Below, piece by piece: positions 1-64,000 of a stretch of DNA of 64,000 nucleotides. Positions within the stretch are counted from its first letter, which is position 1. The number at the start of each line of letters is the position of its first letter. Where the stretch lies: the NCBI GenBank assembly GCA_025362395.1, contig JANYGK010000078.1, positions 1 to 64,000 of the forward strand, written 5' to 3'. The notes under the pieces were generated by a model. It searched no databases, was not told the DNA's origin, and saw nothing but the letters and a program-made list of their open reading frames with translations. The DNA comes from Bacteroidota bacterium. GTDB taxonomy: Bacteria > Bacteroidota > Bacteroidia > B-17B0 > Aurantibacillaceae. The translations under genes and the position numbers were made by a program.

Positions 1-1
1 T

Positions 2-616
2 GAATATGAAAATGAAAATGAATTTGCCAAAGGAGATATTGTATACCGTGTGCAACTAGGAGCATATAAGAATCGCATCTCTAAAGGGATCTTTAAAAAT
101 GCCGGTAGCAATATATTAGAAATGAAGAGTGATGATGAATACTATCATTACAGTACCAAAGGATTTAAAACGATACAAGGGGCTGCAAACTTAAGAGCCG
201 ACCTCGTACTTGAAGGCTACGGAGATGCGTTTATTACAGCTTACAAAGACGGTAAACGAATTCCGCTAAGTGCTACAAAAGCAACTGTAGAAAGTAAAGA
301 GAAAGAGAACTTAAATGACAATGTTAAATTCAGTTCGGTAGATAAATCACAGATCATGTTTAAAGTACAGTTAGGCGCTTTAAGAAAAGCCGGCGGTAAC
401 GACATGGAAGATAAGAGCAAAGATATTAAGGATGTTGAAAAACAAGGTACAGGCTCAGGGATGATCCGTTACACTTCAGGCTCATACAGCGATTATTCGA
501 AAGCAGATGCCTATCGTAAAGAATTAAACGATAAAGGTTTTGCCGAAGCATTTGTGATAGCCGTATTCAAAGGCGATGTCATCTCTATACAGGAAGCCTT
601 GGAGTTGTTAAAATAA
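2..616 (+). CDS. SPOR-like / hypothetical protein, 5'-truncated by window start
   Basis: Frame is open from base 2 (EYENENEFAKGDIVYRVQLGAYKNRIS...), so the ORF-track start at 50 is probably internal. Two 'VQLGA' SPOR-like segments. Confidence 0.6.
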   Translation, partial: EYENENEFAKGDIVYRVQLGAYKNRISKGIFKNAGSNILEMKSDDEYYHYSTKGFKTIQGAANLRADLVLEGYGDAFITAYKDGKRIPLSATKATVESKEKENLNDNVKFSSVDKSQIMFKVQLGALRKAGGNDMEDKSKDIKDVEKQGTGSGMIRYTSGSYSDYSKADAYRKELNDKGFAEAFVIAVFKGDVISIQEALELLK

Positions 617-771
617 ACATCTGATTAAATTATTTTCGAATAACGGGTTTAATGTTTCAGCCTGCATTATATCGGTATCATTTACCGAATATCGATTCAT
701 TAATTTACCGCTCATCCAAAATATAAGACTCAAAGTAAATAAGTAGTAACTTTATACATTATTAAATTTAA

Positions 772-3291
772 ATGAAATATTACTTTTTTGCGCTTATCCT
801 TTTCTTCTCCCTTATTGTACAAGCCCAGATGCCGGGCATGAGCGGCGGCATGGGAAATATGAAAAACATGAAGGATCCGAAACTTGGCCGTATTTACGGA
901 AAAGTACTGGATGCCAATACAGGCCGGCCGGTCGAATATGCTTCTATACAAGTATTATGGTTTAATAAGGACAGTTTATTAGGCGGTTCTTTAGTTAAAG
1001 AAAACGGTGACTTTGCCGTAGATGGTTTACCTTCTTTCGGACAGGTAAGGGTTCGGATAAAATTTATCGGCTATAAAGATTATTTACAAAAAGTATTTAT
1101 TGTACCACCCGATAAAGTTGACCAGGACCTTGGTAATATTAAATTAGCCGTTGATGATAAATTATTAAGTGAAGTAGATATAATTGCCGAAAAAAGCGCG
1201 GTAGTTTTGTCTATTGATAAACGAACCTATAACGTAGAAAAAGACCTTTCCGTTAAGGGAGGTACTGCCGTAGACGTTATGAAAAACATACCGGGCCTAA
1301 CCGTTGATGCCGATGGCAATGTGCAGTTAAGGAACCAAAGCCCCATGATTTATGTAGACGGAAGGCCTACCACGTTAACGCTTCAGCAAATTCCTGCTGA
1401 CCAGATAGACCGTGTAGAAATTATCACAAACCCTTCCGTTAAATTTGACGCAAGCACAACGGGCGGTGTATTAAATGTGATCATGAAAAAAAACAGCAAG
1501 CCCGGGTATAACGGCATGGTCATGGCTTACGTAGGAACAGGCGACAGATATGGCGGAATGACCAACCTGAATTTAAAAGAAGGAAAATGGAATGTATCCA
1601 TGATGTACTCCTATAACCAGGCGGTAAATAAAACCAAAGGATATACAAGACGCACTCAATTAGACAGCGGTGTAACAACCGGTAATTTTAACCAGGATAA
1701 TTATACACGCATGACAAACCTGTTTAATTTCGGCAGGCTGGGCGTTGATTATAATATTGATAACAGGAATACAATTTCGTTTAACGGAATGATTGTGGGC
1801 GGGCAATTTAAAACCAATGACGAACAAACTTATAGCGCTGATTATTATCAACCTGCATTTTCAATATATGGCACACGGAAAAATGAACAGCAAGCGACAT
1901 TCAAAAATTACAACGGACAAATTCTTTACAAAAAAACATATCCTAAAGTAGGTAAGGAATTAACGGTAGATGCAAATTATAATTACACCGATTCAAAAAA
2001 CGGTTATTTATTTACTACAGTTACAACGCTTGCCAATCCTTTAGTACAACTACCGGTGACCTATCAAAAAAACGACGGGTACAGCAATGCGGGACAGGGC
2101 GTTTTACAATTAGATTATGTTAACCCCATAAGCGAAACAAAAAAATTTGAGGCAGGGTTCAAATCGTATTATAAAAAATCGTTAAGTACCAATGGTACTT
2201 ATTCCGCCACAGGTTCAAGCGACTTGTATACCCGCGACAGTATTATGAGTAACCGTTACGTTATTGATGATGCAATAAACGCGGCATATATAAACTACAG
2301 CGCTAAAACATTTTGGGACATTGGCTACCAAACAGGTTTACGTTTCGAGCAATCGTATTACCGGGGAACCATCGCTGACAAGAACCTGAAATTTTCATAC
2401 AGCTACCCGTCGTCAGGCGACAATATTTTAAAGTCATTATTTCCGGCCATTTACTTTTCTAAAAAATTAAAAAAGAACCAAGAGTTACAACTTAATTTCA
2501 GTCGTAAAATTAACAGGCCTAATTTTTTTCAGTTAATGCCCGTAGTAATGTTTGCCGATAAACAAAATTACCGGATAGGTAATCCACAATTGAAACCTGA
2601 ATTTAAAAACATTGCCGAAGTTAATTATAATAAAATATTATCAAAGGGAAGCTTTCTTTCTTCAGGCTACTTTCGTTATGAAGAGCAGCCGATTACTGAT
2701 GTAGCTTACCCGTCGCAGGCTGACCCTACAGTGTTGGTTAATACAAGTATTAACGGGGACAACAGCATAAGATACGGCTTAGAGAACACGTTTAAATATA
2801 ATTTTTTTAAAAACCTCGACTGGACCATTAATGCAAATGTATATTACATTTATATTAAAGGTATTGTAGTGCCGGGCCAACCGGTAGTTAAGGCAGAAGG
2901 GTATGCCTACAATGCTAAAACAACTATTTCTTATAAATTACCGAAACAGTTTACGTTACAGGTAAACGGAAATTATGAATCACCTAAAATATTACTGCTT
3001 GGTGTAGCTAACCAAATCTATTCTATGGACATTTCTTTAAATAAAATGATCGGCACAAAATGGATCTTCAATGCTACGCTGAGTGATGTATTTAATACAC
3101 GCCGGATGGGAACACATTATGAAACCCCTTATTACATACAGGATCTTTCAAGAAGAAGGGAATCCCGGTATTTTCGCTTCACGGTTACCTACTTATTCGG
3201 AAAAATGGATGCCTCCATATTTAAACGCGGCAAACAGATGAAAGGATTGGGCGGCCAGGAAGGTAACCAGGACGGACTTGATTTTAAATAA
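772..3291 (+). CDS. TonB-dependent receptor / outer membrane beta-barrel protein with CarboxypepD_reg-like N-terminal domain
   Basis: Signal peptide, GRIYGKVLDANTGRPVEYASIQV repeat-like domain, plug motif 'DVMKNIPGLTVDADGNVQLRN', C-terminal beta-barrel. Confidence 0.85.
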   Translation: MKYYFFALILFFSLIVQAQMPGMSGGMGNMKNMKDPKLGRIYGKVLDANTGRPVEYASIQVLWFNKDSLLGGSLVKENGDFAVDGLPSFGQVRVRIKFIGYKDYLQKVFIVPPDKVDQDLGNIKLAVDDKLLSEVDIIAEKSAVVLSIDKRTYNVEKDLSVKGGTAVDVMKNIPGLTVDADGNVQLRNQSPMIYVDGRPTTLTLQQIPADQIDRVEIITNPSVKFDASTTGGVLNVIMKKNSKPGYNGMVMAYVGTGDRYGGMTNLNLKEGKWNVSMMYSYNQAVNKTKGYTRRTQLDSGVTTGNFNQDNYTRMTNLFNFGRLGVDYNIDNRNTISFNGMIVGGQFKTNDEQTYSADYYQPAFSIYGTRKNEQQATFKNYNGQILYKKTYPKVGKELTVDANYNYTDSKNGYLFTTVTTLANPLVQLPVTYQKNDGYSNAGQGVLQLDYVNPISETKKFEAGFKSYYKKSLSTNGTYSATGSSDLYTRDSIMSNRYVIDDAINAAYINYSAKTFWDIGYQTGLRFEQSYYRGTIADKNLKFSYSYPSSGDNILKSLFPAIYFSKKLKKNQELQLNFSRKINRPNFFQLMPVVMFADKQNYRIGNPQLKPEFKNIAEVNYNKILSKGSFLSSGYFRYEEQPITDVAYPSQADPTVLVNTSINGDNSIRYGLENTFKYNFFKNLDWTINANVYYIYIKGIVVPGQPVVKAEGYAYNAKTTISYKLPKQFTLQVNGNYESPKILLLGVANQIYSMDISLNKMIGTKWIFNATLSDVFNTRRMGTHYETPYYIQDLSRRRESRYFRFTVTYLFGKMDASIFKRGKQMKGLGGQEGNQDGLDFK

Positions 3292-3357
3292 GGTTTGATC
3301 CATACAATTAATATTTATTAGCTATCTTAACATCACTATTTTTTAATATACAACCCT

Positions 3358-6324
3358 ATGAATTATTTAAAAGCTTTATTACCGGCCGTATTAGTCATAA
3401 TTTCGGCGAGCACATTTGCTCAAACAAAAAAACCGGTTGCTAAAACTTCGGTTGCAATAACGAACGATGCAAAATCGGTACCTTCTTTAAATTTTGAATA
3501 CGCGTTAAATGATCCGTTCAAAGCCAGGATCTATACTTTAAAAAACGGTTTAAAAGTATATATGACGGTTTATAAAAACGCACCGCGTATACAAACGTAT
3601 ATTGCCGTAAAAGCCGGAAGTAAAAATGACCCCTCAAATGCCACGGGTTTGGCACATTACCTGGAACACATGGTATTTAAAGGAACTGATAAATTTGGGA
3701 CGAAAGATTTTGCAAAAGAATCTGCTGAGATAAATAAAATAGAAAACCTGTATGAGGTATACCGTAATACAAAAGAAGACGGGCTGAGAAAAAAGATATA
3801 TCATGACATTGACAGTATTTCGGGAGTTGCGGCCAAGTATGCCATTGCAAACGAATACGATAAAATGCTGGCGGGTATTGGCGGGCAAGGAACAAACGCC
3901 TACACTTCTTTTGACCAAACGGTATACGTAAACGATATCCCGGCTAACCAAATTGAAAGCTTTTTAAAAATAGAAGCGGAACGCTACAGAAAACCGGTAC
4001 TTCGTTTATTTCACACAGAGCTTGAAGCGGTGTATGAAGAAAAAAACAGGGGGCTTGACAGCGATAACAGCAAACTTTGGGAAGCGGTGTTTGCGGGCTT
4101 ATTCCAAAACCATACTTATGGAACACAAACCACCATTGGAACGATCGACCATTTAAAAAATCCTTCGATGCGTGAAATCATGAAATATTTTAATGCTAAT
4201 TATGTACCTAACAATATGGCCATTTGTTTAAGCGGTGATTTTGACCCGGATGCAACTATTAAAATGATCGATAAATATTTTGGTTCTATGCCTTCGAAAC
4301 CTGTTGAAACTTATACGTTTGAGAAAGAAGCGCCTATTACTAAAAAAGTTGTAAAAGAGATTATAGGACCTGATGCGGCAAACCTTGCTCTGGCATGGCG
4401 TTTTGGAGGCTCAGGAACAAAGGATGCAGATATGATAACACTTATTAATTTATTATTGAGTAACGGACGCGCGGGACTTTTAGACCTGAACCTTAACCAA
4501 CAACAAAAGGTATTAAACAGCGGCGGCTATGCTTATGTGTTAAAAGATTACAGCACCCATATTTTATTCGGCGAACCAAAAGAAGGTCAAAAATTAGAAG
4601 ATGTTGAACAATTAGTGCTATCACAGCTTGAGCTATTAAAAAGCGGTAATTTCCCTGATTGGTTAATGAGTGCTGTAATTACCGACTTAAAATTACAAAA
4701 AACTAAAGAGCTTGAAAGCAACCAATCACGCGCGTCGGCTTTTGTAGATGCTTTTGTAAACGATACTAAATGGCAACAACAAGTTAATACGATAGAGCGT
4801 TTATCTAAAATTACCAAACAGGAAATCATGGACTTTGTGAATGCAAATTATAATGCCGTTAATTATGTGGTAGTATATAAACGTGTTGGTGAGGATACTA
4901 ATATTCAAAAAGTAGAAAAGCCTTCTATTACACCTGTGGAGGTGAACAAAGATGATCAGTCACCGTTTGTAAAAAACATTTTATCGAATGTACCGTCTGA
5001 TATACAACCTAAGTTTATTGATTATGATAAAGACATTGTGAAAACAACCATGAATGGTAATGTTCGTTTACTTTATAATCAAAATACAGAGAACCAGTTA
5101 TTCGAACTGTACTATGTATTTGATATGGGAACCAATAATGATAAATCGTTGCCTGTAGCTATTGATTATATCCCTTATTTAGGAACTTCCAAAATGAGCC
5201 CCGCGGAAGTGCAGCAGGAATTTTATAAATTAGGTTGCTCCTTTAATGTGTTTAATTCAGACAATGAAACATGGGTTAGCCTTTCAGGATTAAACGAGAA
5301 TTTTGATAGAGCCACCGGACTTTTTGAAAGTTTATTAAACGATCCTAAAATTGAGGATACTGCATTAAAGAATTTAATTTCTGACATCTTAAAAAAACGC
5401 AGTGATGCTAAACAGGACAAACGTACCATCCTACAAAAAATGATGGTAAGCTATGCTAAATACGGCGCCATAAATCCCGCAACTAATATTTTATCGGAAG
5501 AAGAATTAACCAAATTACAGCCTGCACAAATAGCAAGCTTAATTAAATCGTTAACGACGTACGATCATAAAATTTTATACTATGGCCCAAAATTAGTAGG
5601 CGATGTAAAAGAGTCTTTAAATAAAAACCACATAGTGTCTGCGGGCGGCTTAAAACCTGTACCCGCGGCGGTTAACTTTGCCCCGCTTAAATTAAACAAT
5701 ACAGTATACGTGGTTGACTATGATATGAAGCAGGCTGAGATCGTAATATTAACCGAAGGTGATATGTACACCGCGGCAAGCGCTCCCATAATAAGTATGT
5801 ACAATGAATATTTTGGCGGGGGCATGAGTTCTGTAGTATTCCAGGATTTGAGAGAATCGAAAGCATTAGCTTACTCTTGCTATTCTACTTACAGAAGCCC
5901 GCGCGATCCTAAATTACCCGCTTATAATTTTTCTTACATCGGGTCGCAGGCTGATAAATTACCGGAAGCATTGGCTGGCATGACAAGCTTGCTGAACAAT
6001 GTTCCTAAATCTGATATTTCGTTTGGCGCGGCTAAAGAAGCCATTTTACAAAATATAAAAACAGACCGGATAGACAAAGGAAATATTTTATTTAATTATA
6101 TCAACGCGGAAAAATTTGGTTTAAAAACAGATATCCGTAAAGATATTTACACTAAAGTAAACACGATGAGCTTTAAGGATGTAAAAGCTTTTCAGGATGC
6201 CAAAATTAAAAACAAAGCGGCAGCCATTTTAATATTGGGAAAAAAAGATAATCTCAACATTAAAACGCTTGAGAAATATGGTACTATCAAGTATCTGTCT
6301 TTAAAAGACGTGTTCGGGTACTAA
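3358..6324 (+). CDS. M16 family zinc metallopeptidase (two-domain, secreted)
   Basis: Signal peptide; inverted zinc motif HYLEH in 'GLAHYLEHMVFKGT'; second M16-like half. Confidence 0.9.
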   Translation: MNYLKALLPAVLVIISASTFAQTKKPVAKTSVAITNDAKSVPSLNFEYALNDPFKARIYTLKNGLKVYMTVYKNAPRIQTYIAVKAGSKNDPSNATGLAHYLEHMVFKGTDKFGTKDFAKESAEINKIENLYEVYRNTKEDGLRKKIYHDIDSISGVAAKYAIANEYDKMLAGIGGQGTNAYTSFDQTVYVNDIPANQIESFLKIEAERYRKPVLRLFHTELEAVYEEKNRGLDSDNSKLWEAVFAGLFQNHTYGTQTTIGTIDHLKNPSMREIMKYFNANYVPNNMAICLSGDFDPDATIKMIDKYFGSMPSKPVETYTFEKEAPITKKVVKEIIGPDAANLALAWRFGGSGTKDADMITLINLLLSNGRAGLLDLNLNQQQKVLNSGGYAYVLKDYSTHILFGEPKEGQKLEDVEQLVLSQLELLKSGNFPDWLMSAVITDLKLQKTKELESNQSRASAFVDAFVNDTKWQQQVNTIERLSKITKQEIMDFVNANYNAVNYVVVYKRVGEDTNIQKVEKPSITPVEVNKDDQSPFVKNILSNVPSDIQPKFIDYDKDIVKTTMNGNVRLLYNQNTENQLFELYYVFDMGTNNDKSLPVAIDYIPYLGTSKMSPAEVQQEFYKLGCSFNVFNSDNETWVSLSGLNENFDRATGLFESLLNDPKIEDTALKNLISDILKKRSDAKQDKRTILQKMMVSYAKYGAINPATNILSEEELTKLQPAQIASLIKSLTTYDHKILYYGPKLVGDVKESLNKNHIVSAGGLKPVPAAVNFAPLKLNNTVYVVDYDMKQAEIVILTEGDMYTAASAPIISMYNEYFGGGMSSVVFQDLRESKALAYSCYSTYRSPRDPKLPAYNFSYIGSQADKLPEALAGMTSLLNNVPKSDISFGAAKEAILQNIKTDRIDKGNILFNYINAEKFGLKTDIRKDIYTKVNTMSFKDVKAFQDAKIKNKAAAILILGKKDNLNIKTLEKYGTIKYLSLKDVFGY

Positions 6325-6325
6325 G

Positions 6326-6360
6326 TAAAAAACCTCCGCTGATTTAGCGGAGGTTTTTTT
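6326..6360 (+). terminator. Rho-independent terminator
   Basis: aaaaaacctccgct-gattt-agcggaggttttttt, immediately after the M16 stop codon. Confidence 0.85.
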
Positions 6361-6362
6361 AT

Positions 6363-6746
6363 CTATATATACTGTGTCAGCCATTTTCTTGCCTTCTCAT
6401 CGTCTGAAAAATACCTCATAGGAACTGGCTGCGTTTTTAACTTAAATAATATATTCATGATTAGTTTCGAAAACCAAAGCTTCGAAACCAGCGCTATAGC
6501 TGTGTAAGGTATTGGCAATTGCTCCTTAAAAAATTCATGCGTTTCATTATCCTCAACAGACGGGTTATTTAAATAAATAAGTAAAGGAACCGGCTTGTTA
6601 GCTGTTATTTTTTTAATTAAAGCAATATTCTCCGTAATGTTTTTAATAGTACGTTTCGGGCTCTTAGAATACGAATATAAAATTCCACCGGTTAACCGGT
6701 AATCCGCTATCTCTCCTTTTATAAGCTCTGTGTTATGTGAAATCAT
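6363..6746 (-). CDS. Hypothetical protein (STAS/SpoIIAA-like fold possible)
   Basis: 127-aa ORF with coding-like composition; weak family impression only. Confidence 0.55.
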   Translation of the reverse strand: MISHNTELIKGEIADYRLTGGILYSYSKSPKRTIKNITENIALIKKITANKPVPLLIYLNNPSVEDNETHEFFKEQLPIPYTAIALVSKLWFSKLIMNILFKLKTQPVPMRYFSDDEKARKWLTQYI

Positions 6747-6859
6747 TTATTTTTGTTGATCATTATACTCATAACAAAACTAATTAATTTAAAGGATGTT
6801 ATTGTAGAATAATGTAGGATTATTTACATCGATACTAGATCGCCCCTACGAAGCCTGTT

Positions 6860-7041
6860 AATTATTTTAATACGGGTTTATAAACAGAGCTGCACCTGTA
6901 GAGCACCCGATTAATTTTATTTTTTCTTTACCGGTAGAGGTACTCTGTAATACTCAATGTATCTTTTCTCACCGGTGTTTCCAATGATGTGCCAATGTGT
7001 TCATAGCCGATAATATCGGATGTTCCTATGCCGGTATTCAT
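6860..7041 (-). pseudogene. Probable folE (GTP cyclohydrolase I) N-terminal remnant
   Basis: ATG overlaps the sigma-factor stop (ATGA). Translates MNTGIGTSDIIGYEHIGTSLETPVRKDTLSITEYLYR*; an adjacent frame continues GKEKIKLIGCSTG. Resembles the Bacteroidota FolE N-terminus (HIGTSxETPLRKDAFxLSDEEKIKLI). Confidence 0.4.
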
Positions 7042-7703
7042 TTGTTTAAATTTTTTATTTTAGTCATCACATTATTTACTATCGCATCGCAGTATACAAG
7101 ATTGAACTCATAAATATCTTCTGCTGTATACGATTTTTCTATTTCTTTTCTAAGCATTGTCTTTGCTCTGTTAAGCCTTACTTTAACATTTGCTTCACTG
7201 ATGCTCAATGCTTCTGCGGTTTCCGATAAATTAAGTCCGTTAATTTCTCTTAAAGAAAAAACCATTCTATAATCTACCGGTACTTTTTGCAAGGCATTTT
7301 CAATAATAAAGCTTAATTCTCGGTTTATAATCGTTTTGTTTGTATCGGTTTGTCGGGGGCTTGAAAACATGGGAATTGATTTATCATTGATCTTAGTTAC
7401 AACTTCATTTTTAAAGTTAAATTTTTGTTGTTTTCTAAAACAGTTATTCAACATTATTTTTATGATCCAGGTTTTGAATGAGGCGCGATTTTCAAATTTC
7501 GCTAAGTTAGTATAAGCATCCATAAATGTGTCTTGCATCAGGTCTTGCGTATCCTCATGATCATAATTATAAGACCTGCCGACTTTATATAATACCGGGT
7601 TATTTCTGCGAATCAAAATTTCAAACAACGCAACTTCCCCGCCAATAATTTTTTGTATGATCTCTGCGTCAGGGTATTGTTCGAACGTATTCTTATTTTC
7701 CAT
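7038..7703 (-). CDS. ECF-type RNA polymerase sigma factor
   Basis: Sigma-70 region 2 ('DLMQDTFMDAYTNLAKFENRASFKTWIIKIMLNNCF') and region 4 ('LSETAEALSISEANVKVRLNRAKTMLRKEI'). Confidence 0.92.
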   Translation of the reverse strand: MENKNTFEQYPDAEIIQKIIGGEVALFEILIRRNNPVLYKVGRSYNYDHEDTQDLMQDTFMDAYTNLAKFENRASFKTWIIKIMLNNCFRKQQKFNFKNEVVTKINDKSIPMFSSPRQTDTNKTIINRELSFIIENALQKVPVDYRMVFSLREINGLNLSETAEALSISEANVKVRLNRAKTMLRKEIEKSYTAEDIYEFNLVYCDAIVNNVMTKIKNLNK

Positions 7704-7805
7704 ATTGTAAATTTATGTGTTTCCGTATTGCTTCTTAATTAAAATTTGTCGGGGCTGCAGGCAAAATCCTGTAAACTGCTTTGCCGCACCCCGATAAATT
7801 ATGGG

Positions 7806-8186
7806 TTAAACAATCTTTGAAATTCGTGCCATAGAAAATGCGCCTATTGCCATTACAAGATCACGCACTGCAACGTCCAAATAATTTCCGCCGGCCAATA
7901 ATGTAAGAGCTATCAGTGTAAGCCACGCTGCTACTATAAACCCGCCTATTGCAGGCCTTGTCAATACAATTAAGCCCGCTATGATCTCAATTAATCCCAC
8001 AATCATCATAAATGCATGCGGAGCAAACGGTAGCATATGTGCAAGACTCGGATTAATGTAGTTTTCCCAATTGGTCAGCAGATTTGTAAATTTATCAGTG
8101 CCCGCAACGATCGGCACTATCCCAAAAGTTAGTTTTAATAAATTGAATGTTGATCTAATCGTTTGACTTGAAGTTGTTGTTTCCAT
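7806..8186 (-). CDS. DoxX-like integral membrane protein
   Basis: 126 aa, about four TM helices, DoxX-like layout. Confidence 0.55.
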   Translation of the reverse strand: METTTSSQTIRSTFNLLKLTFGIVPIVAGTDKFTNLLTNWENYINPSLAHMLPFAPHAFMMIVGLIEIIAGLIVLTRPAIGGFIVAAWLTLIALTLLAGGNYLDVAVRDLVMAIGAFSMARISKIV

Positions 8187-8298
8187 TTCGATTGTTTAGT
8201 TGGTTTATACTATTATAGAGTATGCGACAACCTGAAAGGTTACAAAAGATGATTAAGTTTTAAAGATTAATTTCACTTGTTACTTCATTTCAATCCAA

Positions 8299-8335
8299 TA
8301 AAAAGCCCGTGACCATAACGATCACGGGCTTTTAC
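8299..8335 (-). terminator. Bidirectional-looking intrinsic terminator
   Basis: aaaagcccgtga-ccataacga-tcacgggctttt, downstream of the minus-strand gene at 8355. Confidence 0.75.
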
Positions 8336-8354
8336 TATTAGGGGCTAATTACTT

Positions 8355-11300
8355 TTATTCTTTTATAATACGACGTACAGTTTGCTTGTTAGCAGATACA
8401 ATTCTGAGTGTATATATTCCTTTCGCTAAGTTATCAATATACACTGTAGTTGCAGCATCCATTACTTTTTGACTGATCACCATTTTACCGATCGCGTCAT
8501 ATAACTCAATCGTAGAATTACCTGTTAAGCCTGTAGCCAATTTGACGGTTACTGTTTCTTTGGCCGGGTTAGGAAAAACAACTAATTCGCCGTTGCTTAA
8601 CTCTTCTATTCCTGTACATACCTGCACAGTTTCTACTAGAGTTGCGGAACCCGTGCAGTTGTTAGCGTTTGTGTAGCTGTACATTAATGTAAAAGTTCCG
8701 GCTCCTGATATGGAAGGATTAAATATATTGCCGCTTACTCCCTGTCCCGCATATGTTCCACCCGATGGCACGCCTGCCAAGGTTACCGGCGCACTGTTTA
8801 CGCAAGTCTTATCTGTTGATGATGTTAAGCTTACACTCGGTAAAGGACTTACTGTTACTGTAGCGGTTTGTAAAGCTTGCGTAGCACATCCGCTCATATT
8901 ACCCGTAACTGTATAAACAGTAGTTGCAGACGGTGATACAGATAAGGAAGCGTTGTTAGAACCGGTGTTCCATGTATATGTTGTGACCCCGCTTGCGGAT
9001 AATATAGCGGAAGAACCCGCGCATAAGGACGCTGAACTAACTGTAATGACAGGCGCACTTGTAACGGTTACACCGGTTGTATTTGATTTAACACAACCTG
9101 CCGCTGAAGTACCGATAACCGTATATGTTGTATTGGAAGCAGGCGATACAGATAAGCTTGAACCTGTAGCACCTGTATTCCATGTGTACGTGGAAGCACC
9201 TGAAGCTGTTAAGTTAGCGGTTGAACCCGAACAAATAGTTGCTGAGCTTACATTAACCGAAGGCAATGCGTTAACCGTTACATTAGCCACAACTGTTTTA
9301 GCGCAACCTGCTGCATCAGTGCCTGTAACCGAGTAAGTTGTATTGCCTGTAGGTGAAACAGACAGTGCTGCTCCTGTAGCACCTGTGTTCCATAAGTAAG
9401 TAGCAGCTCCTGCAGAAGTTAGAGCAGCAGTTGAACCTGAACAAATAGTAGCAGAGTTAACTGTTACATTTGGTGATGTATTTACGGTAACATTAGCAGT
9501 TATTGTTTTTACGCAACCCGCAGCGTTAGTGCCTGTAACCGAATAAACCGTAGTTGTTGTTGGAGATACAGATAAAGCAGGGCCTGTAGCGCCGGTGTTC
9601 CATAAATAAGTGGAAGCACCTGCCGACGTTAAGGTGGCCGCAGCCCCTGAACAAATAGTTGCTGAGTTAGCCGTAACGTTAGGAATAGCGTTAACCGTTA
9701 CCGTAGCTGTTTTTATTGCCGTTGCGGCGCAACCCGTTAAATTACCCGAAACAGTGTAAACAGTGGTACCGGTAGGCGTTACATTATATGAAGCTGTATT
9801 AGGCCCTGATGTCCATGTATAAGAAGTTACCCCGCTTGCGGATAATACTGCCGATGAGCCTGCGCAAACCGTTGCAGAGGTTAACGAAATAACCGGCGCA
9901 CTGCCTACAATAATAGAACCTGTGGCTGTTTTAACACAACCCGTTGCCGATGTTCCGGTAACCGTATAGTTTGTATTACCCGTGGGGCTTGCGGTTATAT
10001 TAGCGCCTGTGGCTCCTGTACTCCATAAGTAAGTGTTTGCACCGCTTGCACTTAATGTACCGGTAGAACCCGTGCATATTGTACTGGAAATAATTGATGT
10101 TGGAGGCAGCGCGTTAACCGTTACTGTAGTAGTTTGTGTATTAATACAAGCGTTAGAACCCGTTGCCGTAACCGTATATATAGTTGTAGATGTTGGTGTA
10201 ACAGTATAACCTGCTGTAGAAGGGCCGCCTGACCACGTATATGTAGATGCCCCGCTTGCCATAATAACTGTGCCACTGCCGGCACATACTACAGCCCCTG
10301 TAGCTGCTACCGTAGGTAAGGCCTTAACGGTTATAGTTCCTGTAGCAACATTTGTACAGCTTAAGGCAGATGTACCGATTACCGAATAAACTGTGGTAGA
10401 AGCAGGTGAAGCCGTAATGGCTGCGGTGCTTCCTCCTGTGTTCCATAAGTATGCAGAAGCCCCCGACGCCGTAATAGTTGCTGTAGTACCCGAACATACT
10501 GTTGAAGAAGCTACAGAAACAGTTGGCAAAGGATTAACTGTAAGCGTTTTAGTATATGGCGTACTTGTTCCACCGGCGTTTGTGGCTGTTAAAGTTATGG
10601 TGTAGGTTCCGCTTGCAGCATAAGTTATACTCGGGTTTTGGGAAGCGGATGTTGCCGGGCTTGCCCCGGGCATTGTCCATGACCAACTTGTAGGCGAATT
10701 AGCGGACTGATCGGTAAGCGCTACAGTAGTTCCCGGGCATTGTGCCGGTATGCTTGCAATACTTGCTGTTGGTGCAACTGCCGTAGTTGTAGCAGTATTG
10801 GTAACATTGATATTATCTAAATATACATAATTGCCCCATGCGCTGCGCGATTCAAATTTAATATACACGCTCGATAAGCCCGCGTAAGGTGCTAAGCTTA
10901 AGCTGTCCCTACGCCATTGTGCGTTGGATGTAGGCGTATAGGCTGCTCCTAATGTGCCCGTGCCGGTTGCCAGCTGAGTGCCTCCTTTTGAATATAAACG
11001 CGTCCAAGTGCTGCCGCAATCAGAAGAGAGATAAACATTTAATGAATCGGCTGATGTAGTACTGTAAAGTTTATAGGATACATCAAATTTTAATTTTGTG
11101 GTAGAGTTTGCTGTAACAAGGCTTATAGCAGGGGAGCGTAATGCATCCAGCTGTCCGGTGATATCAATGGTTGAGCCCGAATAATTATCCATTCTTGCGC
11201 AGGCAGTAGTGGTTGGCGCAACAGGAATACCGGTTGCAGTAGCAAACCTTGCCCAGTTGTTGGCTGCGTTTAAAGTATTACTTGCCGTTTGAATCCAACC

Positions 11301-12743
11301 CGCAGGCGGAAAAGTTGTGGCATCAAACCGTTCAACAAACGGTAACGCAGCACCTGCCGGAGGAGACGTTACGGTAAAGGTAGACGTTTGGCTATTATTA
11401 GCAGCATTTGCATCTATACCGCCATTAGGCGTTGTAACCCAAACAGAAAACGTGTGGGCCGCAGTGGTTAATCCCGTAAATGCATTAAGCGTTAATACGG
11501 TTGAAGCTGAAGTTGCTAAAGAGCCTGTCCAATTTAAGGTTTGGGTAGCAGCGGCATCCATTTTATATAAAATTTTAGCGGATGTTAACGTAAGGTTTCC
11601 GGCATTTGTTAAAGTTACCTGAGGTGTTACACCCGTAGCGCATATCGACGTGCCGTTAACAGGAGATAATATATTTGCAATACCCGCGTCTAAAGAAGTA
11701 ACAGGGGTACAGCCGTTTGAACTTGCCAATACATTCCATGGAGCAGTAGTAACAACAGCAAGCATCCTTGCACACTGATTTTTTGTAAATATGTTCATCA
11801 CCGCATCATCCGTGTAATCCATATAGTTCATAAACATATCACCATTTGTATTGGTAACACTTGCGCCTGCTATTCCGTCAGGACGCGTACAGGTATTTGG
11901 CTGCCAAGGGTAAGTCGGCGTACCATAATTACATCCCGGAGGGCTTGTTGTTCCACCTGTTTGAGGAGGTGTATCAGGGCAGTTATCAGTATTTCCGCAC
12001 TGTCCGTTATCGCCCCAGGTATGATTTAAATTAAAACAATGCCCGAATTCGTGAGTTCCTGTACGTCCTTTATTATAAGGAGCGGCAGCCGTGCCCATTG
12101 TTCCCGTAGCCGTATAATTTAAAACCAAACCGTAAGTATTACTTAAAGAGGATGTAGGAAATTCACCGTAACCCAATATTCCGCCACCGATGTTACACAC
12201 CCATATATTCATATAACGGGTTACATCCCAGGCATCATCTCCGCCTTGTGCTGAGCTTTTAACTTTATTATCGGTTGTAAATTGTGCAGTGGTAGTTGAT
12301 TTATGAACGATACCGGTGGTTGCATTACCGCTCGGGTCTCTTTGTGCCAAACAAAATGTAATAGCAACGCCACCTGCAACACTTCTAAAAGCAGTAGGGG
12401 TATTAATCGTATCGGCATTTAACCGTTGAAAATCGTTATTCAATACAGAGAATTGCGATGTTGCCTGAGCATCAGAAATATTTTGAACCGCCGTATTATA
12501 TAATATGTGTATAACTACAGGGATGGTAATATTTGCGGTTGCAGTTCTTGAAGCAAATTGATTGGTATTCATATACTGATCAATCATCTGATTATATGCA
12601 GTAAATTCCGCTTGATAATTCGGACGTGTCTGTTTCAAATATTCATGGTATTGCATTGTTCCACATCTATCAACAGTGTTCTGAGAAAGCCCGTTTAAAA
12701 AAAATAAAGCTGAGCTTAATAAGAGTAATATTTTTTTAGTCAT
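8355..12743 (-). CDS. Secreted M43-like (pappalysin-type) metalloprotease with PKD domain, tandem Ig-like repeats and T9SS type A sorting domain
   Basis: Signal peptide; zinc motif HEFGHCFNLNHTWGD; PKD segment 'SWSWTMPGASPATSASQNPSITYAASGTYTITLTATNAGG'; C-terminal 'VFPNPAKETVTVKL...GIYTLRIV..KQTVRRIIKE'. Confidence 0.9.
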   Translation of the reverse strand: MTKKILLLLSSALFFLNGLSQNTVDRCGTMQYHEYLKQTRPNYQAEFTAYNQMIDQYMNTNQFASRTATANITIPVVIHILYNTAVQNISDAQATSQFSVLNNDFQRLNADTINTPTAFRSVAGGVAITFCLAQRDPSGNATTGIVHKSTTTAQFTTDNKVKSSAQGGDDAWDVTRYMNIWVCNIGGGILGYGEFPTSSLSNTYGLVLNYTATGTMGTAAAPYNKGRTGTHEFGHCFNLNHTWGDNGQCGNTDNCPDTPPQTGGTTSPPGCNYGTPTYPWQPNTCTRPDGIAGASVTNTNGDMFMNYMDYTDDAVMNIFTKNQCARMLAVVTTAPWNVLASSNGCTPVTSLDAGIANILSPVNGTSICATGVTPQVTLTNAGNLTLTSAKILYKMDAAATQTLNWTGSLATSASTVLTLNAFTGLTTAAHTFSVWVTTPNGGIDANAANNSQTSTFTVTSPPAGAALPFVERFDATTFPPAGWIQTASNTLNAANNWARFATATGIPVAPTTTACARMDNYSGSTIDITGQLDALRSPAISLVTANSTTKLKFDVSYKLYSTTSADSLNVYLSSDCGSTWTRLYSKGGTQLATGTGTLGAAYTPTSNAQWRRDSLSLAPYAGLSSVYIKFESRSAWGNYVYLDNINVTNTATTTAVAPTASIASIPAQCPGTTVALTDQSANSPTSWSWTMPGASPATSASQNPSITYAASGTYTITLTATNAGGTSTPYTKTLTVNPLPTVSVASSTVCSGTTATITASGASAYLWNTGGSTAAITASPASTTVYSVIGTSALSCTNVATGTITVKALPTVAATGAVVCAGSGTVIMASGASTYTWSGGPSTAGYTVTPTSTTIYTVTATGSNACINTQTTTVTVNALPPTSIISSTICTGSTGTLSASGANTYLWSTGATGANITASPTGNTNYTVTGTSATGCVKTATGSIIVGSAPVISLTSATVCAGSSAVLSASGVTSYTWTSGPNTASYNVTPTGTTVYTVSGNLTGCAATAIKTATVTVNAIPNVTANSATICSGAAATLTSAGASTYLWNTGATGPALSVSPTTTTVYSVTGTNAAGCVKTITANVTVNTSPNVTVNSATICSGSTAALTSAGAATYLWNTGATGAALSVSPTGNTTYSVTGTDAAGCAKTVVANVTVNALPSVNVSSATICSGSTANLTASGASTYTWNTGATGSSLSVSPASNTTYTVIGTSAAGCVKSNTTGVTVTSAPVITVSSASLCAGSSAILSASGVTTYTWNTGSNNASLSVSPSATTVYTVTGNMSGCATQALQTATVTVSPLPSVSLTSSTDKTCVNSAPVTLAGVPSGGTYAGQGVSGNIFNPSISGAGTFTLMYSYTNANNCTGSATLVETVQVCTGIEELSNGELVVFPNPAKETVTVKLATGLTGNSTIELYDAIGKMVISQKVMDAATTVYIDNLAKGIYTLRIVSANKQTVRRIIKE
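8845..10535 (-). repeat. Intragenic tandem repeats (about 70-aa units) in the M43-like protein
   Basis: Recurring 'ATICSGSTAxLTASGAxTYxWNTGATGxxLSVSPxxxTTYxVTGTxAAGCVKTxxAxVTVNxLPxV'. Confidence 0.85.
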
Positions 12744-13180
12744 AAGTATGTGTTTTTATTATTACTAATTAATGATACTCATCTGATAGTTCAAAATTAT
12801 TGAGGTAAATTTTCATAATTTTTTATACCCGCGTAACACGTTTGTTAAAATGCTTCGGAATGTCAGTAAATACGATTGTTTCACAATATCACAAGCACCT
12901 ATTAACTGTTAAATGCATGTTGGAGAAATTTTGGAAATTGTAGGCTTTTTGTAAAACCGGAAATTTAACAAAATGTTTTATGCAGATATTTTTTTAATTG
13001 CACTGTAACCTCAACATTATTTCCGAATAATTAAGCACTTTATTAATGTATTCTTAAATAATGATCTTCAATAATTTCGCAGATACAAGTGTTTGCATAA
13101 CCTTTAATATAAATACTTACGCAGCTTATGAAAAACATTGTTTGAAACATAAGATTTACTAAATAAACAATTAAGCTTTG

Positions 13181-13888
13181 CTATTCGAAATAGATCCCGA
13201 AAATGGTGGGCTTTTTATGAAAATCGGGACCCGGATTTTTTTTCCATGCCGCTACGGTCTTAACAACAATACTTTCGTCGCCTAAAGTAATATTAGTAGC
13301 GATTAATAATTTTGAAGCAGGGTTTAAATTTTTCACCAAGTCGTCAAACATACTTTGATTGCGATACGGTGTTTCAATAAAAAACTGGGCCTGTTTAAAT
13401 TTTACGGTAAGCTGTTCCAGCTCTTTCATGCGCTTTACCCGTTCAATTTTATCAATAGGTAAATAGCCTACAAATGCGAAATTTTGTCCGTTAAACCCAC
13501 TCGCCATTATAGAAAGCACTATAGAGCTTGGGCCTGTTAAAGGAACCACTTTAATTTGTTTTTGATGCGCAATGCTTATAATTTCAGCTCCGGGATCGGC
13601 AATACCCGGACAGCCCGCGTCGCTCATTAATCCCATGTGATTTCCTTTCATTAACGGTTCCAAAAAAGAAATTAATTCTTCACGCTTTACATGTTGGTTG
13701 ATCAACGAAAATTCGGCCCTGCTTATTTCAGGATAGCCGCACTGTTTCAAAAACGCCCTTGCTTCTTTGGCATTCTCTGCAATAAAATAACTGAGTGTAT
13801 TAATAATGTCGAAATTTTTTTGAGGAAGTACATCCTTCAAATTGCTTTCGCCCAAACTAACCGGTAATAAATAAAGAGTGCCTGTCAT
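13181..13888 (-). CDS. SAM-dependent methyltransferase, tetrapyrrole methylase/RsmI family
   Basis: 'GLMSDAGCPGIADPGAEII' and 'VPLTGPSSIVLSIMASGFNGQNFAFVGYLP' motifs. Confidence 0.85.
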   Translation of the reverse strand: MTGTLYLLPVSLGESNLKDVLPQKNFDIINTLSYFIAENAKEARAFLKQCGYPEISRAEFSLINQHVKREELISFLEPLMKGNHMGLMSDAGCPGIADPGAEIISIAHQKQIKVVPLTGPSSIVLSIMASGFNGQNFAFVGYLPIDKIERVKRMKELEQLTVKFKQAQFFIETPYRNQSMFDDLVKNLNPASKLLIATNITLGDESIVVKTVAAWKKNPGPDFHKKPTIFGIYFE

Positions 13889-15798
13889 ATTAAATTAACT
13901 GAAATGAATTTATTTTTATCAATGGACAGAACGCCGTCATCGATCATTTTATTAATAAGTGTTGTGATCCTTTTAGTATTAACCGACGGGAAATGTTTTA
14001 TTAAATCGTCGAGCTTTAAATTTTGAGTAGAGGCTTCCATCCGGATCTGTTCCTGCAAGCCTTGGTCGGTACTGAGTTGCGTTTTATATTTTTCGATGCA
14101 TACATCACAATACCCGCAATCTTTATAATCGGTTTCATTAAAATAGGACAGTAATAAACGGCTGCGACAGATATGTGTTTCTGTAACATATTTAACCACG
14201 CTGTTAATCCTGTTCAGTGCTTTCTGCTTAAGTATAGGGTAATTTATTAAACTTATGCTATGGTGCTTTAAGTTTAAACGGTTCTGTAAAAAAATTAATT
14301 TAGGTAAAGTGGTTTGTGGAATAAAAGACAACACGCCTTGTTTATTCAACGTTTCTAATTGCTGCTGCAAAAGCGATTCTGAATATTTTGTACGGTAGGC
14401 CAGGTCTTTTTCTTTAATGTAAACATATTGCTCCCAAAGGCCGCCGTAGCTTCGCAATAAGGTTTTAATTAATGGCTCATAGCTCGGAAATTTTAATTGA
14501 AAATTATAAAGACCTTCTTTAGCCATCAGCATCATAACTTTTGGCGGCTCATAGCCGCTGTCTAAAAATGAAAGGTATCCTTCTTTCTCTAAACATTTAA
14601 TGGAATTAAATAAAGTAATAGGTTTTAGGTTATAATTGCGCGTTACTTCATCCATATTAAAACTTACCGATAACCCTTCTCCGCTTTCTACCGGAATTTG
14701 ATAGTAATTAAATACTGCCTGGTAAGATTGTTTTATTTCTTCAACCGACGGTGTTTTTTCTTCGAACTGTTGCTTTAAAGATTCAATGTCCTGTAAATTA
14801 CACAATAAAACCGCAAAAGCCGGCTTCCCGTCTCGCCCGCCCCTGCCCGCTTCCTGGAAGTAAGCTTCAAGGCTTTCGGGCAAGTCCATGTGTACTACAA
14901 ATCGTACGTTCGGTTTATCAATGCCCATTCCGAAAGCATTGGTGGCAACAATGATCTGTGATTTATTATCGATCCAGTTTTGTTGAATAGAAGCGCGTTC
15001 GTTGGCATTAATACCCGCATGATAAAATGAAGAGGAAATAGTTTGCTGCGTTAACCACTTACTTATTTCCTGTGTTTTTTTCCGGTTACGCACATAGATA
15101 ATCCCTGAGCCGCCTACGTTTTTTATGATCTTTAATAAGCGGTCGTATTTATTTTCTTCTTGCTGAACAATGTACCGGATATTTTCTCTTTCAAATGACT
15201 GACGGAAAACACCCGGATTTTTAAAATTTAATTTTTGCTGAATATCTTCTACCACTTCTTTTGTAGCGGAAGCAGTAACAGCAATAATGTTTACAGTAGG
15301 AAAATAGTCGCGCAACTCCGCAATTTTTAAATAACTCGGCCTGAAATCATAACCCCATTGAGAGATACAATGGGCTTCGTCTACCGCAATTAATCCTATG
15401 GGTAAATAAGACAAGCGCTGACGAAAGGTTTCATTGGCAATACGTTCGGGAGACACATATAAAAACTGAACGTGCCCAAAGGCGGCATTATTAAGAGCAA
15501 TGTCAATTTCTTTGGCATTCATAACGGATGTAATAGCCACGGCGCTGATCCCTTTATTTTTCAAGTTTTGAACTTGGTCGTTCATTAAAGCAATTAAGGG
15601 TGAAACCACTAAACAGGTGCCGCCTATTAAAAGGCCCGGAATTTGAAAGCAAATTGATTTGCCGCCTCCGGTGGGCAAAAGCGCCAACGTATCTTTTTTA
15701 TTCAATACCGAAAGAATAATATCTTCCTGCAAAGGCCTGTAGGAATTATAGCCCCAATGTTTTTTTAAATGAAAATAAATATCCTGCTTCTCTGTCAA
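13885..15798 (-). CDS. recQ: ATP-dependent DNA helicase RecQ (TTG start)
   Basis: Helicase motifs 'LLPTGGGKSICFQIP', 'DEAHCISQWGYDFRPSY', 'QEAGRGGRDG'; Zn-binding Cys cluster. Confidence 0.93.
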   Translation of the reverse strand: MTEKQDIYFHLKKHWGYNSYRPLQEDIILSVLNKKDTLALLPTGGGKSICFQIPGLLIGGTCLVVSPLIALMNDQVQNLKNKGISAVAITSVMNAKEIDIALNNAAFGHVQFLYVSPERIANETFRQRLSYLPIGLIAVDEAHCISQWGYDFRPSYLKIAELRDYFPTVNIIAVTASATKEVVEDIQQKLNFKNPGVFRQSFERENIRYIVQQEENKYDRLLKIIKNVGGSGIIYVRNRKKTQEISKWLTQQTISSSFYHAGINANERASIQQNWIDNKSQIIVATNAFGMGIDKPNVRFVVHMDLPESLEAYFQEAGRGGRDGKPAFAVLLCNLQDIESLKQQFEEKTPSVEEIKQSYQAVFNYYQIPVESGEGLSVSFNMDEVTRNYNLKPITLFNSIKCLEKEGYLSFLDSGYEPPKVMMLMAKEGLYNFQLKFPSYEPLIKTLLRSYGGLWEQYVYIKEKDLAYRTKYSESLLQQQLETLNKQGVLSFIPQTTLPKLIFLQNRLNLKHHSISLINYPILKQKALNRINSVVKYVTETHICRSRLLLSYFNETDYKDCGYCDVCIEKYKTQLSTDQGLQEQIRMEASTQNLKLDDLIKHFPSVNTKRITTLINKMIDDGVLSIDKNKFISVNLI

Positions 15799-15993
15799 TT
15801 TGCAATAATGTGTTCTCTAAAATACTTATTTTTTTTAAGACCGGGTATAAAGGTAATTTTGTAAATTGTGGTACAATAAACCTGTACATAATAACAGGGT
15901 TACGTTACTTAAAACCTGTTTTGAGCAAATTTAAACAAGCTTTACTTTTATATGTTGTAATAATACTAATTTACAAATACAATCCTTTAATTT

Positions 15994-16431
15994 ATGGACT
16001 TTAAAAACCCTATTGATAAAGATAAAACAGCCGAAAACCCGGGCTTACTGCCCTACCCGCATCATGTGGGCGGTATTGTTATTAAACCGGAAGATAACGG
16101 TAAAATAAAATCGAGGGCGCTTACCGCCATGCGGGAACAAACAAACATCCAGATGAGCCAAATTCAGAAGCAGGTGGAACTGCTTGCTCAGCAGGCTAAT
16201 GAACTCAGGGAGCGTGTTGAAATGTCTGAGAAAATTTACACGGCCGATCTTTCATTTGAACCCCTTACAGGGCACATCTATCATCTGTATAAAAAAGAAG
16301 GTAATTATAAACTATTGTTAATCGGACCTGATGATTGGTCAAAAATTCCGGAAACGCTTGAATATATAGGCACCGTAAAAATGCTGGCCGACCACACGTG
16401 GGATATATTAAGTAAAGCCGGTAATTCCTGA
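15994..16431 (+). CDS. DUF2452-like domain protein
   Basis: 'NPIDKDKTAENPGLLPYPHHVGG...GHIYHLYKK..NYKLLLIGPDDW'. Confidence 0.75.
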   Translation: MDFKNPIDKDKTAENPGLLPYPHHVGGIVIKPEDNGKIKSRALTAMREQTNIQMSQIQKQVELLAQQANELRERVEMSEKIYTADLSFEPLTGHIYHLYKKEGNYKLLLIGPDDWSKIPETLEYIGTVKMLADHTWDILSKAGNS

Positions 16432-16480
16432 ATTAAAAAACTTAAAACCAAAATTTCAGCCTCGACATTAATATGTATAT

Positions 16481-17137
16481 ATGAAAAGAACTTCGCCCCT
16501 ATTTAGTATTACCCCGGTTATTCTTTTAAGTTTAAGTTCATGCATGCTGTTTCAACCCTCCGCTCAAAAGCTTTACAACCGCGCTTTAGTTTCGCATTCG
16601 CAGTATGATGCCGTTATAGTGCCCGGTGTTCCTTTTATAGCGCCAAACTGGGATATGACCATGCAAATGCGTGTGTTATGGAGCGTACATTTATACCAAA
16701 GAGGTTTTACTAAAAAACTGATCATGAGCGGAAGTTCAGTGTACTCACCTTATGTGGAGGGACAGATCATGAAACTGTATGCGGTGGCGTTAGGTGTACC
16801 CGAACAGGATATTATTATTGAAGATAAAGCGCAGCATAGCACCGAAAATATATGGTACAGCTATAAGCTTGCAAAAGCAATGGATTATAAAAATGTAGCG
16901 TTAAGCACCGATCCTTTTCAAACACGAATGTTATACCGCTTCGGAAAAAAACGTTTAAAATCGATGCGCTATTTACCGGTGTTATTTGATACTTTGAGAA
17001 CAATACCGCATACAGACCCTGAAATTAAATATGAAGCATATAAAATCGAAAAATTTACACCTATTACCGAAACCCAAAGCTTTTGGTACCGCTTAAGAGG
17101 AACAATGGGTAAGCACATTAATTTTAATGAAAAATAA
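16481..17137 (+). CDS. YdcF/ElyC/SanA family (DUF218-like) protein
   Basis: 'YDAVIVPGVPF', 'KLIMSGSSVY', 'EDKAQHSTENIWYSYKLAK', 'LSTDPFQTRM'. Confidence 0.85.
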   Translation: MKRTSPLFSITPVILLSLSSCMLFQPSAQKLYNRALVSHSQYDAVIVPGVPFIAPNWDMTMQMRVLWSVHLYQRGFTKKLIMSGSSVYSPYVEGQIMKLYAVALGVPEQDIIIEDKAQHSTENIWYSYKLAKAMDYKNVALSTDPFQTRMLYRFGKKRLKSMRYLPVLFDTLRTIPHTDPEIKYEAYKIEKFTPITETQSFWYRLRGTMGKHINFNEK

Positions 17138-17199
17138 TTTGAAAGCAGCGTCATTATTTTTTAAATTTACTTTCGCAATTCTTTAACGCCTATTTAATA

Positions 17200-18210
17200 A
17201 TGAAACCGGTCTTTTTTTTACTCGCAGCTTTCTTATGTTCATCAACTGTTTCTTTTTCGCAATCGGAAGAAGGCTTGGTAAAATGGCTTACTCTTAAAGA
17301 GGCGCAGGAGCTTAATAAAAAACAACCAAAGCCTTTTATTATTGATGTGTATACCGACTGGTGCGGCTGGTGTAAGCACATGATAAAAACCACTTACTCT
17401 AACCCAAACGTTGCTAATTATGTTAATACTTTTTATTACCCTGTAAAATTTAATGCGGAAACAAAAGATACGGTTGAATATAACGGCAAAATATATAAGC
17501 CTACATCGCAAAGCCCCAAAACACCGCATGAGTTGGCTGTTAAATTTTTAGGAACCAGCCTTAGCTATCCTTCCACCATTTTTGTGACTAATAATTTTGA
17601 ATATAATTTAGTATCGCAAGGGTTTTTAGAGGAAAAGAAAATTGAGCCTTTATTAGTTTACGTGGTAGAAAATATTTTTAAATCGACTGCTTACGAAGAT
17701 TTTTCAAAACAATTTGAGCATACATTTTATGATACCAATTTTGTAAAAGCACCCGTTAAGCTTTATTCTTATAAAGAAATAGAAAAGCTGCAAAAGAAAA
17801 AACCAAAGAAAGTACTGATCAACATATCCGCCGGCTTTTGTAATTCGTGCAAAGTGCAAACGTATACCACGTTTAAAGATACAGCTGTTGCAGGTTACAT
17901 TAACGCGCATTATTATTTAATGAATTACGATGCCGAAAGCTCGGATACGATTGTATTTAAAGGAGAAAAATGTTATAAAACCCTTGTGAACGGTTATCCG
18001 TTTAACACCTTTGCTTTAAAAGTAACCAACAACAGGCTGAGTTTTCCCGCTGTTGCCGTATTGGATGATAAAGAAAATACGCTGGATGCTTTAAATTCTT
18101 TTTTGACGCCGGCAACCTTGCTTCCAATTTTAAAATATTATTCGGAAGATAAATTTAAGACTGTTGCCTGGCCCGATTATATAAAGGCTTATAATGAAAA
18201 GAAAAAGTAA
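17200..18210 (+). CDS. Secreted thioredoxin-family protein with two Trx-like domains
   Basis: Signal peptide; 'DVYTDWCGWCKHM' and second 'NISAGFCNSCK'. Confidence 0.85.
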   Translation: MKPVFFLLAAFLCSSTVSFSQSEEGLVKWLTLKEAQELNKKQPKPFIIDVYTDWCGWCKHMIKTTYSNPNVANYVNTFYYPVKFNAETKDTVEYNGKIYKPTSQSPKTPHELAVKFLGTSLSYPSTIFVTNNFEYNLVSQGFLEEKKIEPLLVYVVENIFKSTAYEDFSKQFEHTFYDTNFVKAPVKLYSYKEIEKLQKKKPKKVLINISAGFCNSCKVQTYTTFKDTAVAGYINAHYYLMNYDAESSDTIVFKGEKCYKTLVNGYPFNTFALKVTNNRLSFPAVAVLDDKENTLDALNSFLTPATLLPILKYYSEDKFKTVAWPDYIKAYNEKKK

Positions 18211-18216
18211 CGAAAG

Positions 18217-18909
18217 TTAAAACTCAAATTTATACCCGATCCCTTTAATGGTTTTAATATAATTGTCTCCAAGTTTTTCACGCAGCTTACGAACATGAAC
18301 GTCGATTGTTCTGTCTCCTACTACTACTTCATCTCCCCAAACCTGCTCTAAAATATACTCACGGGTAAATACTTTGCCGGGCTTACTGGCTAATAAAGAC
18401 AAAAGTTTAAATTCTTTTTTAGGAAAAGAAATCTCCACATCATTTTTGTAAACCATGTATTTTTCCTTATCAATTTTAATTCCCCCTAAATCAACTTCCG
18501 TTGGTTTTTGCTGTTCGGGAGAATAGCGTCTTAACAAGGCTTTTATTCTGCTGATAAATACTCTCGGCTTAATAGGCTTGGTTATATAATCGTCGGCCCC
18601 AACTTCAAAACCCGCTATTTGGGAATAATCTTCGTTTCTGGCGCTTAAAAAAGCGATCATTACATCTTTAAGAGCGGGTAATTCCCTGATCTCACGGCAT
18701 GTATCGATACCATCCATTTCGGGCATCATTACATCCAATACAATTAAATTTGGAATTTCTTTTTTGGCAATGGCAATAGCATCTTTTCCGTTTAAGGCAG
18801 TGTAAACTCGGAAATCTTCTTTTTTTAAATTGTAACTTAAAAAATCTAAAATATCCTGTTCATCATCTACCAGCAGGATTTTATATATACTATTATTTTC
18901 TGTACTCAT
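18217..18909 (-). CDS. PhoB-like OmpR-family response regulator
   Basis: Receiver with VDDEQD, phospho-acceptor 'LIVLDVMMPEMDG' and 'TKPIKP'; wHTH 'DRTIDVHVRKLREKLGDNYIKTIKGIGYKF'. Confidence 0.9.
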   Translation of the reverse strand: MSTENNSIYKILLVDDEQDILDFLSYNLKKEDFRVYTALNGKDAIAIAKKEIPNLIVLDVMMPEMDGIDTCREIRELPALKDVMIAFLSARNEDYSQIAGFEVGADDYITKPIKPRVFISRIKALLRRYSPEQQKPTEVDLGGIKIDKEKYMVYKNDVEISFPKKEFKLLSLLASKPGKVFTREYILEQVWGDEVVVGDRTIDVHVRKLREKLGDNYIKTIKGIGYKFEF

Positions 18910-18925
18910 ATCTTTATTGTTGGCA

Positions 18926-18969
18926 CAAAGTTAAATTTAAAGCCCTTGGCTAACGTTAAATTAACATTA
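18926..18969 (-). promoter_or_regulatory. Candidate Pho-box array plus -7 box upstream of phoB-like gene
   Basis: Minus strand TAATGTT-AATT-TAACGTT (11-bp phase), then TAACTTTG (-7 consensus TAnnTTTG) at 18933-18926. Confidence 0.65.
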
Positions 18970-19143
18970 AGAAATTGCTTCGTTTAAGTTGTGTTTCACT
19001 ATTTCTTACACTAAACATATAGGATTAAAAGTACGTATTTAAAGCGGATTTTTCTAAACATTATTTTGAAGAAGGATACTATAACCGGCATAAAAAAAGG
19101 TTAATCGATCCTAGTCCTGTTTTTATCTAAGTTCAACACAACC

Positions 19144-19187
19144 TAACATTTGCTTAGCAAAGGCGTAATATGTATTCCGTTTCTTTA
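19144..19187 (+). promoter_or_regulatory. Candidate Pho-box array upstream of pstS-like gene
   Basis: TAACATT-TGCT-TAGCAAA-GGCG-TAATATG, 11-bp steps; degenerate -7 (TTTCTTTA) ends 43 bp after the first repeat start. Confidence 0.5.
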
Positions 19188-19211
19188 CAGTCGAAATTAC
19201 TATCTTATTAT

Positions 19212-20126
19212 ATGATCTTTATTAAAAAAACAATATTCATCGGCCTTTGCACATTATTAATCTCATCCTGTAATTCAAACAAAACCGGGGATAACTCAAG
19301 CAATAACACTGATACGATTACCATTAAAGGCTCTGATACAGAATATGAAATGGTGAAGGCCTTGGCAGATGAATACATGAAACTTCATCCCCAAATTACC
19401 ATAACCGTGGAAGGCGGTGGCTCTAACGCAGGCATAGATGCCTTGATCAATCATCAAGTAGATATCTGCAACGCTTCACACAGCATGGCGAAAAAAGAAA
19501 TGTCAGCTGCAAAAGAAAATAATATTACCCCTAATCCTATTATTTTTTCTGTTGACGCGGTTGCTATTATTACAAATTACCGCTTGTGTATTGACAGTCT
19601 TTCTACAGAGGAGATTTCTCAACTTTTAAGCGGTAAAATTAAAAATTGGAAAGAGCTCAACGGGCCTAATGTTCCTGTTACTATTTATGGCAGAAATAAA
19701 TCTTCGGGGACACAGGATTATATTAAAGAAAAATTTATAAAAGGAAACTTAAAAGCGTATTCCGTAGAATTAAAAACAAATGATGAAATAGTAGAACATG
19801 TAAAAAATGATATTGGCGGGATAGGTTATGTAGGTGTAGGGTTTTTAACGGACAGTACAGGTAAACCAAACGGAAAAATATGGGCCATGCCTATACATAT
19901 AGATAACCACAGGGCATATTCGCCCTACGAGCCTGAGGCGGTAAAAAACGGCGACTACGTATTAACACGGCCTTTATACCAGTATGTAAAAGGAATACCC
20001 GGTGGGGCCATAGAAGATTTTATTTTGTTTGAACTCACTAAAAAAGGTCAGGATATTGTGAACCATTTTGGCTTTTTTCCTATTAACGACAACCAAGTTC
20101 AAATAAACAGACTGAAAGGATTGTAG
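19212..20126 (+). CDS. PstS-like phosphate-binding lipoprotein (start revised from 19170)
   Basis: ATG at 19212 gives lipoprotein signal MIFIKKTIFIGLCTLLISSC; PBP-like 'TIKGSDTEYEMVKALADEYMKLHPQITITVEGGGSNAGIDAL', 'GRNKSSGTQDYIKEKF'. Confidence 0.88.
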   Translation: MIFIKKTIFIGLCTLLISSCNSNKTGDNSSNNTDTITIKGSDTEYEMVKALADEYMKLHPQITITVEGGGSNAGIDALINHQVDICNASHSMAKKEMSAAKENNITPNPIIFSVDAVAIITNYRLCIDSLSTEEISQLLSGKIKNWKELNGPNVPVTIYGRNKSSGTQDYIKEKFIKGNLKAYSVELKTNDEIVEHVKNDIGGIGYVGVGFLTDSTGKPNGKIWAMPIHIDNHRAYSPYEPEAVKNGDYVLTRPLYQYVKGIPGGAIEDFILFELTKKGQDIVNHFGFFPINDNQVQINRLKGL

Positions 20127-20181
20127 CTTTATTTAATGTTAATTTTACAATTAATTAGCTAAATTCGTGCAAAAAAATAAT

Positions 20182-20586
20182 ATGTCGGTAACAATTAAGC
20201 AACTTATTGATAAAAACAAGGAAGCATTTGACAAAGGATTTTTTATTGAATCAATCAACCTTAGTTACATTTTAATTAATAAGGCCATTAAACAAATAGT
20301 TAAGGAAGAATTAAAGCAGGACGAAATAGATCAGAAAATAAAAACAACTTCACTGATAAGTCATATTAAAAAAGAATTAGTAACGAGTATTACTTTAAAA
20401 AGGAAGGTTTCGAAAAAAGTGATTAAAGACATAGAACTCTTTATAAAACTCTATAAAGAAATAGGCAAAGAGCTAAAATTTCAATTTCCGGAAAAAAAAA
20501 TCTGTGATAGTTCTCAACTGGGAATAAACTGTATTGTAATACTCAATACTAATTTAGTAAAGATCAAAAACAACAAGGTTGAATAA
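20182..20586 (+). CDS. Small hypothetical protein, alpha-helical (HEPN-like impression)
   Basis: ORF track gives GTG at 20167; ATG at 20182 preferred. 'KGFFIESINLSYILINKAIKQIVKEE' helical pattern. Confidence 0.5.
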   Translation: MSVTIKQLIDKNKEAFDKGFFIESINLSYILINKAIKQIVKEELKQDEIDQKIKTTSLISHIKKELVTSITLKRKVSKKVIKDIELFIKLYKEIGKELKFQFPEKKICDSSQLGINCIVILNTNLVKIKNNKVE

Positions 20587-20723
20587 GCTTTGTTAACTTA
20601 TCAATATATTCGACCAAAAAAACATTCTCCACTTTTAAGGGGCCTATTTAAAAGATAGCATTGATTATATCTAGTCTTTCAAGGTTAAAACGGGATCATT
20701 AAAAAAATTTCTCTTTAAAGAGT

Positions 20724-20778
20724 TAATGATTAACTAATCTAATAGTACCAAGCAGTTCATTTTAAACACGGAGCTTTG
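20724..20778 (+). promoter_or_regulatory. Weak candidate Pho-box array upstream of the phosphatase gene
   Basis: TAATGAT-TAAC-TAATCTA-ATAG-TACCAAG at 11-bp steps; CTTTG ends 43 bp after the second repeat start. Confidence 0.35.
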
Positions 20779-20782
20779 CAAT

Positions 20783-21580
20783 GTGAAAATGAACTCTTCA
20801 ATGATATTAGAACCCTCCATATCGGCTCACGAACATAGTCTGCTGTATGCACAAACTATACAAAACGGATTACTGCCTAAAACAAGGCACTTTGAAAAAT
20901 CATTTAAAGATCATTTTATTTTATACAAACCACAGGATAAAATAAGCGGAGATTTTTACTGGCTTACAAAAAAAGAAGACACGGTGTTTTTTGCTTTAGC
21001 GGATTGCACAGGCCACGGGGTTTCGGGTGCCATGCTATCAGTGTTGGGTATAAGCTTATTAAACTATGTAGTGCAAAAAAACTTTTCGTTGGTTGGTGAT
21101 TATTTAACCGAGCTTGATAAAAAATGGGTTGAAACATTTAATGGCGAACTCAACGATTCTTATTTTAATAATGATTGGATGGAGATAACATTGTTTTCAT
21201 ACAATACTAAAACAAAGGAGTTTCAGTACGCATGCGCGGGAGGTGAGTTTGCCATATATCAAAATAATACTATAAGTACACACAAAGGCAACAGTTTTCC
21301 CGTAGGTGGATGGCAGATAGAAAAGAACAGGGAATTTACCACACACTATGTAACGCTTGAACCCGAGGCTAAATTATATTTTTTCTCTGATGGATTAAAA
21401 CACCAGTTTGATAATACTAACAAAAAAAAGTTCGGCCGCAAACGCTTGTTAAACGCTATAGAGCATTATCACACCTTTTCTTTAGAGAACCAACATGAGC
21501 TGCTCGATTTCATTTTTAATGCATGGAAAGATACCACGTCGCAAACGGATGATGTTACCTTAATAGGAATTGAACTTTAA
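20783..21580 (+). CDS. SpoIIE/PP2C-type serine/threonine phosphatase (stand-alone)
   Basis: 'KPQDKISGDFYWLTKKEDTVFFALADCTGHGVSGAMLSVLG', 'FFSDGLKHQFDN', 'TSQTDDVTLIGIEL'. GTG start in ORF track; ATG at 20789 or 20801 possible. Confidence 0.88.
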   Translation: MKMNSSMILEPSISAHEHSLLYAQTIQNGLLPKTRHFEKSFKDHFILYKPQDKISGDFYWLTKKEDTVFFALADCTGHGVSGAMLSVLGISLLNYVVQKNFSLVGDYLTELDKKWVETFNGELNDSYFNNDWMEITLFSYNTKTKEFQYACAGGEFAIYQNNTISTHKGNSFPVGGWQIEKNREFTTHYVTLEPEAKLYFFSDGLKHQFDNTNKKKFGRKRLLNAIEHYHTFSLENQHELLDFIFNAWKDTTSQTDDVTLIGIEL

Positions 21581-21641
21581 TTGTAAACCAAACGGCATGT
21601 TAAGTTAATATTATATAATTGCTCTTTTTAACTACGCCATT

Positions 21642-21696
21642 TAATGTTAAGGTAACATACGCTTAATAAAAAAATTAATTCCCCTTCGTTTTTTTG
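21642..21696 (+). promoter_or_regulatory. Candidate Pho-box array plus -7-like box upstream of TonB receptor
   Basis: TAATGTT-AAGG-TAACATA-CGCT-TAATAAA at 21642/21653/21664; TTTG ends at 21696. Confidence 0.65.
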
Positions 21697-21716
21697 CGGT
21701 CAGTAAAATCCACTAT

Positions 21717-24608
21717 ATGTTTAAAAAAATATCGCTTATTATTACCCTTTTAGTTTTTTCCTACATAACTAATGGGCAAACCGGGAAAATAACCGGAAAA
21801 ATCGTTGACTCTAAAACTGGTGAAACACTTCCGGGAGCTACTGTATTGCTTGAAGGAACAACAAAAGGCGCGTCAAGTGATTTTGACGGAAATTTTAGTT
21901 TAAATAATGTGCCTGTCGGCTCACAGGTTCTTATTGTGAGCTTTATTACGTATGATTCAAAAAGACTAGCAGGAGTAAAAGTTCCGGCAAACGATGTACT
22001 CAATTTAAATATTACGCTTGATCAATCGTCTTCTCAAACCTTAGGTGAAGTAATAGTTCAGGCAGAAGTAAATAAAGAAAACAATACTGCCTTAGTGATG
22101 CAACAGAAAAATAATGCAAGCATAAGCGACGGTATCAGCGCCGAAACCATTAAGCGCACGCCTGACAGAAATACCAGCGATGTTTTAAAACGTGTAAGCG
22201 GCGTTACCATCCAGGACGATAAATTTGTAATTATTCGCGGATTAAATGAACGCTATAACGGATCCTATTTAAACGGTTCGCCCTTGCCAAGTACAGAACC
22301 CGATAAAAAAGCATTTGCTTTCGACTTGTTCCCTTCCAATATGTTGGATAATATTATGATCTACAAAACAGCCAGACCTGATATGTCAGGGGAATTTGCC
22401 GGAGGTATTGTAGAGATCAATACGAAAAGTATCCCCGAGAAAAATTTTGTTTCTGTTAGCGGAGGCCTAGGTTATAATACCGTTACCACAGGGAAAGCAA
22501 AAACAGTGTATGACGGTGGAAAGTATGATAAATTTGGTTTTGATGACGGCTCTAGAAATTTACCTTCACAAGTACCTGCCCAGGCAGATAAAGCGTCGTG
22601 GATAGCAAACAAAGATCAGGCGCGTGTGGCTACTTATTTCAACAATGATTGGGGTTACAGCCAATCTAAATTTGCTCCAAACTCCTCCGCGCAAATAGCT
22701 GCCGGTTATAATTTTAAATTAAAAGGCAGAGATTTTTTAGGGGTTATCGCCAGCTTGGGATATAACTCTACACAAACCTTGTATACAATGCAACGAACAG
22801 AATACAATGGTATCCATGTATACGATACAGATCCAAACGCTGTCGGAAAACAGAATGAAACATTTAATAGAATAAATCAAACACAGGTGTCAACGGGGGC
22901 ATTGCTTAACCTCGCCTGCAAAATAAATGAAAACAATACAATCAGTTTAAAAAATATGCTCACCGGATACGCAGATAATAAATTTATAAGTGCAAGCAGC
23001 ATTAATTATAATGATTCCCGCGAATACAAAAGCAGGATCAATTCCAGGTTTTTTACCGCTAACCGTATTACCTCTTCACAACTAAACGGGGATCATCTTT
23101 TAGCAAAATCAAAAATTAAAATAGGATGGAATGCCGGTATCAGTACTATTCAGAGAACCGTACCGAATTTAAGAATGACCTCTTATACTAAAAGAGATTC
23201 TTTAGATCCAAGTAACCCGTATCCGAAGGATACTGTTTACAAAGCCGACATTGGTAATGGGGGAACAACAGGACCTAATTATGCCGGCTATAGGGTTTAC
23301 TCTCAATTAAATGAAACCATTCAAAACGCTAAAATGGATATTTCAAGGCCCTTTAAAGTAACGGAAAACTTTAAGATTGAGGCTAAAATAGGCGGGTTTT
23401 ACCAAGGCAGGTCTCGCCAGTTTAACATCAGGCAGTTTGGGTTAAACCAATATACGGCCCCCGGAATTAATAAAGATGACAGCCTGTTGTATTTACCGGA
23501 AAATGAAATATTTTCTGCTCAAAACATGAGTGTAACTCCTCTGGGAACAGGAGGATTTAAATCCACAGAAATTACGCATGATGACGATAATTACCATGCA
23601 ACCTCAACACTTTTGGGCGGATACGGCATGGTAGAACTTAAATTAAAAGATAAGATCAGGCTTATTGGCGGCCTGAGATATGAAAGTTATACGCAACAAA
23701 TAAATGTAAAGTATAAAAGTTTAGATTCTATAATTGTAAAAAGTACCATTAATGATTTTTTACCTTCCGTTAATTTAATCTATAATATCAATAAAACCTT
23801 GGGTGTTCGATTATCCTATTCTAAAACACTTAACAGGGCTGAGTTCAGGGAACTGGCTGTTACCAATTGGTTTGATCCTGAAACACGATTATCCATTGCG
23901 GGTAACCCTGCGTTAGTACGTTGTTATATTCAAAACTTGGATGCGCGTTTTGAAATTTATCCGGGCCGCGGACAACTATTTACCGTATCAGGGTTCTACA
24001 AATATTTTAATACACCCATTGAACGTTATATGTTGAAGGCAAATGAAAACCAGATTTATTACCGTAATGCAAACTTTGCAACTGTATACGGAGGAGAGCT
24101 TGAATACAGGGTAAACGTTGGCGCCATTCTAAAAAAAGATTCTATACGGTTTTTAAATAACTTAAACCTGTTCTCAAATTTATCGCTTATTAAATCGGAA
24201 GTAAATGTAAAAGGCATTAACAGCTCGGTGCCTGATACGCGCACTATGCAAGGGCAGGCACCTTATATTATTAACGCGGGTATATCGTACATCGATATTA
24301 AAAACGGATTTAGCATAACAGGAATGGTTAACAGGGTGGGAGATAAAATTTATATTGTAGGAAATGAAATAGATGTTGATCGTTGGGAAAAAGCACGGAC
24401 TGTGGTTGATTTACAGGCAACCAAATCATTTTTTAAAAACAGGCTGGAGCTTAGAATTAACGTAAAAGATTTGCTGCATAAAGATTACATTATTTATTAT
24501 AAAAGAGCTGTGACAGAAAAAGGTCCTTACAACCCAACAGTGGATTATGTAAATTTTAAACGAAACTTCGGAAGTACTTACTCTTTTATAGTAAGCTATA
24601 AATTTTAA
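21717..24608 (+). CDS. TonB-dependent receptor with CarboxypepD_reg-like domain
   Basis: 'GKITGKIVDSKTGETLPGATVLLEGTTKGASSDFDGNFSLNNVPVG', plug 'RTPDRNTSDVLKRVSGVTIQDDKFVIIRGLNERYNGSYLNGSPLP', barrel C-terminus. Confidence 0.93.
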   Translation: MFKKISLIITLLVFSYITNGQTGKITGKIVDSKTGETLPGATVLLEGTTKGASSDFDGNFSLNNVPVGSQVLIVSFITYDSKRLAGVKVPANDVLNLNITLDQSSSQTLGEVIVQAEVNKENNTALVMQQKNNASISDGISAETIKRTPDRNTSDVLKRVSGVTIQDDKFVIIRGLNERYNGSYLNGSPLPSTEPDKKAFAFDLFPSNMLDNIMIYKTARPDMSGEFAGGIVEINTKSIPEKNFVSVSGGLGYNTVTTGKAKTVYDGGKYDKFGFDDGSRNLPSQVPAQADKASWIANKDQARVATYFNNDWGYSQSKFAPNSSAQIAAGYNFKLKGRDFLGVIASLGYNSTQTLYTMQRTEYNGIHVYDTDPNAVGKQNETFNRINQTQVSTGALLNLACKINENNTISLKNMLTGYADNKFISASSINYNDSREYKSRINSRFFTANRITSSQLNGDHLLAKSKIKIGWNAGISTIQRTVPNLRMTSYTKRDSLDPSNPYPKDTVYKADIGNGGTTGPNYAGYRVYSQLNETIQNAKMDISRPFKVTENFKIEAKIGGFYQGRSRQFNIRQFGLNQYTAPGINKDDSLLYLPENEIFSAQNMSVTPLGTGGFKSTEITHDDDNYHATSTLLGGYGMVELKLKDKIRLIGGLRYESYTQQINVKYKSLDSIIVKSTINDFLPSVNLIYNINKTLGVRLSYSKTLNRAEFRELAVTNWFDPETRLSIAGNPALVRCYIQNLDARFEIYPGRGQLFTVSGFYKYFNTPIERYMLKANENQIYYRNANFATVYGGELEYRVNVGAILKKDSIRFLNNLNLFSNLSLIKSEVNVKGINSSVPDTRTMQGQAPYIINAGISYIDIKNGFSITGMVNRVGDKIYIVGNEIDVDRWEKARTVVDLQATKSFFKNRLELRINVKDLLHKDYIIYYKRAVTEKGPYNPTVDYVNFKRNFGSTYSFIVSYKF

Positions 24609-24613
24609 CCGCT

Positions 24614-24690
24614 TAACATTAAAATAACATAAACTTTAGTATAGCGTAAGTTTAAATTAATTAAAAAGAAATATACACCCTTTAATTTTG
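24614..24690 (+). promoter_or_regulatory. Candidate Pho-box array plus -7 box upstream of secreted protein
   Basis: TAACATT-AAAA-TAACATA-AACT-TTAGTAT-AGCG-TAAGTTT at 24614/24625/24636/24647; TAATTTTG at 24683-24690. Confidence 0.7.
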
Positions 24691-24711
24691 TAAAAAAATA
24701 AAATAAAACCA

Positions 24712-26394
24712 ATGAAAAAACAACTACTTACAGCATTATCAGTGCTAACATTAGGTGTAACCGTAGCCCAAACAGGGTTCTTTACGCCAACTTCATTCCG
24801 CGGTGCCTTTGCGCCTGCGCCAACTGCTATGTGGACAAACACATGGACGGAATGGGATCCTCAATTTAAAGTATATCCTGCCCCAACCATGACTGTTACA
24901 GGTAACATTACAAGTAATACAACCTGGACAACCGGTCAAACAGTGCTTTTATCCGCAACGTGTTTCGTAAAAAACAATGTAACATTAACTATTCAACCGG
25001 GTGTTGTTATCAGAGGCGATAAATCTGTTACAGGTGCCGGTTTATTTATTACTACAGGTTCTAAATTAATCGCTAACGGAACAGTGAGTCAACCAATTGT
25101 ATTTACATCCGATCAAGCTCCCGGAGGAAGAACGGCAGGTGACTGGGGCGGAGTTATTTTATTGGGTCTTGCAACTAACAACAGCCCTGCAGGAACAGGT
25201 ACATTAACTAACTCTGCAGGTACAAACTATATTGAAGGATTACCTATATCTGCTGATACGCAATATGGCGGATCACTTGATGCTGACAACTCAGGGTCTT
25301 TACAATATGTTCGTATTGAATATGGAGGATACGTTTATCAGCCGAACAAAGAAATTAACGGTTTAACATTTGGTGCTGTCGGTTCAGGTACAACTATCGA
25401 TAACATCCAAGTGTCTTTTTCAAATGATGACTCTTTTGAGTGGTTTGGCGGCTCAGTAAACTGTAAACACTTAGTGGCTTACCGCGGTTTAGATGATGAT
25501 TGGGATACAGATAACGGTTATCATGGAAATGTACAGTTTTGTCTTGGTGTTCGTGATCCTCAAATTTCTGATAATCCTTCAGTATCTACTTCAGAAGGTT
25601 TTGAATCAGATAACGATCCAAACGGAACAACATCAACTCCTTTAACTTCAGCTATATTTACTAATATTACTGATATTGGTCCATTAAGAGGTGTGCCTAC
25701 AGCTACCTGTGCGAGCGGGTTTCAAAGAGGTGCGCGTATCCGTCGTAATTCTAACTTAAAAATTTATAATTCTATTTTAATGGATCATAAAACACGCGGT
25801 TTATATGTTGACGGTAGCTTATGCGAAGGAAACGCAAACTCGGGTGCTTTAAAATTTATGAATAATATTGTAGCAGGTTACGGTGCAAGAGCAACAGAAA
25901 CAGGAACTTTTGGCATACTTGTTAGTCCTAACACGTGGATTAAATCTCAACCTAACGATACGTTGCTTTCTTCAGCAGGTATTTTAACAACGCCTTATAA
26001 CTATACAAGCCCTGATTACAGACCGGCTGCTTTAAGTATAGCTTTAGCGGGCGCAAGCTTTACGGATGGTCCTATCGCAGCTAACACTAATACAGTTGTT
26101 GGTCCAAACTCAATTGCAGGTCATAATACTGAATTAAATACTGTAGTCTTATATCCTAACCCAACAGCAGATGTAAGCTCTTTAAGCTTTAATGCTGCTC
26201 ATAGCACAGAAGTGTCTGTATATGTATCAGACGTTACAGGTAAAATTGTTTTAACCGCGGCTGAAGGCTTAGCAATGAACGCCGGACAGAATACAATTAG
26301 TATTAACAGTGCTTCTTTAACAGCAGGAATATATTTTGTTACTATAAAAAGTTCTTTAGGTAACGAAACACTTAAAATGGTTATAAATAAATAA
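24712..26394 (+). CDS. Secreted beta-helix-like protein with T9SS type A sorting domain
   Basis: Signal peptide; 'VKNNVTLTIQPGVVIRGDKS...GSKLIANGTVSQPIVFTSDQ'; C-terminal 'LYPNPTADVSSLSF...AGIYFVTIKSSLGNETLKMVINK'. Confidence 0.85.
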   Translation: MKKQLLTALSVLTLGVTVAQTGFFTPTSFRGAFAPAPTAMWTNTWTEWDPQFKVYPAPTMTVTGNITSNTTWTTGQTVLLSATCFVKNNVTLTIQPGVVIRGDKSVTGAGLFITTGSKLIANGTVSQPIVFTSDQAPGGRTAGDWGGVILLGLATNNSPAGTGTLTNSAGTNYIEGLPISADTQYGGSLDADNSGSLQYVRIEYGGYVYQPNKEINGLTFGAVGSGTTIDNIQVSFSNDDSFEWFGGSVNCKHLVAYRGLDDDWDTDNGYHGNVQFCLGVRDPQISDNPSVSTSEGFESDNDPNGTTSTPLTSAIFTNITDIGPLRGVPTATCASGFQRGARIRRNSNLKIYNSILMDHKTRGLYVDGSLCEGNANSGALKFMNNIVAGYGARATETGTFGILVSPNTWIKSQPNDTLLSSAGILTTPYNYTSPDYRPAALSIALAGASFTDGPIAANTNTVVGPNSIAGHNTELNTVVLYPNPTADVSSLSFNAAHSTEVSVYVSDVTGKIVLTAAEGLAMNAGQNTISINSASLTAGIYFVTIKSSLGNETLKMVINK

Positions 26395-26415
26395 CCGAGT
26401 TTAAAATACTACTTA

Positions 26416-26447
26416 AAAACGCTCTCCTTTCGGAGGGCGTTTTTTTA
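26416..26447 (+). terminator. Rho-independent terminator
   Basis: aaaaacgctctcctttcggagggcgttttttt. Confidence 0.8.
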
Positions 26448-26498
26448 AACAAGACATTATAATTATTAAAAGCAACACATACGGTACCACTACCCTTC

Positions 26499-27191
26499 AT
26501 GAATAAAGGCTTTAACATAGTTATCTGTTCTAACTCGGAATCGTCTATAAAAAAAATCATAGACTTTCTGGAAGAAAAATTATACAATGTATCCTATGCT
26601 AAAAATGAAGAAGACCTGTTAAAACAGATCAAAAAAAATGATACGCAATTAGTTGTTCTTGAATTAGATCTTAAACATAAAGACGGGATAACCATTACAT
26701 CAGATATTCGTAATTTAAAAGACATTGAACAGCCTTACATTATTATTTTCTCCAACAAGCAAGACGACTATATACAAATAACCGCTTTTAATTCGGGTGC
26801 CGACGATTTTATTACCACACCGATCAAACCTATTTTACTGGAAGCAAGAATTTGTACGCTAAAAAAAAGGCATGCGAATTCACAAACCAACCGGGAAATA
26901 ATTCATGATCCTTCTAAATTTTTTGTAGACCGGGAACAATATTTGATCGTTACTGAAAACGGTAAAATAAGCCTGCCGCGGAAAGAGTTTGAAATGATTG
27001 ACCTCATGTTTCAAAACGCACATAAAGTATTTACCCGTCACGATTTTGCAAAACTCATTTGGAACGCCCCTGAAGTAGCCAACAGCAGGACTATTGATAT
27101 ACATATCCGAAATATAAGGCGCATATTAGGGAATGATATTATTAAAACATCCAAAGGAATCGGTTATACCATTAACCGCGATTTTTTATAA
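26499..27191 (+). CDS. OmpR/PhoB-like regulator with degenerate receiver domain
   Basis: 'LVVLELDLKHKDG' aligns with 'LIVLDVMMPEMDG' (D->E); 'TTPIKP' in place of 'TKPIKP'; intact wHTH 'SRTIDIHIRNIRRILGNDIIKTSKGIGYTI'. Confidence 0.85.
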   Translation: MNKGFNIVICSNSESSIKKIIDFLEEKLYNVSYAKNEEDLLKQIKKNDTQLVVLELDLKHKDGITITSDIRNLKDIEQPYIIIFSNKQDDYIQITAFNSGADDFITTPIKPILLEARICTLKKRHANSQTNREIIHDPSKFFVDREQYLIVTENGKISLPRKEFEMIDLMFQNAHKVFTRHDFAKLIWNAPEVANSRTIDIHIRNIRRILGNDIIKTSKGIGYTINRDFL

Positions 27192-27226
27192 ATCCTTATA
27201 TAAAAACATTTCCAAATTTATGTATA

Positions 27227-28222
27227 CTAATTACTTTTAGGGTACGTATCAAATAAAAACTGAAGTGTTTCAGGAATAGTATTACTTTGAACCTTTGGGT
27301 TCGATTTCGGATCACTCAACCATTTTAAAATGTTATCCGCAAAATGCTCATCCGCATCCTCTAAAACAGTTACGCCCATTTTTCTTAAAGCAGCCGCATT
27401 GCATTGCTGTTCATAATGATTTTTAATGGGAATGCTCATTAATTTTTTACCGAGGTATAAGGCTTCAGCCGGTGTTTCAAAACCTCCGCCCGTAATTAAA
27501 CCCAAACAATTTAATAAGCTTTGATTAAAAAGCTGTTGGTTCACGGGGTAAAAGGTAATATTATTTTGAACCGTTATTTCTTTAATACCGTCTAAGAACC
27601 AATGAAATTGAAGGTGTTTCAAATGTGTAAACGCCTGCAATAAGCAATGTTTTTGGAAAGACGGCAGGTATACTGTTATATGTTTTAAATTTTGAACGGA
27701 AGCATTTATAAATTCTTCTTTAATTACCGGTGGCAATACAAACGAATCATACTTTTGAAAATGAAATCCGATATGCTTGGTAGCATGCGCGTAATGTTTT
27801 AAGATTGTTTCACCTACTATACTTTTTTTATCGGGTCGCGGCGTATTATCAGATTGAAAACTGGCCTGGTGACCTAATTGAACAGAAGGAACTTTTTGAA
27901 GCTTACAGGCTAAGGAGGTTACAAAATCAAAGTCATTAATAACAACATCATATCGCTTCAACGGCAACGCTTTAGCATCTTTGTACATAGATAAAGGCTT
28001 GATATTTTTTACAATATCCATGTAATTTAAACCGCCACATTTGCTGTAGTGTAAGCTGCAACCGTCGCTGCGATACCGAACAGGAAAATTAAAATCGAGG
28101 TTCGAATTATTACCACTTACAAAAAAATCAACTTCCCCAAATTTTTTAAGGTACGGATATAATTGTGCAGCTCTGCTAATATGGCCGTTGCCTGTGGCTT
28201 GTACCGCGTAAAATATTTTCAT
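27227..28222 (-). CDS. Glycosyltransferase family protein (GT-B fold-like)
   Basis: 'MKIFYAVQATGNGHISRAAQLYPYLKKFGEVDFFVSG' and 'LGLITGGGFETPAEALYLGKKLMSIPIKNHYEQQCNA'. Confidence 0.8.
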   Translation of the reverse strand: MKIFYAVQATGNGHISRAAQLYPYLKKFGEVDFFVSGNNSNLDFNFPVRYRSDGCSLHYSKCGGLNYMDIVKNIKPLSMYKDAKALPLKRYDVVINDFDFVTSLACKLQKVPSVQLGHQASFQSDNTPRPDKKSIVGETILKHYAHATKHIGFHFQKYDSFVLPPVIKEEFINASVQNLKHITVYLPSFQKHCLLQAFTHLKHLQFHWFLDGIKEITVQNNITFYPVNQQLFNQSLLNCLGLITGGGFETPAEALYLGKKLMSIPIKNHYEQQCNAAALRKMGVTVLEDADEHFADNILKWLSDPKSNPKVQSNTIPETLQFLFDTYPKSN

Positions 28223-28225
28223 AAA

Positions 28226-29047
28226 TTAAGATGCTAAAATTTTCTTTACAATATCCTGTTCATCGGGCTTATCAATAGGATAAATCAGGTCTAAATAATT
28301 TTTATCGTAACTAAAAATTTCCCATTTACCATTATCATATTCTAACGCTGTTAAGTTCTCTACCCAATCGCCGCTGTTCAAATACGTTACTTTTCCTTTA
28401 TCGGTTACCACATTTCGTATTTGCGGCATGTGTATATGCCCGCACACTACGTAGTCATAATTTTTTTCAATAGCAATTTCTGCAGCTGTACTTTCAAAAT
28501 CACTCACAAAGGCTACCGCTTTCTTTACACCGTCTTTTACCTTTTTTGAGAAGCTCATTTTTTCTCTTCCGAATAATTCCAATACCCAATTAATAAACCG
28601 ATTAATAAGGATTAGCCAGTCGTAGCCTTTGCCTCCAAGTTTCGCTAATAACTTTGCATAGCCTTTAGTAGAGGAATCAAACACATCGCCATGGAAGATC
28701 CAGGCTGATTTACCGTCAATATTCAATAACAGTTTATCTACAATCTCAAAATTTCCAAGAATCAAGTCAGTATACTTTCTCAGCATCTCATCGTGGTTGC
28801 CGGTAATATAAATAACACGCGTGCCTTTGCTTGCCATTTTCATAATATGCCTGAGCACATCCATGTGTGAGGCCGGAAAATAACTTTTACTGAAATTCCA
28901 CATATCAATAATATCTCCATTGAGTACTAAAGTTTGCGGGTTAACCGTTTTAAGGTAATGTAATAATTCCTTTGCGTGGCAGCCGTATGTACCTAAGTGT
29001 ACATCGCTGATAACTAATAGTTGCAATTCACGTTTACTATACATCAT
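28226..29047 (-). CDS. UDP-2,3-diacylglucosamine diphosphatase-like metallophosphoesterase
   Basis: 'LVISDVHLGTYG', 'NGDIIDMWNF', 'ITGNHDEML', 'VCGHIHMPQI'. Confidence 0.85.
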   Translation of the reverse strand: MMYSKRELQLLVISDVHLGTYGCHAKELLHYLKTVNPQTLVLNGDIIDMWNFSKSYFPASHMDVLRHIMKMASKGTRVIYITGNHDEMLRKYTDLILGNFEIVDKLLLNIDGKSAWIFHGDVFDSSTKGYAKLLAKLGGKGYDWLILINRFINWVLELFGREKMSFSKKVKDGVKKAVAFVSDFESTAAEIAIEKNYDYVVCGHIHMPQIRNVVTDKGKVTYLNSGDWVENLTALEYDNGKWEIFSYDKNYLDLIYPIDKPDEQDIVKKILAS

Positions 29048-29175
29048 TAGTTTTTACAAACTTAGGTGTGATGTATTACTTTAATGTAGCTTATACATTA
29101 AGAAAATAAAAAGAATAGCAAATAAATGTGAACTTAATATTACTAACCGATACAAAGAAGAAAATAGAGAGGGAA

Positions 29176-29628
29176 CTATTCTTCTTCGGCAATTTTTTTG
29201 ATCTCCGTTAAAATAGAACTCCAGCCGCCGCCTGCAATGCTTTCATTATACCTTTTTTCTCCATCGGCTACTTTAGCATAATCGCCTTGTGTAATGGTTA
29301 ACTCTGTATCATTATTTTTTTCAACCAAACTATAAGTAACCGTCGTATAATTTTCAGGTTTATCGGGTGTAGCCGAGTTAGGATCAATAGTGGTATAAGC
29401 CAATAGCTTGTTAGGATGAAAGGCAACCACATGCCCTTTAACTGCTACAAGCTCTACACCCTCAAACACACCTTTCCATAACAGTTCGCTGCCTACCTTC
29501 CAATCGCTCACTGTTTCACAACCAAACATGTATTTTTTGGTATGTTGAGGATTAATTAAAACGTCCCACACTTTATGTGCGGGAGCGTTTATAATAAGAA
29601 TGTTTTTTATAATTAATTCTTTTTCCAT
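29176..29628 (-). CDS. SRPBCC/AHSA1-like domain protein
   Basis: 'APAHKVWDVLINPQHTKKYMFGCETVSDWKVGSELLWKG', C-terminal 'GGGWSSILTEIKKI'. Confidence 0.82.
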   Translation of the reverse strand: MEKELIIKNILIINAPAHKVWDVLINPQHTKKYMFGCETVSDWKVGSELLWKGVFEGVELVAVKGHVVAFHPNKLLAYTTIDPNSATPDKPENYTTVTYSLVEKNNDTELTITQGDYAKVADGEKRYNESIAGGGWSSILTEIKKIAEEE

Positions 29629-29646
29629 AGAAACACTATTAAAAAT

Positions 29647-32493
29647 TTACTTACCGGCTGCTGCTGCACTTTTCGCTTTAGCATCTTCCAGTATTTTCTG
29701 ACATTTTACATCAGTATCATCCAATAGTTGTTGCGCTTTTTTATCAACTTCTTTTTTAGCTGCCTCAGCTACTTTTTTAGCCGCAATTTTTGCTAAAGGA
29801 TTTTTTACAGATTCCAACTGTTGATCTGCCGCTGCATAACCATCTGTTTTTATAGCGGCAGAAGCAACCTGAGCATCTGCCTTCAGTTTATCAACCTGCG
29901 CCTGCGCATCGGCCAATATTTTTTGTGCCTCTTCATTGGCCTTGTCTTTAACAACCGCTACAACCTGTTCTTTTACAGCATCTGTAGCAGATTTTGTACC
30001 ATCGCCTTTCATACCGGTTTTAACGGTAGGTTTCATAACAGTTCCGCCAAAGCCTACATTTACATTAACTGTTTTAGGTAAACTGATATTGGTTCCCGCG
30101 GCAGCGCCGGCCTGTCCTAATAATCCTGACACCATAGAGGTTGCCTGTGAGCCGAATATTTCTGTAGGCACAATCATTTTCCAGTTATAATCAATAGTTT
30201 GATCAAAGCCTGTAGAACCCGTGATGTCAGCATTTATTTTTCCAATCTTTACTTTTACCGGATTTCTTAACGTTACTCTGCCGTCTTTGAATTCGTATTC
30301 AGCGTTTACGTTTTCAATTACTAAATTTTTAAGCTGCTCTACTTTCAATGCTTCTCCTAATTTCATAAACGGAGGAAAGCCGCCAACCGATACACTGTTT
30401 GTTTTAAAGACACCATTACCTTTTAAAGAATTCATAACGGGCGACATTTTTGTGTCCAAATCGGCCGTAAAATTTTCTAATGTTGCCGTAAACATTCCTT
30501 TAGCATATTGGCCGATAGGCGCAATTTTTTGAACCGTATTAAAGGCTCCAAATGTTTTTTGAATATCAAAATTATCTACTTTTAAGTTAAAGTTAATAGT
30601 TGGTTTTTTAGGATTAGTCGTTTCATAATAACCGTTCATTAACACATTGCCCCCCAATAATCCCATTTTAAGATCAGACATGCTAACTTTTTGTTTTTTT
30701 ACGGTAATGTTACCCGCCATATTATCGATCACTAAATTGGTATATAATAATTTAGTGATGCTTGTATTCAATACGAAATCAATATTACCCGGAACCTCTA
30801 CAACTCCCGTAGCGGCAGTATCAGTTTTTGCAGGCTGAACGGTAGCGGTAGGCGCCCCTGTACCTGTAGAGGAAGCCATTAATTCGTTAAGGTCCATCAA
30901 GCTCGATTGCATATTAAAATGCCCTGCAATTAATGAATCTTTAAAAACATACTGCATAAAGTTATCGATCTTACCTTGCAACTTAATATCTGATTTTCCC
31001 ATGTTAGCATCGAAGGCGGTTAATTCGACAAACCGGTTTGTGAAATTTAATTTCATGGTATTCAATAATACACTGTATGGAAGCGATGCCGTTTTATAAG
31101 TCATTTTATCCACCTCTAATGTACCTGCCAATTTAAATTTATCATATTCTTTTTTATCAATGCTGCTCATACGCCCTTCTGCGGCAATATCCGCGTTAAT
31201 AATACCGCTAAGGTCGTCGCCTTTTTCCTGTGGAATAAACTCTTTAACGGAAGAAAGATTTACCAAAGCTTTTACTTCAGCTTTTACATCGGGATCCGAG
31301 ATCGGTGTTTTTACATGTGCCCAAAGATTTATAGGGTTACCTGCCATTTCTAAATGAAATTTATTTACATCAATCACCATAGCGTCTAAATAATCTTTTT
31401 TATTTTCTACATGTACTTCAATATTAATATTATTGACTGCTTTTGGCAATGATGGATATTTAAACATGGCATCCGCTATACCAAGGTTAATTTCAAACGC
31501 GGGATATTTATCGCTTTTTCCGTCGGTGCTCGAATGCATAGTGCCATTAGCCATACCGTCTAACCTAAGCTTCCCTGATGTTTTAATGCTTGCAAAGTCT
31601 TTAGAATACACGCTAGGGATCAGTGATAAAATAGATTTAAATTCTGTCTGCTTAGCTGCAAATTTTACGTTCATATCCATATCGGCTTTCGGCATGGCCA
31701 CATAACCGTCGAACGCTAAAGTCAGGTCATTTAAACTTAATTCATTTTCTTTAAATGTAAATTTCATATTCGGCATATCCATATCAAGGTCTGCCTTAAA
31801 GCGCGTTTTCACTTTGGTTAAATAACCAACACCACTCATGTTATACGATGTTTCTGCAATTTCCAACAAATTGCTTAATACAAAAACATCCTGCGTAAAA
31901 TCGCCGCTCATGCTATAATTTAAATCTTTTAAAACAGCTGACATATTTCCTTTATTATCGGTGTAAGCAATGTTAGCATGTTTGATCTGTAATGATTTTA
32001 ACTGTAAGGCAAATTTAGTTTTGCTTGTATCAGCAGGTCCTGCAGCTGTTGTATCAGTGCTTGGTTTAGTAATATCATAGCTTGCTCTTCCATCAGCTAA
32101 CACGGTAGCATTAATAACAGGGCTGTCTAAAATAATAGAATTTACTTGGTACTTATCGCCGCTGATAACGCTTTTAATATTCAGGTCAAACGAAAGCTCT
32201 TTTATATAAGCCAATGTGTCTCCTAAAAACGGTTCCACATTTATCACACTCACTTTTTGGATCTTAAAGCGGAAGTCAGGAAATGAACTGATCAGAGAAA
32301 GATCGAACTCTCCAAAATCTACTTTTGCATTTAAATTTTTATTGGCTTCGTCCTTGGCAAGCTGAATGAGTTTATCTTTAAAAAGAAAAGGAGCCGCAAT
32401 TACTAATATTAATAACACAAGAAAGGTAATTCCTGTCCATTTAAAAATTCTTCTGATAAGGCTTTTCTTTTTTTTCGGTTGTGTCGTATTCAT
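29647..32493 (-). CDS. AsmA-family / AsmA-like C-terminal domain protein
   Basis: N-terminal TM; 'KVDFGEFDLSLISSFPDFRFKIQKVSV'; 'LKVEQLKNLVIENVNAEYEFKDGRVTL'; Lys/Ala-rich C-terminal helix. Confidence 0.82.
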   Translation of the reverse strand: MNTTQPKKKKSLIRRIFKWTGITFLVLLILVIAAPFLFKDKLIQLAKDEANKNLNAKVDFGEFDLSLISSFPDFRFKIQKVSVINVEPFLGDTLAYIKELSFDLNIKSVISGDKYQVNSIILDSPVINATVLADGRASYDITKPSTDTTAAGPADTSKTKFALQLKSLQIKHANIAYTDNKGNMSAVLKDLNYSMSGDFTQDVFVLSNLLEIAETSYNMSGVGYLTKVKTRFKADLDMDMPNMKFTFKENELSLNDLTLAFDGYVAMPKADMDMNVKFAAKQTEFKSILSLIPSVYSKDFASIKTSGKLRLDGMANGTMHSSTDGKSDKYPAFEINLGIADAMFKYPSLPKAVNNINIEVHVENKKDYLDAMVIDVNKFHLEMAGNPINLWAHVKTPISDPDVKAEVKALVNLSSVKEFIPQEKGDDLSGIINADIAAEGRMSSIDKKEYDKFKLAGTLEVDKMTYKTASLPYSVLLNTMKLNFTNRFVELTAFDANMGKSDIKLQGKIDNFMQYVFKDSLIAGHFNMQSSLMDLNELMASSTGTGAPTATVQPAKTDTAATGVVEVPGNIDFVLNTSITKLLYTNLVIDNMAGNITVKKQKVSMSDLKMGLLGGNVLMNGYYETTNPKKPTINFNLKVDNFDIQKTFGAFNTVQKIAPIGQYAKGMFTATLENFTADLDTKMSPVMNSLKGNGVFKTNSVSVGGFPPFMKLGEALKVEQLKNLVIENVNAEYEFKDGRVTLRNPVKVKIGKINADITGSTGFDQTIDYNWKMIVPTEIFGSQATSMVSGLLGQAGAAAGTNISLPKTVNVNVGFGGTVMKPTVKTGMKGDGTKSATDAVKEQVVAVVKDKANEEAQKILADAQAQVDKLKADAQVASAAIKTDGYAAADQQLESVKNPLAKIAAKKVAEAAKKEVDKKAQQLLDDTDVKCQKILEDAKAKSAAAAGK

Positions 32494-32936
32494 AGCTTTT
32501 ATAATTATAGCTACTAATATAACAATTAAACAGGTACTGCTTTGTTACATACCTAATAAGAAATATTAATTATTGTAAACCCTTTTGCGGAATTTCTTTT
32601 CGGAATCTGAGTAAAATTTAGAATTTTTTCATTAAAAAGGGCACTTAAATACTTAGTTTTTAATAATTTAGCGCCAAAATAGTTTAATGATGTGATTCAG
32701 ACAAAATTAATTATTTCTGCTAAAAAATTCGTAATTCTTTTTTAAAAAGGGTATGTTCTGCAAAGATACCTGAGAACCGATTGCCTGATGAAAGGTTATT
32801 AATATGCTAGAAAAAAAATAACCACCGCATTAGTACTGAATTGATTGGCAAGTGTAATTCGCTTTACTAAACTATCATCGTGTTCTTTTTTTACAACTAT
32901 AGTAGAAACAAATTCTAACTTACAGAAAACATAAAA

Positions 32937-35090
32937 TTATTTGCTCAGGATTTTAAAGTCTGTTCTCCTGTTTAATTGCCTTCCTTCTTCTGTATCGTTA
33001 CCTGCTACAGGAACAGTTTCACCATAGCCTTTAGCTACGAGCCTGTCGCCCGAAATACCTTTTCCTATTAAATACGTAACAACCGATTGCGAACGTGACT
33101 GAGATAGTTTTTGGTTATAATCATCACTTCCTTTACTATCCGTGTGACTGCCTAACTCAATTTTAAGTGTCGGGTTTTCGGTTAATAATTTAATTAAACG
33201 ATCCAGTTCATTAGCGGATTCAGGGCGGATGGTGGCTTTATCAAAATCAAAGAAAATATTACGCAGTGTAATTGTTTTTCCGATATCGATTTTTTTCAGT
33301 TCAATATTTTTTTCCACTTCCTGAAAATTTGCAGATGCAGGTAAGTCAAAATTTTCTGAATGAAATAAATAGCCGTCTTTTTTTACGGCGATACCATAAT
33401 TTTTACCGGAAGGTAAGGACACTAAATATTTACCCGTTGTACTGTTAGATTTAAATACAGCTATCACTTCATTTTTAGTATTATCAACCAACTCAATCGT
33501 TGCTTCTAAAGGCTGCTTGGTTTGTTCATCGCTGATAATCCCTTTAAGGATAGTCATTTTAGGGCCGACTGATTCAATTTTCTCTGCTTTAAATTCGCTT
33601 ACCGGTGCTGTAACACTTGCCAGTAAATTATCTTCGTTCATTAATAACGGTTGTTTTTCAGGACCAAGGAACGTGATCTTATAAATATCTTTGTCCCCGA
33701 AGCCGCCTTGTTTAGAAGACGCAAAGTAACCGTGATGCCCGCTGCCGCTGATTACAAAAAACACATCATCATCAGGCCCGTTAATAGGATAGCCTAAGTT
33801 TTCAGGCTCACTCCAGATACCGTTATTATTAACTGATTTAAAAATATCAAACCCGCCCATATTATTATGACCCTTAGAACTGAAATAAATTGTTTTTCCG
33901 TCGGGGTGAATAAACACGCCTTCTTCGGCATACTTAGTATTTAATACAGGGCCTGCATTTACAGCCGGGCCCCACTCTCCCTTAATATCTTTATCGGAAT
34001 AATAAATATCACGATCTCCTAAGCCGCCTTCCCTGTCACTTACAAAATATAAACGCTTTCCGTCGTAAGATAAACTTACTGACGATTCGTGGCCTCTAGA
34101 ATTAATGTTTTTATTTAAATGTTCGGGCTTTGTCCAACTCGCACCTACTAAATTACTGACGTAAATATCGCCACCGTCTTTTTCTTTAAATTTATAAACA
34201 AATAAAATAGTTCCGTCCGATGACAAGCCTGCCGTTGCGTCATGATCCTCACTGTTTACAATAGGACCAAAGTTTTGAGCGAGCGCCCACTCTTTTCCTT
34301 TTCTTGAAGATATATAAAGATCTTCAAAATAACCGCCGTTATCCCCGTCTGTTTTACCGCCGGTTGTTGTATTTCTGCAAGCTGTAAAAGCAATCATCGA
34401 TTCATCGGCTGTAATAAAAGCGCTGTATTCAGGATAATTGGTATTAATGGCTGCTCCTAAATTATCTACAAAAATACGCTGCGGATTTGCCACTTGTTTT
34501 TTTCCTGTTTTACATTCTTCTATTTTTTTAGTAATGTCCGCCGTAGGAATTACATTGTCCTTAGCATTAACGGATAACATATTTAACGCAATCTGATAAT
34601 ATTTAATGGCATCATCCCATTTCAAATTGATCTGATCTGCCCACGCCAATAAATAAACACCGTCTTCAGGCACTTTCTGCGGACTAAGTGTATAGGCTTT
34701 TTCGAGGTATTTAATAGCGTCGGGCGACTGCGGATTTATATTAAAAGAAATAAAACCCAGCATATAATTTAAGTCTGCATTATTAGGATTAAATTCCTGA
34801 GCTTTTAATAAAAAAGGATTTGCCTGTTTAAAATAAATATCGCCGGCATGCCTGTAATCATTTCTGCTCACAGGATAATACGTATGCACATTCACATACT
34901 CATCTAAAATAAACTGGTATTCTTTACGGCCTAACACAAACGCGTCTTTCCCTTCCTCTAAAGCTTTTTTTGCTTCCTTTAACAGGTCTTTTTTATCCGG
35001 GAAATTAGCTTTTTCAAATTCTACACTTTGTGCCGATGCAGAAGAATATAAAAAGATAACGCAAATTAAAATTTTAAAAAATGAGTTCAT
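32937..35090 (-). CDS. OmpA-family protein with TPR, WD40-like (PD40) repeats and OmpA C-domain
   Basis: 'SSKGHNNMGGFDIFKS' PD40 motifs; 'NIFFDFDKATIRPESANELDRLIKLL...LGSHTDSKGSDDYNQKLSQSRSQSVVTYL'. Confidence 0.9.
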   Translation of the reverse strand: MNSFFKILICVIFLYSSASAQSVEFEKANFPDKKDLLKEAKKALEEGKDAFVLGRKEYQFILDEYVNVHTYYPVSRNDYRHAGDIYFKQANPFLLKAQEFNPNNADLNYMLGFISFNINPQSPDAIKYLEKAYTLSPQKVPEDGVYLLAWADQINLKWDDAIKYYQIALNMLSVNAKDNVIPTADITKKIEECKTGKKQVANPQRIFVDNLGAAINTNYPEYSAFITADESMIAFTACRNTTTGGKTDGDNGGYFEDLYISSRKGKEWALAQNFGPIVNSEDHDATAGLSSDGTILFVYKFKEKDGGDIYVSNLVGASWTKPEHLNKNINSRGHESSVSLSYDGKRLYFVSDREGGLGDRDIYYSDKDIKGEWGPAVNAGPVLNTKYAEEGVFIHPDGKTIYFSSKGHNNMGGFDIFKSVNNNGIWSEPENLGYPINGPDDDVFFVISGSGHHGYFASSKQGGFGDKDIYKITFLGPEKQPLLMNEDNLLASVTAPVSEFKAEKIESVGPKMTILKGIISDEQTKQPLEATIELVDNTKNEVIAVFKSNSTTGKYLVSLPSGKNYGIAVKKDGYLFHSENFDLPASANFQEVEKNIELKKIDIGKTITLRNIFFDFDKATIRPESANELDRLIKLLTENPTLKIELGSHTDSKGSDDYNQKLSQSRSQSVVTYLIGKGISGDRLVAKGYGETVPVAGNDTEEGRQLNRRTDFKILSK

Positions 35091-35146
35091 AACCTAAAAT
35101 TAATTGTTTGTAATTGACGAATGATATTTAAGAATTATTGAATGAA

Positions 35147-36196
35147 TTAATCGCATAAGCCGGCTGAGTAGCTTCTTCCTTCAGCAATGCCGAGGTCAGC
35201 AGCTTTTTTCCAATCGGCGCAGGCACCGTCTTCATTATGCTGCATTTGCTTAATGATTCCCCGGTTTAAATAAGCCGCGCCGGCTTTCGAATCTGCTTGT
35301 ATAGCTTTATTTACCCAGTCTTCGGCTGCTTTGTAATCCTTCTTTTTAATATAAGCAGAAGCCATATTATTCATGGCAAGCGAGTAATCTGCTTTTTGGC
35401 GAAGCGTGGCATCAAAGTCTGAAATAGCGCCGTTAATATCATTCGCATTTAATTTTGCAGAACCTCTATTGTTCAATGCTAAATAATAATCCGATTTAAT
35501 AGCTAATGCCTTACTATAGGCTTCTATAGCGCCTGTATTATCTCCTTTATTTCGTTTGCATGAGCCCATGCTGTTATAGGCAAAATATAATTTAGGATCA
35601 TTGGCAATGGCTTTTTCATAATCGGCAATGGCGCCGGCATCATCACCCAATTGTTTTTTAGAAGATGCCCTGTCATTATAAGCATACGCATAATCAGGCT
35701 TTGTAGAGATGGCCCGGTCATATTCAGCAATTGCTTCTTTATAATCACCTCTTTCAAATTTTATTTGTCCTCCTAAATAATAAGCCTTACTATAATCTTC
35801 ATCCACTAAGGTCACTTTATTTAAATATGCCATACACGAATCTTTTTTCTGTAGAGCATAATAGCTCTGTGCTTTACCATATAAGGCATCTACATATAAG
35901 GATTTTATGGATAAAGCCTTATTATAATCTTCGATAGAACCTTCGTAGTTTTTAGATTCGAATTTAGCAAAGCCCCGGTTATAATAGGCCTTATCAAAAG
36001 CAGGGTTAAGCTGTATAGCTTTAGAAAAACTTTCTATGGCTTTATTATTGTTTTTTTGGGTTATAAATTCCAATCCTTCATTATAAGCGTTTTGAGCTTC
36101 CTGTTCAGGAGTTAGGTTAGTCTTTACTTTTACGGTGTCTTGCGCGTTAATACCAAGACACATTAATCCAAAACTGACAAGTAATATTTTTTTCAT
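35147..36196 (-). CDS. Tetratricopeptide repeat protein
   Basis: Multiple TPRs, e.g. 'FDKAYYNRGFAKFESKNYEGSIEDYNKALSI'; signal peptide. Confidence 0.9.
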   Translation of the reverse strand: MKKILLVSFGLMCLGINAQDTVKVKTNLTPEQEAQNAYNEGLEFITQKNNNKAIESFSKAIQLNPAFDKAYYNRGFAKFESKNYEGSIEDYNKALSIKSLYVDALYGKAQSYYALQKKDSCMAYLNKVTLVDEDYSKAYYLGGQIKFERGDYKEAIAEYDRAISTKPDYAYAYNDRASSKKQLGDDAGAIADYEKAIANDPKLYFAYNSMGSCKRNKGDNTGAIEAYSKALAIKSDYYLALNNRGSAKLNANDINGAISDFDATLRQKADYSLAMNNMASAYIKKKDYKAAEDWVNKAIQADSKAGAAYLNRGIIKQMQHNEDGACADWKKAADLGIAEGRSYSAGLCD

Positions 36197-36251
36197 AAAT
36201 CCGTTGTTAACGAATTAAAGATATAAAAATAACCGGATATTCCAATACGGG

Positions 36252-36968
36252 TTAAAAATTTACATAGTAATCTTTTGTAAATTCTTTGTATTCTTCTGTG
36301 TAATTATGTCTGCGATCTTCTTCAATAACTAATGTTTTTTCGGAAAATTCGGTAGGAATAAATTCGAACTGCATTAAATGGCGTTTATCAGTATCCTTAT
36401 CAGCTCTCGATTTTACTCGCAATAATTTAGAAAGATGTAATCCTTTTTTCTCAGCCAGTAAACGGAATTTTTCAGCTTCTAATTTTGGCAGGATCAAACA
36501 AAATTTACCTTTAGGATCGAGGATATGTACCACACCTTCAATCAACTCTTCAAAAGGTAAAACATCTGCATGACGAGCTTGCGAACGTTGTTCATCAGAT
36601 GATTTAAAGGACTGTTCAAAGTAAGGAGGATTGGAAACAATTAAATTAAATTTTTTACCGGTTGTTTTCGAATAATCTTGGAAAGAAGTTAAGGATACAT
36701 TTATTTTATGCGCAAATTTACTTCCTGAAATATTTTGCGCGGCCTGCTTTACGGAGTCCTCATCAATATCTATTGCATCAATACACGCTTCTGTTTTTTG
36801 AGCAAGCATTAAGGCAATAATACCCGTACCTGTACCTATGTCTAAAATTGTTTTGCTGCCGTTAGGAAAAACCCAAGCACCTAATAACACAGCATCTGTT
36901 CCAACCTTCATGGCGCAACGATCCTGATTTATTTGAAATTGCTTAAAAGCAAAACACGTGTTTGACAT
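36252..36968 (-). CDS. tRNA1(Val) (adenine(37)-N6)-methyltransferase family
   Basis: 'ILDIGTGTGIIALMLAQK' and 'FNLIVSNPPYFEQS'. Confidence 0.85.
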   Translation of the reverse strand: MSNTCFAFKQFQINQDRCAMKVGTDAVLLGAWVFPNGSKTILDIGTGTGIIALMLAQKTEACIDAIDIDEDSVKQAAQNISGSKFAHKINVSLTSFQDYSKTTGKKFNLIVSNPPYFEQSFKSSDEQRSQARHADVLPFEELIEGVVHILDPKGKFCLILPKLEAEKFRLLAEKKGLHLSKLLRVKSRADKDTDKRHLMQFEFIPTEFSEKTLVIEEDRRHNYTEEYKEFTKDYYVNF

Positions 36969-37095
36969 AAATCATTTTATTGATTTTACCATTAAAGTTA
37001 AAATAAATTAGCTTAAATTTATTCATTAAAATAACAAAAAAAGTTAAAGGTGTTAAATCATTCTCTTAACAAATACTGCCAATACTTATAAAAGA

Positions 37096-38571
37096 TTGAA
37101 ACACATCACCAAAATAACAACCGGAAGTTTGCGAATAATCTTTTTATTTCTTGCTTATAATGCCGCTTCTCAGCAAAACATTGATGCTGTTTTAAAATCT
37201 TATCAATATGATAAAGACCTTAGCCACGCCCAAATAAGTTTTTGTATAATAGATGCCGCCACAGGGAAAACTATTAAAGATTATAATTCTGAAATGGCTA
37301 TGATCCCTGCCAGTACTATGAAAATAGTAACCACATCAGCGGCTTTAGGTATTCTCGGAAAAAATTTCACTTACAAAACCAATTTTTATTTGCCCGGAAA
37401 AACCGATACGGTTACAGGAAATTATACAGGAGATATTTTGGTAAAGGGCAGTGGTGATCCTAGCTTTAATTCAGCGTATTTTTATAGCAACGACTCCTTA
37501 TTTTTCAATCCATTAATTAAAAAGATAAAAAATAAAGGCATTAAAAAAATAAAGGGTACGGTAGTGGTTGATGCTTCTTGTTTTGAAAACAGCATCCCAA
37601 GCACTTGGATCTGGGGCGATATCGGTAATTACTTTGGGGCAGGCGCTACCGGCTTATCTTATAAGGATAATAAATTTTCTTTATTTTATTCAAGTGCTGA
37701 AACCGGCTCACAAGCAGTTTTACAAAATATAAAACCTGATTATTTTTCGAAGCTTATGGCTATTCAATCGGATGTTAAGTCATACGGCTCAGACGATGAT
37801 GCCTTTGTGTACGGTGACCCGGATGGATATTCACGGAAAGTATCGGGAACTATACCTCCCAATCAAAAAAATTATGAAGTAGAAGCGCAAATGCCGCAGC
37901 CGCCTTTGTATTTCGGGTATAGCTTGTTGAACGAATTAGCCAAAAATAATTTAACGGTTAATAAAGACGCAAAACCCATTGCAGACGACACTCTAAAAGT
38001 TACGGTTTTAAGTGCCAATAAATTGCTTTATACGCATACTTCTCCTTCGCTTGAAAAAATAGTGTTTTATACCAACGCCAAAAGCAACAACCATTATGCG
38101 GAAAGTTTATTAAAAACAATCAGTACAAAATCAGCCGGTATGAAAGGAACTACAAGCAATGGTATAAAAGCCGCAGAAAACTATTGGAAAGACCGAGGTG
38201 TTGATGTTACAGGTTTACACATGGCAGACGGCAGCGGGTTATCGAGAGCCAATACTATTACCACAAAAATACAGGCTACTATTTTATCAAAAATTTACAG
38301 GGACAGTTTAATTTATTCAGCTTTTAATAATTCATTACCGGTTGCCGGAAAAAACGGCAGCATGACAAGTTTATGCAAAGGCACTTTTGCGGAAAATAAT
38401 ATGCGTGCAAAAACGGGATACATCAACAGGGCCAGGGGCTACTGCGGTTATGTAAAGACCAGGTCAGGAAAAGAAATAGCATTTTCTGTTCTTTTTAATA
38501 ATTACGATTGCTCGGCCAAAGAAGCGAAATTAAAAATCGAGAAATTATTGGTAGCGTTGGTAGATCTTTAA
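37096..38571 (+). CDS. dacB: D-alanyl-D-alanine carboxypeptidase/endopeptidase (S13, PBP4 family), TTG start
   Basis: SxxK 'PASTMKIVTTSAALG'; 'DGSGLSRANTITT'; 'RAKTGYINRARGYCGYV'. Confidence 0.88.
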   Translation: MKHITKITTGSLRIIFLFLAYNAASQQNIDAVLKSYQYDKDLSHAQISFCIIDAATGKTIKDYNSEMAMIPASTMKIVTTSAALGILGKNFTYKTNFYLPGKTDTVTGNYTGDILVKGSGDPSFNSAYFYSNDSLFFNPLIKKIKNKGIKKIKGTVVVDASCFENSIPSTWIWGDIGNYFGAGATGLSYKDNKFSLFYSSAETGSQAVLQNIKPDYFSKLMAIQSDVKSYGSDDDAFVYGDPDGYSRKVSGTIPPNQKNYEVEAQMPQPPLYFGYSLLNELAKNNLTVNKDAKPIADDTLKVTVLSANKLLYTHTSPSLEKIVFYTNAKSNNHYAESLLKTISTKSAGMKGTTSNGIKAAENYWKDRGVDVTGLHMADGSGLSRANTITTKIQATILSKIYRDSLIYSAFNNSLPVAGKNGSMTSLCKGTFAENNMRAKTGYINRARGYCGYVKTRSGKEIAFSVLFNNYDCSAKEAKLKIEKLLVALVDL

Positions 38572-38645
38572 AAAAGATTAAAGACTTAAGATAAAAGATT
38601 ATGTAAACTTAAGTCGATATTCATTTTGCATACTAAATGAAAAAA

Positions 38646-39845
38646 CTAGTTTAAGACCTCGCTTATTGATCTCAGAATAATATCACAAGCCATTTTTATT
38701 TCATCTTCTGTAATAACCAATGGTGGCGCTATACGCATAGAATGCGCGTTAAATAAAAACCAATCTACAATCAACCCGTTTTTAATGCAGGTTTCAATAA
38801 TTTTAAAATTCAAATCAACGTCTTCAAAATCTAAAGACAACATTAAGCCTTTCCCTTTAATGTTTTTTATTGCCGGGTGAACTAATAAAGAACGGATCAA
38901 ATTTGATTTATGTTCAATGTTTTTTAAGAGCGCTTCGGATTGAATAGTTTGTAAACACGCCAATGATGCGGCACAGCACACGGCATTGCCTCCAAAGGTA
39001 TTTATGTTACCTAAAACAGGATTATGTGTAAACTCATTCAGTAATGTTTGAGCGCTGATGAAACAGCCTATGGGTAAACCACCGCCCATGCCTTTAGCCA
39101 ATAATAGGATATCGGGCACAATACCGGTTTGTTCAAAAGCAAAAAATGTCCCGCTGCGCCCGAACCCGTTTTGTATTTCGTCTAAAATAAATAGAGCGCC
39201 ATGCTCCGAACATTTTTCGCGAATGGCTTTTAAAAAAGCGTTGCTTGCAACAGTGTATCCTGTCTCGCTTTGCACAGGTTCTATAATGACACAAGCTGTT
39301 TTAGAACTAATATGTTTGTGAACTTCTTCAATAGAATTATATTCTAAAATTTTTACATCCGGCAATAACGGTCTGAAAGCTTGCTTAAATTCTTCATTGC
39401 CCATTACGCTTAATGAGCCGTGAGAGCTGCCATGATAGGCATTTGTAAAGCAAATAATTTCTGTTCGGCCTGTTACGCGTTTTGACAGTTTTAAAGCGCC
39501 TTCTGTAGCTTCTGTTCCGGAATTTGTATAAAAAACAGAATTTAAATTTTCGGGTAACAAGTCTGTTAAAGCCTTTGCCAGTTGTATTTGCGGAGACTGC
39601 ACATATTCACCGTACACCATTAAGTGCATATACGTTTCCGCTTGTTGCTGAATGGCTTTTACGACGTTAGGGTGACAATGTCCGACATTACTGACGGAGA
39701 TCCCGGAAATAAAATCGATATACGATTTACCGGTCACATCATATAAATAAATACCCTGCGCTTTTACAATTTCCAGATCCATCGGTTTTGGAGAGACCTG
39801 CGCTACATGGTTTAAAAATAATTGTCGGTTAGAAATTTGCATCAT
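38646..39845 (-). CDS. Class III aminotransferase (acetylornithine/4-aminobutyrate type)
   Basis: 'FILDEIQNGFGRSGTFFAFEQTGIVPDILLLAKGMGGGLPIG'. Confidence 0.9.
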   Translation of the reverse strand: MMQISNRQLFLNHVAQVSPKPMDLEIVKAQGIYLYDVTGKSYIDFISGISVSNVGHCHPNVVKAIQQQAETYMHLMVYGEYVQSPQIQLAKALTDLLPENLNSVFYTNSGTEATEGALKLSKRVTGRTEIICFTNAYHGSSHGSLSVMGNEEFKQAFRPLLPDVKILEYNSIEEVHKHISSKTACVIIEPVQSETGYTVASNAFLKAIREKCSEHGALFILDEIQNGFGRSGTFFAFEQTGIVPDILLLAKGMGGGLPIGCFISAQTLLNEFTHNPVLGNINTFGGNAVCCAASLACLQTIQSEALLKNIEHKSNLIRSLLVHPAIKNIKGKGLMLSLDFEDVDLNFKIIETCIKNGLIVDWFLFNAHSMRIAPPLVITEDEIKMACDIILRSISEVLN

Positions 39846-39846
39846 A

Positions 39847-39884
39847 AAAAAAGTGCCTGTATCGGATTACAACACAGGCACAAA
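39847..39884 (-). terminator. Intrinsic terminator (minus strand)
   Basis: GTGCCTGT (39854-39861) pairs with ACAGGCAC (39875-39882), followed on the minus strand by a T run. Confidence 0.65.
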
Positions 39885-39899
39885 AATAGTTTTAATTCA

Positions 39900-40295
39900 T
39901 TAAAAGAAATCAAAAAAGAACATCACGGCCGCTTGTTCTTTATTAACACCGCTTGCAGAACCCACAATGCTGCCGTTTTTACGAACATCCCCGTTACTTT
40001 CAATTTTACCTACAATGCTTCCGTTCAGTCGCACATCGCCGTTTGATTCCACCTTCCCTACTATTGAACCGTTTTTACGGATATCGCCATTCGATTCAAT
40101 TTTACCTTTTATACTTCCGTCTACGCGAATGTCTCCATTCGATTCAAATTTTCCTTTGATGCTGCCGTTAATACGAACATCGCCGTTTGATTCGACCTTT
40201 CCGTAAATAGAACCGTTCTTTCTCAGATCCTGCGCATGAGCTGTTTGTATTATAAAACAAGCTGCAAATGCTACTACCAAATGTTTAAATTTCAT
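39900..40295 (-). CDS. Small secreted protein of 16-aa tandem repeats
   Basis: Signal peptide then [N/D]GSIxGKxESNGD[V/I]Rx repeated about five times. Confidence 0.8.
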   Translation of the reverse strand: MKFKHLVVAFAACFIIQTAHAQDLRKNGSIYGKVESNGDVRINGSIKGKFESNGDIRVDGSIKGKIESNGDIRKNGSIVGKVESNGDVRLNGSIVGKIESNGDVRKNGSIVGSASGVNKEQAAVMFFFDFF

Positions 40296-40346
40296 GTTTT
40301 TAAGTTTAGGTTTTAATATTAAATATAATAAAATTATCTTTCGTAT

Positions 40347-40964
40347 TTAACCTACTTGGTAATACGTTAATTTTAAGTCGGAGATTTTTTTCAATTTTTC
40401 TTCGCATTGCTCGCTGTTAGCCTTACGGATAGTAAACCTAATTTTACAATTCGCATCAAATTGCTGCTCGATAATCTTGCAATCCAATTGCTTTAATAAT
40501 TTCATAACATCATTTAACCGGTAAAAAGGAAAGTGAATACTGTATGAAAATAACATGTGTTTTTCTACACGCGTGGAAACTTTAATAACCTCAGCGGCCG
40601 AATTTTTATACGCATGAATTAGTCCGCTGACTCCCAATAATGTTCCGCCAAAATAACGTACGACGACAATTAAAATATTGGTTAAGTCGTTCGATTGAAT
40701 CTGCCCTAATATTGGCTTTCCCGCTGTGTTTGAAGGCTCTCCGTCATCATTGGCTCTGAAATTTAATTTATCGGCTCCTAACCGGTATGCATAGCAATGA
40801 TGGTTTGCCGTATGATGCTCTTTTTTTAACCGGGAAAGAATGTCTTTGATCTCTTTTTCGTGTTCAACCGGATAGGAGAATGCTAAAAATTTACTGCCTT
40901 TGTCTTTAAAAATTGCTTCTGCGTTTTTTTCGATCGTTATATATGTATCAGAAAATAACATCAA
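40347..40964 (-). CDS. YigZ/IMPACT family protein
   Basis: 'KGSKFLAFSYPVEHEKEIK', 'ANHHCYAYRLG', 'NDDGEPSNTAGKPILGQIQSNDLTNILIVVVRYFGGTLLG'. Confidence 0.9.
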   Translation of the reverse strand: MMLFSDTYITIEKNAEAIFKDKGSKFLAFSYPVEHEKEIKDILSRLKKEHHTANHHCYAYRLGADKLNFRANDDGEPSNTAGKPILGQIQSNDLTNILIVVVRYFGGTLLGVSGLIHAYKNSAAEVIKVSTRVEKHMLFSYSIHFPFYRLNDVMKLLKQLDCKIIEQQFDANCKIRFTIRKANSEQCEEKLKKISDLKLTYYQVG

Positions 40965-41842
40965 AAAAGAAACGTCAGTAATCCTCCCAAAACAAGAATG
41001 GATAATAAGCTGAGACCGATCCCTAACCAGTTTTTACGGGACAATTTTTCTTTAAATACCAATACCGAAATAATTGTGGAAAGCGTAAGAATGCTTAAAT
41101 TATTTATTGGGAATAATACGGAAGGCTCCATGATCCTTGAATTCAGTGCCTTTATAATAAAGTACATGGTCCCGAAATTAATAACCCCTAAAATAATTCC
41201 CGCGGGAATAGCCTTCATCTGGAATTCTTGTTTTTGAATACACAATTGGTATAGTAAAACGATAAATCCGAATACAAAAGCCGTCATGAAAATAGTAGAG
41301 AGGAATGCGTCAAAATCAGTTTCATTCAATAAAAAATACTGGGCAAAATTGATGGAAGAATCAATGATACCGCTGCAAATAAAAATAATAAGCGGGAATA
41401 ACCACCATAATTTTTTTTTTACAATGCCCTCTTCTTTTTTGTGAGATACCAGGTAAACAGCGATCAGTGCCAACACAATACCAATCACTTTTGGAAGCGT
41501 TAAGGCATCGCTGTAATATAAAATAGCCACTGAAATAGGAATAACAACTGCCATACGATTTGCCACCTGCGCCACCGAAATACCTGATTTGGCAGTAGTT
41601 TCAGCGATCACAAATAAACTGCTTACAAACACGATGCCTAAACCTATACCTAACCAAATCCATTTTTGATCGAAAATAGTTAGCGGTGTTACATCCGAAG
41701 AAGTAGTAACAAAACCTAATGAGCCTGCCACTAAATAATTAATAACAATGGCTTGGAACGACTTAATATTATTGATTGAAATAATTTTAAAAGAAATACC
41801 AAACAGGGTTGATATAAAAATAGACAGAAAAAGATAAAGCAT
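40961..41842 (-). CDS. EamA/DMT-family transporter
   Basis: About ten hydrophobic helices, EamA-like repeat; C-terminal 'FKEKLSRKNWLGIGLSLLSILVL'. Confidence 0.8.
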   Translation of the reverse strand: MLYLFLSIFISTLFGISFKIISINNIKSFQAIVINYLVAGSLGFVTTSSDVTPLTIFDQKWIWLGIGLGIVFVSSLFVIAETTAKSGISVAQVANRMAVVIPISVAILYYSDALTLPKVIGIVLALIAVYLVSHKKEEGIVKKKLWWLFPLIIFICSGIIDSSINFAQYFLLNETDFDAFLSTIFMTAFVFGFIVLLYQLCIQKQEFQMKAIPAGIILGVINFGTMYFIIKALNSRIMEPSVLFPINNLSILTLSTIISVLVFKEKLSRKNWLGIGLSLLSILVLGGLLTFLF

Positions 41843-41843
41843 A

Positions 41844-42881
41844 TTAACGGTTTAAGATCGTATAAAGTAAATCATTTTCAACGTTTTTATGCGCATGATT
41901 GTGCAAATTGATGTCGGGGGCTTGAATGCCGTGTTTAAAGGCTTTACCGGGGTTTATAAATACCCTCGCTTCATCCCATAAATGCTCATTCATAAACTTA
42001 TAAATAGTATTAGTGCCGCCTTCCACAATAATACTTGCTACAGCATTACGGAAACAATAATTCAACACCTCGTTTACTTTATCATTCCAGTTTATTTTTA
42101 TAAACTCAACATTTTCTTGTAATTCATTTTTAACCGAATTAAAAACAATTGTTTTAGCGTCAGGATTAAATATGTTTAAATTATTAGGAAGATCTGCTTC
42201 ACGGCTCAACACTAATCTTAACGGATTTTTACCGTTTACCAAACGCGTTGTTAAAAAAGGATCGTCATTTAATAATGTATTATAACCGATCAATATGGCC
42301 TGCTCTTCGGAGCGCCATTGATGCACAAGCGCTTTGCTTTCACTGCCCGTGATCCAATTATCTTCACGATTTTCAGGGATCGGCCATTGGCTTATAAAGC
42401 CGTCGCCCGTTTGCGCCCATTTTAAAATAATATAAGGACGTTTTTTTTCATGAAACGTAAAAAAACGTTTGTTCAATGCTTTGCATTCCTCTTCTAAAAT
42501 TCTGTCAACCACTTCAATACCGGCATCTTTCAGTTTTTGAATTCCTTTTCCAGCTACTAAAGGGTTAGGATCCAAACTGCCTACTACTACTTTTTTTATA
42601 TCCTTACTAATAATAAGATCGGCACAGGGAGGCGTTTTACCGTAATGCGAACAAGGTTCCAAACTCACATACAATGTGCATTGTTTCAGCAACTCATGAC
42701 CCACCTGCTTAATGGCATTAGGCTCTGCATGCGGACCGCCATACTGTTCATGATAGCCTTCCGCAATAATTTTATCATCCAATACAATCACACAACCTAC
42801 CATTGGGTTTGGAGCAACTTGACCTAAACCCTTTGCTGCCAGTTCAAGGCAGCGTTTCATGTATGTAATATCCGTATTAAT
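41844..42881 (-). CDS. ribD: Bifunctional riboflavin deaminase/reductase RibD; start extended upstream of 42860
   Basis: 'PNPMVGCVIV', 'GPHAEPNAI', 'VSLEPCSHYGKTPPCADLI'. In-frame upstream codons give INTDITYM, see finding. Confidence 0.88.
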   Translation of the reverse strand: MNTDITYMKRCLELAAKGLGQVAPNPMVGCVIVLDDKIIAEGYHEQYGGPHAEPNAIKQVGHELLKQCTLYVSLEPCSHYGKTPPCADLIISKDIKKVVVGSLDPNPLVAGKGIQKLKDAGIEVVDRILEEECKALNKRFFTFHEKKRPYIILKWAQTGDGFISQWPIPENREDNWITGSESKALVHQWRSEEQAILIGYNTLLNDDPFLTTRLVNGKNPLRLVLSREADLPNNLNIFNPDAKTIVFNSVKNELQENVEFIKINWNDKVNEVLNYCFRNAVASIIVEGGTNTIYKFMNEHLWDEARVFINPGKAFKHGIQAPDINLHNHAHKNVENDLLYTILNR

Positions 42882-42895
42882 AATCTTAGATTTAA

Positions 42896-43738
42896 TTAAT
42901 CAAACGTTTCAAAATTGGTTCCGTCAAAGCTTGCAAATACCATTTTAGGAAACGAATCTTGGTGATATACATTTCCTTCTTTATCAATGGCAATAGCACC
43001 TGCAAAGCCGTCGTAAGGTTTTAATTCTGCAAACGTTCTGTCAAATGCTGCTTTAATAGACATCCCGTCCGTAACGCGTGTCACAATTTTAGTTGCAACA
43101 GAAGCGCTTACTATATCTTCGCCGACGCCTGTGCAACTCACGCCGCAAAAGGCATTAGCATAATTTCCAGCTGTAGTAGCTGAATCAGAAATTCTTCCCG
43201 GCATTTCAAACCCTTTACCGCCGGTTGATGTAGCGGCAGCAATGTTTCCTTTAGCGTCTAACGCTACACAGCCTACCGTACCTGTTCCTTGTGCAGCAAC
43301 TTTTTCTTCATACTCTTTTCTGCGTTGAGGAATTTCCGTGCTGAATTTTTCGAAACCGTTCTTTCTTGCGAAACTTATTGCTCCTTCTCCTCCTAAAACA
43401 CGGTCATCGTAAGTAAATAATTTTTCTGCTACCCTGATCGGGTTTTTTACGTCTTCAATATTAATAACACCGCTAAACCTTTCAGTAACACTATCCATCA
43501 TGGAAGCGCTCATTCTTATCTTTCCGTCGCTTTGGATCTGTGAACCGATGCCCGCGTTAAACAATTCATCATTTTCCATTTGCTCTACTGCATATACGAT
43601 GGTTTCTAAAGCCGTATGGTTTTTTAAGTATTCATACGATTGTTTTACAATGCGTTCCAAAGCATCTTGTTTGGCTTTTTTAGTCTCGTGAGATTGGGAT
43701 GATTCACTGAAAAATCCGCCGTGTATAATGAGTTTCAT
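42896..43738 (-). CDS. Isoaspartyl peptidase / L-asparaginase (Ntn hydrolase)
   Basis: 'FNAGIGSQIQSDGKIRMSASMMD'; autocleavage-like 'GTGTVGCVALDAKGNIAAATSTGG'. Confidence 0.9.
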   Translation of the reverse strand: MKLIIHGGFFSESSQSHETKKAKQDALERIVKQSYEYLKNHTALETIVYAVEQMENDELFNAGIGSQIQSDGKIRMSASMMDSVTERFSGVINIEDVKNPIRVAEKLFTYDDRVLGGEGAISFARKNGFEKFSTEIPQRRKEYEEKVAAQGTGTVGCVALDAKGNIAAATSTGGKGFEMPGRISDSATTAGNYANAFCGVSCTGVGEDIVSASVATKIVTRVTDGMSIKAAFDRTFAELKPYDGFAGAIAIDKEGNVYHQDSFPKMVFASFDGTNFETFD

Positions 43739-43874
43739 ATCTTATAAAATTTGAATGTGTATCCTTAAATATGTAATCCCTATGCCGGCAAACGCTATTT
43801 AAGTTCCTTATACAATAATAAGCAATGATTTGCTTTTTCCGGAACGTTTTGCTTAAAAAAGTTTACTTTTGTCT

Positions 43875-44744
43875 ATGCTAAAATCAATGACAGGCTTTGG
43901 GAAAGCCTCACAAGAGTTCGAGAGTAAAACCGTAAATGTTGAGATCCGTTCTTTAAACAGTAAAAATGTAGATTTAAATTTACGATTATCGTCTGTTTAC
44001 CGTGATAAGGAACACGAATTAAAAAGTGAGATCGCCAAATTACTGGAACGCGGAAAAATTGATCTGTCGGTGTATGTAGAATCTAAGATCCGTGAAACGC
44101 CTGTTGAAGTAAATACCGACTTGGCAAAAGCATATTATGAAAAAATTAAGCAATTGGCCATAGAGCTTAATGAACCTACCACAAATTTACTAGCGCAGGT
44201 TTTAAAAATGCCCGATGTATTAAAATCAGAACGTAAAGAACCTAACGAGCAGGATTGGAAAGACATTCACACGGTTATTTTAAAAGCCATAGAAGGTTTA
44301 AATACATTCAGGGAAGACGAAGGTAAGTCTATTGAAAAAGATTTTGAAGACCGGTTGAAAGTAATAAGCGATGCTTTGGAAAGCATAAAAGCACACGATG
44401 CAAGTCGCATTCAAAATATTAAAGACCGTATTAAAAAGAATTTAGACGAAGTAGTAGGCGCTGATAAAGTGGATAAAAACCGCTTTGAGCAAGAGCTTAT
44501 TTACTACATTGAAAAGTTGGATATTAACGAAGAAAAAGTGCGTTTAAAAACACATTTGGATTATTTTATAAAAACGATGAAAGAGCCTGCCGGCGGCAGA
44601 AAGCTTAACTTTATAGGACAGGAAATAGGACGTGAAATAAATACCATCGGTTCAAAAGCCAATGATGCTGAAATGCAAAAATTAGTGGTGTTGATGAAAG
44701 ATGAATTAGAAAAAATAAAAGAACAAACCAATAACGTACTGTAA
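43875..44744 (+). CDS. YicC family protein (ATG at 43875 preferred over TTG at 43869)
   Basis: 'MLKSMTGFGKAS', 'NSKNVDLNLRL', C-terminal 'GRKLNFIGQEIGREINTIGSKANDAEMQKLVVLMKDELEKIKEQTNNV'. Confidence 0.93.
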   Translation: MLKSMTGFGKASQEFESKTVNVEIRSLNSKNVDLNLRLSSVYRDKEHELKSEIAKLLERGKIDLSVYVESKIRETPVEVNTDLAKAYYEKIKQLAIELNEPTTNLLAQVLKMPDVLKSERKEPNEQDWKDIHTVILKAIEGLNTFREDEGKSIEKDFEDRLKVISDALESIKAHDASRIQNIKDRIKKNLDEVVGADKVDKNRFEQELIYYIEKLDINEEKVRLKTHLDYFIKTMKEPAGGRKLNFIGQEIGREINTIGSKANDAEMQKLVVLMKDELEKIKEQTNNVL

Positions 44745-45013
44745 TGCGCTTATATAAACTTTCAGGATATTTATCGGTTATATTCGGCATACTGTGTTGT
44801 GTGTTCATTATTTTAAGCGTTGTTACAAAACATCCGATTTACCTTGTGCCGGCCCTGGTCAACACATTTTTAGGATTTATTTTTTCGATCATTAATATTT
44901 ATTTAAACGCAAAGTACGAGATCTCGAAAAAAAATTTCAGCTTAGGTTTCGGAGGATTGGTCCTTTCTTCTATTCCTGTTATCTTTTTAATGGTCATCAT
45001 TTTTAAACACTAA
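44744..45013 (+). CDS. Small membrane protein, hypothetical
   Basis: 89 aa, about three TM helices; ATG overlaps the yicC stop. Confidence 0.6.
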   Translation: MRLYKLSGYLSVIFGILCCVFIILSVVTKHPIYLVPALVNTFLGFIFSIINIYLNAKYEISKKNFSLGFGGLVLSSIPVIFLMVIIFKH

Positions 45014-45015
45014 AC

Positions 45016-45870
45016 ATGGGCACAGTAAAACAGTATTTATCGCTTGTAAAATTCAGCCATACTATTTTCGCATTACCATTTGCACTTATAGGCTTTATGC
45101 TTTCCATTCACGAAGGCTACACATTTTCATTAAAATTATTTTTACTGGTATTAGCCTGTATGGCCACTGCCCGCAATTCGGCCATGGCGTTTAACCGTTA
45201 TATTGATCGTAAGTTTGATGCATTGAACCCGCGAACCGCTATTCGAGAGATCCCTGCAGGCATTATAAACCCGGGTAATGCGTTATTTTTTATTATTTTA
45301 AATTCAGCCTTATTTATTACAGCCACTTATTTTATTAATAGCATTTGCTTTTACCTTTCACCGGTCGCTTTATTCGTTATTTTATTTTACAGTTACACCA
45401 AGCGTTTTACCCCCTTATGCCATTTAGTATTGGGTGTAGGTCTTTCCCTTGCCCCTATTGGCGCTTATTTAGCGGTAACCGGTCATTTTGCATGGCTTCC
45501 TTTATTATTTTCTTTCACTGTGTTTTGTTGGGTAAGCGGCTTCGATATTATTTATGCTTTGCAGGATGAAACCTTCGACCGTGAGCATCATCTTAATTCT
45601 ATTCCCGTATTATTAGGAACTAAAGGGGCTTTGCGCTTTTCGGAAGTATTACACGCCTTTGGCATTGCCTTTGTTATTACGGCAGGCTATTACGGGCATT
45701 TCAATTTCTTGTATTGGTTAGGTGTCGTGTTTTTTATTGGTTTAATTATTTATCAGCACAGCATCGTAAAACCAAATGATCTGTCGAGGGTAAATTTAGC
45801 CTTTGGCACAACTAACGGCATTGCCAGTGTGGTATTTGCAACCTTTACTATTGCTTCCCTTTTTATTTAA
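45016..45870 (+). CDS. UbiA-family polyprenyltransferase
   Basis: 'NSAMAFNRYIDRKFDALNPRT' and 'DIIYALQDETFDREHHLNSIP'. Confidence 0.88.
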   Translation: MGTVKQYLSLVKFSHTIFALPFALIGFMLSIHEGYTFSLKLFLLVLACMATARNSAMAFNRYIDRKFDALNPRTAIREIPAGIINPGNALFFIILNSALFITATYFINSICFYLSPVALFVILFYSYTKRFTPLCHLVLGVGLSLAPIGAYLAVTGHFAWLPLLFSFTVFCWVSGFDIIYALQDETFDREHHLNSIPVLLGTKGALRFSEVLHAFGIAFVITAGYYGHFNFLYWLGVVFFIGLIIYQHSIVKPNDLSRVNLAFGTTNGIASVVFATFTIASLFI

Positions 45871-46526
45871 TGAAAGCGTTTATCGTAACATACAAACGTT
45901 TCTTTAAAGCAGTAACGTTTGTATTGGTTGGTTGTATCCTTGCTTTATTTATTTGCAACCGTTGGATCAATTCTTCCACCTCCTCACAGCTTTACACACA
46001 AGCAGAAAACATTCCTCCGCATAAGATCGGGTTGGTGTTAGGCGCTTCTAAAAACACGGTGAGAGGGACGAACAATATGTATTTTACCTACCGCATACAG
46101 GCCGCTTATACTTTATTTAAGTTAAAAAAAGTCCGGTATTTATTACTAAGCGGCGACAATCACATTAAAGGTTACGATGAGCCTTCCGACATGCGGGAAG
46201 CCTTGATCTTATTGGGTGTGCCGGACTCCTGCATTATTTTGGATTACGCGGGCTTCCGAACTTTAGACAGCGTGGTAAGATGCAAAGAAGTGTTTGGTGA
46301 AGATTCTATTACTGTTATTTCGCAGGAGTTTCATAACCAACGCGCTTTGTTTATTGCCAATAAAAATAAGATCAGCGCTATTGGATTTAACGCCAAAGAG
46401 GTCAATAAAAATTATTCGTTCAAAACAAAAGTTCGCGAATATTTTGCGCGTGTAAAATGTGTGTTGGATATTTATCTGCTCCATACTTCTCCAAAGTTTT
46501 TAGGAGAAAAAATTAAGATCGGGTAA
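45870..46526 (+). CDS. SanA/YdcF-family membrane protein
   Basis: 'KIGLVLGASKNTVRGTNNMYFTYRIQAAYTLFKLKKVRYLLLSGDN', 'LDYAGFRTLDSVVRCKEVFG'. Confidence 0.88.
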   Translation: MKAFIVTYKRFFKAVTFVLVGCILALFICNRWINSSTSSQLYTQAENIPPHKIGLVLGASKNTVRGTNNMYFTYRIQAAYTLFKLKKVRYLLLSGDNHIKGYDEPSDMREALILLGVPDSCIILDYAGFRTLDSVVRCKEVFGEDSITVISQEFHNQRALFIANKNKISAIGFNAKEVNKNYSFKTKVREYFARVKCVLDIYLLHTSPKFLGEKIKIG

Positions 46527-46541
46527 TAAAAAATTATCAAT

Positions 46542-46577
46542 AAAAAAGCCGGTTATACTAAAAACCGGCTTTTTTTT
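46542..46577 (+). terminator. Intrinsic terminator
   Basis: aaaaaagccggtt-atacta-aaaaccggctttttttt between convergent genes. Confidence 0.8.
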
Positions 46578-46593
46578 ATATTTTGAAAATTGC

Positions 46594-47079
46594 TTAGTGC
46601 TGTACTTCTTCTTTAGCCTGACCATGTTCTTCGAGGATAGCATCTTCATGATGCCCGTGACCCGCTCTTAATTTTTCCTGTTGATGAATTAAAATAGGAT
46701 CAACCCTGGTACGGTTTATAGGTTCGCCGCTATAAACTCCTTCATCTAAGATAATGAAGATACCATAGCTCATAAACGTAATGTATGGGGTTAGGATAAT
46801 GTATTTTAGAAATCGAACCTCATGACCCAGGTGCATAAAAGATAGAATAATATAACCCGCTTTTAAAATAGTTAAGCCGATGAATAAAAACTTAAGCCAT
46901 GTAGCGCCCGTCCAACCACGGCCCGGAGCTAATGAACCCATTACTAATTCGAAAATAGTAATAGCAAGCATGATCCAAAATACTCTCCATAATGTTTTTC
47001 TTGTTTGCTTTCCTTCTTCCTCACTGTGGTGAGCCATGTGTTCGTATGAAGGATAATCATCGTGAAATTCTGCTGACAT
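46594..47079 (-). CDS. Cytochrome c oxidase subunit IV family protein
   Basis: Three TM helices, 'KAGYIILSFMHLGHEVRFLKYIIL'; adjacent to cox genes. Confidence 0.82.
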   Translation of the reverse strand: MSAEFHDDYPSYEHMAHHSEEEGKQTRKTLWRVFWIMLAITIFELVMGSLAPGRGWTGATWLKFLFIGLTILKAGYIILSFMHLGHEVRFLKYIILTPYITFMSYGIFIILDEGVYSGEPINRTRVDPILIHQQEKLRAGHGHHEDAILEEHGQAKEEVQH

Positions 47080-47130
47080 AATTAAAGATTTTTAGTGTTT
47101 AGTTATAATTTAATAGATGTACTAATTTAT

Positions 47131-47856
47131 TTACAATAGGTAGAAGAAGGTAAAGACGAATACCCAAACCAAATCTACAAAGTGCCAGTATAAACCAACT
47201 TTTTCGATCATTTCATAATGGCCTCTTCTTTCGTAAGTGCCTTTTAATACGTTTAGGAAAATAATAAGGTTGATACAAACACCTGAGAATACGTGGAATC
47301 CGTGGAATCCTGTAATAAAGAAGAAGTAATTAGCGAATTGGGGCACGCCATATTCGTTAACTGTCATGTTAGCTCCGTAAATTACTTTCTCTACGTATTT
47401 ACCGCTATCCATATCCCATACGTGACGTAAAGCACCATCAGCAGTACCGTGAATAAAATGGAACCACTCCCAAGCCTGTGAGCCAACAAATGTTGCACCA
47501 CCAACAATGGTCCAGAACATCCACATGATCACTTTCTTTTTATCATTTCTGTGTCCTGCTTCAACGGCTAATACCATTGTTACAGAAGACATAATCAAAA
47601 TAAAGGTCATTAAACCCACATAAGCTAAAGGCAAATGTTTTTCAATAAACGGGAAGTGAGTAAACACGTTTTCCGCTTTTGGCCAAACATCAGCATATTT
47701 ATGACGAATAAAGCCATAAGACACTAATAAACCACCGAATGTTAAGGCATCCGATACCAGGAAAAACCACATCATCATTTTTCCGTAACTAACGCGGAAT
47801 GGTGACTGGCCGCCACCCCAAGCTTCTTTTGAACTGATTTCTGTACTGTGAGACAT
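47131..47856 (-). CDS. Cytochrome c oxidase subunit III
   Basis: 'FFFITGFHGFHVFSGVCINLIIF', 'VGLYWHFVDLVWVFVFTFFYLL'. Confidence 0.92.
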   Translation of the reverse strand: MSHSTEISSKEAWGGGQSPFRVSYGKMMMWFFLVSDALTFGGLLVSYGFIRHKYADVWPKAENVFTHFPFIEKHLPLAYVGLMTFILIMSSVTMVLAVEAGHRNDKKKVIMWMFWTIVGGATFVGSQAWEWFHFIHGTADGALRHVWDMDSGKYVEKVIYGANMTVNEYGVPQFANYFFFITGFHGFHVFSGVCINLIIFLNVLKGTYERRGHYEMIEKVGLYWHFVDLVWVFVFTFFYLL

Positions 47857-47904
47857 AATTAAAATTTTATGTTTTAACTGTTTTTATGAAATAATGGTGC
47901 AAGT

Positions 47905-48504
47905 TTAACGAATATAATAGAGAAATAAAAACAAATACACCCATAAAATATCAAGAAAATGCCAATAAATGGAAGTGAGCTCCAAACCAAGCGTATCTTC
48001 CTTGGTATACTTGCCTCTTATGCTATTTATAAGCGTTACAAATAAGGCAATAAGCCCCCCAAACAAGTGAGCAAGATGTAAACCGGTTAGCGCATATAAA
48101 AAAGACCCTGCCGCATTGGAATATTTACCGGCAAATACAATGCCTTTAGCCGTTAATTCGTTCCAGCCTGCAAACTGTGCAAAGGTAAAGGCTATTCCTA
48201 ATGCAAACGTTAATAAAATGCCAATAATAACACCGGGTTTGTTATTTCGTTTTGCCATTTGAAGCGACATAAATAATGTGATGCTGCTTGTAATGATCAA
48301 AGCCGTACTCAGAAAAAAAGCATTTGGCAAATTAAACAACAGCCAGTTCCCATTATCTGCCCTTACAACATAGGCGCTTGTCAGGCCCGCAAATAACATC
48401 ACAATGCTTATTATTCCTATCCATAGTAAAGGTTTTGCCGCTTTACGTTTAGCCGCCGCTAATTCGGCTTTGTACGTAGGACTTGGTTTATATATTTCTT
48501 CCAT
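47905..48504 (-). CDS. Heme-copper oxidase subunit III (second copy)
   Basis: 'ALTGLHLAHLFGGLIALFVTLI', 'ELTSIYWHFLDILWVYLFLFLYY'. Confidence 0.9.
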   Translation of the reverse strand: MEEIYKPSPTYKAELAAAKRKAAKPLLWIGIISIVMLFAGLTSAYVVRADNGNWLLFNLPNAFFLSTALIITSSITLFMSLQMAKRNNKPGVIIGILLTFALGIAFTFAQFAGWNELTAKGIVFAGKYSNAAGSFLYALTGLHLAHLFGGLIALFVTLINSIRGKYTKEDTLGLELTSIYWHFLDILWVYLFLFLYYIR

Positions 48505-48508
48505 AATA

Positions 48509-49420
48509 TTAGAGTATAAATTTGTGGCCGACCATTAATGCTAACTGTACAACCGGTAAATAAATAAATGAGCCGAACATAAGTTTACGGGCGGCTTCAA
48601 TAGTGCTTGTTCTGTATAAATTATACGCTTGGTATGAAAACAGAAAACCCATGAAACTAACAATGGCAGCGGAGACCCAACCTGTATAACCAAACACATA
48701 AGGTGTTAAGGCTAGTGGAAATAAAGACATGGTATAAATTAAGATTTGGGAGCGGGTTATTTTATCACGCCCGCCTTTAGATGGCAGCATAAAAAAACCG
48801 GCACGTTGATAATCATCATGACTTACCCAGGCAATAGCCCAAAAGTGAGGGAACTGCCAGAAAAACTGTATAAAAAATAATAGCAATGCGAAAAAAGTAA
48901 TATTCCCGAAGCCTTCGGTTGCAGCCACAGCGCCTATTAAGGTTGGAAATGCTCCCGGGAACGCTCCTACAAATACAGAAAAAGGGGTTACTTTTTTTAA
49001 AGGTGTATAAACCAAGGCATATAAAATAATAGAAATAAAACCAACAATACCGCTTAACGGATTTGTAAATACCCATAATAAAACCGTACCTGTAACACCG
49101 CAAACAGTACAAAAAACAAAGGCTTCCCCTGTTGATAAATTGCCTGTTGGCAGAGGCCTTAACTTTGTACGGTTCATTAATTTATCAAGGTCTTTTTCAA
49201 TAATTTGGTTGAAGCCGTTTGCAGCTGAAGTAACCAAAAAACCGCCTACGCAAATAGCCATCACATGTTGCCAGGTATACGATTCGGCTACCGTAAAATA
49301 GGTTATAATTGCGGAAAACACTACCAATGCCGATAAGGTAAATTTAGTGAGCTTAAAAAGCGATTGAATTTTACTATAGGAAATAGTTTCGGTATTTACA
49401 ATATGTTGCGCAGTTTGCAA
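48509..49420 (-). CDS. cyoE: Protoheme IX farnesyltransferase
   Basis: 'AANGFNQIIEKDLDKLMNRTKLRPLPTG', 'FFWQFPHFWAIAWVSHDDYQRAGFFMLP'. Confidence 0.93.
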   Translation of the reverse strand: MQTAQHIVNTETISYSKIQSLFKLTKFTLSALVVFSAIITYFTVAESYTWQHVMAICVGGFLVTSAANGFNQIIEKDLDKLMNRTKLRPLPTGNLSTGEAFVFCTVCGVTGTVLLWVFTNPLSGIVGFISIILYALVYTPLKKVTPFSVFVGAFPGAFPTLIGAVAATEGFGNITFFALLLFFIQFFWQFPHFWAIAWVSHDDYQRAGFFMLPSKGGRDKITRSQILIYTMSLFPLALTPYVFGYTGWVSAAIVSFMGFLFSYQAYNLYRTSTIEAARKLMFGSFIYLPVVQLALMVGHKFIL

Positions 49421-49498
49421 AGCGGTACAAATTTAGGAATAATTGCCGGTTTTTAAATTGATTAAACTATATTTGTTAGTAATAAAACCATTATTAAA

Positions 49499-50032
49499 AT
49501 GAAAAAATTAGTTACCATAGCAATAGCAGCAGTTACCATGGCATTTACCACATCGGGTACAAAAAACCTGCACGAGTTTAAAGTAAAAACTCTGGAAGGA
49601 AAAGAGTTTAATTTTGCCGACCTGAAAGGCAAAAAAGTATTAATTGTTAACACGGCTTCTGAGTGCGGTTATACACCTCAGTACAAAGACCTTGAAGCGT
49701 TATATGAAAAATACAGCTCAAAAAATTTCGTCATCGTTGGTTTTCCATGCAATGATTTTGGCGGACAAGAACCCGGCACAAGTACGGATATTAAAGCATT
49801 TTGTACTAAAAATTACGGCGTTACCTTCCCTATGACGGAAAAAATAAGTATTGCTACAAGCCCTGTTTACCAATGGTTAACATCAAAAGCACAGAATGGT
49901 GTTTTAGACGCGACCGTAAGATGGAACTTCAATAAATTTTTAATTGATGAAAAAGGAAATTTGGTAAAGTACTTTCCTTCTTCCGTAAAACCAATGGATG
50001 CTGAAATCACAAACTGGATCGAAGGAAAATAA
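49499..50032 (+). CDS. Glutathione peroxidase (Cys type)
   Basis: 'VLIVNTASECGYTPQYKDLEALYEKY', 'GFPCNDFGGQEPG', 'VRWNFNKFLIDEKG'. Confidence 0.92.
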   Translation: MKKLVTIAIAAVTMAFTTSGTKNLHEFKVKTLEGKEFNFADLKGKKVLIVNTASECGYTPQYKDLEALYEKYSSKNFVIVGFPCNDFGGQEPGTSTDIKAFCTKNYGVTFPMTEKISIATSPVYQWLTSKAQNGVLDATVRWNFNKFLIDEKGNLVKYFPSSVKPMDAEITNWIEGK

Positions 50033-50051
50033 GTTTAAATTATCTAAGTAA

Positions 50052-50086
50052 TAAAAAAGGAACCGATGATTACCGGTTCCTTTTTA
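50052..50086 (+). terminator. Intrinsic terminator
   Basis: aaaaaaggaaccg-atgatta-ccggttccttttt. Confidence 0.75.
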
Positions 50087-50118
50087 GTTTTAAATCTTTA
50101 CTGAAACTCTAATTGGAT

Positions 50119-50532
50119 TTATTTTACTACCTCTACTTTACTAACCCTGTAAGCTGTTTCTCCCTGCCAGAAGAAATTCTTTAATACCTCATCATAATAC
50201 AATCTCACATGTTTCCCTTGCGAGCGTATTATTTCATTATAAACGGCTGTATCATGCCTCGGCACCGAAAATTTCCAAATGCGGTTAGGCATAATGGTTC
50301 CGTCTCCTTCCGAAATACCTCCTAAGTTTAATTCGCCTTCGTAAGTTTTAAATAAATAACCTTTGTGTGATGCTTTAATAACCACTCCTGTTCTGGCGCC
50401 ATTCGAGTAAGATATACCACATATAAATACAAAAGTTATAAATAAAATAATAATGCTTAAAAAGAAAATGATTAATCTTTTTCTCCATTTACTTTTTCTC
50501 GGGCTAACAGCCTGTTCGTTTGAATTATCCAT
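50119..50532 (-). CDS. Hypothetical membrane-anchored protein
   Basis: One N-terminal TM, conserved-looking 'TGVVIKASHKGYLFKTYEGELN'. Confidence 0.65.
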   Translation of the reverse strand: MDNSNEQAVSPRKSKWRKRLIIFFLSIIILFITFVFICGISYSNGARTGVVIKASHKGYLFKTYEGELNLGGISEGDGTIMPNRIWKFSVPRHDTAVYNEIIRSQGKHVRLYYDEVLKNFFWQGETAYRVSKVEVVK

Positions 50533-50548
50533 ATTACAAATTTAATTA

Positions 50549-51355
50549 TTATTTAATTGCTAATTCCTTGGCTCTTTTTTCCGCATTACTAATGGCTTCT
50601 ATAATAACATTGCTCAAATTACGCTCCTCAAATATTTTTAAAGCGGCCTCTGTAGTTCCTCCTTTAGAAGTAACGGAAGCAATATATTCATCAGGTGTTT
50701 TTTGTCCATTATTAATTAAATGAAAAGAACCAAGCATGGTTTGTTTAGTCAAAATAGATGCCACATGTTCGTCTAACCCCAAATGAATGCCGGCCTCTAT
50801 TAAGCTTTTCATAAAATAGAAAAAATAAGCCGGGCCGCTGCCGCTTAATGCTGTAACCGCGTTTAGTTGCTGCTCTTCCTTTAAATACAATGTTCTGCCG
50901 GTGGTTGACAGTAAATTTTCTACCAACCTAATTTGATCATGCGTTAATTCGGCCGACGGAGTAAACGCTGTCATGCCCATACTTATTTCCACCGGTAAAT
51001 TAGGCATGGCGCGTACAATAAATTTATGATCCAATTCACTTTGTATAAACGATATTTCGGTGCCGGCCATAATAGACAGTATCACACTGTTTTCATGAGT
51101 AACTTTTTTCAACTCTTTGGCCAGTGTTTTAAAATCCTGCGGTTTAACGGCCAGTATAACAATATTGCATTCTTTTATTAAAGCATTATTTACGGTTACT
51201 ACTTTACCTATATTTAATGAAGACAATACGTTTTGTCGCTCTTCATTTTTTTCAACAAGCAGCAAATTTTCTTTGGTAGTAATTTTATATCTTAAAAAAG
51301 AATTAGCATATATGAGACCCATATTACCGCATCCTATAATGGCTATTTTATTCAT
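50549..51355 (-). CDS. proC: Pyrroline-5-carboxylate reductase
   Basis: 'IGCGNMG', 'AVKPQDF', 'AVTALSGSGPAYFFYFMKSLIEAG', 'VTSKGGTTEAAL'. Confidence 0.92.
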   Translation of the reverse strand: MNKIAIIGCGNMGLIYANSFLRYKITTKENLLLVEKNEERQNVLSSLNIGKVVTVNNALIKECNIVILAVKPQDFKTLAKELKKVTHENSVILSIMAGTEISFIQSELDHKFIVRAMPNLPVEISMGMTAFTPSAELTHDQIRLVENLLSTTGRTLYLKEEQQLNAVTALSGSGPAYFFYFMKSLIEAGIHLGLDEHVASILTKQTMLGSFHLINNGQKTPDEYIASVTSKGGTTEAALKIFEERNLSNVIIEAISNAEKRAKELAIK

Positions 51356-51594
51356 CCGTTATTTAATTGATATTCGTATTCCTGCTCCTGTATTACCTCT
51401 GCGGTGTTTGGCGTATCATTAAGCAAATCATACATAAAATTACGATCGGGTAAAATTTTAGCTTTATGACGCATTATTAATTTCTTTTTACCGATAAAGC
51501 TGATCTCCTCAAACTCTTCGGGATTTATGAGTTTAAAAAAATGCTTGTTGTTTTTATATTTCCTGAATTGAGGAAACTGTATACTATCGGGCAT
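51352..51594 (-). CDS. Hypothetical protein
   Basis: 80-aa ORF overlapping the proC start by 4 bp (ATGA-like coupling). Confidence 0.5.
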   Translation of the reverse strand: MPDSIQFPQFRKYKNNKHFFKLINPEEFEEISFIGKKKLIMRHKAKILPDRNFMYDLLNDTPNTAEVIQEQEYEYQLNNG

Positions 51595-51648
51595 ATCATG
51601 TGTTACAATTATTTCTTATTCTTTTACTTAAGGAAAAAAACTTATGTA

Positions 51649-51681
51649 TAAAAAACGCCCTGCAAATTTGCAAGGCGTTGA
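51649..51681 (-). terminator. Intrinsic terminator (minus strand)
   Basis: AACGCCyTGCAAA/TTTGCArGGCGTT hairpin followed on the minus strand by TTTTTT. Confidence 0.7.
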
Positions 51682-51691
51682 TCAATTTATT

Positions 51692-54600
51692 TTATTGTAT
51701 CTCCTGCGGAATTTGCTGTTGCGGTTGCTTTTCAGGCATGAGCTCCTCCATGGGGACAATAGCCGTTAAGCGCTTCATTAATTCTTTAGAATAAGGTTCT
51801 TGTTTAAACTGCTCAGACAGCATAACCAAGCGGCGCATAATTTCTTTTGCCTGACCTATTTCTCTTCCAAATGCCGCACGGTGAACAGGTTTTTGAGCAT
51901 TGTATACTTTCAGATCATTCTCATAAATATCGAACAACTTAGTAGAAAGCTCAGTTGCTTTTTTCATGTTTCCAAGTTGATAATACCCTGCAATAATCGT
52001 GTATATAGTAGCTTCATAACGTACGTTTTCATCAGGAATTTTTTCAAGACACAGATCCAATACTTTTTCCGCTTTTTGTTTTTGGCCTTTATTAATTAAA
52101 GCGCCCGCTAATGTAGCCATCTGCATACGCATATTCGATGCCATCCGCGTACAGTTTTCATCAAGGCTGACCCCTTGTTTATCCAAACCGCCCCAAACAA
52201 ATTTATTAACGATATTATCATACATCACATCTGTATTTACCCTTCCGCCCTGCTGCATTTCCGCTTCCGTATTTTTAATAGGCGTTAAGCGATAGGCTAA
52301 TCCTTCTAACTGGAAATATTCTTCCATTCCTAAATACGCTTCTGCTCCCGTAGTAACTGCAAAATAAATCGGGCGTTTCCAATTATTATGAGCAATCAGA
52401 TCAAGCACCATTAAATCGTTTTTAGTTAAGTAAGACCTGGTAATACTCCATTTGATATTTTTTACTAAACGCGCTGTATCCTTTACGGTAATTACTTTTT
52501 CGCGCATAACAGCGGCAGAATCTACAGGTACATAAAACGTTTTGCTTGGTAAATAATCCAATGGCTTGCCATAACCTTCGTATTTATTGGCAATGTCATC
52601 AGACTCCACAAACTCAATGGCTTTTTTCAAATTCATTGGTCCCGCGCCTTTATCCATAATATACACCACATCACGGGTTCCCTGTACATATTTTTCTGCG
52701 GGAATGGTAAACGGCACCGGCGCCGATTCGTAAGCTGCACGGCGCATTTGGTTAATGTACCAGTCTGTTTGTAATAAACTTAAATTTACAACACGTACAT
52801 CTGTTCTCACACCTTCTACTTCCTGCGCATACCATAAAGGGAATGTATCGTTATCACCATTAGTAAATAAAATAGCATTCGGTGCACAGGAATTTAAATA
52901 ATTCACGGCGAAATCGCGGCTCATGGTTCTTTTTGAACGGTTGTGGTCATCCCAACCTTCAGCCCCCATAAGGGTAGGAATAATTAATCCTATTCCAATA
53001 GCAATAGCGGCGGCACTTTTAGCGCTACTTTTTCTGCTTAACAGGTCAAAAATAAATAATACGCCAAAGCCTATCCAAAATGCAAAGGCATAAAATGAGG
53101 CTGCATAGGCATAATCTCGTTCACGGGGCTGGTAAGGATATTGATTTAAATAAAATACAATGGCAAAACCCGTTAATAGAAACAATAAGGATACTACCCA
53201 AAAATCGGGCTTATGTTTCCTATATTGAAATATAAATCCTAAAATACCCAATAGGAAAGGCAAGGCGTAAAAAGAATTACTTGCTTTGTTATCAGAAGCT
53301 TGGTGAGGGATTAAAGAAGTATCACTGTCTAAAAATACGTCATCTAAGCCTTTAATGCCCGTTTTCCAGTTTCCCTCTAAAGGATTACCGTTTAAGCCTT
53401 GTATATCATTTTGGCGGCCAATAAAATTCCACGCAAAATAACGCAGGTACATGTATTTAACCTGGTAATTTACAAAGTAAGTAAGGTTAGCCATGAAGGA
53501 AGGAATTTGTACTTCCTCCATTTCACCCGATTGTTCGTTTTGTTTTACTTTTGTTTTATGATGCTTCTGCACATCGCCCCAATAGCGATAGGCCGCTTCA
53601 TGGTTGCCTTGCTGACTCCACATACGGGGGAAAACAGTTGTATACTCTTCTTCATAAACCGGGATCGATTTTTTACGATCATCCGTTATTTTATATTTTT
53701 TAGACTTTTCATCCTTTGCATACACGGGTTCCCCGTCGCCAAAATATTGTTGTGATTTAGTTGGTGCATTATAGTATTGCCCTTTAATTAAGGGCCAGTC
53801 TCCATATTGCTCACGGTTTAAATATGACAACATAGTAATTGCATTTTCAGGATCATTTTCATCCATTGGCGTATTGGCCTGTGAACGGATAATTAAAATA
53901 AAGAAAGAAGAATAGCCGATGATTAAGGTAGTAAAACTCACCAAAATAACGTTAAGTGTATTACCACTCCTGCTTTTTAGATAATGAATGCCGTACAACA
54001 TACCGCCTAAAACAAGAACTCGGGTTAACATACCGGATCCTGAATAGGCTGACACCACTGCCAATAAAGCAAAAAGAATTCCTGTATAAAAGCCAAGCTT
54101 ATACAAAGATTCTTTTTTGTTAATTGTGTAAGCGATTAAACTTCCTAACGAGGTGAACAATAACACAAAATAAATAATGGAGCCAATGTTAAAGTTCATT
54201 CCAAATTTGTTTACAAAAAAGATCTCATAATCAGCAGCAAATTTTACAATTTTCGGGATCATAATATTTTGAACCCCACCCAGTAATATCAAAGAAATAA
54301 TACCCGTATAGATAAATGTTTTCCACTCGAACTTGTATTTTTTAAAATAATAAATAAAACAAATGGCCGGTATAACCAATAAATTCAATAAATGGACGCC
54401 GATAGATAAACCCATTAAATAAGCAATAAGCACCAGCCAGCGCATAGCCCCTATAGAATTTAATGAATCTTCCGCTTCCCATTTTAAGATAGCCCAAAAT
54501 ACAAGCGCCGTAAAGAAGGAAGACATAGCATAAACCTCACCCTCAACCGCTGAAAACCAAAAAGAATCAGAAAATGCATAAGCTAATCCACCCACTACAC

Positions 54601-54970
54601 CCGCACCTAATACGGCCCATTGTTTTGGTTGAGTAAATTCCTCATTTGGTTTTAAGATCATTTTGATACTTAAACGCGTAATACTCCAGTATAAAAATAA
54701 AATGGTAAAAGAGCTGCATAATGCAGACATAATATTGATCATTTTACCCGCTAATGCAGGATCTCCACCGGCAAGCAATGCAAAAAAACGACCTATCAAC
54801 AAAAAGAAAGGCGCTCCCGGCGGATGCCCTACTTCTAACTTATAGGCACAGGCAATATACTCACCACAATCCCAAAAACTGGCGGTAGGCTCAATGGTTG
54901 CGCAAAACGTAAAAGTAGCAATGGCAAATACCAGCCAGCCAATAATGTTGTTGAGTTGTTTAAATTGCAT
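51692..54970 (-). CDS. DUF2723 family membrane protein (GT117-like glycosyltransferase)
   Basis: 'ASFWDCGEYIACAYKLEVGHPPGAPFFLLIGR' and many TM helices; 'LFTNGDNDTFPLWYAQEVEGVRTDVRVVNLSLL'. Confidence 0.88.
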   Translation of the reverse strand: MQFKQLNNIIGWLVFAIATFTFCATIEPTASFWDCGEYIACAYKLEVGHPPGAPFFLLIGRFFALLAGGDPALAGKMINIMSALCSSFTILFLYWSITRLSIKMILKPNEEFTQPKQWAVLGAGVVGGLAYAFSDSFWFSAVEGEVYAMSSFFTALVFWAILKWEAEDSLNSIGAMRWLVLIAYLMGLSIGVHLLNLLVIPAICFIYYFKKYKFEWKTFIYTGIISLILLGGVQNIMIPKIVKFAADYEIFFVNKFGMNFNIGSIIYFVLLFTSLGSLIAYTINKKESLYKLGFYTGILFALLAVVSAYSGSGMLTRVLVLGGMLYGIHYLKSRSGNTLNVILVSFTTLIIGYSSFFILIIRSQANTPMDENDPENAITMLSYLNREQYGDWPLIKGQYYNAPTKSQQYFGDGEPVYAKDEKSKKYKITDDRKKSIPVYEEEYTTVFPRMWSQQGNHEAAYRYWGDVQKHHKTKVKQNEQSGEMEEVQIPSFMANLTYFVNYQVKYMYLRYFAWNFIGRQNDIQGLNGNPLEGNWKTGIKGLDDVFLDSDTSLIPHQASDNKASNSFYALPFLLGILGFIFQYRKHKPDFWVVSLLFLLTGFAIVFYLNQYPYQPRERDYAYAASFYAFAFWIGFGVLFIFDLLSRKSSAKSAAAIAIGIGLIIPTLMGAEGWDDHNRSKRTMSRDFAVNYLNSCAPNAILFTNGDNDTFPLWYAQEVEGVRTDVRVVNLSLLQTDWYINQMRRAAYESAPVPFTIPAEKYVQGTRDVVYIMDKGAGPMNLKKAIEFVESDDIANKYEGYGKPLDYLPSKTFYVPVDSAAVMREKVITVKDTARLVKNIKWSITRSYLTKNDLMVLDLIAHNNWKRPIYFAVTTGAEAYLGMEEYFQLEGLAYRLTPIKNTEAEMQQGGRVNTDVMYDNIVNKFVWGGLDKQGVSLDENCTRMASNMRMQMATLAGALINKGQKQKAEKVLDLCLEKIPDENVRYEATIYTIIAGYYQLGNMKKATELSTKLFDIYENDLKVYNAQKPVHRAAFGREIGQAKEIMRRLVMLSEQFKQEPYSKELMKRLTAIVPMEELMPEKQPQQQIPQEIQ

Positions 54971-55052
54971 AAGTTGTTTCTATAATTCGATGAGATGCGA
55001 ATTTAACTAAAATAAGAAAGCCAAGTAGCCGAATATTTTTTTTTATCATTTT

Positions 55053-55082
55053 TTTGTAAATCAAGATTAATTAGTATTTTTG
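55053..55082 (+). promoter_or_regulatory. Bacteroidota-type promoter for tRNA-Gln
   Basis: TTTG (55053-55056), 18-bp spacer, TATTTTTG (55075-55082). Confidence 0.6.
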
Positions 55083-55110
55083 TCGCCCAAACTTTTAAAT
55101 AAGTTTAGAT

Positions 55111-55186
55111 TGTCTGATGGTGTAACTGGCAACACGACTGATTTTGGTTCAGTAGAGTCTAGGTTCGAGCCCTAGTCAGACAACCA
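55111..55186 (+). tRNA. tRNA-Gln (anticodon TTG), CCA encoded
   Basis: Acceptor tgtctga/tcagaca, anticodon arm ACTGA-TTTTGGT-TCAGT, T-arm ctagg-ttcgagc-cctag, 3' A-CCA. Confidence 0.92.
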
Positions 55187-55229
55187 ACCTTAACGATTAT
55201 TGGCAACTTATGCCGGTTTCCGAAAACAA

Positions 55230-55261
55230 AAAAGTCCTAAGAAGTTCTTAGGGCTTTTTTT
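55230..55261 (+). terminator. Intrinsic terminator of tRNA-Gln
   Basis: aaagtcctaagaa-gttcttagggcttttttt. Confidence 0.75.
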
Positions 55262-55274
55262 ATGAAGCCAATTT
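55254..55274. repeat. 21-bp direct repeat, copy 1 (flanks RhuM cassette)
   Basis: ctttttttatgaagccaattt, identical at 56443-56463. Confidence 0.85.
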
Positions 55275-55301
55275 AACGGCTAAATAACAAAATAGGCCTG
55301 A

Positions 55302-55310
55302 GGTTCGTTA
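55302..55310. repeat. 9-bp inverted repeat, left arm
   Basis: ggttcgtta; its reverse complement taacgaacc is at 56430-56438. Confidence 0.6.
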
Positions 55311-55390
55311 ATATGCTATAAAATGTAGCAATTAAAAGCTATATTTTTAATTGCACACAAAGAGTATTAGCTTTATATCAAAATATCTTA

Positions 55391-56410
55391 ATGGAAATAG
55401 CGAATACAGATTTTCTTTTTTATTCGGGAAAAGACGGCAATACTAATATTGCAATAATTGCTGATAGAGAATATGAAACTATATGGGCATCACAGAAAAA
55501 TATTGCTGAAATTTTCGGAGTTGAAGCAAATACTATTAATTACCATATATCAGAAATTTATAAAACATCTGAATTACAACAAGATGGAACCACTCGAAAA
55601 ATTCGAGTAGTTCAAACTGAAGGCAATAGAAAAGTAGAAAGAAATGTTGATTTTTATAACCTTGATATGATAATTGCGATAGGTTATAGAGTTAATTCTT
55701 TCCAAGCAACTCAATTTAGAATTTGGGCAACCAAAACCTTAAAAGAATATATAATTAAGGGATTTGTTTTAGATGACGAACGATTAAAACAGGGCAAAGA
55801 ATTATTCGGTAAAGATTATTTTACGGAATTACTCGAAAGGATTAGAGAAATCAGGGCATCAGAACGGATGTTTTACTTAAAAGTTACAGATCTATATGCT
55901 GAAAGTATTGATTATGATGCTCATTCACCAATTACTCAGAGATTTTATGCAACTGTACAAAATAAACTTCACTGGGCTATACACAAGCATACAGCTGCTG
56001 AGCTAATTAAATTGAGAGCAAAAGCTAACCAACCAAATATGGGCTTGACTACTTGGAGAAATGTAAATAATGGTGGTAAGATTATAAAAACAGATATTAC
56101 TATAGCTAAGAATTATTTAAAAAAAGAAGAGCTGGATGGATTGAATCGTTTAGTGTCAATGTATTTAGATTACGCAGAGAATTTCGTTAAAAGAGGAATC
56201 GTATTAAAAATGGCAGATTGGGCAGAAAAACTAGATTCGTTCTTACAATTTAATGAATATGAATTAATAAATGACGCAGGGAATGTTAAGCATGAAATAG
56301 CTAGCAAACTGGCCGAAAAAGAATACACAAAATTCAGAATTAAACAGGATAAAGAGTTCAAATCAGATTTCGAAAAAACAATGGAAAAAATAAAAAAACT
56401 AAAAAATTAA
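55391..56410 (+). CDS. RhuM-family protein
   Basis: 'EYETIWASQKNIAEIFGVEANTINYHISEIYKTSEL...NVDFYNLDMIIAIGYRVNSFQATQFRIWATKTLKEYIIKGFVLDDERLK'. Confidence 0.9.
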   Translation: MEIANTDFLFYSGKDGNTNIAIIADREYETIWASQKNIAEIFGVEANTINYHISEIYKTSELQQDGTTRKIRVVQTEGNRKVERNVDFYNLDMIIAIGYRVNSFQATQFRIWATKTLKEYIIKGFVLDDERLKQGKELFGKDYFTELLERIREIRASERMFYLKVTDLYAESIDYDAHSPITQRFYATVQNKLHWAIHKHTAAELIKLRAKANQPNMGLTTWRNVNNGGKIIKTDITIAKNYLKKEELDGLNRLVSMYLDYAENFVKRGIVLKMADWAEKLDSFLQFNEYELINDAGNVKHEIASKLAEKEYTKFRIKQDKEFKSDFEKTMEKIKKLKN

Positions 56411-56442
56411 TTATTTGATTTATAATTAATAACGAACCAAGA

Positions 56443-56463
56443 CTTTTTTTATGAAGCCAATTT
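56443..56463. repeat. 21-bp direct repeat, copy 2
   Basis: ctttttttatgaagccaattt; overlaps the last codons of the 56449-58008 gene. Confidence 0.85.
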
Positions 56464-58008
56464 TAACCTCGAACTAATTTTTTCTTTAATTAAGCTTTGA
56501 ACGGATCGTTTTGTGATCTTACTCTCCAACCAAGAAATAATATCGAAATATAAGAAAGCTCTTTTTTCAAATTTATTTTTTTGTAATGATTTCATTTGTG
56601 CTTTCAAAAGTATAAATCTATTTTGCACGTTTTTGATTTCTCTTACTATTAATAAGCCTTTTAAGAAATCGAGAATGTGTTTTTGGTATAAAGACAGATC
56701 ACCTTTTTTAATGAAGTAACGGTATGTTGATCTGATATAGGTTTCAACCAAGTCATCGTTCCCTAGTTCGAAATGACTGATTAGTGAAAGGATGCGGGCA
56801 AAAGAATGCAGGTCTTCACGCAGTGCAATTTCACGCTCGTTGGTAATTTTATTTAACCAAGTTAATGCCGTTCTATAGTTTCCGCTGCCAAAGTATAAAC
56901 AGGCAATTTTGTAATAGATTAATAATATAGAATGCTTATCAAGCTTTGTTACAAATTTATTGAGCTCGTTCTCTAAAGCAGCCACAATGCGGGTTCCTGA
57001 CTTAAATTCCCCTAACATAAAATGGCGGTTCATTTCATGAATGTAGATGGCTTTAAATAAATTAAGGTTTAAGTTTTCCGTCAAAATAATTTTCTTTTCC
57101 CGCTTAATGGCAACTAAGCGTTTTAAGGTTTCTGTAAACTCTTTGTATTTGTATAACTTGTTTTGCACGGCCAATAAGCTGTTCAGAGCCTTAATATACA
57201 TTTCGGGCCTTACCGGCTGCATTTCGGGCTGCTCTTCAAATAAATCAACCCATTTATTGGCATACACATATCCTTCTTTAAAATCGCGGATAAAAAAATA
57301 AAAGCTTACATACGATTTATACAGGTATAGTTTTTCCTGAAACGACAGTTCTTTGATAGCGTATACCGGCAGGCCGGCGTTAAAAAATGTGGTTACCTTT
57401 TCAAGGTCCTGTTTGTTTCTCACAAAGCCCGATTTAGTATAGTACGAATCAAGTTTAATAGAAAGATTAGAGAAAATATTGATATTCTTAATGCTCTCCG
57501 TTACCTTTACCGTTTCACTTATAATATGATTTACACGCTCTTCGTTGCCCGCGTCGAGTGTTTTAGAAATAACCAGTTTTTCAATATCTAAAATTTCCAA
57601 TAAAAAAATAGACTGGTCATTGCTGACCGCCATTTTTTTAGCTTTGTCTATCATTTTCACACACTCTCTATATAAACATTTGCTGTATAATAATCGGGCA
57701 TAATCTATCAGCTCCATAATTTTAATGCTTCGTAAACTATCGCTGTTACACAATCTCAGGCTTTTAAGCAACTGCATATAGAGATGTATTTTAAGATTTG
57801 GCAATTGCTTAGGATATAATGTTTTTTCCTTTTTTAAAATTTTCTCTTCATCATATTCTTTTTGTTTTTCAATAGCATCGAACAGGATAATAAATTTTTT
57901 ATCGCCTGTATTACCCAAGCGGGAAACATACAATTTAAAAAACCGTTTCTCACCCTTTGATAACGCTTTTATAAGGTTGAATAATTGTTCAGATTTAACG
58001 TTAGACAT
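56449..58008 (-). CDS. Hypothetical alpha-helical protein (519 aa, TPR-like impression)
   Basis: Long ORF with coding composition; no recognised motif. Confidence 0.7.
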   Translation of the reverse strand: MSNVKSEQLFNLIKALSKGEKRFFKLYVSRLGNTGDKKFIILFDAIEKQKEYDEEKILKKEKTLYPKQLPNLKIHLYMQLLKSLRLCNSDSLRSIKIMELIDYARLLYSKCLYRECVKMIDKAKKMAVSNDQSIFLLEILDIEKLVISKTLDAGNEERVNHIISETVKVTESIKNINIFSNLSIKLDSYYTKSGFVRNKQDLEKVTTFFNAGLPVYAIKELSFQEKLYLYKSYVSFYFFIRDFKEGYVYANKWVDLFEEQPEMQPVRPEMYIKALNSLLAVQNKLYKYKEFTETLKRLVAIKREKKIILTENLNLNLFKAIYIHEMNRHFMLGEFKSGTRIVAALENELNKFVTKLDKHSILLIYYKIACLYFGSGNYRTALTWLNKITNEREIALREDLHSFARILSLISHFELGNDDLVETYIRSTYRYFIKKGDLSLYQKHILDFLKGLLIVREIKNVQNRFILLKAQMKSLQKNKFEKRAFLYFDIISWLESKITKRSVQSLIKEKISSRLKLAS

Positions 58009-58163
58009 CGTATAATTAAAAAATAAAAATCTATATTTTAAAGGTTATACATCAAAATTATGAAATAATAGTATAGTTTACGCATCATATCATATTTTTA
58101 TTTTAATTCTTTACTGCCAAACTGCCTGAATATCTTTGTAAGACAAATCCTCATTTAAACAAA

Positions 58164-59150
58164 ATGAAAACAACAGCTGCAATAACAGGCGTATCCGCTT
58201 ATCTTCCCGACTACATTTTATCCAATAAGGAATTGGAAAAAATGGTGGATACATGCGATGAATGGATCATGAGCCGTTGCGGGGTAAGTGAACGACGTAT
58301 TTTAAAAGATAAAGATAAAGCCAGCGCATTTATGGCTGCGGAAGCGGCAAAAACACTGTTGACAAAAAAAGGAATTTCACCTTTAGATATTGAACTGATC
58401 ATTGTGGCCACCGTAACACCCGATCATCAATACCCGGCTACCGCAAATATTGTGAGCGATATGATAGGTGCTACAAATGCCTGGGGATTTGATGTGCAAG
58501 CCGCATGCTCCAGTTTTATTTATGCCTTAACCACTGCTTCAAAATTTATTGAAACCGGTACTCATAAAAAAATATTGGTAATAGGCTCCGACAAGATGAG
58601 CAGTATTGTTGATTATACCGACCGTCAGACGGCTATTTTATTTGGTGACGGTGCAGGGGCAGTGTTACTGGAACCTACTACGGACGGTACCGGCATATTA
58701 GACAGTAAAATGTATTCAGACGGTGCCGGTAAAAAAGCGTTGTTTCAACCGGCAGGCGGGAGCTTAATTCCGTCATCGATTGAATCGGTTACCAACAAAC
58801 AACATTTTGTGGAAATGGACGGGCAGTCTGTGTTTAAAGTAGCAGTCCTGAAAATGGCCGATGTGGCGGAAGAAATTATGCAACGTAACCATTTAAAAGC
58901 GGACGACGTAGCTTTTTTAGTACCGCACCAGGCAAACAAACGTATTATTGAAGCAACAGCAAACCGCATGGGCATTAGCATGGAAAGGGTGATGCTGAAC
59001 ATTCAAAAATACGGCAATACGACGTCAGCCACGTTACCTATTTGCCTAGCAGAATGGGAAAACCAACTTAAAAAAGGTGATAACCTTGTATTAACCACAT
59101 TTGGCGCAGGTTTTACCTGGGGTGGGCTTTATTTGAAGTGGAGTTATTAA
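58164..59150 (+). CDS. fabH: 3-oxoacyl-ACP synthase III family
   Basis: 'VQAACSSFIYALTTASKFIETG' active-site Cys; 'VPHQANKRIIEATANRMGI'; 'YGNTTSATLPI'. Confidence 0.93.
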   Translation: MKTTAAITGVSAYLPDYILSNKELEKMVDTCDEWIMSRCGVSERRILKDKDKASAFMAAEAAKTLLTKKGISPLDIELIIVATVTPDHQYPATANIVSDMIGATNAWGFDVQAACSSFIYALTTASKFIETGTHKKILVIGSDKMSSIVDYTDRQTAILFGDGAGAVLLEPTTDGTGILDSKMYSDGAGKKALFQPAGGSLIPSSIESVTNKQHFVEMDGQSVFKVAVLKMADVAEEIMQRNHLKADDVAFLVPHQANKRIIEATANRMGISMERVMLNIQKYGNTTSATLPICLAEWENQLKKGDNLVLTTFGAGFTWGGLYLKWSY

Positions 59151-60586
59151 TTTTTAATAAACTTTTCGGTTTTTAGAACAGCTCCGTCTTTATCTATAAT
59201 TTGCAGAAGATAAACATCATTAGGTAAAGCGAAAATCGGTATAGGCATTTGGTATTCATTTACATCGGAGACTATCTGTCCAAATGAGTTAAAAATTCTC
59301 AAACTTTTGTATTTAATGTTAGTTAAAACAGATAGCGAATAGTTGCTTGGATTAGGATAAAGAGAAAAATTTAAATGAGCTTCATCAATATTATTAATTG
59401 AGGCTATAACTCTATAATAATAAAATGTACTGTCTCCCGAGGCTATACTTGTACCTGCGCTATTCCATACTTTGGATACGCTGCTTTGCTGAAAATTAGT
59501 TGCATCAAATGTATTTGAAGGCCTACTGGTATTTATCCAATTTGTACCATTCCATTTTTGATATAATCTATTTAAAAGTCCATTATTAACATTGTAAACA
59601 GATGTAGATCTGTTAAAGTCAATCCAATTTGTACCATCCCAATTTTGAGTTATAGAAGAAGTTTCATTATTTGATAAATCATATGTTTTAATAAACTTAC
59701 CACTATTACTCCAAGAAGATCCATTCCAATTTTGAGCTACACTTAAAGTTCTATTATGATGAGTATCGTAAGTATCATTTGATTGTGATGAATTTTCCCA
59801 AGAGCTGACATTCCAAACTTGGCTAATACTGGTTATCTCATCATTATTCGTATTATATGTAAATATATCCTGAAAATAATTTTCCCATGCGCTTCCATTC
59901 CAATTTTGGCTTAAATCATTTGTGCATAGATTATTTGTATTATATATATATGATTGTTTATCTACATTTTCCCATTGATTAGAAATCCAATTTTGATCCA
60001 TATAGCTTGTTAATGAATTGTTTGAGTTATATGTTGATGTACCCAATGAACCGTTTACCCATACATTACTACTCCAATTCTGAACTAATTCATTTAACAG
60101 ATTATTATTACTATCATAAGTGTAAATCGTTTGGTTACTGTTTTCCCAATTAGTACCATTCCAATATTGAACTATTTGACTTGTAGGATAATTAGAAGCG
60201 TTAAATGTGTGAATGTATTTAAAATCATTTACCCACATAGAATTACTCCATGTTGAACGTGTAATACCAATCATATTTCCATTTGAATCGTATGCATAAT
60301 TTACTACTTTTCCATTTGGCGTTAAAGACCAACTATTAATATTTACATCCCATGACCATGTATAACTACTATCTTGCATACTTACCAGAGATGACAATTT
60401 CGTAATTCTATCTTTTAAATTATTTGAATTTATTCTACTGTCTAAGATATACTTAGCTTTTTCCTGTGGTTTTATAACTTCAGTTTTAAAAAATGGTAAA
60501 GAGCTTATTTCTTTTACATAAGATCTATTTTGAGCGACTATACTTAACGATAAAGTCAGAATTGTAATAATTAATATTTTTTTCAT
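59147..60586 (-). CDS. Secreted repeat protein with T9SS type A sorting domain
   Basis: Signal peptide, 29-aa repeats, C-terminal 'NFSLYPNPSNYSLSVLTN...DVYLLQIIDKDGAVLKTEKFIKN'. Confidence 0.85.
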   Translation of the reverse strand: MKKILIITILTLSLSIVAQNRSYVKEISSLPFFKTEVIKPQEKAKYILDSRINSNNLKDRITKLSSLVSMQDSSYTWSWDVNINSWSLTPNGKVVNYAYDSNGNMIGITRSTWSNSMWVNDFKYIHTFNASNYPTSQIVQYWNGTNWENSNQTIYTYDSNNNLLNELVQNWSSNVWVNGSLGTSTYNSNNSLTSYMDQNWISNQWENVDKQSYIYNTNNLCTNDLSQNWNGSAWENYFQDIFTYNTNNDEITSISQVWNVSSWENSSQSNDTYDTHHNRTLSVAQNWNGSSWSNSGKFIKTYDLSNNETSSITQNWDGTNWIDFNRSTSVYNVNNGLLNRLYQKWNGTNWINTSRPSNTFDATNFQQSSVSKVWNSAGTSIASGDSTFYYYRVIASINNIDEAHLNFSLYPNPSNYSLSVLTNIKYKSLRIFNSFGQIVSDVNEYQMPIPIFALPNDVYLLQIIDKDGAVLKTEKFIKN

Positions 60587-60735
60587 TTTTATGCTGGTTT
60601 TTAAGCAAATATAAAAGATTAATCTTATTACATACGCCTGATTCTTGCCATTTTGTCACATTTATCCCTATTGGTATAACCTTTGCCTGTTATCCCGCGC
60701 AAACTATTTATATTTATACAAAATTCATACGCACC

Positions 60736-62637
60736 ATGAGCACTACAGGCAAAATTAATGTACAGACAGAAAACATTTTTCCCATTATTAAAAAATTCCT
60801 TTACAGCGACCACGAAATCTTTTTACGTGAGTTGGTAAGTAACGCTACCGATGCTACTCAAAAATTAAAAGCATTGGCCTCCATGGGTGAAGCAAAGGGT
60901 GATTTAGGCGATCTTAAAATTGAAGTGGTGTTGGATAAAGCTGCCAAAACACTCACCATTAAAGACAAAGGCCTTGGTATGACTGCTGAGGAAATTGAAA
61001 AATATATTACTCAAATAGCCTTTAGCGGCGCGGAAGAATTCGTAAATCAATACAAAGATAAAGTAGATAAAAACGTTGTGATCGGCCATTTCGGCTTGGG
61101 TTTTTATTCCGCTTTTATGGTGGCTAAAAAAGTGGAGATCTTTTCTTTGTCATTTAAAGAAGGAAGCAAAGCGGTGCGTTGGGAGTGCGACGGAAGTCCT
61201 GATTACACCATTGAAGAAGTAGATACAAAAAAAGAACGCGGTACAAGCATTGTACTGCATATAGCGGATGACAGCGAAGAGTTTTTAGAGGATTCACGCA
61301 TTCAAACATTATTAACTAAATATTGTAAATTTTTACCGGTAGAAATTGTTTTCGGTACTAAATCGTCATGGGTACCAACCGGTGAAAAAGACGAAAAAGG
61401 ACATGAGAAAGAAGAAGAGATCCAAGTAGAAAATATCATCAATAATCCTGTACCGTTATGGATTAAAAAACCTGCTGATTTGAAAGAGGAGGATTACAAA
61501 GCGTTCTATCGTGAATTGTACCCGATGCAATTTGAAGAGCCTTTATTTCACATTCACATGAATGTGGATTATCCTTTTAACTTGACGGGTGTTTTATATT
61601 TCCCTAAATTATCAAACAAATTCGAAGCCCCTAAAGACCGTATTCAATTATACAGCAACCAGGTTTTTGTTACAGATAATGTAGAGAATATTGTTCCTGA
61701 CTTTTTAACCATGTTAAGAGGTGTGATAGACAGCCCGGACATTCCGTTAAACGTGAGCCGCAGCTATTTACAAGCCGACAGCAATGTTAAAAAAATATCA
61801 GCACATATCACTAAAAAAGTAGCAGATAAATTAGAAGACCTCTTTAAAAAAGAACGTACTGATTTTGAAGCAAAATGGGACGATATTAAAATATTTGTAC
61901 AATACGGAATGATCAGCGATGAAAAGTTTTATGAAAAAGCCGTAAAATTTGCCTTGCTTAAAAACACTGATAATAAAGCATTCACCTTTGAAGAATATAA
62001 CGCGCACGTAAAACCAAACCAAACAGATAAAGATAATAAAGTAGTGTATTTATATGCCACTAATATTGATGAGCAACATACCTATATTGACGCGGCAAAA
62101 TCAAGAGGATATGATATATTATTAATGGATTCGCCTTTGGATGCGCATTACATTAATCATCTGGAAAGCAAATTAGACAATGTTCAGTTTGTGCGTGTGG
62201 ACAGCGATACTGTTGAGAAATTAATTAAGAAAGATGAAGTACAGGTTAGCAAATTAACGGAAGAAGAACAAAATACATTAAAACCAATAGTGGAAGGCGT
62301 TGTAGCAAAAGAAAAATATACGGTCATCTTTGAAAGCTTAAGCGAAACAGACTCACCAATGCTCATCACCCGTCCGGAATTTATGCGCCGCATGAAAGAT
62401 ATGCAAGCCATGGGCGGTGGCGGTGGAATGAATTTTTATGGTTCCATGCCCGATATGTATAATTTGGTAGTAAATGCAAACCATCCGCTGATCAGTAAAA
62501 TATTAGTGGAAAAAGACGCCAAAGTTCAATCGCAATTAGCTAAACAAGCTGCTGATCTGGCAATGTTGTCACAAGGCTTATTGAAAGGAGAAGAACTTAC
62601 CAAATTTATTAAGCGCAGTGTGGAAATGATCAATTAA
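60736..62637 (+). CDS. htpG: Molecular chaperone HtpG (Hsp90)
   Basis: 'FLRELVSNATDATQKLK', 'IKDKGLGMTAEEIEKYI', 'IGHFGLGFYSAFMVA', 'NVSRSYLQAD'. Confidence 0.96.
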   Translation: MSTTGKINVQTENIFPIIKKFLYSDHEIFLRELVSNATDATQKLKALASMGEAKGDLGDLKIEVVLDKAAKTLTIKDKGLGMTAEEIEKYITQIAFSGAEEFVNQYKDKVDKNVVIGHFGLGFYSAFMVAKKVEIFSLSFKEGSKAVRWECDGSPDYTIEEVDTKKERGTSIVLHIADDSEEFLEDSRIQTLLTKYCKFLPVEIVFGTKSSWVPTGEKDEKGHEKEEEIQVENIINNPVPLWIKKPADLKEEDYKAFYRELYPMQFEEPLFHIHMNVDYPFNLTGVLYFPKLSNKFEAPKDRIQLYSNQVFVTDNVENIVPDFLTMLRGVIDSPDIPLNVSRSYLQADSNVKKISAHITKKVADKLEDLFKKERTDFEAKWDDIKIFVQYGMISDEKFYEKAVKFALLKNTDNKAFTFEEYNAHVKPNQTDKDNKVVYLYATNIDEQHTYIDAAKSRGYDILLMDSPLDAHYINHLESKLDNVQFVRVDSDTVEKLIKKDEVQVSKLTEEEQNTLKPIVEGVVAKEKYTVIFESLSETDSPMLITRPEFMRRMKDMQAMGGGGGMNFYGSMPDMYNLVVNANHPLISKILVEKDAKVQSQLAKQAADLAMLSQGLLKGEELTKFIKRSVEMIN

Positions 62638-62671
62638 TAATAATGCGGTAAACATTATCACTTTATATCAG

Positions 62672-62710
62672 AAAAGCCGAAGATACTTTATGTGTCCTCG
62701 GCTTTTTTAG
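62672..62710 (+). terminator. Intrinsic terminator of htpG
   Basis: aaaagccgaagatac-tttat-gtgtcctcggcttttttag. Confidence 0.65.
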
Positions 62711-63214
62711 GAGGCTGCGACAGAGCGTATCTTTTCAATGATTAAAATGTATGACTAAAACGTTAATACATTAAAAAACTCCGTTATTGATTTATAACTT
62801 TTTACAATCTGTATTCAAAAATAAACGTTTTGTAATATTATAAAAGGATTTATAATTGTTTTTTACGCAAAAATTTATGGATTATTAAATAAATTTGTTA
62901 ATAACCATCAAATATTTGCTTATTTGTTAAAAACTAAGTACTCAATAAACCTTACCACTTATATATCGATTTCCGATAAAGTACTCAATTTATAGTACCA
63001 AATGCTATTTATAACCCACCGGGTTATAAACAAATGGCAGCAAGTCTTCTCACAATAGTATTAAATACGTTAAAATTGTAGAAGGTTTTTGTAATACCAA
63101 TAGCTTAAATAATTCTAAATCTGAATATGTTTTAAAGCCGTTTCTGATTTTAATAATATAAGCCGGTCAACATCAATTATTATTAGGGGAATTAATACCA
63201 ATTATTATTTAATA

Positions 63215-64000
63215 ATGAATACTTTTCTAAAGGCCATAATAATTATCTCTGTTATTTCATTATCATTAAATAATGGCTATAGCCAATGTTCGGGTTGTAC
63301 ATCAAATATCACGCCGGGAGTTCCGGGCTATACTGTCACGAGTGGTCAAACTTTATGTTTATCAAGCGGGTTAACATACACAGGATCGCTTGTTTTAAAC
63401 GGCGGAACAATTTGTAACAGCGGTTCAATTAGTAACATAACCTTTATTTCCGGATCATTTAAAAATTACGGCACCTACAATACAAGTGATTTAAATATCT
63501 CTACCGGCGGAACTATTACGATTGAAAATTATACTAATTCAAATTTCAGGGTACGTAACTTTTCTTTTACCGGTGCTTCCGGCCGGCCTTTACTACTTAC
63601 ATCTTACAAGGGGTCCAATACAATGTTTACGAGCATCAAGCAAAATTCAGGAACTGTTGTGATGGATATAGGTAAAAGTGATCCCAATGGTAACCCGATC
63701 CAAACATCCACGCTTACGGTAAACGGTTTGTTTACAGTAAAGGGTGACGATTTTACATTAACAATGGAGCAATCCTCAAACGGCAACATAAGTAATATTT
63801 TAAGTTTGGAAGGAACGGGTGTAAAGACGGTTAATAATTACGGGACCCTAAACCTAAACAGTGATTTTAACATGGTTTCAACCGGTTCATCCGCATCGAT
63901 CGTTACACTTAACAACTATTCAGCCATAAGTATGCAAGGTTTAAATGCTAATTATAATGTAGGCCGTGTAATTATTAATAACTATTACTCTACGCCTGAT
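63215..64000 (+). CDS. Secreted repetitive/adhesin-like protein, 3'-truncated by window end
   Basis: ATG at 63215 opens a frame to 64000: MNTFLKAIIIISVISLSLNNGYSQCSGCTSNITPGVPGYTVTSGQTLCLSSGLTYTGSL... Absent from the ORF track because it has no stop in the window. Confidence 0.75.
   Translation, partial: MNTFLKAIIIISVISLSLNNGYSQCSGCTSNITPGVPGYTVTSGQTLCLSSGLTYTGSLVLNGGTICNSGSISNITFISGSFKNYGTYNTSDLNISTGGTITIENYTNSNFRVRNFSFTGASGRPLLLTSYKGSNTMFTSIKQNSGTVVMDIGKSDPNGNPIQTSTLTVNGLFTVKGDDFTLTMEQSSNGNISNILSLEGTGVKTVNNYGTLNLNSDFNMVSTGSSASIVTLNNYSAISMQGLNANYNVGRVIINNYYSTPD

Follow-up and report, generated by a model that had tools for sequence, protein, structure and literature searches.

The window analysed here, a 64,000-nucleotide stretch, carries a PhoB-like response regulator gene together with genes for a phosphate-binding lipoprotein, a TonB-dependent receptor, an exported protein and candidate lipid remodelling. 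The genes that the argument draws on are the following.

18217-18909, minus strand: PhoB-like response regulator of the OmpR family, which probably binds the repeats described below (Pfam Response_reg and Trans_reg_C).
19170-20126, plus strand: PstS-like phosphate-binding lipoprotein (PBP_like_2; TIGR02136 at 199.8 bits, slightly short of its cut-off of 206.6).
21717-24608, plus strand: TonB-dependent receptor (Pfam) adjoining phoB, the syntenic counterpart of Fjoh_0545.
24712-26394, plus strand: T9SS-exported protein (Por_Secre_tail), the positional counterpart of low-phosphate lipoprotein FII (Fjoh_0546).
26499-27191, plus strand: another PhoB-type regulator, whose receiver is degenerate, with Glu in place of the phospho-Asp (alignment of 12 orthologs).
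27227-28222, minus strand: glycosyltransferase (Glyco_trans_1_3), 3' of the PlcP-like gene.
28226-29047, minus strand: calcineurin-like phosphoesterase (Metallophos_2, PF12850), a PlcP-like candidate for lipid remodelling.

By Pfam and alignment, the 18217-18909 protein combines a phospho-Asp receiver, with D15/D16, D59 and K111 intact, and a winged-helix output domain, i.e. it is of the PhoB type. Its two best NCBIfam models are both PhoB models, TIGR02154 being the best curated match (225 bits, cut-off 296) and the Bacteroidales PhoB model NF053854 the other (209 bits, cut-off 270); since both scores fall under the curated cut-offs, we call the protein PhoB-like. An RprY identity was rejected (136 bits against a model cut-off of 370, and against 225 for PhoB). 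Orthologs are present in 82 of the 87 family genomes. The PhoR-type kinase ortholog is encoded at an unlinked site (G000:C64:11702-12742) and is 73% identical to the kinase that adjoins phoB in genome G050. PstC was not found in this genome, so that the PstS-like lipoprotein is an orphan. PF12850 is also the Pfam family of the Flavobacterium johnsoniae PlcP, Fjoh_4577 (PMC8115612).

Tandem repeats in 11-bp steps precede seven promoters of the window, running toward the -7 element of the Bacteroidota promoter (TAnnTTTG).

18926-18970, minus strand: phoB promoter box, TTAATGTT-AAT-TTAACGTT followed by the -7 element TAACTTTG with its terminal G at 18926; units TAATGTT at 18969 and TAACGTT at 18958, 43 and 32 bp from that G.
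19144-19187, plus strand: pstS box, weaker; TAACATT/TAGCAAA/TAATATG starting at 19144/19155/19166, 43/32/21 bp from TTTCTTTA, a poor -7 word.
20134-20167, plus strand: hyp139 box; TAATGTT/TTACAAT/TAGCTAA, 33/22/11 bp from TAAATTCG.
20724-20778, plus strand: box of the spoIIE gene; TAATGAT/TAATCTA/TACCAAG/TCATTTT, 54/43/32/21 bp from GAGCTTTG.
21642-21696, plus strand: TonB-receptor box; TAATGTT/TAACATA/TAATAAA/TTAATTC, the first three starting at 21642/21653/21664, 54/43/32/21 bp from TTTTTTTG, a -7 word without the A whose G is at 21696.
24614-24690, plus strand: T9SS-gene box; TAACATT/TAACATA/TTAGTAT/TAAGTTT starting at 24614/24625/24636/24647, 76/65/54/43 bp from the G at 24690 of TAATTTTG, and an extra TAATTAA at 32 bp.
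29057-29100, minus strand: box of the plcP/glycosyltransferase operon; TAATGTA/CTACATT/TAATACA, 43/32/21 bp from TAAGTTTG.

The repeat words and coordinates that an earlier sequence-only reading had given for the phoB, TonB and T9SS genes were all exact on recheck; the boxes at spoIIE, hyp139 and the plcP/glycosyltransferase operon are absent from that reading. It had also placed the repeats at exactly 43 bp (and 32, 54... bp) from the terminal G of the -7 element. The units do keep a fixed register, but the strongest pair lies at 43/32 bp at phoB, 54/43 bp at TonB and 76/65 bp at T9SS. What is constant is therefore the register (distance = 10 mod 11: 21, 32, 43, 54... bp) and not a single 43-bp distance. 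In a phase test, the best phase was 10 in six of the seven window promoters; the hyp139 box, phased in several relatives as well, departs from the common register by a single base, its phase being 0. The pstS box does share this register with a poorer -7 word, as had been suggested, and its layout recurs in G068, the one relative with pstS; pstS occurs at this locus in only two genomes of the genus. Given the position of the box, the start codon of pstS should be the ATG at 19212 and not the one annotated from 19170. A layout similar to that of the plcP/glycosyltransferase box is seen in L128.

We derived a repeat-unit matrix from relatives only, with the window held out. Positions 1-7 (TAAYRTW) are strongly conserved, positions 8-9 are weakly A and positions 10-11 are free, giving the unit consensus TAAYRTWAANN, or TTAAYRTT with the preceding T. 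This held-out matrix ranks the upstream regions of phoB, pstS, TonB and T9SS 1, 2, 3 and 5 of 263 in the window's own genome, with the reservation that the rank of pstS stems from the phoB box, which is shared and read off the opposite strand. The own-genome background is a 0.47-Mb sample, and ranks 4, 6, 9 and 11 are not independent because the stretches L146, L273 and L276 were picked for pattern matches. Across 34 loci of other genomes, the 11-bp period stands out with a 7.9-bit excess, compared with 1.9-4.0 for the other periods between 8 and 16.

The sequence-only reading had named a genome scan as a way to refute it; with the -7 element included, that scan spoke against refutation. The bare two-repeat pattern without the -7 element shows no genome-wide enrichment (291 matches versus 309 for the reversed control), which means that the repeat word alone is unspecific in an AT-rich genome. 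When the -7 element is included the scan finds phoB and pitA, the phoB promoter being the sole composite match with 0 mismatches in its own genome. Pattern matches of the TTGTGGCATTAGGTTTG form resemble sigma-54 promoters and were set aside as not being Pho sites.

Could the boxes be no more than TAAT-like words of AT-rich intergenic DNA that happen to fall 11 bp apart? The failure of the bare pair to exceed its reversed control, and the many scattered matches with one or two mismatches, are what such an origin would predict. It is already contradicted by the held-out ranking, the phase test, the period specificity and the phase kept at orthologous promoters, and we regard it as very improbable. 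In an unsupervised test in relatives, phase 10 was recovered in 13 of 20 genomes at phoB, 8 of 10 at spoIIE and 12 of 13 at T9SS, where 1/11 is expected; promoters inside the genus are not independent observations.

The 11-bp period and the fixed -7 register are kept in related genomes, and the repeats are conserved across dozens of related species. The phoB promoter holds the most conserved box, with the identical 43-bp spacing in genus relatives. At TonB promoters of relatives, four phased units lead up to the same poly-T -7; automatic -7 calling mostly failed there because the -7 is poly-T and ORF starts are miscalled. The locus itself is widespread: phoB-phoR-TonB-T9SS/lipoprotein recurs across the phylum, phoB-TonB-T9SS is found in about 22 named Bacteroidota loci, and homologs of the T9SS protein adjoin TonB and phoB in 21 loci.

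Boxes also recur at phosphate genes away from the locus, and overall they lie at promoters of the regulator and of phosphate genes (phoB, pitA, some pst and plcP-like). For the unlinked phosphate transporter gene pitA, the genome-wide scan gives a composite-pattern match in about 10 genus genomes, and TTAACATTNNCTTAACATT-type boxes lie upstream of it in more than 20 family genomes. Their register is identical to that of the phoB box; in the window's own genome the pitA phase was selected by the search pattern and hence is no independent phase test. Boxes precede pstC/pstS in 6 of 30 distant Bacteroidota loci; the majority of the 30 pstC loci, including many that are GC-rich, have none. The glycosyltransferase gene near phoB is preceded by a box in eight Flavobacteriaceae-type loci. 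Among 20 named genomes there were few true PhoX genes, and no convincing box preceded PhoX genes apart from one weak box at a divergent PhoX-like gene; the true PhoX genes of two Flavobacteriaceae likewise gave no convincing box. No box was found at the phoR promoter.

TTAACA-type 11-bp direct repeats are known as the PhoP box of Bacillus subtilis, which belongs to another phylum and uses sigma-A promoter geometry; the TTAAYRTT core and 11-bp phase presumably recall this box and its TTAACA core. In Escherichia coli, the PHO box consists of two 11-nt direct repeats, each with seven conserved and four less conserved positions, and has the core CTGTCAT (PMC4415409). The parallel in layout drawn by the sequence-only reading stands, the repeats being tandem, direct and of 11-bp period and the trained matrix giving a 7+4 unit, and the two systems further share a PhoB-type regulator, targets that include the regulator's own gene and phosphate genes, and a promoter-proximal position. 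They differ in that the core here is TTAAYRTT and that the boxes, of up to five units per promoter, are in register with the TAnnTTTG -7 rather than a -10 element. The earlier statement that the core sequence differs is correct for E. coli but fails against PhoP of Riemerella anatipestifer, whose DAP-seq motif is most conserved at TTTAACA (PMC9603813). This regulator, likened by motif and not by regulator sequence, shares the phylum, the OmpR family and Pho assignment, the core TTAACA and autoregulation; its description reports broad binding without a focus on phosphate and mentions neither 11-bp phasing nor a -7 register (PMC9603813).

That broad binding bears on whether the sites might belong to another OmpR-family regulator (the 26499-27191 paralog, alone or with PhoB, or an RprY-/ArcA-like general regulator), the link to phosphate being incidental. 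Binding to phased direct repeats is common to all OmpR-family regulators, and the paralog, conserved next to the boxes, has a similar recognition helix. Riemerella PhoP, with its TTTAACA core, binds very broadly and has an ArcA-like motif, and pstS is higher in its mutant (PMC9603813, PMC5399024). Against this, the best-conserved box is that of the phoB promoter, including at loci that show no paralog, the regulator scores lower with the RprY model than with the PhoB model (136 versus 225 bits), and the unlinked targets are the phosphate genes pitA and pst. We consider such an assignment improbable.

Since the regulator best matches PhoB, its own promoter has the most conserved box and the boxes recur at phosphate genes, the reading that fits best by far is the one first proposed, a Pho box set against the Bacteroidota -7. 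We thus interpret the repeats as predicted Pho-box-like operators of the 18217-18909 regulator, with low phosphate activating the regulon (probability roughly 0.85). Each 11-bp unit would lie on one helix face and bind a single regulator subunit, the subunits following one another head to tail; with two to five units running toward the -7, the proximal subunit would occupy the -33 position, where it could contact RNA polymerase. At low phosphate the regulator would be activated via the PhoR-type kinase and would then raise expression of phoB itself, of the genes for the TonB receptor and the T9SS protein, and of spoIIE, plcP/glycosyltransferase, pstS and the unlinked pitA. Counting against the operator reading are the lack of enrichment of the bare pair, the PhoX genes and the many pstC loci that show no convincing box, the regulator's scores under both PhoB cut-offs, the one-base shift of hyp139, the poor -7 of pstS, the rarity of pstS at this locus in the genus and the absence of PstC from the genome.

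PhoB represses a pit gene in some bacteria. The sites may accordingly be real PhoB-type sites at which the regulator represses some targets, above all pitA, by occupying the promoter, and overlap with the -33 region fits such a role. The pitA boxes share the register of the phoB box, and in Bacteroides fragilis the gene for the phosphate/sulphate permease falls 52-fold without phoB, which suggests activation (PMC3547664); we therefore find repression unlikely. The B. fragilis regulator (BF1576), also a Bacteroidota PhoB, binds the pstC promoter region, and pst and the phosphate permease depend on it; no motif was defined there, and the pst operon is absent here (PMC3547664).

In soil, the sea and the gut, Bacteroidota are major recyclers of phosphorus, and omics studies have identified their low-phosphate genes. 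These include genes of the F. johnsoniae phoB locus, where Fjoh_0544/0545/0546 and 0541 are strongly induced at low phosphate (PMC8115612). Its phoBR cluster (Fjoh_0541-0549) likewise has phoB beside a TonB receptor and an exported FII protein, plus a glycosyltransferase; no operator sequence was described for it, and phoR is unlinked in the genome studied here (PMC8115612). We found no earlier definition of an operator sequence for a Bacteroidota PhoB in the open-access literature. A defined unit (TAAYRTWAANN) with period 11 and a -7 register allows the regulon to be predicted from sequence and offers a rare worked case of activator placement on the unusual -7/-33 promoter of Bacteroidota.

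Finally, the second regulator (26499-27191) has lost the acidic pocket and the lysine of the receiver and is conserved. It has no box of its own, its upstream region ranking 253 of 263 with the held-out matrix, and it is probably part of the T9SS operon. Two regulators may conceivably use the same phased operators, the phosphorylatable PhoB and this Glu-receiver paralog acting as a latch that keeps the regulon active when no phosphate signal is present, an arrangement that we view as unlikely. PhoB would then switch the paralog on through the T9SS operon, and the paralog would keep the regulon on.

The boxes of 11-bp-phased TAAYRTT-type repeats proposed in the sequence-only reading proved exact on re-checking in their words, coordinates and distances. 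It had also placed the repeats at a fixed 43 bp from the terminal G of the -7 promoter element (TAnnTTTG); while these distances are exact, what is constant is not a single 43-bp distance but a register, in which the distance from each unit to that G is 10 modulo 11 (phase 10):

phoB (18217-18909, minus strand): TAATGTT at 43 bp and TAACGTT at 32 bp from the terminal G of TAACTTTG
TonB receptor gene: TAATGTT, TAACATA, TAATAAA and TTAATTC at 54, 43, 32 and 21 bp from the G of a poly-T -7 element
T9SS gene: five units at 76, 65, 54, 43 and 32 bp from the G of TAATTTTG
pstS-like gene: TAACATT, TAGCAAA and TAATATG at 43, 32 and 21 bp from TTTCTTTA

The position of the pstS-like box fits if the gene starts at the ATG at 19212, after which comes a lipoprotein signal. 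Another box in register lies upstream of the window's plcP-like (calcineurin-like phosphoesterase) and glycosyltransferase gene pair (27227-29047).

On its own, the repeat pair shows no genome-wide enrichment (291 matches versus 309 in a reversed control), a fair warning for motif calls in AT-rich DNA, and we therefore built a matrix for the 11-bp unit from relatives' promoters, with the window and its closest relative excluded (consensus TAAYRTWAANN). Among 263 upstream regions of the window's own genome (0.47 Mb), the matrix ranked phoB 1, pstS 2 (the phoB box scored on the opposite strand), TonB 3, T9SS 5, plcP 7 and the unlinked phosphate transporter gene pitA 9; the ranks of stretches L146, L273 and L276 are not independent, since these were picked for holding pattern matches. 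Phase 10 was the best phase in six of the seven window and pitA promoters, the seventh, hyp139, giving 0. When phases were rotated at random, none of 200,000 trials equalled the result for the full set of seven promoters, and p was 0.0007 for the four absent from the sequence-only reading. These p-values are optimistic, because we picked the -7 words by eye for spoIIE, hyp139 and plcP, and at pitA the phase had already been selected through the pattern used in the search.

Orthologs of the regulator occur in 82 of 87 Aurantibacillaceae genomes. The phoB upstream regions of genus relatives have TTAATRTT-TAY-TTAACNTT and then, at the window's distance, TAnnTTTG, and this site is the top match to the composite pattern (repeats plus -7 at a set distance) in nearly all genus genomes listed. 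Relatives' TonB promoters hold four consecutive units (e.g. TAATATTAAGG-TAATATATGCT-TTATATTAACC-TTAACTAGGTA-TCGTTTTTTTG) and their T9SS promoters up to five. When the -7 word was assigned by an automatic procedure that ignored phase, phase 10 came out best in 13/20 phoB, 8/10 spoIIE and 12/13 T9SS promoters (1/11 expected); the TonB count is low (4/13), mostly because automatic picking missed the poly-T -7. In 68% of 34 further loci, from more distant Bacteroidota, the region upstream of phoB was the top-ranked one of the locus, and among periods 11 was the sole outlier (7.9 bits over background, versus 1.9 to 4.0 for other periods from 8 to 16). The phoB/hyp139 intergenic region of loci L128-L131, L136 and L138 holds a second box, TTAATATT-NNN-GTAATATT, directed at hyp139, opposite to the phoB box; in this form it is not apparent in the window. 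Additional PhoB-like regulator genes have phased boxes of their own (L149:4070-4081, minus; L160:3127-3138, plus). Repeats, phase, register, conservation and gene set are all direct observations.

The element appears to resemble the Bacillus PhoP box. The two best curated models for the window regulator are PhoB, yet it scores under both cut-offs, hence our name 'PhoB-like'. The view that the core differs from known boxes holds against E. coli CTGTCAT, which the element fails to match, but not against Riemerella PhoP, whose DAP-seq motif TTTAACA agrees with the core TTAACA here; the text of that paper leaves phasing and -7 register undescribed (PMC9603813). No earlier definition of the element turned up in the open literature that our search covered, though one may exist. 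Most likely, one PhoB-like subunit would occupy each unit, head to tail on a single helix face, with the unit at 32 or 21 bp overlying the -33 region and the bound regulator substituting for the -33 contact with RNA polymerase. The element would then work like the E. coli PHO box, its layout (PMC4415409) transferred to a -7 promoter; binding, stoichiometry, activation and phosphate as the signal are what we infer.

A genome-wide scan found a second composite site recurring in roughly ten genomes of the genus, where it lies 21 bp ahead of a gene for a PHO4/PiT phosphate transporter (E = 1e-90). The window genome's own pitA site is on a different contig (G000:C75), and TTAACATT-type repeats precede pitA in more than 20 family genomes. 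Despite the PstS-like gene, a TIGR02138 search found no PstC in the window genome, which leaves the PstS-like protein an orphan and makes pitA a candidate for the principal phosphate importer of this genome. Seven contigs (G028:C91, G009:C43, G080:C39, G084:C3, G041:C3, G072:C137, G069:C9) encode two full PHO4 domains in a single open frame of ~970-1000 aa, like fused tandem pitA copies. Also recurring among the pattern matches are TTTTGGCATTAGGTTTG-like sites (G000:C43:94681, with similar ones elsewhere in the genus), which look like sigma-54 promoters.

In the class and phylum, a box precedes pstC or pstS in 6 of 30 pstC loci; B. fragilis PhoB binds the pstC promoter, its motif not given (PMC3547664). 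Eight Flavobacteriaceae-type loci have a box before a glycosyltransferase gene near phoB, and putative Pho boxes have been predicted near plcP clusters of organisms including flavobacteria, with no box sequence in the relevant main-text passages (PMC4796936). In about 22 named loci phoB adjoins TonB receptor and T9SS-type protein genes, usually followed by a kinase of ~350 aa. F. johnsoniae Fjoh_0543-0546 has the same layout, the window's T9SS protein being by position a candidate member of the FII family; at low phosphate phoB, the TonB receptor, FII and the glycosyltransferase Fjoh_0541 go up, with no upward change in phoR (PMC8115612). Consistent with the latter, the own-genome kinase ortholog (G000:C64:11702-12742; 73% identity to the kinase beside phoB in genome G050) has no box.

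Adjoining the T9SS gene genus-wide is a second regulator (26499-27191, plus strand), a PhoB paralog with orthologs in loci L127-L145. In an alignment of 12 orthologs, Glu replaces the phospho-Asp in 12/12, the receiver's acidic pair is lost and its lysine replaced, and the DNA-binding helix is retained. The protein might use the phased boxes as well, independently of any signal. Elsewhere in the genome, a divergent T9SS-type gene pair has phased boxes on both sides (G000:C13:31150-31578, stretch L276), one of them at 43 bp from TAAATTTG, and the pair is a possible addition to the regulon.
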